Shown here in pieces: positions 1-40,069 of a stretch of DNA of 40,069 bases. Where the stretch lies: NCBI GenBank assembly GCA_018646985.1, contig JABGTR010000032.1:1-40069 (forward strand). The letters run 5' to 3'. Below the pieces are notes generated by a model. The model was not told the origin of the DNA and ran no database searches. It worked only from the letters and a program-made list of their open reading frames with translations. The translations under genes and the position numbers were made by a program. The stretch comes from Minisyncoccota bacterium (lineage in GTDB: Bacteria; Patescibacteriota; Microgenomatia; UBA1400; PJMF01). Position 1 is the stretch's first letter. Every line of letters begins with the position of its first letter.

Positions 1-2
1 CA

Positions 3-821
3 GATATCATCTTCTCAATTCTACATGGACCAAATGGTGAAGATGGAACTATGCAAGGTTTGTTAGAGCTACTCAACGTGGCTTACGTAGGACCAAGAGT
101 CTTAGGATCAGCACTATCAATGGATAAGGTCATCCAAAAGCAAGTCTGTGCTTTTTACGATATTCCTCAGACAAAATACATTAGTTTCTCTAGCTATGAG
201 TGGGAAAATAGTTCAGATTTAGTTATTCAAAATATTAATCAACAACTTCAGTATCCTCTATTTATCAAACCAGCTAATATGGGTTCAAGCGTTGGCATCA
301 CCAAGGCTGATTCCAAAGAAGAGCTGAAAGAATCTATTCAAGAAGCTCTTCAATATGATCATAAAATTATTGTTGAAGAAAGCATTGGTGAGATGAGAGA
401 GATCGAAATATCTGTTTTAGGAAACAATAATCCAAAGGCTTCAGTCTGCGGCGAGATCGTTCCCAACACTGAGTTTTATGATTATGAAACTAAGTATATT
501 ACTGATGATATAAAAGTCGCCATTCCCGCAGATATTCCTCAAGAAGTTGCTGATGAAATCAGAGCTACTGCTGTTGAGACATTCAGAGCTTTAGATTGCA
601 TAGGCCTAGCTAGAGTTGACTTTTTCTATCAACCACAAACTGGGAAGCATTTCCTCAATGAGATAAATACCTTACCTGGTTTTACCTCGATTAGCATGTA
701 TCCCAAACTTTGGGAGGCTACCAATCTTAGCTATACTGACTTAATTACCAAGTTATTAGAACTAGCTGAAGAGCAATGGCAAAAAAAACAACAGCTCTCT
801 TATGAATATCAGTCATCATGA
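3..821 (+). CDS. ddl: D-alanine--D-alanine ligase, 5' end outside window
   Basis: Frame is open from the window edge (DIIFSILHGPNGEDGTMQG...), with ATP-grasp/Ddl motifs (HGPNGEDG, PLFIKPANMGSSVGI, LNEINTLPGFTSISMYPKLWEA). Confidence 0.95.
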   Translation, partial: DIIFSILHGPNGEDGTMQGLLELLNVAYVGPRVLGSALSMDKVIQKQVCAFYDIPQTKYISFSSYEWENSSDLVIQNINQQLQYPLFIKPANMGSSVGITKADSKEELKESIQEALQYDHKIIVEESIGEMREIEISVLGNNNPKASVCGEIVPNTEFYDYETKYITDDIKVAIPADIPQEVADEIRATAVETFRALDCIGLARVDFFYQPQTGKHFLNEINTLPGFTSISMYPKLWEATNLSYTDLITKLLELAEEQWQKKQQLSYEYQSS

Positions 822-2131
822 AAAAAAAAGTTGAGAAATTAATTCTTTCATGGTTATTGATCGCCACCAAACTCCAGCTAAAGAAAAATAATCCGACTAT
901 TATTGGAGTAACCGGTAGTGCCGGCAAGACCAGCGCCGTCAAAGCCATTAACGAAGTTTTAAAAACTAAATACTCAGTTAAGAGCACTCTTACTGGCAAC
1001 AGTGAAACTGGCATTCCATTTGAGATTCTAGATATACCTATTAGAAATTGGTCTGGGTTGGGTTGGCTAGTAGTATTGAAACTCAGCTTGTGGCGACTTA
1101 TCTCTCATTGGCCAAAATATGAACTACTTGTAGTAGAAATGGGTATTGATAGCGATCAAGAACCCAAAAACATGGAGTACTTGTTGAAAATAATTCAGCC
1201 TCAAATGGGGGTATTTTTAAATGTTAATAACGTCCATGGGCTGAATTTCTCAGGATCAGATACGATTAAAGCCATCACTGCAGAAAAGGGTAAACTACTG
1301 CTTTCTTTACCCAAGAATGGATTGGCTATTTATTCTCAAGATCATGAATCTATTGTTGATCTGGTGAAAAGCATTGATGTTAAAAAATTAGCTTTCTCTA
1401 TTGCCCAGCCAGCAGATATGCAGCTACTAAAATATCGGGTTAGTCTTAAAGGAACTGAGTTTGTTTTTATTAGTTCTGGAAAGCAATATACCCTTAAGAT
1501 TGAAAAACAACTTCTACTGAAAGAATCTTTCGGTGGGTTAGCGACGGCATTATTGCTCGGACAAAAACTAGGAATAGAAATTGAGCAAGGAATCAAAACT
1601 TTAGAAAAAAACTTTGAGCTGCTACCCGGCAGATCTACCTTGATTAAAGGAATTAATAGCTCGATGATTATTGACTCTTCATATAACTCTTCCTTTGAGC
1701 CAACTGCAGCAGCATTGCGGATGCTGGGTGAAGTTTCAGTGCGGGGTCAAAAAATTGCAGTTCTAGGAGACATGCGTGAAATTGGCAAACAAGAGAAAGC
1801 TGATCATGAAGAGTTAGCTAAGATAGCTGCTAAAAATGCTGATGAGATTATCTTGGTAGGACCTTTGACTGCCAAATATACTCTCCCTCAACTTAAAAAG
1901 TTGAAATTTGCTAAAACTAAAACTCACTCTTTTACAACTGCCTATGAAGCACTAGAAACTGTCAAAAAACTAGTCGGACAACACGACTTAATCTTAGTCA
2001 AAGGCTCACAAAACACCATCTTTCTAGAGATCATTGTCAAAGAAATCATGGAGCACCCAGAGCAGGCTTCAAAAATATTATGCAGACAGAGTAAATATTG
2101 GAACAAGCAACGACAGCATCTTCTTGATTAA
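818..2131 (+). CDS. murF: Mur ligase, MurF-like UDP-N-acetylmuramoyl-tripeptide--D-Ala-D-Ala ligase
   Basis: IGVTGSAGKTSAVKAI P-loop, VVEMGID, DSSYNSSFEP, VLGDMREIG; ATGA overlap with ddl. Confidence 0.88.
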   Translation: MKKKVEKLILSWLLIATKLQLKKNNPTIIGVTGSAGKTSAVKAINEVLKTKYSVKSTLTGNSETGIPFEILDIPIRNWSGLGWLVVLKLSLWRLISHWPKYELLVVEMGIDSDQEPKNMEYLLKIIQPQMGVFLNVNNVHGLNFSGSDTIKAITAEKGKLLLSLPKNGLAIYSQDHESIVDLVKSIDVKKLAFSIAQPADMQLLKYRVSLKGTEFVFISSGKQYTLKIEKQLLLKESFGGLATALLLGQKLGIEIEQGIKTLEKNFELLPGRSTLIKGINSSMIIDSSYNSSFEPTAAALRMLGEVSVRGQKIAVLGDMREIGKQEKADHEELAKIAAKNADEIILVGPLTAKYTLPQLKKLKFAKTKTHSFTTAYEALETVKKLVGQHDLILVKGSQNTIFLEIIVKEIMEHPEQASKILCRQSKYWNKQRQHLLD

Positions 2132-2195
2132 GAAATATCAAATAATTTTTTGTTACACTTTTGGTAATCTTCATCTGCTTTAGTAATTACTAAGT

Positions 2196-2262
2196 GGGCC
2201 CGGCAGGCTTGCCCAATCAACCTGATAATTTGATTTACCGGGTTCGATTCCCGGCGGGTCCA
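2196..2262 (+). ncRNA. tRNA-like domain, copy 1: G3:U70 acceptor and canonical T-arm, no canonical anticodon arm
   Basis: GGGCCCG(2196-2202)/CGGGTCC(2255-2261) 7-bp acceptor with G3-U70; CCGGG-TTCGATT-CCCGG T-arm (2238-2254); A2262 discriminator; only 35 nt between acceptor 5' strand and T-arm. Confidence 0.75.
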
Positions 2263-2315
2263 CATTCTAGATTTGATACTTAAAACCAATTTAAAAAACA
2301 TATATAATTCGAATT

Positions 2316-2385
2316 AATTATCAGGTTGTTAGGCGAATCTGCTTAGAATCGCTTAAACCGCTTCACTTTGAAGCGGTTTTTGTTT
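2316..2385 (+). ncRNA. Downstream partner segment of copy 1: complementary strand, hairpin, terminator
   Basis: AATTATCAGGTTG (2316-2328) is the perfect reverse complement of 2218-2230; hairpin TTAGGCGA/TCGCTTAA (2329-2356); then terminator. Confidence 0.6.
2355..2385 (+). terminator. Rho-independent terminator
   Basis: AAACCGCTTC-ACTTT-GAAGCGGTTT followed by TTTTTGTTTT. Confidence 0.9.
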
Positions 2386-2391
2386 TATACT
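2386..2391 (+). promoter_or_regulatory. -10 element TATACT 7 nt before ATG (leaderless-type start)
   Basis: TATACT-N7-ATG at 2399. Confidence 0.5.
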
Positions 2392-2398
2392 CACCTGT

Positions 2399-3037
2399 AT
2401 GAAAAAAAACGTCCTCCTTACTACCCTAGTTATTAGTAGCCTTATCTTTGCCGGCTGCACTCAAAAAAAAACTGATCAAAATATAAAACTAACTAAGAAT
2501 GTTGAGCTGACTCAAAAACAAGAGCCGGCTCAAGTGCAACAGAAAGGCACCACTATGAAAACCATTAATGATTTCGAGGCTATTGAAGCAACTCAAGTCA
2601 CCATGACCACCACCAAAGGCGAAATGACCTTTAATCTCTTCAGAGACAAAGCCCCACTGACTACCGCAAACTTTTTAAACTTAATCAAAGACGGCTTCTA
2701 TGATGGAATTATCTTTCACCGCGTCATCCCAGATTTCATGGCTCAAGTCGGTGATCCGCTCACCAAAGAAGCCGGGATGGAAGCTCGTTGGGGCACAGGT
2801 GGACCTGGATACCAAATCGCCGATGAGTTTGACCCCGAATTAAAACATGATAAAACTGGAGTCCTCTCCATGGCCAACTCTGGTCCAAATACTGGTGGGA
2901 GTCAGCTCTTTATCACTCACGTTGCCACCCCATGGTTAGATGGTAAGCACGCTGTCTTTGGTGAAATCACCGCGGGGGTTGAAGTGCTCAATCAAATTGA
3001 ACAGGGTGATAAAATTCTTTCAGTCAGCTACAAATAA
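2399..3037 (+). CDS. Cyclophilin-type peptidyl-prolyl cis-trans isomerase, lipoprotein
   Basis: Lipobox LIFAGC; cyclophilin motifs [46 protein letters not shown]. Confidence 0.95.
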
Positions 3038-3060
3038 TCTGTGGCACAATAGATATTAAG

Positions 3061-4572
3061 ATGCATCGTTTGAAACTACTCAAAATCGGGCTGGTTGTTG
3101 CTGTCATAATTCTTCTCTATCCCACGTTTAAAATTGGTATAACTGGAATTAGACTAGTGAGAGCTGGCCGAAATACCCTAATTAGTGCTCAAGATTATGC
3201 TCAAAATTTCTTCTCTACCGATAAAGAAAGACAAATAGATCAAGCTAAGCAACTCAAAACTGATCTAAATAAACTAAGTCAAACTTTGACTACTTTTAAT
3301 GATCAGTCACCAAAAAGCTGGTTGACTCAAAAGATGCTTGCTGACAAACAAGCCCAACTAGACTTAGCTCCAGATTTAATCACTATTGTTCAAAAGGTCA
3401 TGACTGGTGAGCAGAGTTACGTTTTACTCTTCCAAAATACTGAAGAGCTACGAGCTGCAGGTGGCTTCTTAGGCTCATATGCTAAAGTTGAGTTGAGGGA
3501 TGGGGCACTAGAAAATTTCAAGATTGAAGATATCTATGTCCCAGACGGCCAATTTGGCTGGTTTATCGAAGCCCCGACTGGAGCCAAAGAGTATCTCAGC
3601 GGTGGAGATGGCTTGCGTTTACGAGATGCTAACTGGCACCCAGACTTTCCCACTAGCGCCCAACAAATTCTAACCTACCTAGCTTTTGGAAAAGAAGCTG
3701 GTCTTGATGGAGCTATCGCTATCAACCTGCCGGTAGTCGAAGAAATACTTGATGTAACTGGAGATATCTACATTCATGATTATGACCAAACCATCACTAA
3801 AACTAATTTCTCCAATGTCGCTAGGGCAGATCGAGATCAATTCTTTCCAGGTAGTGTTCAAAAACAGCATTTCTTAGCCACCTTTTTCAATCAACTCTTA
3901 ATTGAATTACAAAATTTAAATACAGATCAGCAACAACTTTTAGCAAAAAAAATAATTACTAGTGCTATGAAAAAAGATCTCCAGTTCTTCAGCCATGATC
4001 AAGACTTACAGCTTTTATTTGAAAAATTAAATATTTCTGGGAAAATTTATCAGGCAGAAAATGCTTCATATCTAATGCTTGTTGAGTCTAATGTGGGAAT
4101 CAACAAAGCCAACCAACACCTAGATAGAGCAGTTGATCTAGAGATTACAGATGAAAATGCTCTTATTGAAGTTACATTTGTAAATCGAAACCTCCCTCCT
4201 AGTTCTAAAAATAAAAACCCAGATGAAGCTGACCATCTAGGATACGTTAACTATCAAAGGATTATTCTTTCCCCAGAGACAGACATTAAAGAAATTATAT
4301 TTGATGATCAAAAAATAACTGGCTGGGATGAAGAGTTAATCTCCAACTCTAGTGGAGAAAAATTCAAGCAGGTTGGATTTTTACTTACCCTCAAGGAAAG
4401 AGAAACTAAAAAACTATTAGTTAAACTAGCCAGCTCAACATTCAGCGAGAAATCACAAATCTTTATCCAGAAACAATCAGGAGTAAACAGTATTCCTTAC
4501 CACCTTAAGTACCACGATCAAGAACTATCTCTAGACCTGGTAAAAGACACTCTCGTAAACTTAGATAATTGA
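3061..4572 (+). CDS. DUF4012 domain-containing membrane-anchored protein
   Basis: N-terminal TM segment; LLFQNTEELRAAGGFLGSYAKVELRDG motif typical of DUF4012. Confidence 0.8.
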   Translation: MHRLKLLKIGLVVAVIILLYPTFKIGITGIRLVRAGRNTLISAQDYAQNFFSTDKERQIDQAKQLKTDLNKLSQTLTTFNDQSPKSWLTQKMLADKQAQLDLAPDLITIVQKVMTGEQSYVLLFQNTEELRAAGGFLGSYAKVELRDGALENFKIEDIYVPDGQFGWFIEAPTGAKEYLSGGDGLRLRDANWHPDFPTSAQQILTYLAFGKEAGLDGAIAINLPVVEEILDVTGDIYIHDYDQTITKTNFSNVARADRDQFFPGSVQKQHFLATFFNQLLIELQNLNTDQQQLLAKKIITSAMKKDLQFFSHDQDLQLLFEKLNISGKIYQAENASYLMLVESNVGINKANQHLDRAVDLEITDENALIEVTFVNRNLPPSSKNKNPDEADHLGYVNYQRIILSPETDIKEIIFDDQKITGWDEELISNSSGEKFKQVGFLLTLKERETKKLLVKLASSTFSEKSQIFIQKQSGVNSIPYHLKYHDQELSLDLVKDTLVNLDN

Positions 4573-4576
4573 CTGT

Positions 4577-4582
4577 TACAAT
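4577..4582 (+). promoter_or_regulatory. Extended -10 (TGTTACAAT) 6 nt before ATG of prfB
   Basis: TACAAT-N6-ATG(4589). Confidence 0.5.
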
Positions 4583-4588
4583 ACCAGC

Positions 4589-5680
4589 ATGGATTCACAA
4601 ACTCGAGAAAGAATTACGATAGCCGTTAGTAAGGCTCAAAAGATACTTCAGAGTCTTAACTTGACTCAATTTAAAGATGAGCTGCAAGAACTTCAAGCTC
4701 AAACCTATCAGGGTGATTTTTGGCAGCAACAAAATGCTCAGGAAGTCATGCAACAAACTGCTCAACTCCAAGCTCAGATTTCACAAATTTCAGCTGTTGA
4801 TGAGCAAACAAAAGATATTCAAGCCATGCTAGACCTTTTAGATGAAGCTAGTGAAAAAAACTTAGAGAATGAAATCATAAAATTACTCCCTAAGTATGAA
4901 TCAGCCATTAATAATCTAGAGCTAAATCAATTTCTGAATCAAAAATACGATGCTTATGGAGCCATCCTGTCTATCCACTCTGGACAAGGTGGAACTGAAG
5001 CTATGGATTGGGCAGAAATGATCCGCAGAATGTACCTGCGATATTTTGAGCTCAAAAATTGGAAATTTAAGTTTATCTCAGAGTCACGTGGCGATGAGGC
5101 TGGAATTAAAAGCGCTGAGTATGAAATTACTGCTCCTTACGCCTACGGTTTTCTTAAACACGAGGTGGGAACTCATAGATTGGTTAGATTGAGTCCTTTT
5201 AACGCAGATAATCTACGCCAGACATCTTTTGCACTAGTAGAAGTACTCCCACTCATGGAAGCCAATAGCACTGAGATTGAGCTCAAAGATAATGACCTAG
5301 AATGGCAGTTTAGTAGAGCCGGCGGAGCTGGTGGGCAGAATGTCAATAAAGTTAGCTCTGCAGTTGAACTAACACATGTCCCGACTTCTATTGTCGTCAA
5401 ATGCCGAGAAGAACGAACTCAAATCCAAAATAAAGAGAGAGCTTTGAAAAAACTGAAGGCTATTTTAGCCCAAAAAGAAGCTCAAAAGCAAAAACAAGAA
5501 ATGGATAACGTAAAAGGCAAACATACTGATGCCTCCTGGGGAACACAAATTAGGAATTATGTTCTCCATCCTTATCAACTAGTCAAAGACACCAGAACTG
5601 AATACGAGACATCTGATACAACTGGAGTTCTAGATGGAGACCTAGATCAATTTATTAAGGAAGCTGTCAGACAACTCTAG
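4589..5680 (+). CDS. prfB: Peptide chain release factor 2
   Basis: GGQ motif in AGGAGGQNVNKVSSAVELTHVPT, SPF motif in RLVRLSPFNADNLRQTSFA; no in-frame UGA in the N-terminal part. Confidence 0.95.
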   Translation: MDSQTRERITIAVSKAQKILQSLNLTQFKDELQELQAQTYQGDFWQQQNAQEVMQQTAQLQAQISQISAVDEQTKDIQAMLDLLDEASEKNLENEIIKLLPKYESAINNLELNQFLNQKYDAYGAILSIHSGQGGTEAMDWAEMIRRMYLRYFELKNWKFKFISESRGDEAGIKSAEYEITAPYAYGFLKHEVGTHRLVRLSPFNADNLRQTSFALVEVLPLMEANSTEIELKDNDLEWQFSRAGGAGGQNVNKVSSAVELTHVPTSIVVKCREERTQIQNKERALKKLKAILAQKEAQKQKQEMDNVKGKHTDASWGTQIRNYVLHPYQLVKDTRTEYETSDTTGVLDGDLDQFIKEAVRQL

Positions 5681-5700
5681 CCACCACTTGATAAACTTAG

Positions 5701-5706
5701 TATGAT
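5701..5706 (+). promoter_or_regulatory. -10 element TATGAT 6 nt before ATG 5713
   Basis: TATGAT-N6-ATG. Confidence 0.45.
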
Positions 5707-5712
5707 GTGAAG

Positions 5713-6297
5713 ATGCGTAAAATTAACCTCGAAGACACTCCTCCATCAACTGCTCCTAAGTTGGGAGAAGAAACAGCCACTCAAGCTGAAGTTGAAAGAA
5801 AAAGTGTTGTTGACGAAACTCTCGTCTCCGATAATAATGACAGCTCTATGAAATCACCTTTACCTAAACTAGCCATTATTCTAAGTATTGTCGCTGTTGC
5901 TGCTGGAGTAGCCACCGGATTTGGTGGCTTCAAGCTTAAATCCAAATCTATTAGCATCCTCCCTAGTCCGTCTGATCTACAGCGAGTAGCAGAAGAAGGC
6001 CAGATCAAAGCCGGTGATATCTTTGGAGTTAAAGATGAAGACACTTTTAAAGACTCAGCTGAAGGGTATCTGGAGATTGGTGGCATTAACGGCGAAGGCT
6101 CTCATAAAATTACTCGCCCTGGTGGTATCTCACAAACTGTTTATTTAACTTCTTCAATCACTGACCTAGATAAGTTTGACGGTATGGAAGTCAAGATTTG
6201 GGGAGAGACATTTAAAGGCCAAAAAGCTGGCTGGCTAATGGATGTGGGCCGAATTGAAGTTCTGAACACTGATGCTCAAGCTCCTAGCGAAGAGTAG
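5713..6297 (+). CDS. Hypothetical single-pass membrane protein
   Basis: Uninterrupted ORF with one TM segment (LAIILSIVAVAAGVATGFGGF); ATG 5713 preferred over the GTG at 5707. Confidence 0.7.
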   Translation: MRKINLEDTPPSTAPKLGEETATQAEVERKSVVDETLVSDNNDSSMKSPLPKLAIILSIVAVAAGVATGFGGFKLKSKSISILPSPSDLQRVAEEGQIKAGDIFGVKDEDTFKDSAEGYLEIGGINGEGSHKITRPGGISQTVYLTSSITDLDKFDGMEVKIWGETFKGQKAGWLMDVGRIEVLNTDAQAPSEE

Positions 6298-6339
6298 TAT
6301 TGCATTCGCCTTATTAGAAGCGCTACACTAGATCTGCCT

Positions 6340-7170
6340 ATGATAGTTTTTGACAAAGTCTCAAAGCAGTTTTTCAATGATACTTACGGAGTAAAAGATG
6401 TTAGTTTTGTCATTGACTCAGGCGAATTAATTTTAATCACTGGCCCCACAGGCAGTGGTAAAACCACTCTAATGCGCCTGGTCACTAAAGAGCACACTCC
6501 TACTGAAGGGGAGGTCATTTTTGACGATCTACCTCTCTCAAAAGTAAAACCCTCACTACTCCCATTACATCGCAGGCGAATCGGAGTTGTATTTCAAGAT
6601 TATCGGCTACTACCAGAGTCAAATGTCTGGGAAAATGTAGCTCTACCCTTACTAATTGCTGGTAAATCTAGTGATGAGATTGAAGAAAGAGTGACTGATC
6701 TATTAAAATTAGTAAAATTGGAAGATAAATTTGAGCTCTTCCCTAATGAACTATCTGGCGGAGAAGCTCAAAGAGTCAGCATTGCCAGAGCCCTAGCTGT
6801 AGCACCACCGGTCTTATTTGCTGATGAACCAACTGGAAATCTCGATAAAGAATCCTCTCTAGCTATCATTAATTTACTCAAAAAGATAAATCAGTTGGGG
6901 ACAACAGTCTTGGTCTCCACTCATGATGTGGTAGTCCTTGAAGAAATGGCTGCTGCTAGACGTTTAGAATTAAAAAATGGTGAACTGGTATTAGATACAC
7001 AACCAAAGAAAAGAAGGGTCAAGAAGAAGGAAGAGGAAATAGAGAAAAAAAAGGATAAGCCTAAGCAGAAGAAAACCCCAGCAAAAAAAGTTAAAAAGGA
7101 CGCTCCTAAGACAAAGGAAAAAGTTGAAGACTTAGAAGAAAGCAAACCTAAAAAGAAAGGGAAGAAATGA
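6340..7170 (+). CDS. ftsE: Cell division ATP-binding protein FtsE with Lys/Glu-rich C-terminal extension
   Basis: Walker A GPTGSGKTT, Q-loop, LSGGEAQRVSIARAL, VLFADEPTGNLD; adjacent to ftsX. Confidence 0.9.
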   Translation: MIVFDKVSKQFFNDTYGVKDVSFVIDSGELILITGPTGSGKTTLMRLVTKEHTPTEGEVIFDDLPLSKVKPSLLPLHRRRIGVVFQDYRLLPESNVWENVALPLLIAGKSSDEIEERVTDLLKLVKLEDKFELFPNELSGGEAQRVSIARALAVAPPVLFADEPTGNLDKESSLAIINLLKKINQLGTTVLVSTHDVVVLEEMAAARRLELKNGELVLDTQPKKRRVKKKEEEIEKKKDKPKQKKTPAKKVKKDAPKTKEKVEDLEESKPKKKGKK

Positions 7171-8033
7171 ATCCTTTCACTACTGCCCTCACTAATATTA
7201 GACGCTCTCCATTCCAAAGCATTACTGCTATGGCAATAACCGCTGTCACTTTATTTGTGGCTTACTCTTTTTCACTAATGATCTTAGGAACCCAACAAAT
7301 TCTGAATTACTTTGAAACTAGACCTCAAGTAATTGGTTTCTTTGAGCTAGATGCATCTGTGGCTGAAATTAATCAAGTTAGTGAAAAAATGAGACAGAAA
7401 ACATATGTCAAAGACATTCAGCTCATTACCCAAGAAGAAGCACTGGCTACTTATAGAGATGAAAATAGAGATGACCCACTTTTACTAGAACTAGTCACAG
7501 CCGATATTCTGCCAGCTAGTATTGAAGTGTCTGCAGATGAGATATCAGCTTTGGTCCAAGTTAAAAATGATCTAACAGGTTTAGATGCGGTTGAAGAGGT
7601 TGTTTTTCAGCAAGATATCATTGATTCTCTTACTAACTGGACTACTTCAGTTAGATATATCGGAATTGCTACCGTAGTGACACTGGGACTGACTTCTTTC
7701 TTGATTATTACTGCTTTGATCAGTATGAAAGTTACTCACCGCAAAAAAGCCATCCAAGTGATGAGCTTCTTAGGTGCTAGTAGCTGGTTTATTAAAGCAC
7801 CTTTCTTTTTTGAAGGTGTCATCTACGGCCTGATAGGATCACTCACTGGTTGGGGGGTGATGTTTGCTGCCTTACTCTACCTCACTCCATGGCTCAAAGA
7901 ATTCTTGGGTACAATTTCTATTCTACCTATACCTTGGGAAGTATTTGCTATTCAGCTTAGCATCGGGACCTTAATCACTATTCTTCTGGGTGGGTTTGCC
8001 GGCACCACTGCAGTAAAAAGAATGATGAAATGA
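7167..8033 (+). CDS. ftsX: Cell division permease FtsX
   Basis: Four TM segments, extracellular domain after TM1, 4-nt overlap with ftsE. Confidence 0.9.
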   Translation: MNPFTTALTNIRRSPFQSITAMAITAVTLFVAYSFSLMILGTQQILNYFETRPQVIGFFELDASVAEINQVSEKMRQKTYVKDIQLITQEEALATYRDENRDDPLLLELVTADILPASIEVSADEISALVQVKNDLTGLDAVEEVVFQQDIIDSLTNWTTSVRYIGIATVVTLGLTSFLIITALISMKVTHRKKAIQVMSFLGASSWFIKAPFFFEGVIYGLIGSLTGWGVMFAALLYLTPWLKEFLGTISILPIPWEVFAIQLSIGTLITILLGGFAGTTAVKRMMK

Positions 8034-8037
8034 AGCT

Positions 8038-9276
8038 ATGGATAAAAGAATGCAGCGTCATTGGCTCCTGAGCATTGTACCCCTAATCATCGGCTTCATT
8101 TTTTTTATTAAACCCAATCCTATTTACGGAGTTGGTTGTGACCAAAACTCATGTGATAGTGCTGAAGATAGACAAGCTTGCCTACAGGAAACAATCAATA
8201 CTTGCAGCAGTCTAGTTAGTCAAAAACAACAAGAAAAAAAATCTCTTGATACTACCATTAGCATTATCAATGGCAACATTGCTATTCAGCAGTTACAGAT
8301 TGATCAAACCTTATTCCAGATTAATGCCTTGCAAAAAGAAGTCCAAGAATTAGCTGAAAGAATTGGAGGCTTGAATATCTCACTAGATAGACTCAGCTCC
8401 ATCTTAGTAGAACGAGTTGGAGAGCAATACAAAAGAACTCAGATTGACCCAATATTTTTATTATTTAGAGGTAAATCATTAAATAATTTTTTATCAGAAT
8501 ACAAGTATGTAAAATTAGCTAAAAAGCAAACTTTAGAAGCGATGCAGCGTGCAGAATCTCAGCGCCTGATCTACGATGAACAAAAAAATCTAAAGGAAGA
8601 AAAACAGCTAGAACTAGAAATAATTGAAAGCAAACTAGAGGCACAAAGAGTAACTTTAGCCAGTCAAAAGCAAGAGAAGGAAAACTTACTAGCCATCACC
8701 AAACATGATGAAGCTAGATATCAAACATTGCTCTCTGATGCTCAAGCAGAACTTCAGGCCCTGGTGAGTGCCAAATTTACTGGTAAAAAAGAAGGTGTAG
8801 CTGAGGGAGAAGTAATTGGTTTTATGGGTAGCACTGGCTTCTCGACTGGACCCCATCTCCACTTCAGTTACTTTAACCTAACAGAAGATGAAAATGATGA
8901 CTTGTTTGCTGGAGCTTCATATTATTTTTCTAGACACAGAGATCCATTTTCTCTCATATCTTCAAAGAGTGTTTATTTTGAACCTCACTCTTGCAATGAT
9001 GTCTCATCTGCTACTACTAAAGCTGTGGGAGGTGGCAACTCTGTTTGGCCAATGAATAACCCTCGAATTACCCAGTGTTATGGAAATACCCCTTACTCTT
9101 CCGCTTATCAAGGCAACTTCCACCGTGGAGTTGATCTAGTCGACTCTAATAATAAAGCTATTAAGTCTGTAAAATCAGGAATTGCTTATTTTTACAGAGG
9201 AGCAACTTCACTGGGGAATCATGTCCGAGTCTTCCACGAAGATGGGACCATGACTCTATACGCTCACATGCAGTAA
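8038..9276 (+). CDS. EnvC/PcsB-like murein hydrolase activator: signal peptide, coiled coil, M23 domain in permuted order
   Basis: Coiled-coil region, then GEVIGFMGSTGFSTGPHLHF, then NFHRGVDL...GNHVRVFHEDGTMTLYAHMQ at the C-terminus; directly after ftsEX. Confidence 0.85.
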   Translation: MDKRMQRHWLLSIVPLIIGFIFFIKPNPIYGVGCDQNSCDSAEDRQACLQETINTCSSLVSQKQQEKKSLDTTISIINGNIAIQQLQIDQTLFQINALQKEVQELAERIGGLNISLDRLSSILVERVGEQYKRTQIDPIFLLFRGKSLNNFLSEYKYVKLAKKQTLEAMQRAESQRLIYDEQKNLKEEKQLELEIIESKLEAQRVTLASQKQEKENLLAITKHDEARYQTLLSDAQAELQALVSAKFTGKKEGVAEGEVIGFMGSTGFSTGPHLHFSYFNLTEDENDDLFAGASYYFSRHRDPFSLISSKSVYFEPHSCNDVSSATTKAVGGGNSVWPMNNPRITQCYGNTPYSSAYQGNFHRGVDLVDSNNKAIKSVKSGIAYFYRGATSLGNHVRVFHEDGTMTLYAHMQ

Positions 9277-9284
9277 GTGATAGT

Positions 9285-10994
9285 TCAATCTAAACACAAC
9301 TCAGGGTGCTTGGAAGCATAAGCCACGGTGTCATAAACGTATGCGTAGTTCATTGCTCCGTTCTCAGACACAGCTTGATATAAGTAGGGAATAGGTGGCC
9401 TCTTGAAGTCTTCGTTTGTTACAAAATAAGCTGCCTTATTTTCCTTAACTGCTCTGCAACCAATATTCAGCATTTGCTCTTCAGAAACTATCAGATTATC
9501 TAGGCCAACCGCATGCTGAAAACCTGAGTCCTCTTTCTTGCCTAAAATAACATTCTCTTGGTAATGGCTGGGACTAATTTGACGATAATAAGCATAAGCC
9601 ATAATTGGATCAGAGAAAAAGGGCCTCACATAAATAGACACTTCGTCAGGATAAGAGTCTATAGTTTCAAATAACTTAGGCAAGTAAGATTGATAGGCTT
9701 CATCATACTTAACTGTATGGATAGTATAAAAACTAATTAAAAAGGGGAGACTTGATAAAATAACTGCCGCTGTTAATCCCCCACCAATAATTCTCTGCCA
9801 GTTGCGAGTTGCTAGAAACTGCCACCCAACTTGAACACCTAAAGTTATTAGCAAAACTAGAAATGGCAATAACGGAGAAAGCCTCACCATCTGTGGCTCT
9901 CCAGATAAAATAGATGGAATTGGAGCAATTAATAAACCTAGTAAAATAAAGAGTCGATCATTGTTTAAAGTTTTTTGAGCATCAACTTTAAATAGAGTTC
10001 CCACCACTCCCAGAAATAATAATGGCAGCAAAATTAAGTAAAACTGGCCAAAATTTTCAACAGATTGGTAACGATTTTGGACATCCCCAGTAGTAAATAA
10101 AAACTGGGGTGAGTAAGTAGCTACAAAACGTTTGACTAAGGTTTTACTTATATAAAGTGGTTTATTCCATAATCCATAACAAAGTAATCGCGGTAGTTTG
10201 GCATCACAAAAAGTTCTGTTTTGATTAATAGCCATCACCACACCCTCATCGGCTAAAATACCAACTTGATTAAATCTAGCTGCTCCGCTGGCTGCTAACT
10301 GTGGATGAAAAAGAGGGGTTACCAAAGCCACCAGAACAACCCCAAATACTGCAACTCGTTGCCACTTAATTTTTTTGCTTACAAACAGAAAAAGCAAAAC
10401 AGCAACAGAAAACAACAAGGTCACAGGACGAAAAGCAATATAGGTATACCAAGTCAGGGCCATCAGTGAAGCTGAAGCGACTCCCCACCAACTACTTTTT
10501 CCCCGAGCAACTTTATGTAAAAAAACTAAGCTAAGTGTAAAAAATAATAAGGCTAAGTTAGCTTCATACGCAAAACGACTCATCATAAAAGTCCATGGGC
10601 TTAAAGCCACTATTAATGAACCAAATAAAGAAAGCTCTTCTTTTATCTTAAATTCTCGCAACAGCCAGTAAATAGCAGCCACCAGTAATGATCCAAAAAT
10701 TACTGAAGGCAAACGAACTCCAACCGAATTTAAACCGATTAGCTTAATAAATGGCATCAACAAATATGCTTGAACTGGTAATTTTTGGTCACCAAAACCT
10801 TTGAAAATAACTGGCCAAGAAATACCATGCTCATCCATGCCTGTTTCTAACAATGAGTAAGAAATGTACCCAAAATGAGCCTCATCTATCAATAAACCTC
10901 GAGGAGATCTATCCAACCATAAAAAGCGAATTGCAAAGGAAAATAAAACTAAAACTAATAACAAGAAACTACTATAGCGTTTGAAAAAAGACAT
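9285..10994 (-). CDS. Glycosyltransferase family 39 (PMT/ArnT-like) membrane protein
   Basis: Multi-TM; LIDEAHFGYISYSLLETGMDEHG first-loop acidic motif; ATG at 10994 preferred over upstream TTG. Confidence 0.8.
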   Translation of the reverse strand: MSFFKRYSSFLLLVLVLFSFAIRFLWLDRSPRGLLIDEAHFGYISYSLLETGMDEHGISWPVIFKGFGDQKLPVQAYLLMPFIKLIGLNSVGVRLPSVIFGSLLVAAIYWLLREFKIKEELSLFGSLIVALSPWTFMMSRFAYEANLALLFFTLSLVFLHKVARGKSSWWGVASASLMALTWYTYIAFRPVTLLFSVAVLLFLFVSKKIKWQRVAVFGVVLVALVTPLFHPQLAASGAARFNQVGILADEGVVMAINQNRTFCDAKLPRLLCYGLWNKPLYISKTLVKRFVATYSPQFLFTTGDVQNRYQSVENFGQFYLILLPLLFLGVVGTLFKVDAQKTLNNDRLFILLGLLIAPIPSILSGEPQMVRLSPLLPFLVLLITLGVQVGWQFLATRNWQRIIGGGLTAAVILSSLPFLISFYTIHTVKYDEAYQSYLPKLFETIDSYPDEVSIYVRPFFSDPIMAYAYYRQISPSHYQENVILGKKEDSGFQHAVGLDNLIVSEEQMLNIGCRAVKENKAAYFVTNEDFKRPPIPYLYQAVSENGAMNYAYVYDTVAYASKHPELCLD

Positions 10995-11002
10995 CAAAGA
11001 TT

Positions 11003-11008
11003 ATTATA
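11003..11008 (-). promoter_or_regulatory. -10 TATAAT 8 nt before ATG 10994
   Basis: Minus strand TATAAT-AATCTTTG-ATG. Confidence 0.5.
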
Positions 11009-11037
11009 ACGAAAAAAAGGACAACTGTTTACTTCTT

Positions 11038-11270
11038 TTACCTCTGATTGATATTTGTTGCATTGCCTTCTTCATCAATATCATAGTATAGATAACCAGG
11101 AAGAGAAGATTTTATTGAAACTGATACAAACCAAATTCTTTTCCTTCAGAAACAGTAATTGCACCTATGCTTTCGTTAAGAAGATTACCACCTGCATTAA
11201 TGTTCTTCTCAGCAGCTTCTCTTGCTGCCTCCTCTGCTGCTTCTTTGGAAATAGGAGTTCCTTCAAACAT
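11038..11270 (-). pseudogene. Small hypothetical protein, apparently frameshifted (about 77 aa if restored)
   Basis: Minus-strand ORF MFEGTPISKEAAEEAAREAAEKNINAGGNLLNESIGAITVSEGKEFGLYQFQ* (11112-11270); one extra nt restores ...EFGFVSVSIKSSLPGYLYYDIDEEGNATNINQR*. Confidence 0.5.
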
Positions 11271-11309
11271 AAGTTCTTTCTATTAATTAAATAAAGTAAT
11301 CAAAGTATA

Positions 11310-12188
11310 TCATGACCCACGAGCCATCTTCCACCACCAGTATGGCTTCCATAACAAATAGGCCATCTTTTGCCACAGATCAGCATGTTTCCAAGTGAAA
11401 ATATTGGCATGCCTCCAACTCATCTCTTCCATCTTTTTTTGCCCAAAAACATCAGTGTTGGTAGTTTCATGATTATGGTCCACTTTTGCTTGTGGCTCAA
11501 ACAAAACCTGCCAACCTTTTTTTCGAGCCATATGAGATAGATCTATATCTTCCCAGTATGCTGGATAGTAAGCTAGGTCAAGTCCACCAATTTCTAGCCA
11601 TTTTTCTCGGCTAAACATGGCACTGCCGCCACTTGCCCAAGCAGTCTTACCTGCTTTGAGATCATCTCCTTTAGAGTGAATAAACATGCCTCGCTCAAAC
11701 CAAAGCTTGTTCTTACCACTTTTGGCTCCCCCATGTTCATGATCAAACTCTAGACAACCAACAGCAAAAACATTTTCATCTTTAAAGTAAGGGACCAATT
11801 TTTTTACAGTATCTGGGTAAGCACTAACGTCATCATTAACTAAAAAAATTAATGGGTGCACAGCTAGTTCTACTCCCCGATTACTATTAGCGGCAAATCT
11901 TAAATTAGTATGATTTAGAACATAGCTAATCTCAATATTCTTCTGACCCTTTTTATACTTACCTTTGTATAGGGTGAAGTCATCTTTCTTAACACCTCTG
12001 CCAAGCTCAAATTTTTTCTTTAACCAGGTTAGAGTTTCTTTAAAACCACCGTCATCAACCATTATCACCTCATCGCCATTCCGGAGTGAGTTTAAAACTG
12101 AGGGCAGATTTTTCTCCATTAATACACTTCCACGATAAGTAGGGATTACGACTGAAACACCCAATTTAACTAAGCGTTTATTTTTCAT
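11310..12188 (-). CDS. Glycosyltransferase family 2
   Basis: VSVVIPTYRGSVLMEKNLPSVL, MVDDGG, FLVNDDV, YWEDIDLSHMARKKGW. Confidence 0.9.
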   Translation of the reverse strand: MKNKRLVKLGVSVVIPTYRGSVLMEKNLPSVLNSLRNGDEVIMVDDGGFKETLTWLKKKFELGRGVKKDDFTLYKGKYKKGQKNIEISYVLNHTNLRFAANSNRGVELAVHPLIFLVNDDVSAYPDTVKKLVPYFKDENVFAVGCLEFDHEHGGAKSGKNKLWFERGMFIHSKGDDLKAGKTAWASGGSAMFSREKWLEIGGLDLAYYPAYWEDIDLSHMARKKGWQVLFEPQAKVDHNHETTNTDVFGQKKMEEMSWRHANIFTWKHADLWQKMAYLLWKPYWWWKMARGS

Positions 12189-13279
12189 GAATTAATCATA
12201 TCAAATAATTTTTTCTCAAAAACATTTAAATCAAAATTTTTGACTTGTTTTCTTGCAATACCTTGGTATTTACTTCTTAACTTCTCACTACTCATAACTT
12301 GCTTAGTTTTTTCTAAACATTCGTCTTCATCATTCCATAAAAGATTAATCAATTTTTCACCCAGCACTTCCAACTGACCGCCTTTACCGTGGACTACTGG
12401 CACACAGCCAGCGGACATAGCCTCAGCGGTGCTAATTCCAAAATGCTCGACTTTTTCTGGATGTTTTTCCTGGTCAACGTTAAATCCAGCAGCATGCCAA
12501 TAAATACTAGCCTTAGCGTACCAATCTAAAAGCTCTTTCCTATCTAAATCATGATAAAACTCAACTGGCAAACCCCTTTTCTTACGCTTGACCGCAGACA
12601 GATACTCCTTATCCTCCACTGAGCCAATAAAGACTAGTTTCCAGCCTTTAGTTTCTGTGGGATATTTAGTAACTAGTTTCCGAAAAACATCTATTAAAAC
12701 ATCTTGTCTCTTGCTATGTAACTGACGGAAAAACCTACCCACACTTAAAATAATTTTTTCTTTTTTTATCAAATGACTAGCTTTACTAAGCTCACCCACA
12801 TCTACTAGTGGATTATGAATTAGATCTACTTTTACTGGCCAGCTAGATTCAACTATTTCCTTTGTAAATTCAGAGTTAGTATTTTTAACTTGCCACTTTT
12901 TCAACTTAAACTGCTCTAAGGTTGAGCTTTTATCAATCTTCAAGGGAAACTGAATATGAAGAATATTCTTTTTAGCTAAAGACAAAAACAAACTGCCATC
13001 AGTTAAATAGTAGACCACATCAAATTGACGAGTCCAAAAAAGTTTTTTGATAAAACTAGCTGCTGATCCTAGTGGCGAAGGCACAAAAAAAACATTATCT
13101 AAAGAACGATTTAAGAATCGCTCATATTTTTTAACTATCGAAGCATCACCTGCGTACTGCTGAGGAATAGCAATCGAGACCGTATGTTTTTTGGCTAAGC
13201 TAGTTGCCACATCCAAAATATATTTTTCACCACCGCCAGTATGTTTAGGAATATAGGGTGAATAAATGCAGATTTTCAT
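12185..13279 (-). CDS. Glycosyltransferase family 4
   Basis: KICIYSPYIPKHTGGGEKYILDVA, ILSVGRFF, HFGISTAEAMSAGCVPVVHGKGG. Confidence 0.92.
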   Translation of the reverse strand: MKICIYSPYIPKHTGGGEKYILDVATSLAKKHTVSIAIPQQYAGDASIVKKYERFLNRSLDNVFFVPSPLGSAASFIKKLFWTRQFDVVYYLTDGSLFLSLAKKNILHIQFPLKIDKSSTLEQFKLKKWQVKNTNSEFTKEIVESSWPVKVDLIHNPLVDVGELSKASHLIKKEKIILSVGRFFRQLHSKRQDVLIDVFRKLVTKYPTETKGWKLVFIGSVEDKEYLSAVKRKKRGLPVEFYHDLDRKELLDWYAKASIYWHAAGFNVDQEKHPEKVEHFGISTAEAMSAGCVPVVHGKGGQLEVLGEKLINLLWNDEDECLEKTKQVMSSEKLRSKYQGIARKQVKNFDLNVFEKKLFDMINS

Positions 13280-14112
13280 TATTCATCCTGCCACATTTTT
13301 GAAATCTGTTGCTCTATTTTTTTGTAAGAATTTTCTAGAGAGGGCTTGCGCTGTCTTTCCCAAAGCTGAACGTAAACTAACATTTTATTAATGCCTTGAA
13401 CAATAGACTCAATCCAGCCTTCAGTGCCATCTCGATAGCCTTGTTTTAAAATTCCACGTCGAATAAACTCCATAATTCCTTTTCGCAAAACAGTGGTGAT
13501 CTTAACTGGCTTGGGATTAGCTTTAGCTAATAAATCAGCCTCAATAGCTGTCCAAGAAATAGTTTTTTTTAATCCGTCTAGAGTATTGCGATGTGTAAGA
13601 TGAATTAGAGGTGATTTTAGCCTAATCTCTTCTCCTGTAAACCTGGGGCTTTCATGGATATCTCCATACCATTCCTCGAACTTATTTCTATTGAAGACTC
13701 GTGTTACGGGATCTTTATCCCAACCACCATGCTGCATTATTTTTCCATAATGAATATTCTGGCGAGGCATACTCAGAGCAACTGCTGCCGATGTTTCTAT
13801 CTGGACCATAATTTCTTTAGCCAAAATTGGAGTTACCCGTTCATCAGCGTCAACATAAACTACCCAATCTGTCTTAACTTTTTTTAAAGCTTCATTCCTA
13901 GCCTTAGCCATGCTCCGATGAGAGAAACCAACCACTCTCACTCCAGCACTCTCAGCTAAACTAGCAGTATTATCATCTGAGGCGCTGTCTATAACTAAAA
14001 CATCATCGCACCAAGATAAAGTATTAATACAATTAACGATCATCTCTGATTCATTCTTAGCAATAATTATCGCAGTAATACTAGGATTACGAGTGGATTT
14101 AGATTTTGTCAT
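13279..14112 (-). CDS. Glycosyltransferase family 2, WaaE-like
   Basis: ITAIIIAKNESEMIVNCINTLSWCDDVLVIDSASDDNT; DWVVYVDADERV. Confidence 0.9.
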   Translation of the reverse strand: MTKSKSTRNPSITAIIIAKNESEMIVNCINTLSWCDDVLVIDSASDDNTASLAESAGVRVVGFSHRSMAKARNEALKKVKTDWVVYVDADERVTPILAKEIMVQIETSAAVALSMPRQNIHYGKIMQHGGWDKDPVTRVFNRNKFEEWYGDIHESPRFTGEEIRLKSPLIHLTHRNTLDGLKKTISWTAIEADLLAKANPKPVKITTVLRKGIMEFIRRGILKQGYRDGTEGWIESIVQGINKMLVYVQLWERQRKPSLENSYKKIEQQISKMWQDE

Positions 14113-15019
14113 AGGGTTGCTTCCCCATTTTTCTACTTAAAACATGAGAAACTGCTTTTTTCTCAACTGGATTTCCATTCAATAGAGTCCTCAATGCATA
14201 AGAAAGACTAGTCAACTTGACTCTCCAAGAGCCATATTTTAGACCGATAAAGACCCTGTTCCTAGTTTGATAGTATGTATGTAAAGCTGAGCCGGAACCA
14301 CCACTAGATCCTGCATTGTGGTGCCAAATAAATGAATCAGGACAATACAACACTTTAAAACCTTTTTTACGAGCCCTAACACTTAGATCCACATCCTCAT
14401 AATATAAGAATAACTTGTCATCTAGCATGCCGACTGTCTCCAGTATCTCTCTAGAAATCAAAATACAACACCCGGTGCAAAAATCTGTTTCAACTGTTTT
14501 ATCACATTGACCGCGATCAATTTCATCTACTCCTCGATGGAAAGCAATTAGATTTGGCCAATCGATTGCCCCACCGCCATACCAGATAATATTTCCTAAT
14601 TCAGATTTGGGATAAGCCTCCTTGTGATACTCATAGCCTTTAGCAAAATAAATTTTAGGAGCTACCATTCCACCCGAGTCTTCATCTTTTAGGTTGTCAT
14701 GAAGGTGAGTTAAGAAATCAGGATCAACAGTAGTGTCATTATTTAGCAAACAAATATAATCTGGATCATAATGTTCGGCTGCATAAGTTACACCCAGATT
14801 ATTACCACCAGAAAAACCAAGATTTGACTCACTCCTAATGACATGAACATGATCATCTTGAAGAGACTTGGGTAGCTTAACTGGTTTTTGGGAAGCATTA
14901 TCAACAATGATTACTGAATAAGTAAAATTTTTAGCTTTTAAAGCCTGCAACGAACGAACACACATTTTGGTCAATTCCTGAGAATTGTAATCAACCAATA
15001 TAATCGAGATATGATCCAT
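14099..15019 (-). CDS. Glycosyltransferase family 2, rhamnosyltransferase-like
   Basis: ISIILVDYNSQELTKMCVRSL, NLGFSGGNNLGV, LLNNDTTVDPDFL, LFLYYEDVDLSVRARKKG. Confidence 0.9.
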   Translation of the reverse strand: MDHISIILVDYNSQELTKMCVRSLQALKAKNFTYSVIIVDNASQKPVKLPKSLQDDHVHVIRSESNLGFSGGNNLGVTYAAEHYDPDYICLLNNDTTVDPDFLTHLHDNLKDEDSGGMVAPKIYFAKGYEYHKEAYPKSELGNIIWYGGGAIDWPNLIAFHRGVDEIDRGQCDKTVETDFCTGCCILISREILETVGMLDDKLFLYYEDVDLSVRARKKGFKVLYCPDSFIWHHNAGSSGGSGSALHTYYQTRNRVFIGLKYGSWRVKLTSLSYALRTLLNGNPVEKKAVSHVLSRKMGKQPYDKI

Positions 15020-15053
15020 GGTAATTATTATATCCTATTGAAAGATGAAGTCA

Positions 15054-15962
15054 CTAGATCATTAGCTTTCTTCGTAATCGCCAGATCAACTTCTTAATAC
15101 CGCTAGTGTGCTTGATTTGAGTGTCAGCCATCCAGTAAGCCAGCTCTCTTTTGAACTTAGACAGAGAGCCCAAAGTTTTCTCTAAGCTTTGCTTCTTCTG
15201 AGGGAAACCTTGCTTTTCCCAAACTTTCATTTTCATGACTGCATCTGAAACCGACTGCAAAATAGACAAGCTTGCTCCATGGACACCATCTTCTATGCCT
15301 TCTTGAGAAAAAAGTCGACGTAAAAAAGAACTGGTAAATTCTTCTATTATTTCTGAAGAGGTTAGCTCCTGTTTGGTTTTTTTCTCTCCAGCTTGAATAG
15401 AACTATAGCGATTGAATCGCTCTACAAATTCTGAGACAGATTGATAATTATGATGTAGGAGAACAAACTTTTCTTGAGCTGGAAATTCTTTAACTTCACC
15501 TTTGGTGATTGGCACACTGTGGATTTGATCAGACCACTCGACGTGATTTTTTCTAAAAAACCTCAGCTGATAATCTGGCCACCAGCCAGTTTTTTGGATC
15601 CATTTATCGAAGATAATATTTTTTCGTGGCAAGTAAAAGCAGTCTGGCAAATCAGCTTGATCTTTAGCCTTAACAATACTGGAGATTGCCTTTTTTAAAC
15701 CAGGAGTGACTTCCTCATCTGCATCAATAATTAAGATCCAGTCACCAGTGGTTTTACTAATAGAAAAATTTCTAACTGGTTCAATATAGCCATAATTTTG
15801 ATGTGAAAAAACTTTATCAGTATATTTTTTAACTATATCTACGGTTTTATCTTGACTATGAAGATCAACCACAATGATTTCATCAGCAAATTTGACTGAT
15901 TTGAGTGCTCTTTCAATAACTGCTTCATGATCTTTGGTAGAAATAATAACAGAAAGGGTCAT
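15054..15962 (-). CDS. Glycosyltransferase family 2, WaaE-like
   Basis: LSVIISTKDHEAVIERALKSVKFADEIIVVDLHSQDKT; DWILIIDADEEV. Confidence 0.9.
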   Translation of the reverse strand: MTLSVIISTKDHEAVIERALKSVKFADEIIVVDLHSQDKTVDIVKKYTDKVFSHQNYGYIEPVRNFSISKTTGDWILIIDADEEVTPGLKKAISSIVKAKDQADLPDCFYLPRKNIIFDKWIQKTGWWPDYQLRFFRKNHVEWSDQIHSVPITKGEVKEFPAQEKFVLLHHNYQSVSEFVERFNRYSSIQAGEKKTKQELTSSEIIEEFTSSFLRRLFSQEGIEDGVHGASLSILQSVSDAVMKMKVWEKQGFPQKKQSLEKTLGSLSKFKRELAYWMADTQIKHTSGIKKLIWRLRRKLMI

Positions 15963-17458
15963 ATTACCTTTGCTTTCAGGCTTGATAGCTCAGCCCATAT
16001 TTTCTTCCATCCTAACATCAATACGATCAATACGTACAGCAGACTCACCCCCATCATTCCAGCTAGCATCCAATTCAAACTTTGGCTCCAAAGAGACAAG
16101 CCACTCCAACCCACTACCCCCATAACCAATGACGCTAGAAACTGTGGCCAAATATTAGTGATTACATTGATGTTGACGTGCTTCTTAACATAAATAATTG
16201 GCAAGAATGAAGTGAATGAGATAGCAAAGGCTGCTACTGAAACGCCATTAAATCCGAAAAATGAAATTGAAATCGGGGTTATGATCCAGGTTAGAACTGT
16301 CCATAGAATCATCAGCTTGAGAGTTTTGTTGATCTCCCCAATTGCGTTAAGAGTGTTGACTAGTGGCGAAGAAAGGGCTGCCCAACCAATACTAATGGTA
16401 AACAAGATAAAACTGAATATAGCTGGCTGCCACTTAGCATAGCTAGGAACAACTACTGTTAGCGGCTTAATGAAGACACTCATTCCGACTAAGATGGGGA
16501 AAATTGCTAAAGTAATAAAGAAAATTGACTTCTCGATCGCTTTCCTTAGTGCCTCTTTATTATTCTGTAATCTAGAAAAAGTGGGGAAAGTAACTGCTAG
16601 TATATTCTGAACTGTTAAGTTGTAAGGATACTGAGACCAAGTCTTGGCCCATTGAATATAACCAAATTCTTTAAGCGGCAAAAACATTCCTAGAGCTAAG
16701 AAAAATAGCTGGTCTTTAATCCTGGCTAGAAAGTCTGCTAACTGGAACTTAGCACCATAACCAATTAAAATTTTGAGGGCTTTCTTATTTAACGTCAGAC
16801 CTATCTTCCAAGGCTGAATTAAACTCATCACTATTACCCCAATCACTGATCTAGCCATGATTGCATAAGCATAAGCCAATGCTCCTGCACCTTTCCAAGC
16901 TAAGAAAACTAGGATTGAGTAGAAAGCAACTTGTTCAAAGATCTGGGGCAAGACTAATTTAGAAAACTCTAGTTTTCGCTCTAACTTTATCGAAGGAATC
17001 GTTTTTAAAGTTGCCAGAGGAAAAGAAAAGGCCAAACTAAGCAACACCCACACTCCAACCTGACCTGTTTTCTGATGGACTATGCCTGTAGAAATAATAA
17101 TTCCCACCACGGCTACTATTAGCCAAGATAAAATTTGTTGGACCGTAAAAGCAGTTCGATACTCTTTCAGAGTAGGTTTAGATTTTTTTTGAACCAGAGC
17201 CGCTGCTAAGCCAATATCAGAAAAGAAAACTAATAGCCCAATAATCTGGACCACGAACCCATAGATACCAAAGTCTTCTGGAGATAAGAATGCACTTAAA
17301 AATAAAGATGAGACTAGCCCTATAGCTTGTAGAATAGCTGTTCTGCCGACATAAGAAACTGCTCCTGAAACAGTTTTCTTCTTGATACTTTGCAGCTCAT
17401 CCTTATCTAATATTTCTTCTAAATCTGGAGCTGTATCTTGAGAAGTCAATTGAGTCAT
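15959..17458 (-). CDS. Polysaccharide flippase / lipopolysaccharide biosynthesis protein (Wzx-type)
   Basis: About 12 TM segments; AILQAIGLVSSLFLSAFLSPEDFGIYGFV typical of the PST/MVF family. Confidence 0.9.
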   Translation of the reverse strand: MTQLTSQDTAPDLEEILDKDELQSIKKKTVSGAVSYVGRTAILQAIGLVSSLFLSAFLSPEDFGIYGFVVQIIGLLVFFSDIGLAAALVQKKSKPTLKEYRTAFTVQQILSWLIVAVVGIIISTGIVHQKTGQVGVWVLLSLAFSFPLATLKTIPSIKLERKLEFSKLVLPQIFEQVAFYSILVFLAWKGAGALAYAYAIMARSVIGVIVMSLIQPWKIGLTLNKKALKILIGYGAKFQLADFLARIKDQLFFLALGMFLPLKEFGYIQWAKTWSQYPYNLTVQNILAVTFPTFSRLQNNKEALRKAIEKSIFFITLAIFPILVGMSVFIKPLTVVVPSYAKWQPAIFSFILFTISIGWAALSSPLVNTLNAIGEINKTLKLMILWTVLTWIITPISISFFGFNGVSVAAFAISFTSFLPIIYVKKHVNINVITNIWPQFLASLVMGVVGWSGLSLWSQSLNWMLAGMMGVSLLYVLIVLMLGWKKIWAELSSLKAKVI

Positions 17459-17460
17459 GT

Positions 17461-19203
17461 TTAGATAACCTTCTCTTCTTTTCTTAATTCAAATGATAAA
17501 TAAATAAAAACCATTAAACTCAAGAAACTGACTAAGTCACTCCACCACCTCACATTGCTAGAAGACAGAATCACTCCCACTAAATGACTTCCCTGAGGAA
17601 CATCGACGACTATATTACCATCTTCACCAGTTTTTTTATCTACTGAAAAACCATCTATTTCTACTTCCCAACCGGGAAAATCTGCAACTGCAAACTCAAC
17701 TTTCTTATCAGCTGAAAAATCAGTTTTGATTAGATTCTCATGACTTCTATCTATTAGGACCTCTATCTCTTCATCACAACCATCTTTACACCATGCCAAC
17801 GTGTCTGGTGGAACTAAACTCTCTGCCATTTGCACTGGAATATAATCTGGTAGGATGCCACTCATCTCTCGCTGGATCATTCCAGTATCAGTGTAATAAA
17901 ACTGATTGGCATCAGTTAAAAATTCGTTAGGTTGAAAAAGCTGAGCATTAAATAGCAAAGCTATTAATAGACCAAACGACCATAGATATCGAAATTTTCT
18001 TTGCTTAATTAAGCTAGCACTCATCCCCACTAACAAACCCAAGAAGATAATCCCCACTCCTAAGAATCTCCATGGAAACTGAGCATAAGGTAAACCAGGT
18101 AATGTATCCCAAAGAGGTTTTGACTTTAGGATACTCATAAACAAAGATAGACCTAGGATTGACCCCAATAATACAGAGAGAGTAATTTTTTTATCGGCAA
18201 AGATTCGACTCCGTTTCTTATTTTTCAAAACTCTATTCAGGATGAATAGCCCTAACCCTATCAAACCAACCAACTGTCCTGCACCCAAAAAGAATGAAAG
18301 GCCGTCATCTGGACCCCAAGCTGAACCTTCATAGCCCCAATTCAGAGTAAAAAACTGGCGAATATAAAGGAAGTGATGAGAGTAGTGAAAGTATCCTGAA
18401 AAGATACTCTCTACTTTAGTGAGGTTCTTTTCTAATAAAGCCGGAAAAAGATAAAAGCTTGATAAGCCAGTTGCTAATAGTAAAGAGCCACTAACCCTAA
18501 GCAAAGTTTCTAACTCACTATTTTTGTTTCGATGAACAATCCATTTGCGGTAACCCAAGAATAGAACTGTAAAAAGCAAACTCAGTGGTACGAACAACAT
18601 TGTCATGATGTTATGACTCAGCATTAAGACTACTAATGAAATAGTGAGAGTTTTCCAACCATTTTTCTCACGCTTAACTATTTGCAAAATACCTATTAAA
18701 ACCCAAGGCATGGCCATAATTCCCCAAGCTTCACTTAAAGCACCCCTTACAAAAAGATTAACTGCTCTATAGGGAGCTAAAGTGATTGCCGCTGCAGTTA
18801 AAATTGCTCCAGAATGACCGAAAAATCTCCCCCCCAATTTGTAAGATCCCCAAGCGGTAAAGATAGCTGAAAATAAGAATAAAAGCTTGACTACAGTTAA
18901 GACTTCAAGTCCAAACCAATGAAAAGCTGCGCCAACATAATAAGGAAGTGGCGCATAAAACTCAAAAAGTGGCATTCCATAGCCATAGCCAAAGTTTTCA
19001 CTCCACCGGACTGGTAGCTGCCCATCCCCTAAAGCACGGTACATCTCGATTACTCTCGCCGCATGAATATAATCATGTGCTCTAAAAAACTCAGGATGAA
19101 CCAGGGCCCATGAAGAAGCAGTAATAATGGCTAGTAAAGACAAAACTGTTAAGAATTTCTTCATTAATTTCTTATTGTACTCAATAAAGAGATCATAAAC
19201 CAC
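17461..19203 (-). CDS. Integral membrane protein, PTPS-related / YfhO-like
   Basis: Multi-TM; RWSENFGYGYGMPLFEFYAPLPYYVGAAFHWFG; C-terminal beta-rich domain; true start may be the internal MKKFLTV. Confidence 0.65.
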   Translation of the reverse strand: MVYDLFIEYNKKLMKKFLTVLSLLAIITASSWALVHPEFFRAHDYIHAARVIEMYRALGDGQLPVRWSENFGYGYGMPLFEFYAPLPYYVGAAFHWFGLEVLTVVKLLFLFSAIFTAWGSYKLGGRFFGHSGAILTAAAITLAPYRAVNLFVRGALSEAWGIMAMPWVLIGILQIVKREKNGWKTLTISLVVLMLSHNIMTMLFVPLSLLFTVLFLGYRKWIVHRNKNSELETLLRVSGSLLLATGLSSFYLFPALLEKNLTKVESIFSGYFHYSHHFLYIRQFFTLNWGYEGSAWGPDDGLSFFLGAGQLVGLIGLGLFILNRVLKNKKRSRIFADKKITLSVLLGSILGLSLFMSILKSKPLWDTLPGLPYAQFPWRFLGVGIIFLGLLVGMSASLIKQRKFRYLWSFGLLIALLFNAQLFQPNEFLTDANQFYYTDTGMIQREMSGILPDYIPVQMAESLVPPDTLAWCKDGCDEEIEVLIDRSHENLIKTDFSADKKVEFAVADFPGWEVEIDGFSVDKKTGEDGNIVVDVPQGSHLVGVILSSSNVRWWSDLVSFLSLMVFIYLSFELRKEEKVI

Positions 19204-19235
19204 ACAAAGTTGATTTGTGAGATAATATTTTAATC

Positions 19236-20333
19236 ATGGAGTCTCATAAAGACAATCAACCTAAAATTAGTCAGTCACAATCTAAACTACAGATTTTTTT
19301 AAAAATTAACTTTTTTGCAGTTTTAATTTTCTTGGGCATGCTTTTAGTGACCGCCATTAGTATTGGCATCTTTGCTTACTCTAAACTGTACAATTTTTCT
19401 AAATCAGCTGGTGTGTCTATTCCAAATCTTCATCAAACACTAGCTACTGGGTGGGAACAATCTCCTACAGAAACTGATAGTTATAAAAATATTTTGATAT
19501 TAGGAGTGGATACCCTAGAAACTAGAGGTGACTCTAAGCCCTTAACTGACAGTATTATCTTATCTTCCATTAATCTGGAGACAGGGAAAATTACTTTACT
19601 ACCTTTGCCTAGAGACCTCTGGAGTGAAGACTACCAAACAAAGATAAATGCTCTCTATACCTATGGCTTAGAACGTTACCCAGAAAATCCTCAAAAATTT
19701 AGCCAAGAAGTTATCTCAGAGATGACTAATATAGAAATCCACCACACTTTAGTTGTCTCTATGGAAATGGTTGCGGAGATTATTGATTTAGCAGGTGGCG
19801 TAGAAGTTAGCGTAGAGCAAGGATTTACCGACAAAGAATTCCCTCGGACTGATGTTGATGTGACTACTGAAGCAGATCCCGAAAATCTCTATGAGGTGAT
19901 TACTTTTGAAGCTGGCCTCCAAAAGATGGACGGCCAGACAGCTCTCAAATACATCCGCAGCCGGCATGGTGATAATGATCAAAATACTGATAATGCTCGC
20001 TCAAGCCGACAACAGGCCGTGATCCAAGCCTTAGTAAAAAAATTAACTAGTAAAAAAACACTTCTAGATACCGACTTAGCCGGGCAGCTATATAAATATT
20101 ATCTGGATCACCTTGCAGCTGATTTAACTCCAACAGAGCTAATCGCCACTGGTAAAAAATTACTTCCTAATAAGGACAATATTCAGCTGATAAATACTAG
20201 CCTAAAAATTTATCCTGAAGACCCTTCGGGAACGATTGAACATCCTGCTCAATACCTTTATGATGGGCAATGGGTTTATTCAATTAGAGACCAAGATAAA
20301 TTTAAGCTCAATATTAAAAAACAACTGAATTAA
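19236..20333 (+). CDS. LytR-CpsA-Psr (LCP) family protein
   Basis: N-terminal TM; NILILGVDTLETRGDSKPLTDSIILSSINLETGKITLLPLPRDLW; ALKYIRSRHGDNDQNTDNARSSRQQAVIQAL. Confidence 0.93.
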   Translation: MESHKDNQPKISQSQSKLQIFLKINFFAVLIFLGMLLVTAISIGIFAYSKLYNFSKSAGVSIPNLHQTLATGWEQSPTETDSYKNILILGVDTLETRGDSKPLTDSIILSSINLETGKITLLPLPRDLWSEDYQTKINALYTYGLERYPENPQKFSQEVISEMTNIEIHHTLVVSMEMVAEIIDLAGGVEVSVEQGFTDKEFPRTDVDVTTEADPENLYEVITFEAGLQKMDGQTALKYIRSRHGDNDQNTDNARSSRQQAVIQALVKKLTSKKTLLDTDLAGQLYKYYLDHLAADLTPTELIATGKKLLPNKDNIQLINTSLKIYPEDPSGTIEHPAQYLYDGQWVYSIRDQDKFKLNIKKQLN

Positions 20334-20353
20334 TTAGGCTGAGGAGAAAAATA

Positions 20354-21385
20354 ATGCCAACTAATACTCCATATAAAAATATTCTTGTCAGCGGTGGAGC
20401 TGGTTTTATTGGCTCCAACTTTATTCATTATTGGCTTAAAAAATATCCGGACACTAATTTAGTCAATTTGGACGCACTCACTTATGCTGGTAATTTAGAA
20501 AATCTAAAAGAAGTCGAAAACTTACCAAATTATAAATTCATCCAGGGCAACATCTTAGATCGTCAGTTAGTGAATGAAATCATGCCAGGCATTGACCTAG
20601 TTGTTCATTTTGCGGCTGAGTCTCATGTCGATCGCTCAATTTTAGAACCAGCTGTATTCTTAGAAACTAATGCTATTGGCACCCAAGTTCTACTGGAAGC
20701 AGCCTTAAAAAATAAAGTTAAAAGGTTCCATCACATCTCTACGGATGAGGTATTTGGCTCACTTGAACTTGAATCTGACGAACAGTTTAATGATCAAACC
20801 CCTTATGATCCTCGTAGCCCCTACTCTGCTAGTAAGGCCGCCTCAGATCACTTGGTCAGGGCTTACGGAGAGACTTTTGGTTTGCCCTATATCATTACTA
20901 ACTGCTCTAACAACTATGGTGAATATCACTTCCCAGAAAAACTTTTCCCTCTAGCAATTACAAACTTGATTGAAGGCAAAAAAATACCTGTCTATGGAGA
21001 TGGTAAAAATGTGCGAGATTGGCTTTATGTCCAAGATCACTGCAGTGCTATTGATGCTGTTTTGCACCGAGGTGAGAATGCAGAAACCTATCTAGTAGGA
21101 GGATTAACTGAGGACATTTCTAATTTAGAAATAGTGAAGATGATTATTAATCTGATGGGAGAATCTGAGGATAAGATTGAGTTTGTTAAAGATAGGTTAG
21201 GTCATGATCGACGCTACAGTGTTGATTGGAGTAAATTAAATAAAAAATTAGATTGGAAACCTGACGTTACTCTCGAAGAAGGTTTGACTAAGACTATCTC
21301 CTGGTATAAAAATAATCCTCAATGGTGGCAACCACTTAAGGAAAAATCTCAAGAGTTTTTCAAAATTAACTACAAACAAGGATAG
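20354..21385 (+). CDS. rfbB: dTDP-glucose 4,6-dehydratase
   Basis: GGAGFIGSNFIHYW, HFAAESHVDRSI, HISTDEVFGSL, YSASKAASDHLVRAY; SD GAGGAG upstream. Confidence 0.95.
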   Translation: MPTNTPYKNILVSGGAGFIGSNFIHYWLKKYPDTNLVNLDALTYAGNLENLKEVENLPNYKFIQGNILDRQLVNEIMPGIDLVVHFAAESHVDRSILEPAVFLETNAIGTQVLLEAALKNKVKRFHHISTDEVFGSLELESDEQFNDQTPYDPRSPYSASKAASDHLVRAYGETFGLPYIITNCSNNYGEYHFPEKLFPLAITNLIEGKKIPVYGDGKNVRDWLYVQDHCSAIDAVLHRGENAETYLVGGLTEDISNLEIVKMIINLMGESEDKIEFVKDRLGHDRRYSVDWSKLNKKLDWKPDVTLEEGLTKTISWYKNNPQWWQPLKEKSQEFFKINYKQG

Positions 21386-21389
21386 AATT

Positions 21390-21995
21390 ATGACTCCAAT
21401 TAGCTACAACCCCAATCAAGCAGAAAAAGCGACTGATATTTTCTTTAAAACTCCTCTCAAAGGTCTCTACTACATGCCTTTAAAAGTTTTTAGAGATGAG
21501 CGTGGTTTCTTCACTGAAACTGGCAGAATTCCAGAAGTAGAAGAGGTCACCGGAGAAAAATTTCAAATTGCCCAACTCAATCTTAGTTTGTCTGAGACTA
21601 ATTCTATCCGTGGTTTTCATGCTGAGGGATGGAATAAACTAGTTACAGTCACTCACGGAGTTGCTTTATGCGCTTTAGCTGATATCAGACCAGAGTCAGA
21701 GACTTTTGGACAGGTAGTGACTATCAAATTGGGTGATGGTCCAGATGCTAATTTTGGCAGTATTTATGTTACACAAGGGATCGCCAATTCTTTCTATGTG
21801 ATCGAGGGACCAGCTCTTTATTCATATGCAGTTGATCGGCTCTATAAAGACCGTAATCAAGCTGGGGATATGGCTATTTCATTATTTGACCCCGATCTGA
21901 ATATGACTTGGCCAGTACCCAAAGAAGAAATGATTATTTCTCAACGAGACTTAGACACAATTAGTTTAAGAGAAAAATTTCCACAAAAATTCTAA
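21390..21995 (+). CDS. dTDP-4-dehydrorhamnose 3,5-epimerase-like (divergent RmlC)
   Basis: VFRDERGFFTE, SIRGFHAEGWNKLV, TFGQVVTIKL, DLNMTWP; located between rfbB- and rfbD-like genes. Confidence 0.8.
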   Translation: MTPISYNPNQAEKATDIFFKTPLKGLYYMPLKVFRDERGFFTETGRIPEVEEVTGEKFQIAQLNLSLSETNSIRGFHAEGWNKLVTVTHGVALCALADIRPESETFGQVVTIKLGDGPDANFGSIYVTQGIANSFYVIEGPALYSYAVDRLYKDRNQAGDMAISLFDPDLNMTWPVPKEEMIISQRDLDTISLREKFPQKF

Positions 21996-22006
21996 GGAGT
22001 GACTTT

Positions 22007-22888
22007 ATGCAAAAAACACCAATTTTAACTACTGGTTTGACTGGCTTAGTAGGTTCACGCATTGCTGAGATGCTTGAGGATAAGTATGAGTTCTTTAACA
22101 TGGACCTCACTACCGGAGTAGATATTACAGATAAAGCTAAAATTGGAAACTTTGTTAAAAAACATCCTGCTCAAGTCATGATCCACCTGGCAGCTTTTAC
22201 TGATGTTAATGGGGCTTTTGCTCAAACAGATGATAAAGATGGAATTTGCTATAGAGTAAATGTGACTGGTACAAAAAATATCGCAGAGGTTTGTAAAGAA
22301 AATGATATTTATCTAATTAACATCTCAACCGATTTTGTTTTTGCTGGTGACAAAGAAGAGTCTTATGCTGAGACTGATCTGCGCAACCCAATTGAATGGT
22401 ACGGACAAACTAAAGCTTGGGCAGAGGAAGTAATTGAAAAAACTTTGGAAAATTATGCCATCGCTAGAATTGGTTATCCATTCAGAGCTGAATTTGCGGC
22501 TAAGCCAGATACTGTAGCTAAAACTAAACAAGGACTAGCCACAGGAACTCTTTACCCTCAGTTTGCTGACATGACTATTACTCCAACTTATATTGATGAT
22601 ATGGCGAGAGCTATTGAGCTTATGATCGAAAAAAAACCTCAAGGAATTTTTCACCTTCACAACTCATCTTCACTTTCTCCATTTGAATTAGCTAAAAAAA
22701 TAGCGGTTACTTTTGGCTTTGATCCAAAGACTGTTAAAGAAGGAAGCTTGGAAGAGTACCTGAAAACAACAGAGAGACCTTATCAAAAAAGTCTAAAGAT
22801 GAGCAATCAAAAAGTGCAAGCAGAACTGGGGATTAAGCTAATGACTATAGATGAAGCCCTAGAAGACATTAAGAAACAGTTAGCTTAA
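22007..22888 (+). CDS. dTDP-4-dehydrorhamnose reductase-like SDR
   Basis: TTGLTGLVGSRIAEML, HLAAFTDVNGAFAQ, ISTDFVFAGDKEESYAETD, YGQTKAWAEE; SD AAGGAG. Confidence 0.85.
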   Translation: MQKTPILTTGLTGLVGSRIAEMLEDKYEFFNMDLTTGVDITDKAKIGNFVKKHPAQVMIHLAAFTDVNGAFAQTDDKDGICYRVNVTGTKNIAEVCKENDIYLINISTDFVFAGDKEESYAETDLRNPIEWYGQTKAWAEEVIEKTLENYAIARIGYPFRAEFAAKPDTVAKTKQGLATGTLYPQFADMTITPTYIDDMARAIELMIEKKPQGIFHLHNSSSLSPFELAKKIAVTFGFDPKTVKEGSLEEYLKTTERPYQKSLKMSNQKVQAELGIKLMTIDEALEDIKKQLA

Positions 22889-23563
22889 ATCAGGTCTTTT
22901 CTCCTGAGTTTTTTTCCTAGCTTTTTGCTCTCTCCATTTTTTTATTTCCCCGTGATCTCCAGATTTTAAAACTGCGGGTACTTTTTTTCCATCAAATTCC
23001 TCTGGCCGAGTGTACTGGGGATGACCTAGCAAGCTAGAGCCAGCGCTAAATGAATCTGTCGGAGCAGAGTTCTCATCACCTAAAACTCCAGGTAAAAGAC
23101 GAATTACACTATCTGCAATAACCATGGCTGGAATTTCTCCACCAGTCAGCACATAGTCACCAATTGATAATTCTAGGTCTACATAATCTCGAATTCGTTC
23201 ATCAAAACCCTCATAATGACCCGCTATTAATATTAAGCTTTCCTTTTTCGAAAACTGCTCTGCTTTTTGTTGAGAATATTTCTCACCTTGAGGACTCAGT
23301 AAAATCACTTTTGAATTCTTATTTTTCTCTTTTAAATCAGTAATGGCGTGGCACAACACATCTACTTTCAAAACCATCCCCGGACCACCTCCAAAAGGAC
23401 GATCATCCACCATCTTGTGTTTATCCAAAGCCCAATCTCTTAAATTGTGTACTTTTATCTCTACGCTAGCTGATTCTTGGGCTCGTTTAAGAATGCTCTG
23501 CGCAAAAACAGACTCAAACATGGCTGGAAAAATAGTGATGATGTTTATCTTCATATTAAACAT
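22880..23563 (-). CDS. trmD: tRNA (guanine-N1)-methyltransferase
   Basis: INIITIFPAMFESVFAQSIL, DDRPFGGGPGMVLK, GHYEGFDERIRDYVDLELSIGDYVLTGGEIPAMV, LLGHPQYTRPEEFDG. Confidence 0.97.
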   Translation of the reverse strand: MFNMKINIITIFPAMFESVFAQSILKRAQESASVEIKVHNLRDWALDKHKMVDDRPFGGGPGMVLKVDVLCHAITDLKEKNKNSKVILLSPQGEKYSQQKAEQFSKKESLILIAGHYEGFDERIRDYVDLELSIGDYVLTGGEIPAMVIADSVIRLLPGVLGDENSAPTDSFSAGSSLLGHPQYTRPEEFDGKKVPAVLKSGDHGEIKKWREQKARKKTQEKRPDLS

Positions 23564-23653
23564 AATTTTATCACCTTAGCTGTGATATTATTAGACAATG
23601 CGCACAGCACCTTTTATACCAGCTAAATTTTATTCTAAAATTAAGGGTCTAAA

Positions 23654-24931
23654 ATGAAAATTGCTTGTATTGGGACTGGTTTTGTGGGGGTAGTGACAAC
23701 TGCTGTTTTTGCTTCTCATGGTCATGAAGTGGCTGGATTAGATATTGATGAGAATAAAGTTGCTTCTCTATCTAAAGGCCAAGTTCCTTTCTTTGAGCCA
23801 GGACTCAACGAACTCCTTAATAAAACCCTTGTAAGTGGCAACCTGACTTTTACCACCTCATACCAAGAGGCCATCACCGACGCTGAAATTATTTTGATTA
23901 TGGTCGGGACACCATCAGCTGCCGATGGTCAGGCTGATCTTAAATATGTCCTGGCTACAGCAGAGAGCATGGCTCCTTACTTAAAAGAAGACGCCATTGT
24001 AGTTATTAAAAGCACTGTTCCTCCTGGAACAAATAAAAAAATAGAAAAAATTCTCAAACAAAAAGCTAAAGTTTCTTTTACCACTGCTTCCGTTCCTGAA
24101 TTTTTAAGAGAAGGAACTGCAGTTGAAGACACACTTCATCCTTCCAGAGTGGTTATTGGCTCTACGAATAAGAAAGCGGCTGACAAATTAGCCCAGCTTC
24201 ACCGCCCTCTATCCGATAGGATAATTGTCATGAAACCAGAGTCAGCTCAAATGTCTAAGTATGCCGCCAATACCTATCTTGCAACTCGAATTACTTTTAT
24301 TAACCAAGTGGCAGACTTATGTGAAAAAAATGGAGCTGACATTCAAGAGGTTATTGCTGGCATTGGTGAAGACTCCAGAATCGGAGATCACTATTGGTAT
24401 CCAGGCTTTGGCTATGGTGGCTCTTGTTTTCCTAAAGATGTTAGTGAACTAGCTGCCTACTCTAGAGCAGTGGGTGAATCAGACAACCTGATGAATAAAG
24501 TTCATGACTTAAATCAAGCTCGAACCCCATATCTAATGGAGAAATTAGGCAAAAAAGTTGGTGGCTGGAAAAACAAGAAAGTAGCCATACTCGGATTATC
24601 CTTTAAACCTAATACAGATGATACTCGCGAAGCTCCCAGCATTGCTATTATCAATCACCTTCAACAAAATGGTGCAGAAGTAACTGGGTTCGATCCCATG
24701 GCAAAATGGAGGGGAGATTCAACTAATTTCTCCCAGAAAGAAAGTGTTGTAGAAGCAGTTGCTGAGGCTGATGTTATCATCGCAGTAATCGAGTGGCCAG
24801 AGATTGTTTCCTTTGACTTTTCTAAAACAAAACTTGATAAGCAACAGTTCTTTATCGATGGTCGGAATCAATTTGAACCCAGCATTCTTATAAATAACAA
24901 CTACACTTACTTAGGTATTGGTAGAAAGTAA
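23654..24931 (+). CDS. ugd: UDP-glucose 6-dehydrogenase family
   Basis: KIACIGTGFVGVVTTAVFASHGHEV, STVPPGTN, PEFLREGTA, GYGGSCFPKDV, LGLSFKPNTDDTREAPS. Confidence 0.95.
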   Translation: MKIACIGTGFVGVVTTAVFASHGHEVAGLDIDENKVASLSKGQVPFFEPGLNELLNKTLVSGNLTFTTSYQEAITDAEIILIMVGTPSAADGQADLKYVLATAESMAPYLKEDAIVVIKSTVPPGTNKKIEKILKQKAKVSFTTASVPEFLREGTAVEDTLHPSRVVIGSTNKKAADKLAQLHRPLSDRIIVMKPESAQMSKYAANTYLATRITFINQVADLCEKNGADIQEVIAGIGEDSRIGDHYWYPGFGYGGSCFPKDVSELAAYSRAVGESDNLMNKVHDLNQARTPYLMEKLGKKVGGWKNKKVAILGLSFKPNTDDTREAPSIAIINHLQQNGAEVTGFDPMAKWRGDSTNFSQKESVVEAVAEADVIIAVIEWPEIVSFDFSKTKLDKQQFFIDGRNQFEPSILINNNYTYLGIGRK

Positions 24932-24933
24932 AC

Positions 24934-25899
24934 ATGGATCAACCCACAATTCTTATCACCGGAGGAACAGGATTTGTGGGCTCACACTTAGTGGAAAAAC
25001 TAGCTGAGTTGGGTCAAAAAAACATCCATGTTACTAGCTACTCTGACAAGCCAGGGTTCGTTCACCAACTGTTACCTTCATCACAAATTCATCAACTAGA
25101 CTTAACTGATCAAGAGAAAACATTTGCTTTAATAGAGAAAATAAAACCAAATCAAATCTATCATCTAGCTTCGCTAGCTGCTGTTGGGAAAAGCTTTAAT
25201 AATACTAAAAAAGTTCTAGATAATAACACTCAACTCCAGCTTAATATTCTTGAGGCTGTTAAAAAATTCTCTCCTGACTCACGCTTACTAGTTATTGGCA
25301 GTGCCATGTCATACGATCTAACTAAGTCTTATGATGGACATAGCCCTCAATCAATCACAGAAACTTACCCCTTAGGACCAGCCAGTCCTTACGCTGTTTC
25401 TAAAGCAATGCAAGATTTATTAGCCTACTCCTACTACCAAAGCTTTGGGATGGATATCATCAGAGCTAGACCTTTCAATCATATTGGAGAAAGACAAACT
25501 CCAGATTTTGCGGTGGCTGCTTTTGCTCAACAGATATCAGCTATTGAAAAAAACCAACAACAAATTCTTCAAGTTGGTAACCTAACCGCTAGCCGTGATT
25601 TTACCGACGTTAAAGATATGGTAAAAGCATATATGCTCTTAATGGAAAAGGGCATTGCTGGTCAGGTTTATAACATTGGCACTGGTCATGGACATCAAAT
25701 TCAGGAAGTCCTGAATCTAATGCTTGGATTTGCTGAGGTTAAAATTGAGGTTGAAATTGATCAAGCAAGAATGAGACCATCTGATGTGCCAACAGCAATT
25801 GCAAATCCTGCAAAAATCAAAGACTTAGGTTGGCAACCTGAAATAAAAATTGAAGAAACATTAAAAAGAATATTATTATATTGGAGATCACAATCATGA
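24934..25899 (+). CDS. NAD-dependent epimerase/dehydratase, GDP-6-deoxy-D-mannose reductase-like
   Basis: ITGGTGFVGSHLVEKL, YAVSKAMQDLLAYSYYQSFGMDIIRARPFNHIGERQTPDF; next to gmd. Confidence 0.85.
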   Translation: MDQPTILITGGTGFVGSHLVEKLAELGQKNIHVTSYSDKPGFVHQLLPSSQIHQLDLTDQEKTFALIEKIKPNQIYHLASLAAVGKSFNNTKKVLDNNTQLQLNILEAVKKFSPDSRLLVIGSAMSYDLTKSYDGHSPQSITETYPLGPASPYAVSKAMQDLLAYSYYQSFGMDIIRARPFNHIGERQTPDFAVAAFAQQISAIEKNQQQILQVGNLTASRDFTDVKDMVKAYMLLMEKGIAGQVYNIGTGHGHQIQEVLNLMLGFAEVKIEVEIDQARMRPSDVPTAIANPAKIKDLGWQPEIKIEETLKRILLYWRSQS

Positions 25900-26867
25900 A
25901 AAAAGCTTTCATTACCGGTATTACTGGCCAAGATGGCTCGTACTTAGCAGAGTTACTTTTAGAAAAGGACTACCAAGTTTATGGTTTAACTAGAAGGACC
26001 AGCACTCAAAATTTCGCTCGAATTGAACACATCATCCACCATCCCAACCTAGAGCTAATCTCTGGTGATCTGATGGATCAACACTCCCTTACCTACCCAA
26101 TTAAAAAGATTCAGCCTGACGAAGTTTATAATTTAGCTGCACAATCCTTTGTCCAAGCTAGCTGGGAACAGCCAGTATTGACTGGAGATTTCACTGCTAT
26201 TGGAGTAACTAGAGTTTTGGAAGCCATTCGACTAGCTTGTCCTTCCGCTAAATTTTACCAAGCTAGCTCCTCAGAAATGTTCGGTAAGGTCCGCCAAACT
26301 CCACAAGATGAAAACACTCCTTTCTATCCCCGATCACCTTACGGGGTGGCTAAAGTTTATGGGCACTGGATTACTGTTAACTACCGAGAATCCTACGACA
26401 TGTTTGCTGTCTCTGGAATTCTTTTCAACCATGAATCCCCCCGCCGAGGACTAGAATTTGTGACTCGTAAAATTGCTAATGCAGTAGCTCGAATTAAACT
26501 TGGTAAACAAGAGTTTATAGAATTAGGAAACCTGGATGCTGAACGAGACTGGGGCTATGCTAAAGACTATGTCGAAGCCATGTGGCTGATGCTTCAGCAA
26601 GATAACCCAGAAGACTTTGTGGTTGGAACTGGTGAAACTCACTCAGTAAGAGAGTTCTTACAACTTTCATGTAAAGCTGCCGGCATCGATAATTGGGAAT
26701 CAATTTACAAACACAACCCAGCTTTTGATAGACCCGCTGAAGTTGATCAGCTGATTGCAGATCCAAAAAGAACCCAGGAAAAACTGGGTTGGAAAACTTC
26801 TGTCACTTTTGAAGAGTTAGTTACCCTTATGGTGGAGGCTGAATTGGAGATGGAAAGCAAGAAATAG
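25896..26867 (+). CDS. gmd: GDP-mannose 4,6-dehydratase
   Basis: KKAFITGITGQDGSYLAELLLEKDYQVYGLTRR, FYQASSSEMFG, YGVAKVYGHWITVNYRESY, NHESPRRG; SD GGAG and ATGA overlap support start 25896. Confidence 0.96.
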   Translation: MKKAFITGITGQDGSYLAELLLEKDYQVYGLTRRTSTQNFARIEHIIHHPNLELISGDLMDQHSLTYPIKKIQPDEVYNLAAQSFVQASWEQPVLTGDFTAIGVTRVLEAIRLACPSAKFYQASSSEMFGKVRQTPQDENTPFYPRSPYGVAKVYGHWITVNYRESYDMFAVSGILFNHESPRRGLEFVTRKIANAVARIKLGKQEFIELGNLDAERDWGYAKDYVEAMWLMLQQDNPEDFVVGTGETHSVREFLQLSCKAAGIDNWESIYKHNPAFDRPAEVDQLIADPKRTQEKLGWKTSVTFEELVTLMVEAELEMESKK

Positions 26868-26870
26868 CAA

Positions 26871-28067
26871 ATGAAAAAAGCGATTGTTATTATCCCCACT
26901 TACAATGAAAAAGATAATATTGAAATAACTGTCTCAGCAATATTTGATGTCTTCGCCAAAATAAATAGCTGGGAAATGAATATTCTTGTTGTAGATGACT
27001 CTTCTCCAGACAAAACATATGACTTGGTCAGAAAATTACAGAAAAAAAAGAAGTATTCGTCAAAACTTCATCTTTTAATCAACAAACAAAAAGCTGGCTT
27101 AGGAGCTGCTTACTTAAAGGGAATGGAGAAAGCCTTTGGTGATCTTAAAGCTGATGTGGTTTTTGAATTTGACGCCGATCTTTCTCATGATGAGACTAAA
27201 ATTCCGCTATTTTTAGACAGAATCGATCAGGGGGACGACTTAGTCCTCGGGTCACGTTATATTCCTGGCGGAGGTATTCCTGATGATTGGGGTTTTCACC
27301 GTAAAGTGCTGAGTCAAGTGGGAAATATTGTTACCAGAATTATTCTAACTGATTTTTCTATTCGTGATTGGACTGGCGGCTACCGAGCTATTACAAAAAA
27401 AGCCTATGAACTGGTCTCTCCAGAAATGAACTCCGAGAAATTTGCTGGCTATACTTTTCAAATTGGATTCTTACATAAATCTAGACTAAAAGGACTCAAA
27501 ATAAGTGAGGTCCCATACAAGTTTAGAGATAGAACTTTTGGTAAATCGAAGATCGGCCCCGAATACATTAAAAATGCGCTATCATATATTATAAAGATGA
27601 AAATAAAATCAATCCTCAACCACCGCATATTCAAATTTTTAATAGTCGGAGGGCTAGGAACCCTAGTCCAACTGATTACTCTTCAATTATTTAGAGCTTT
27701 ATTGCCAGATTTTAGCTGGTTGTTTTTAACTAGCTTTACTCTGACTACTTTTCTAAGTATTGAGATTGCCATTCTATCTAATTTTGCCTTGAATAATCTG
27801 TGGACATTTGCTGACCGCAAGATAACTTTAGCTCAAGCGCCATTTAAGTTTCTGCAGTTTAATATTACTTCAGCTGGCTCAATCTTAATCCAGCTAATTG
27901 TGGCTACAGTTGGTGAAAAAGTCTGGGGTATTTTTGATCTATTCATGATCCCAGTTATAAATATGAATTTTGACACTGGCACCCTTTATGTCATGATCGG
28001 CATCTTATTGGGACTGTTCTGGAACTTCTTTGCTTACAACGCTTTTATCTGGAAAAAAAAGAAATAA
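26871..28067 (+). CDS. Polyprenol phosphate mannosyltransferase (GT2, DPM-like) fused to GtrA domain
   Basis: IVIIPTYNEKDNIEITV, VVDDSSPDKT, FEFDADLSHDETKIP, TGGYRAI; C-terminal KFLIVGGLGTLVQLITLQLF four-TM GtrA region. Confidence 0.92.
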   Translation: MKKAIVIIPTYNEKDNIEITVSAIFDVFAKINSWEMNILVVDDSSPDKTYDLVRKLQKKKKYSSKLHLLINKQKAGLGAAYLKGMEKAFGDLKADVVFEFDADLSHDETKIPLFLDRIDQGDDLVLGSRYIPGGGIPDDWGFHRKVLSQVGNIVTRIILTDFSIRDWTGGYRAITKKAYELVSPEMNSEKFAGYTFQIGFLHKSRLKGLKISEVPYKFRDRTFGKSKIGPEYIKNALSYIIKMKIKSILNHRIFKFLIVGGLGTLVQLITLQLFRALLPDFSWLFLTSFTLTTFLSIEIAILSNFALNNLWTFADRKITLAQAPFKFLQFNITSAGSILIQLIVATVGEKVWGIFDLFMIPVINMNFDTGTLYVMIGILLGLFWNFFAYNAFIWKKKK

Positions 28068-28079
28068 CTGGCTATCTTA

Positions 28080-29621
28080 ATGATAAAGGTTTTAAAACGC
28101 CTCTCTTGGTCACAAATTTTATTAGTAGTTTTGATTTCTACAGCAGCTTTTCTGCGTTTATATAACCTTGAGGATTCTCTTTCATTTCAAGGAGATCAGG
28201 GCCGAGATGCAATGATCGTCTCTCAAATTTTTACCGAAAAAGATTTAGTGTTTATTGGACCAGTGACTAGCGTTGGCAACATGTACTTAGGTCCACTCTA
28301 TTACTACTTTATGCTGCCATTTTTATGGCTGAGCTATCCTAGTCCAATGGGTCCGGTTTATGGGGTAGCAATACTAGGAATTGTCACAGTCTGGCTAATG
28401 TATAGATTAGGAAAAGATTTAATTGGTGAGAAAGCTGCTTTAATAGCAACTCTATTCTTTACCCTAACTGGAACTGTCATCACTTACACTCGTTTTAGTT
28501 GGAATCCAAATCCAGCACCATTAGTATCAGCATTGATGATCTATTTTACCTACAAGGCCTGGCAAAAAAACTCTTGGTACTGGGTGGGGGTTATCTTAAG
28601 TTTTGCAGTACTAATGCAACTTCATTATCTGACTCTGCTCTCAGCTGGAGGAGCTGGAATAGTCTGGCTAGTTAGTTTGTATGAAAATTTGCAGATAAAG
28701 AAAAAATCAAAGAAATTAGCTCTTCAACTCAAGGCCACTGCTGCTGGAGTATTTTTGCTTCTTCTCTCATTTACCCCATTGGTTTTATTTGACTCCAAAC
28801 ATGAGTGGCTAAATGCGAATGCTTTCTATAAGCTGCTTTCCAAAGAAGAAAACTTCAAGACTGCCACTGACGTCAGTTTCTTTAATAAAATTTTAGAAAC
28901 TATTGCTGAAACTCACGGACGAGGCATGCACATTCTGTTTGAGATCTCAATTGGTCAAGAACGACTCTTAAATACAATTTTATTAGCTTCTGTCCTTGCT
29001 ATCCTGAGCTGGTTATTAATAAAAAATAAAAAAAATAAATACTGGTCTGGTTGGATAGTCATATCTGCTTATCTCTTCACTGGAATTATCGGCACTTCCC
29101 TATATGAACACACTATCTTTGATCACTATATTGCCTATCTATTCCCAGCTACATTCTGGATCTATGGAATAGTGATTGGTTTTCTAATCACTAAAGGGAA
29201 ACTAATTGGCCAAATAGCTAGCGGGGCTTTTCTAAGTTATTTCCTATGGTTTAATTTTAACAACTTACCACTTAATAGTTTGGGCTGGACCATCGGCGAT
29301 ATGGAAGCTGTCGCTAATAGTATTTATGAGGAGATAAAACCTGATGAAAAATATAATTTAGTTCTATTTGCGGGCTCAGGTGATCTAGATGGTCAAAATT
29401 ATCGGTACTTTTTAACTACCACTGATCGGCCACCTCTAAAAAGAGCTCATCGTGGCGAAGCAGAAACTTTGGTAGTCATTACTGAGGAACAACTGGTAGA
29501 AGATATTTCTAGCTCACCAGTTTATGAAATAGTAGTTTTTCCAGATAAAGAACCCAAGAAAACTATTAATATTCCAAATGGACCAGAAATAACATTCTTT
29601 AGTACCAGAGAGGATAGATAA
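28080..29621 (+). CDS. Glycosyltransferase family 39-like membrane protein
   Basis: Multi-TM; FQGDQGRDAMIVSQIF acidic first loop, GPLYYYFMLPFLWL. Confidence 0.8.
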   Translation: MIKVLKRLSWSQILLVVLISTAAFLRLYNLEDSLSFQGDQGRDAMIVSQIFTEKDLVFIGPVTSVGNMYLGPLYYYFMLPFLWLSYPSPMGPVYGVAILGIVTVWLMYRLGKDLIGEKAALIATLFFTLTGTVITYTRFSWNPNPAPLVSALMIYFTYKAWQKNSWYWVGVILSFAVLMQLHYLTLLSAGGAGIVWLVSLYENLQIKKKSKKLALQLKATAAGVFLLLLSFTPLVLFDSKHEWLNANAFYKLLSKEENFKTATDVSFFNKILETIAETHGRGMHILFEISIGQERLLNTILLASVLAILSWLLIKNKKNKYWSGWIVISAYLFTGIIGTSLYEHTIFDHYIAYLFPATFWIYGIVIGFLITKGKLIGQIASGAFLSYFLWFNFNNLPLNSLGWTIGDMEAVANSIYEEIKPDEKYNLVLFAGSGDLDGQNYRYFLTTTDRPPLKRAHRGEAETLVVITEEQLVEDISSSPVYEIVVFPDKEPKKTINIPNGPEITFFSTREDR

Positions 29622-29650
29622 CTCCGCTGGAGCTGCGCCCCAGTTTTTTC

Positions 29651-29656
29651 TATACT
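29651..29656 (+). promoter_or_regulatory. -10 TATACT 6 nt before ATG 29663
   Basis: TATACT-ACAACA-ATG. Confidence 0.45.
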
Positions 29657-29662
29657 ACAACA

Positions 29663-30430
29663 ATGTCTACCAAACCTTACCTATCTGTAGTCATCCCCTC
29701 TTACAACGAGATGGAAAATCTAAAGAATAATGTTCTTGAGAATGTAGTTAATTACCTTAAAAAGCAAAACTACACCTGGGAAGTAATTCTTACAGATGAT
29801 GGATCTGAAGATGGCACGCTTAAAAAGCTTCACCAATTTGCGAAAAAGCACCCACAAGTAAATGTTTTAGAAAATATTCACGCTGGCAAGGGACCGACTG
29901 TTAAATCTGGAATGCTAGCTGCCAAAGGCCAGTGGCGATTATTTACAGACTTTGATCAATCTACACCGCTAGCTGAAATTGAGAAACTTTGGTTAAGAGC
30001 AAAACAGAATCATGAAGTCGTAATTGGCTCAAGAGAGATGGTCGGCTCAGTTAGAGATGAAGAGCCTTGGTATCGACACCTGATGGGCAGAGGCTTTAAT
30101 GCTTTAGTTCAAATTTTAGCCATCCCTGGTATTCTAGATACTCAATGTGGTTTCAAACTATTCTCAGATCATGCAACTGAACTTCTCTTTAACCAACTTC
30201 ATGTCTATGGGCAACAAGAGCAACGAGGTGATGCCTTCACCGGTGCTTTTGATGTAGAGCTATTATTTATTGCTAAAAAGAATGGCTTAAAAATAAGCGA
30301 AGTCCCAATTGAGTGGCATCACCATGAAACAGACCGGGTCGACCCAATTAAAGATTCGCTCCGGATGCTCAAAGATATCATCCGAATTAGAATTGCTGAT
30401 TTCAAAGGTAAATACAAAAAAGATGTCTGA
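29663..30430 (+). CDS. Glycosyltransferase family 2, ALG5/DPM-like
   Basis: LSVVIPSYNEMENLKNNVL, TDDGSEDGT, GKGPTVKSGMLAAKG, DTQCGFKLF. Confidence 0.92.
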   Translation: MSTKPYLSVVIPSYNEMENLKNNVLENVVNYLKKQNYTWEVILTDDGSEDGTLKKLHQFAKKHPQVNVLENIHAGKGPTVKSGMLAAKGQWRLFTDFDQSTPLAEIEKLWLRAKQNHEVVIGSREMVGSVRDEEPWYRHLMGRGFNALVQILAIPGILDTQCGFKLFSDHATELLFNQLHVYGQQEQRGDAFTGAFDVELLFIAKKNGLKISEVPIEWHHHETDRVDPIKDSLRMLKDIIRIRIADFKGKYKKDV

Positions 30431-31613
30431 TTTTTTCAGCAATAAACTCAATCGATATCTATTGGCCTACTTTTTACTTTTAACTGTCTACACAGTTTTT
30501 TCTTATTCACTCACTGCTCCTAATCTAGTTTTAACTAGCTGGTCTCCTTACTGGAAGTTTCAAAATTGGATGTGGGAAGCTTTTTTTAATAACAGGCAAC
30601 TCCTGACCTACAGTTATCTAGCTTTAATAGGCTTGATATTCACGAATTATTTTCTAGTACTTAAATCATGGCCTAAAAATAAAAAATTATCTTGGTGGTT
30701 GCCATTGTTAATTACGAGTCCTTTAATTTTCTCTAACAATGCTCTTTCTCATGATGTCTTTAACTATATTTTTAATGCCAAAATGGTGGTTGTTTATCAA
30801 GCTAACCCTCATCTTCAGACAGCCTTAGACTTTGCCACAGATAACTGGACTAGATTTATGCATAACACTCATACTCCAGCCCCATATTTCTATGGCTGGA
30901 CAGGATTGTCTCTTTTACCATACGCCTTGGGGGGAGGAAAGTTCTCCATCACCTGGTTGGTGTTTAGACTATTTAGTTTCTTAAGCTTGGGCCTCCTAAG
31001 TTTCTCGATGATAAAAAATATTAAAAAGCAAAATATTTGGCTATTAGGCTTACTTTTTAACCCGCTTTTATTAATTGAAGTAGTTAGTAATGCTCATAAT
31101 GATCTGTGGATGATGGCACCAGCTCTAGTAGCAATGCTGGTGGTATCTGGAAAGAAAACTAATAAGAAAATCTTTGTCTCACTAGCATTACTGCTATTCT
31201 CGGCATCAGTTAAATTGGCCACTCTAGCGCTACTTCCAGTTTGGTTAGCTTTAGTCTTGCCCTGGAGAAATATTTGGCCAAAACTAAATAAATTTATTTT
31301 AACTAACTGGCCTTTCTTAACTTCGGTTTTGCTGTTTTTACCACTTCTAACACCTAGGTCAAAGCAGTTCCTGCCTTGGTACCTAATTTGGTCTCTAGTT
31401 TGGTTGCCATTAATTGGTAAAAAATGGCAGGCTTGGAAAACAAGCTTACTAGTTTTATCAATTAGCTCGATGCTGCGCTATCTCCCTTACATCTGGAAGG
31501 GAAATTATGAAGGAAATGTTCAATGGCAACAGCTGTTGATCACTTGGATGCCGTTTATTTTATTCTGGATTATTCATTTTACTCATCGCAAGTTGGCGAG
31601 TAGAGGCAGCTAG
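30423..31613 (+). CDS. Membrane glycosyltransferase (GT-C-like)
   Basis: About 10 TM segments, SHDVFNYIFNAKMVVVYQANPHLQ; internal ATG 30423 preferred because the ORF start 30309 overlaps the upstream GT by 120 nt. Confidence 0.7.
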   Translation: MSDFFSNKLNRYLLAYFLLLTVYTVFSYSLTAPNLVLTSWSPYWKFQNWMWEAFFNNRQLLTYSYLALIGLIFTNYFLVLKSWPKNKKLSWWLPLLITSPLIFSNNALSHDVFNYIFNAKMVVVYQANPHLQTALDFATDNWTRFMHNTHTPAPYFYGWTGLSLLPYALGGGKFSITWLVFRLFSFLSLGLLSFSMIKNIKKQNIWLLGLLFNPLLLIEVVSNAHNDLWMMAPALVAMLVVSGKKTNKKIFVSLALLLFSASVKLATLALLPVWLALVLPWRNIWPKLNKFILTNWPFLTSVLLFLPLLTPRSKQFLPWYLIWSLVWLPLIGKKWQAWKTSLLVLSISSMLRYLPYIWKGNYEGNVQWQQLLITWMPFILFWIIHFTHRKLASRGS

Positions 31614-31627
31614 GCTACAATATAGTA

Positions 31628-33139
31628 GTGAAAAAATTTATACCTTGGTTCACTCCAGCCCTAATCATTGTTTTTTACCTAATAACTCATCTCTATCAAC
31701 TGACCCTTCTGCCAGTATTTGCAGATGAAGCTATCTATATTAGATGGACTCAACTAATCATTGATGACTGGCAACAGTATCTGTTCTTCCCTATGAATGA
31801 TGGTAAAACACCACTCCTGATGTGGCTGATGGTACCGACTCAATTTTTACTTTCCAACCAGTTACTAGCCGCTAGATTGGTAGCTGTGCTGATTGGATTA
31901 GGCCAAATCTTAAGCCTAGGTTACTTAACTAAACTACTGGGTGGAAAAAAACAGACTACCTGGTTAGTCATGATTTTGTGTAGTATTCTTCCCTTTTGGT
32001 TTTTTCATCATCGCATGGCTCTCACTGACGGACTACTTGGATTAGGAATGACACTGACAGCTATTGGAGTAGTGCAGATAGTCAATCATAAACAAAAAAA
32101 ACTTTGGGTGGGATTAACTGCTTTATTTTTTGGACTGTCACTCTGGAGTAAATTACCAGCTGTCCTGCTTATCCCCAGTTTATTTATTTATCCCTGGATA
32201 AAACAAACAAAAATTAATCATAAAGTAAAACAAATTATTCGGATTGGAATAGCGACTGTTGGTGGATTAGCCATATTTTTTAGCCTCAGGCTTCATCCTG
32301 TTTTTTCACAAATATTTTCTAGAGGAAGTGACTTTCTCTACCCATGGCAAGAAGTAGTTCTTCAAGGAAAATGGCAAAATACTATTATTAGCATTCCTAA
32401 CTATATTAGCTATTTTGGAGCTTATTTAACTTGGCCCGTTTTACTATTAAATATAGTGGGGCAGTTCATACCAGACTTAAAGAAAAGACGAATTCAACAT
32501 GTCTTACTGCTCTCAGCTATTATTTTTGCCGGCCCAATTGCACTCCTGGGAAAAGTAGTTTATCCACGCTATTTATTCCCTGCCAGCATATTCCTAACTA
32601 TTTCCGCTGCGCTAATGATCCAAGAACTATTTGAAAAAAAGTTGCTGCAAAAAATCTTAGGAGGAATACTTGTTCTCTGCATTGGTTTAGCCTCTAGCAG
32701 ATTTATTTATTTCTCTCTAACTGATGTCGCTAAGACACCCTTTGTTAGCTCAGACAAGGAACAGTATCTCTATGAATGGTCATCTGGGTATGGGATTAAA
32801 GAAAGTGTGGACTACATTAAAGAACAATCTAAAAACAAAACTGTGGCTGTTGCAACTGAGGGCTCGTTTGGTACTCTCCCCGATGGAATCTTAATGTATT
32901 TCCACCGTCAAAATGTAGATAATATCTATGTGGAGGGAGTGGGATTCCCAGTCAGAGGTGTCACAGAGAAGTTTGAGGAAAAAGCACTCAGCTTTGACCA
33001 AATCTTACTAGTTGTGAATAGCCATCGCCTAGAAATGAAAGTACCAGCAGAAGATCTACTCCAAGAATACTGTCGCCCAGACAATGCTCCTTGCTTGCAA
33101 ATCTGGGATATCACTAAGCTACTCAAAGAAAAAGAATAA
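31628..33139 (+). CDS. Glycosyltransferase family 39 (PMT/ArnT-like) membrane protein
   Basis: VFADEAIYIRWTQLI, FPMNDGKTPLLMWLMVP, MALTDGLLGLG. GTG start. Confidence 0.82.
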   Translation: MKKFIPWFTPALIIVFYLITHLYQLTLLPVFADEAIYIRWTQLIIDDWQQYLFFPMNDGKTPLLMWLMVPTQFLLSNQLLAARLVAVLIGLGQILSLGYLTKLLGGKKQTTWLVMILCSILPFWFFHHRMALTDGLLGLGMTLTAIGVVQIVNHKQKKLWVGLTALFFGLSLWSKLPAVLLIPSLFIYPWIKQTKINHKVKQIIRIGIATVGGLAIFFSLRLHPVFSQIFSRGSDFLYPWQEVVLQGKWQNTIISIPNYISYFGAYLTWPVLLLNIVGQFIPDLKKRRIQHVLLLSAIIFAGPIALLGKVVYPRYLFPASIFLTISAALMIQELFEKKLLQKILGGILVLCIGLASSRFIYFSLTDVAKTPFVSSDKEQYLYEWSSGYGIKESVDYIKEQSKNKTVAVATEGSFGTLPDGILMYFHRQNVDNIYVEGVGFPVRGVTEKFEEKALSFDQILLVVNSHRLEMKVPAEDLLQEYCRPDNAPCLQIWDITKLLKEKE

Positions 33140-33140
33140 G

Positions 33141-34028
33141 ATGCACTGGATTATTTACTTAATAATTTTTGTAATTTCTTTCTCCATTAAAGACGGGATT
33201 CGCAAAAAATCACTCAACAAGTTTGATAATATGGCAGTCTTAAGCTTAGAGTTTACAGCTGCATTTTTAATTTTTCTGTTGATTGCAATCATTTCTAAAA
33301 CTCCTTTGACGATAAATACTTACACACTTTCTTTTCTAGGGATTGGAATCCTTCATGGTTTGGGGACTGTGGGCAAGATCAATGCAATGAATATTTCATT
33401 GTCTAAAACTTCCTTGGTGTCGAAATATAGCTTGGCATTTCCGATGCTGCTGGGGTTTTTCTTTTTAGGTGAAGGGAGTTTGCTTAATCTGCACTCAATT
33501 GAAGGTACTCTCAAGGTTATTGCCTTATCTCTATTGCCAGTCTCTATTTATTTGCTCCAAAAAAATAAGGGTGAGAGTGGTAAAACATCAAGTGTTTGGC
33601 TGTGGAGCATGGCTCAGTTTTTTATTTTCCATGCTGCCTTGGAATTCCTAATAAAACTAAATATTAGCTCTGAGATGATTCTTCAAGCAGCTGTTTACCA
33701 AAGATTATCTGCTGCTGCCATTACTTTAATAGCAGCCAAGATTAGTAAGGCCAAATTTCCTTTTACCAAGCAACTTTATGGGGTTACTATCGGGAATGCG
33801 ATCTTAATTAGCATCTCTTATTTTGCGACATTGTCAGCTCTAACAACTGCACCGCTGGTGATCTACAAGCCTTTAGCAAAAATGCTAACAGTAATATTTG
33901 TTACTTTAATCGGGCTATTTGTTTTTGGGGAACACAAAAAAATTACTCGACGTAATAAATGGGGATATTTAGTCACTGGCTTAGGAGTAGTGCTACTGAT
34001 AATTGCCGAAGTAGTAGAGTTGTCTTAA
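33141..34028 (+). CDS. EamA/DMT-like integral membrane protein
   Basis: 10-TM pattern; start at ATG 33141 directly after the upstream stop. Confidence 0.7.
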   Translation: MHWIIYLIIFVISFSIKDGIRKKSLNKFDNMAVLSLEFTAAFLIFLLIAIISKTPLTINTYTLSFLGIGILHGLGTVGKINAMNISLSKTSLVSKYSLAFPMLLGFFFLGEGSLLNLHSIEGTLKVIALSLLPVSIYLLQKNKGESGKTSSVWLWSMAQFFIFHAALEFLIKLNISSEMILQAAVYQRLSAAAITLIAAKISKAKFPFTKQLYGVTIGNAILISISYFATLSALTTAPLVIYKPLAKMLTVIFVTLIGLFVFGEHKKITRRNKWGYLVTGLGVVLLIIAEVVELS

Positions 34029-34050
34029 GCACACTTTATTCCCTATCTGC

Positions 34051-34056
34051 TAAAAT
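34051..34056 (+). promoter_or_regulatory. -10 TAAAAT 6 nt before ATG 34063
   Basis: TAAAAT-ACAAAC-ATG. Confidence 0.45.
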
Positions 34057-34062
34057 ACAAAC

Positions 34063-34707
34063 ATGATAAAAGCGATCCTATTTGATTTTGATGGCACCCT
34101 AGCCGATACCTTACCTCTGTACATAAAAGCTTATGACGGGACGCTTAAAAGCTTTGGCATTAATTTTTCTGACAAGAAAATAGTTGATGAATGTTTTGGC
34201 AAAACACAAGATCATATCTGCAAAAATTTAAATATGCCTCAGAAGACAGATGAGTTTACAGACCTATACATTGCTGGAATTAATAAGTACTTTGATGAAG
34301 CCCAGTTATTTAATGGAGTCATTGACGTTCTCAAATTAGCCCAAAAAAAACAAATCAAATTGGGAATAGTTAGTTTTGCTTACAGATGGTACGTAGACAA
34401 AATGCTAAAGCAATTAAAAATAAATGAATATTTTGATTCAGTAATTGGATTTGAAGATGTGGTTAATCCCAAACCAGATCCAGAAGCAGTGGTAACTACA
34501 TGTAAGAGGCTAAATATCAGTACTCCAGAGTCAATCGTTGTTGGGGACAGTAAAAGTGATGTGCTGATGGGTAGTTCTGCGGGAGCTAAAACTATTTTAT
34601 TCCATCCTCAAGACCACAGCTTATTTTATGATTTAAAAAAACTACAAACAAGCAATCCAAATCATACTGTGCAAAATTTTGAAGAGATTAAAAAAATTAT
34701 CTTTTAG
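34063..34707 (+). CDS. HAD-superfamily hydrolase, phosphoglycolate phosphatase-like
   Basis: ILFDFDGTLADTLPLY, GIVSF, NPKPDPEAV, VVGDSKSDVLMGSSAGAKTI. Confidence 0.92.
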   Translation: MIKAILFDFDGTLADTLPLYIKAYDGTLKSFGINFSDKKIVDECFGKTQDHICKNLNMPQKTDEFTDLYIAGINKYFDEAQLFNGVIDVLKLAQKKQIKLGIVSFAYRWYVDKMLKQLKINEYFDSVIGFEDVVNPKPDPEAVVTTCKRLNISTPESIVVGDSKSDVLMGSSAGAKTILFHPQDHSLFYDLKKLQTSNPNHTVQNFEEIKKIIF

Positions 34708-34709
34708 TT

Positions 34710-35600
34710 TTATTTCTTAGAAGAGGCAAGTTGAGCTCCAATAATTGCCACTGCTCCACCTATAACAAAAGGCAGGGTTATTTTTTCACCTAATATCAAA
34801 GCTGCTAAGCTAATTCCAAAAATTGGTTGCAGATAAGTAAATAAAGAAGCGTTGACTGCTGAACCATGCTTGAGCGCATATTGATAAGCCAGATAGAAGA
34901 CACCTGTACCTACTAAGCCGATGTAAACAGTGCTTAGTATATGAACTATGCTGATTTGAGCTGAAAATCCTAAAGACAACAACTCATAGCCCATAAAAGG
35001 CAAACTAAGCAGAAGAGATACCAAACTAAAATAAAAAGTTAGAGCCAACGGGGAGACATTTAATTCTTTTTGTTTTTTCTTGCTCAGCAAACCATAAGAC
35101 AAGAATGCAATTGAAGCCAAAAATATAATTGTATTTCCAAAAGCAGATATGTTATCAGCATTTTCTAATAATGGTAAAACAACAATAGTTCCTACTCCTA
35201 AAAATCCCAAGGCTATTCCCATTAACTTTCTACTGTTAATTTGATGTTTCTGCACGAGAATCATATAAGCTGCTGTCATGGCAGGGACACCTGCATAAAT
35301 TAGTGGTGAGAATGATGCTTGTGTGAATTGAAGAGCAATAAATAATAAAATTGGATTGATTGAACCAATGACTGATACAAAAAATAGTTTCTTAAATTTA
35401 TCTAAACTTAACTCTTTTGATCTGAGGATGAGTGGTAAAAGAAATAATGAGGCAAAGAAAAATCTGAGAGCTACTATGGTAAAAGGCTGGAAGGCTTCCA
35501 GGGCATACTTAGCAGCGACTGGTGTTGAAGCTCCAGTTATGGCTGCTAATACCATTAAAAATAATGGCGAAGAAAACGCTTTTCTTATTGCTTGAATCAT
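34710..35600 (-). CDS. EamA family DMT transporter
   Basis: 10-TM; ASTPVAAKYALEAFQPFTIVALRFFFASLFLLPL, ILGEKITLPFVIGGAVAIIGAQLA. Confidence 0.92.
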   Translation of the reverse strand: MIQAIRKAFSSPLFLMVLAAITGASTPVAAKYALEAFQPFTIVALRFFFASLFLLPLILRSKELSLDKFKKLFFVSVIGSINPILLFIALQFTQASFSPLIYAGVPAMTAAYMILVQKHQINSRKLMGIALGFLGVGTIVVLPLLENADNISAFGNTIIFLASIAFLSYGLLSKKKQKELNVSPLALTFYFSLVSLLLSLPFMGYELLSLGFSAQISIVHILSTVYIGLVGTGVFYLAYQYALKHGSAVNASLFTYLQPIFGISLAALILGEKITLPFVIGGAVAIIGAQLASSKK

Positions 35601-35608
35601 GAATCAAA

Positions 35609-35614
35609 ATTATA
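35609..35614 (-). promoter_or_regulatory. -10 TATAAT 8 nt before ATG 35600
   Basis: Minus strand TATAAT-TTTGATTC-ATG. Confidence 0.5.
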
Positions 35615-35634
35615 TCAGTAAAATGGATCAAGAT

Positions 35635-35832
35635 TTATTTTGGCTTTACAAAAAATCTTACTATTCGAGCAAAGATTTTTCCTTTTTTTCTTGATATGGT
35701 TACGTCTACTCCAGCCTCTCTTGTGAATCTTTTTATTTCTTCAGCAGAAGCATCTGTGACATCAACTTCTTTTCCAACTTCTTCACTATATAAGCCGGGC
35801 TTTCCTTTTTCATCCATAGTTTCATTGTGCAT
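35635..35832 (-). CDS. Small hypothetical protein
   Basis: 65-aa ORF with plausible composition (DVTDASAEEIKRFTREAGVDVTISRKKGKIFARIV). Confidence 0.45.
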   Translation of the reverse strand: MHNETMDEKGKPGLYSEEVGKEVDVTDASAEEIKRFTREAGVDVTISRKKGKIFARIVRFFVKPK

Positions 35833-35928
35833 TAGATAAGCAAATTAGTAAATACAATAAATATATTTATATATCAAAAATATTTAATTATTTCTTAATA
35901 TCTATTTGTTAAACTTTCTACTAATGTC

Positions 35929-35997
35929 GGGGGTGGTGCTGGTTGCCGGACTAAACCTGAGAAATTTGATCTGGGAGTTCGATTCTCCTCACCTCCA
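35929..35997 (+). ncRNA. tRNA-like domain, copy 2: G3:U70 acceptor and canonical T-arm, no canonical anticodon arm
   Basis: GGGGGTG(35929-35935)/CACCTCC(35990-35996) 7-bp acceptor with G3-U70; GGGAG-TTCGATT-CTCCT T-arm (35973-35989); A35997; 37-nt insert sharing GGyTTGCC...AACCTGA.AA..TTTGAT with copy 1. Confidence 0.75.
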
Positions 35998-36051
35998 CAT
36001 TTTTAAAATTTTAAGATTGTTTTAGATTAAAAATTCTGTTAAGATGATATC

Positions 36052-36126
36052 AATTCTCAGGTTCGGTCTATAATGCACCAGCATTAGATTAAATCAAAAT
36101 GTCCCGCTTCAGGCGGGATTTTTTGT
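36052..36126 (+). ncRNA. Downstream partner segment of copy 2: complementary strand, hairpin, terminator
   Basis: TTCTCAGGTT (36054-36063) is the perfect reverse complement of AACCTGAGAA (35954-35963); hairpin TCTA(TA)ATGC-ACCA-GCATTAGA (36067-36088); then terminator. Confidence 0.6.
36102..36124 (+). terminator. Rho-independent terminator, overlapping the 3' end of the convergent HD gene
   Basis: TCCCGC-TTCAG-GCGGGA followed by T6. Confidence 0.85.
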
Positions 36127-36696
36127 TATTAACACTATCTTCCAAGCTTCATACATGGGCCTGATTGCCTCTTTTGACTCGTCAAAAAATATTTTTTGGT
36201 GATAATCTCTCTCAATCTTCTTCATCAATTTATTTTTCATTTCCTGATAATTGGACATTCTCTTACTCCAAGCGAAGAAGATCCTTAAATAGAAACCCTC
36301 CTCAAAGTGACTCATTGCATCAGCTGTAGCCAAAATTTTAGCTTCAACAGATTCTGGTTTTACCTCTGTCACCCGATGAGATAAGCAGGCATTGTAAACT
36401 CCCATCACAATCTCTGCTTCAAATCCTTTTTCTGTTAAATATTTTTTAGCAAATTCTGCTCCCCAAACATCATGATCCTTGTTATGCCCATAGGCTCTAC
36501 CTAAGTCATGAAACCAGACACTTAATAAAACTATTTCTTTGTTTGCCTGAGCTTGTGTCTCTAGTATTTTTAAAGCAATTTTTTCCACGACTGCCACGTG
36601 CTCATCCCAGAACCAAGGATGACACTTACTTGAATTTTTAATTTCTTGAATAATAAAGTTTCTGATCTCTTTAATATTAACTGGGATAGTATCCAT
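36109..36696 (-). CDS. HD domain-containing hydrolase
   Basis: VVEKIALKIL, LLSVWFHDLGRAYG, HDVWGAEFAKKYL, ATADAMSHFEEG. Confidence 0.9.
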   Translation of the reverse strand: MDTIPVNIKEIRNFIIQEIKNSSKCHPWFWDEHVAVVEKIALKILETQAQANKEIVLLSVWFHDLGRAYGHNKDHDVWGAEFAKKYLTEKGFEAEIVMGVYNACLSHRVTEVKPESVEAKILATADAMSHFEEGFYLRIFFAWSKRMSNYQEMKNKLMKKIERDYHQKIFFDESKEAIRPMYEAWKIVLITKNPA

Positions 36697-36704
36697 ATAC
36701 TAAA

Positions 36705-36710
36705 ATTATA
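36705..36710 (-). promoter_or_regulatory. -10 TATAAT 8 nt before ATG 36696
   Basis: Minus strand TATAAT-TTTAGTAT-ATG. Confidence 0.5.
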
Positions 36711-36755
36711 GCAGTAAAATGAATCAAGATTTTTTCTGTTAGAATTAGTTAGATT

Positions 36756-37376
36756 ATGAATAAAATTAAATTTGTGTACTTTGATGTCGGTGGGGTTTTA
36801 ATTGTTGATTTTACAAACAACAATAAATGGACTGAGATGAAAAAAGATTTAGGAGTAAATATAAAAACTGAAAAAGCCTTTGATTCAATTTGGAAAAAAT
36901 ATAGGAGAAAGCTCTGTGTGGGTTTTGATATCGATACGATCATTCCTGAGTTTGAAAATGAAACTGGCTTAAAATTTCCCAATGGATATTCTATGTTAGA
37001 AGATTTTGTCAATAGATTCGAGCAAAACCCATCTATCTGGCCAGCGATAAATTTAGCTAAGAAAAATTATAAAGCAGGACTATTAACTAACATGTACCCT
37101 CGAATGCTTGATTTAATTAAAAAAAATGAATTATTCCCCGATATTGATTGGGACGTAATTATTGACTCAAGCTTGGTTGGATCTAAAAAACCAGACGATC
37201 AAATTTTTGAAATCGCTGAGGAAAAGTCAGGAGTGAAACCAGAAGAAATTTTATTTATTGACAATCTTTTGCATAATACTCAAGCTGCAGAAAAAAGGGG
37301 TTGGCAAGCGTATACCTACGATGATCAGAATCCTCACAAATCAAGCAAAGAATTATTAGATATTCTAAGTATCTAG
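36756..37376 (+). CDS. HAD-superfamily hydrolase
   Basis: KFVYFDVGGVLIVDF, GLLTNMYP, GSKKPDDQIFEIAEEKSGVKPEEILFIDNLLHNTQAAEKRGWQAYTYD. Confidence 0.92.
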   Translation: MNKIKFVYFDVGGVLIVDFTNNNKWTEMKKDLGVNIKTEKAFDSIWKKYRRKLCVGFDIDTIIPEFENETGLKFPNGYSMLEDFVNRFEQNPSIWPAINLAKKNYKAGLLTNMYPRMLDLIKKNELFPDIDWDVIIDSSLVGSKKPDDQIFEIAEEKSGVKPEEILFIDNLLHNTQAAEKRGWQAYTYDDQNPHKSSKELLDILSI

Positions 37377-37415
37377 AACTGTTTTACAGTGTCAGGAGCG
37401 TATTCTAATTTATCT

Positions 37416-37802
37416 CTATACCCATTTATTGTTTTGATATTCATCAAAACCTAACTTCAAAGCTAGTTTGATTTCACTTTTTAATTCTGGGGTCATCTTG
37501 GTTAAGTGAAAGCAGCTTTTACCCTTTAGTAGAGATAGAAGAATTGGTGAGAATAATTTTTTAAACTTTTTAGGATCTGCATATATTGGCATAAAGTAGA
37601 ATCCAACGAAATGTTTTTGCTGGATTACCCCTGCAAAATATACTTTATTTCTTTTTCTTCCAGCTATTTCCACATTTTTTTGTGACCAAAGATGGTATTG
37701 GGGCTTAGTGGTGTTTGCCTTTTGTGACACAAACATATCCTCATAAGCCAATATCTCTTCTTTTACCTGATTAAAAATGCTAGCTAACTCTTTATTTTGC
37801 AT
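37416..37802 (-). CDS. Hypothetical protein, possibly DUF1801-like
   Basis: 128-aa ORF (HLWSQKNVEIAGRKRNKVYFAGVIQQKHFVGFYFMPIY); -10 TATAAT at 37809-37814, 6 nt before ATG. Confidence 0.65.
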   Translation of the reverse strand: MQNKELASIFNQVKEEILAYEDMFVSQKANTTKPQYHLWSQKNVEIAGRKRNKVYFAGVIQQKHFVGFYFMPIYADPKKFKKLFSPILLSLLKGKSCFHLTKMTPELKSEIKLALKLGFDEYQNNKWV

Positions 37803-37824
37803 ATTAAAATTATATCATTTAAGA

Positions 37825-39060
37825 CTAGGTTTCCTCTCCAAGCTGGTAAATCTTATCTCCTAGAAAACCAGTTACTTCTGGATAAATCAGCTCATTCTTA
37901 GGAGGAACTGCTGCTGGATGTAAAGTAAAGATCCCAAACTTATTATTCACTAAATCCATTGCTTTCTGTATAGCCTCATGTTTTTGCCAACTCGGGAGCA
38001 ACTCTTGCTGAAAATCTTCTCTCAAGAGTGAGAGCCTCACAGCAAATTTAATCACAGGAAACTTATCTTCCCATCTCTGATAAAGAATATTTATCCAATG
38101 AATTAAATCATTTAAATGATTTATGGGATTTTTTAAAGTTATGTGAGTTGACCAATACTTATTTTGGCCATACAGACCCAATCTAACTTGCCTTCCAGCT
38201 AGATTCATTTTTCTTACCTTGGAAACTATTTCGATACAAAGGTTCTTAAGTATATTTGTTATTTCAGTTTGGTCTCTATATAAACGATACCCAGTTATTG
38301 ATCTCCCCACACTCTTCATATGTTCGACCTTCCTGTCGAGCTGACTTAATAAATGTGTTTCTTCTCCATAAGCAACCTTTAGTAGTTCTTTTGTCCAAAA
38401 AGGACCAAACAATGAGCTAAGGTCTTCCTCTGGTATAAATCTAATTTGATAGGGGACAGTTACTCCTAATAATTTTAGTTTTCTAGCTAAGGCAAAACCC
38501 ACTCCGCAAACATCCTTAAACTCAGTGGTGGCTAATATTAAATCTCTGTTCTCTGCTGTTACCTCAAATACTTCACCCTTAGGAGCTGTTTCGCTAGCCA
38601 TTTTAGCCATGAATCTACTATCAGCTACTCCGACGTTGCTAGTCACCCAACTGCCAAGCTCCCTCTTTATTGAATCCTGAATCATTTCACCTAACTCTAA
38701 GACATTTGGATAAAGATTCTTCCTACAATGAGTTACATCAATGAATGCCTCATCTAGAGAATAAATATTCACAGATGGGGAAATGTTTCTAAACACTTTT
38801 TGCATTCTTTTTGTCGTATCTAAATATCTATTAAAAGCAGCTGGGATCAAGGTAATGTCTGGGCATATTGTCAGAGCATCACTTTTACCAACTCCAGTGC
38901 CTATTCCTTTTTCCTTAGCTTCTTTGCTGGTGGCGATCAAGCATGTCCTCCCAACATCTTTAATTACGCCGAGAGGTTTTCCTCTCAAAAATGGATTTTC
39001 CTGCTGGAGGATGGTGGCAAAATAAGAATTGATATCGACATGAAGAATTGTTTTTTTCAT
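37825..39060 (-). CDS. dinB: Y-family DNA polymerase (DinB/Pol IV-like)
   Basis: ILHVDINSYFATILQQENPFLRGKPLGV, YSLDEAFIDVT, SNVGVADSRFMAKMASETAPKGE. Confidence 0.92.
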   Translation of the reverse strand: MKKTILHVDINSYFATILQQENPFLRGKPLGVIKDVGRTCLIATSKEAKEKGIGTGVGKSDALTICPDITLIPAAFNRYLDTTKRMQKVFRNISPSVNIYSLDEAFIDVTHCRKNLYPNVLELGEMIQDSIKRELGSWVTSNVGVADSRFMAKMASETAPKGEVFEVTAENRDLILATTEFKDVCGVGFALARKLKLLGVTVPYQIRFIPEEDLSSLFGPFWTKELLKVAYGEETHLLSQLDRKVEHMKSVGRSITGYRLYRDQTEITNILKNLCIEIVSKVRKMNLAGRQVRLGLYGQNKYWSTHITLKNPINHLNDLIHWINILYQRWEDKFPVIKFAVRLSLLREDFQQELLPSWQKHEAIQKAMDLVNNKFGIFTLHPAAVPPKNELIYPEVTGFLGDKIYQLGEET

Positions 39061-39061
39061 A

Positions 39062-39307
39062 TCAATCTACCCATACCTCTAATATTTTCCACTGCTCTGA
39101 TTCTCGATTAAACTCTAGTCGATATAAGTTTCCACTAGCTACAACGCTGTATAGACGTTTTTTTATCATTCCATCTCTAACATCATTTGAAAGTGTAACT
39201 TCATCGACTGGAAAAACCCTGTTGTTCCACTTAAATTTCTTGGGAGAAAAATGGTGTTTTTTGTAGATGCCAATTACAGAAATATCTTCGTTGATTTCTT
39301 CGTACAT
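39062..39307 (-). CDS. Small hypothetical protein encoded upstream of dinB in the same direction
   Basis: 81-aa ORF adjacent to dinB; -10 TATTAT at 39314-39319, 6 nt before ATG. Confidence 0.7.
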   Translation of the reverse strand: MYEEINEDISVIGIYKKHHFSPKKFKWNNRVFPVDEVTLSNDVRDGMIKKRLYSVVASGNLYRLEFNRESEQWKILEVWVD

Positions 39308-39433
39308 GAACTCATAATACAGGAATAAAACCCGAAACCAACAGCACCAATTTTGATTATTAATTTAGATTTATATATAGCGATATATTAAAAATATGGC
39401 GCTGCTGTACTATGTCGGGAGCCTGTTCTGAAT

Positions 39434-39901
39434 CTATTGCCTGAAAAAATACTTGTCGTAAGTCTTTGTAGATTCAGAGCCATCTTCATAAGTCTTCTCA
39501 CTAATGTCATCCCACTGAAACAAACTTACACCGCCTCCTTCTTCTGCCCATAATTTGAGTATGGGTGCAGCTGTAATGAACGAATACTTAACTCTCTGGT
39601 TTTTATTTGCTAAAGCCTGAAGAATTTTTTTGGCCTGTTGATAAAGAAATGTTGTCTCACCTGTTGTTCTAACACTATCGTTGCCTTTAGGTGTACTTAT
39701 CATGGAGTTAGTATTTATTACATCTGGGTTATTCAGTTCAAGAATCTTGAGTTCTAATTTTTTACTTCCATAAACCATACTGATGGTGACTGTATTTTCA
39801 AAATCAACCTCAGTATCAAATGTAATATTATTATCAATCAACTCACCTATTTCCTCTCTACTGAGATAGTTAATTACTAGTTGTGAAGCGTACTCTGACA
39901 T
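39434..39901 (-). CDS. Hypothetical protein
   Basis: 155-aa ORF, protein-like composition, no family recognised. Confidence 0.6.
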   Translation of the reverse strand: MSEYASQLVINYLSREEIGELIDNNITFDTEVDFENTVTISMVYGSKKLELKILELNNPDVINTNSMISTPKGNDSVRTTGETTFLYQQAKKILQALANKNQRVKYSFITAAPILKLWAEEGGGVSLFQWDDISEKTYEDGSESTKTYDKYFFRQ

Positions 39902-39939
39902 AAATAAAAAATTTTAATCCTAAAAATAAGGCAGCGTTC

Positions 39940-39957
39940 AAAAACGGGCGCGTTTTT
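39940..39957. repeat. Perfect inverted repeat / bidirectional terminator-like hairpin
   Basis: AAAAACG-GGCG-CGTTTTT. Confidence 0.6.
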
Positions 39958-40069
39958 CAGTAAGTTTTCATTGATTAGTTCGGATAAATTGGTATTTTGA
40001 CTAGGTCAAAGGTATGATTGAGGGATGAAAAAAACAATCCAAAGTGCCCACAGTGTCGAGGCAAATCAC

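Follow-up and report, generated by a model that had tools for sequence, protein, structure and literature searches.

The window, meaning the whole stretch of 40,069 nucleotides analysed here, carries two copies of a tRNA-like RNA gene belonging to an undescribed family in Patescibacteria. Judged from sequence, the family is marked by a G3:U70 acceptor pair, by a partner small RNA with its own promoter and terminator that occurs in three gene orders, and, in many genomes, by a promoter that dprA and further competence genes have in common with it. We infer expression, charging, inhibition by pairing and toxicity. The overall reading, that an alanine-accepting tRNA-like RNA would be induced with competence and silenced by a dedicated antisense RNA, perhaps as an addiction module, has in our judgement an even chance of being right. 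No description of such tRNA-like RNAs or of the RNA pair was found in the databases and open-access literature searched.

A tRNA-like RNA with an alanine-type acceptor

The two copies and the parts of copy 1 were located as follows.

2196-2262, + strand: tRNA-like RNA, copy 1 (sequence and covariance models R1/R2; 63.3 bits with R2)
2203-2212, + strand: shrunken D-like hairpin of copy 1, GCA-GGCT-TGC, 3 bp (sequence; formable in 58 of 60 members)
2215-2235, + strand: anticodon-like arm of copy 1, AATCAA-CCTGATAAT-TTGATT (sequence)
2238-2254, + strand: T-arm of copy 1, CCGGG-TTCGATT-CCCGG (sequence; covariation)
35929-35997, + strand: tRNA-like RNA, copy 2, with G3:U70 and without the competence motif upstream (sequence, covariance model)

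As claimed in a preliminary description of this DNA, the top half of a tRNA was found at 2196-2262. The acceptor consists of 7 bp (2196-2202/2255-2261, GGGCCCG/CGGGTCC), position 3:70 is G-U, and the discriminator is A73 at 2262. The same description held that there were too few nucleotides for an anticodon arm; this was mistaken, as the D hairpin and the anticodon-like arm both fit within the 35 nt between acceptor and T-arm. The second copy that it reported is real. Joint folds gave z = -5.6 for the 201 nt of the copy 1 locus and z = -4.6 for copy 2. The copy 1 value, together with stems that are paired and covarying in 58 homologues, indicates that the fold is not due to chance.

A covariance model built from five copies, and a next one built from 31 matches, were used to search genomes. 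About 60 tRNA-like loci were found in Patescibacteria, in the genome studied here, in other genera and families of the same order and, across the phylum sample, in several additional families; carriers include Patescibacteria group bacterium OS_PC_MetaG.mb.40 and bacterium AM_0466. The members in the own genome are copies 1 and 2 (c1, c2), C5:21199, C16:6797 and C36:8022, plus a decayed copy at C5:18035. True members were mostly 67-72 nt long and scored about 45 bits or more; matches of 73-76 nt were mostly ordinary tRNA-Ala. Fifty-eight members were aligned, so that the search of related genomes proposed earlier did yield covarying homologues. Acceptor stem, T-arm and discriminator were all present across the alignment. 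Acceptor and T stems were paired in 98.4% of cells, and stem covariation was 0.483 versus 0.133 in shuffled alignments (0/500). Position 3:70 was G-U in 58 of 58 aligned members, as in copy 1; acceptor pairs 4, 5 and 6 vary freely and covary. Training on G-U copies biases the model somewhat towards G-U, but one changed pair would cost few bits against scores of 45-83.

The remainder of the molecule is less regular. A D-like hairpin of at least 3 bp could be formed in 58 of 60 members, and 55 of the 60 have GG in the D loop. The anticodon stem is often imperfect: 25 of 60 members have 4-5 of its 5 pairs when read in the canonical register, and 35 of 60 have U33. The triplet at the anticodon position is variable and would be read as alanine in one member of 60 only.

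The RNA was compared with known classes. ARAGORN reported no tRNA or tmRNA gene in the window, and Rfam gave no match at gathering score. Sub-threshold matches of copy 1 were to tRNA (RF00005; 26.3 bits, cut-off 29), mascRNA-menRNA (RF01684; 26.4 bits, cut-off 42.5) and permuted tmRNA (13.4 bits, cut-off 47), and for copy 2 a weak, partial match to tmRNA scored 14 bits (cut-off 47). No tag-peptide reading frame was seen by eye in the loci of about 190 nt, in line with the earlier remark that none was visible. The genome has an ordinary tmRNA elsewhere (L003, G000:C34:24361-24782; 115 bits in Rfam), hence the tRNA-like RNA is no tmRNA substitute; a permuted or two-piece tmRNA was ruled out by the absent tag and this separate normal tmRNA. 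ARAGORN missed L003 despite its Rfam score. The tRNA-like RNA is thus not a tRNA, a tmRNA or a member of an Rfam family. Its first description as an unclassified non-coding RNA of alanine type is supported, and related genomes do contain covarying homologues.

Some loops resemble worn anticodon arms, and a few relatives were called tRNA-Arg or tRNA-Leu by ARAGORN, as might be expected of tRNA genes in decay or of non-functional repeats derived from tRNAs. However, this explanation is contradicted by the strong compensatory change in the stems and by the conserved partner complementarity and promoter, and we find it scarcely credible.

Two variant loci were recorded. L121 (G072:C8:101484-101595) and L122 (G072:C8:193663-193774) carry a nearly identical 41-nt insertion in the T-loop, after GTTC, which is perhaps a small mobile insert or intron. 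L022 (G000:C5:18035, minus strand) has lost the 5' acceptor strand and kept the promoter and terminator of the partner RNA; it is likely a decayed member.

Antisense partner RNAs and their gene orders

The downstream half of the interval assigned earlier to copy 1 proved to be a gene for an antisense RNA, which had been overlooked. The elements of both copies are listed below.

2218-2230, + strand: H, antisense-complementary segment of copy 1, CAACCTGATAATT (13 contiguous pairs with 2316-2328)
2280-2308, + strand: sigma70-type promoter of the copy 1 antisense RNA, TTAAAA-17 nt-TATAAT (promoter scan; family-wide -35/-10 peak)
2316-2382, + strand: antisense small RNA of copy 1, 5' end predicted, with H' at 2316-2328, D-arm complement at 2331-2342 and terminator at 2355-2379 (complementarity, duplex energy, promoter, terminator)
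36017-36045, + strand: sigma70-type promoter of the copy 2 antisense RNA, TTGTTT-17 nt-TAAGAT (sequence; below the threshold of the consensus scan and unreported by it)
36054-36126, + strand: antisense small RNA of copy 2, 5' end predicted, with H' at 36054-36069, D-arm complement at 36074-36083 and terminator at 36101-36119 (duplex energy, terminator)

H of copy 1 is complementary to H' (AATTATCAGGTTG), and GGACTAAACCTGAGAA is complementary to TTCTCAGGTTCGGTCT in copy 2. The duplex of copy 1 with its own partner was calculated at -34.3 kcal/mol, versus a mean of -18.1 with other loci, and that of copy 2 at -36.7 kcal/mol. Nearly every member of the family has such a partner small RNA. Complementarity of its 5' end to the anticodon-loop region extends over 12-20 bp, and the partner has its own terminator and a sigma70-type promoter lying 5-8 nt ahead of the complementary segment. 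The complement is rebuilt in different letters at each locus. Own-locus duplexes were mostly far stronger than cross-locus ones (in 18 of 28 members, the own site ranked first among 28), and specificity for the cognate partner mostly holds also among copies in one genome. In 49 of 60 loci, the best ungapped complementarity was higher than in any of 20 shuffled versions of the four flanking windows. Most of the other 11 have a visible partner that is shorter or interrupted; no convincing partner was found for G024C21b and G011C80.

Matches to the -35 and -10 boxes peaked 5-7 nt before H' across the family. At the peak, the mean -35 match was 4.06 of 6 versus about 2.5 elsewhere, and the -10 match was 3.1 versus about 2.2. 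Intrinsic terminators close the loci scanned for them. Because the promoter peak lies just before H' and terminators close the loci, transcription of the partner RNA (RNA 2) most likely starts at H'. At L128 and L132 (G164:C2, G150:C1), the convergent partner RNA is also complementary to the acceptor 3' end (ACGGCTCCACCAG).

The best complementary site lay on the same strand downstream in 43 of the 60 loci and upstream in 4, and on the opposite strand downstream in 11 and upstream in 2, some of the weakest sites being noise. The partner is convergent in G091, G150, G164 and G239, and lies upstream of the tRNA-like gene in G025C25 and G025C28. Three apparent orphans all had a partner, two of them upstream and one, G002C45, 3.8 kb downstream. 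For the last, the sequence was predicted from the complementarity, and a match (TTGCTAAATTTTCACT) was then located on that contig in the same orientation, beyond a serine-recombinase gene; it is preceded by TTGAGT-16-TATAAT and followed by a terminator. As two mismatches were allowed in that search and two unrelated chance sites also matched, the case rests on a 14-nt exact core with promoter and terminator in the usual places. In this region (L045, L183, L184; G002:C45:372-4290), a large serine recombinase gene lies directly against the 3' end of the tRNA-like gene, which seems to be an integration site.

The tandem downstream, tandem upstream and convergent partner genes indicate that two separate transcripts are involved, and the two-RNA architecture appears well supported. 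Adjacent RNA genes of which one is complementary to the other, as in RNA-only toxin-antitoxin systems, were thus found in the sequence. A single pseudoknotted RNA, in which H and H' would pair within one transcript as in a domain of the tmRNA type, is suggested by the tandem halves of copies 1 and 2 and their joint folds. It cannot explain the complementarity kept with convergent, upstream and 3.8-kb-distant partner genes, a promoter stands directly before H', and we regard such an RNA as very unlikely.

A promoter shared with competence genes

The two-RNA loci were further characterized by the region upstream of the tRNA-like gene.

2154-2184, + strand: competence-type promoter of copy 1, TACACTTTTGGTAA-9 nt-GCTTTAGT (25.4 bits with a 31-bp matrix that had copy 1 in its training set)

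The matrix was trained exclusively on regions upstream of tRNA-like genes in family f1 and covers one family well. In the order of the studied genome, its 31-bp motif is the promoter of the tRNA-like gene and stands also immediately before dprA, ssb, comM and comF. Among 80,078 positions, the copy 1 promoter was the only site in the window of at least 12 bits; the same scan found no competence motif upstream of copy 2. Elsewhere in the genome, the TACACTTTTGGTAA motif precedes comF, dprA, ssb, comM/YifB, an ORF6N gene and a lamin-tail gene, with matrix scores of 21.7 (ssb), 23.9 (comM), 19.0 (comF) and 21.4 bits (dprA). Directly before dprA, the matrix scored 16-27 bits in 14 carrier genomes (L152, L157, L162-L165, L168-L170, L172-L175, L178); the next-best site in these loci was mostly below 11 bits, and L152 has a second site of 19.5 bits. 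Other motifs common to the tRNA-like gene and dprA were recognized by eye in G150/G164 (AATTTAAGAAAATTTTAACTTTG), G239 (GCAGGAATAATTCAGGACTT) and G022 (GTTACGGATTTT). No motif shared with dprA was seen in the distant lineages G253, G284, G242, G136, G235, G091 and G261. The tRNA-like promoter would accordingly be counted in the competence regulon in many genomes, as far as shared motifs tell. A regulon map for this organism is provided by the sites of the form TACACTTNNNGTAR-9 nt-GTTTTACT (L064, L066, L070, L073, L089, L091, L093, L094, L097), which precede comF, dprA, ssb, comM, ORF6N, lamin-tail and small genes of no known function.

No conserved protein neighbour was found, neighbours being unrelated between loci, and the position of copy 1 next to ddl/murF therefore looks incidental. 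The cell-wall alanine-donor role once suggested from that position was dropped, there being no conserved cell-wall neighbours; the regulatory context of the RNA is DNA uptake, not the cell wall. A leader or attenuator of the cyclophilin gene was also rejected, as copy 2 and most other members lack that gene downstream and partners can be convergent. As to a phage origin, one scan of viral contigs with a pattern covering part of the family returned only an ordinary phage tRNA.

Proposed mechanism and comparison with known systems

G3:U70 and A73 form the identity set of alanyl-tRNA synthetase. In the proposed mechanism, the tRNA-like RNA of 67-72 nt (RNA 1) would be transcribed from the competence-regulon promoter. 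It keeps the features that 5' processing, addition of CCA, binding of EF-Tu and charging by alanyl-tRNA synthetase are expected to require; from the T-arm and the GG of the D loop, a folded elbow that EF-Tu can bind seems likely. RNA 2 would be made separately from an ordinary sigma70-type promoter, and its 5' end would pair with the anticodon-like loop of the cognate RNA 1, often on into the D-arm, so that RNA 1 is unfolded or trapped and inactive. When competence is switched on, RNA 1 would exceed RNA 2 and act, most simply as an alanine-charged tRNA mimic disturbing translation.

Of the possible roles, that of an RNA-only toxin-antitoxin (addiction-like) module linked with DNA uptake would fit best. 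Several mutually specific cassettes per genome, at unrelated sites and nearly always with a partner, fit an addiction module, and so does the decayed member, whose neighbouring partner gene looks intact. Addiction is one of several possible reasons for antisense control of a tRNA-like RNA. It has been argued that transformation serves to clear mobile DNA from genomes (PMC4774983), and in that case competence would be the right moment to act. A fuller version is tentative and, taken whole, somewhat unlikely: the toxin would be an alanine-charged tRNA mimic with non-alanine anticodons that mis-inserts alanine or jams the ribosome, the antitoxin an antisense RNA to the anticodon arm, and the competence wiring would punish loss of the cassette by transformation, with pair-specific alleles across Patescibacteria.

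Two other roles use the same parts. RNA 2 might constitutively repress other mRNAs, with RNA 1 as a stable tRNA-shaped sponge that titrates it at the onset of competence. The inducible-type promoter on RNA 1, the sigma70-type promoter on RNA 2 and their extensive pairing agree with a sponge, but H differs between copies in one genome, so that each small RNA would need its own mRNA targets, and the strict G3:U70 (58/58) is left unexplained; we consider it unlikely. Equally improbable to us is a beneficial regulator without an addiction role, in which a competence-phase alanyl-tRNA-like RNA slows translation or growth during DNA uptake and RNA 2 sets threshold and recovery. The promoter common to dprA, ssb, comM and comF and the full set of tRNA identity and folding features speak for such a regulator, whereas the several diverged and mutually specific copies that lie at unrelated sites of one genome resemble addiction cassettes more than a single regulator.

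The family adds a class of tRNA-like RNAs with dedicated antisense partners, and nothing comparable was found in the literature searched on small RNAs and competence in Patescibacteria. It also exposes a promoter code for the natural-competence regulon in these bacteria, and makes testable what triggers or accompanies DNA uptake and whether tRNA mimics can be toxins under RNA control.

Among known RNAs, bacterial tRNA-Ala shares G3:U70, A73, the T-loop and the lack of an encoded CCA. The tRNA-like RNA differs from it in a D-arm that has about 3-4 bp and a very small loop, an imperfect non-alanine anticodon arm, an antisense partner and a competence promoter. The mascRNA-menRNA class (RF01684) likewise has a reduced D-arm and a poor anticodon arm, but is an animal RNA cut from a long RNA, and we know of no antisense partner for it. 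In tmRNA (RF00023), the alanine-type acceptor with G3:U70, the T-arm and an odd D region recur, and the G-U pair is also fixed (PMC3985003). The tRNA-like RNA, unlike tmRNA, has no tag frame or pseudoknot domain, is 67-72 nt long and has an antisense partner.

In RNA-only toxin-antitoxin systems (type VIII, SdsR/RyeA; CreTA), both partners are RNAs, as here. The antitoxin of SdsR/RyeA is an antisense RNA. CreT is a toxic RNA (PMC10097628). The present pair differs from these in that the putative toxin would be tRNA-like and alanine-accepting, there is no CRISPR effector, and the promoter is linked to competence. As in cis-antisense pairs of plasmids and of type I toxin-antitoxin systems, recognition would involve a loop and a single-stranded 5' tail and is mostly pair-specific, whereas the RNA targeted here is tRNA-like and non-coding, and is neither an mRNA nor a replication primer.
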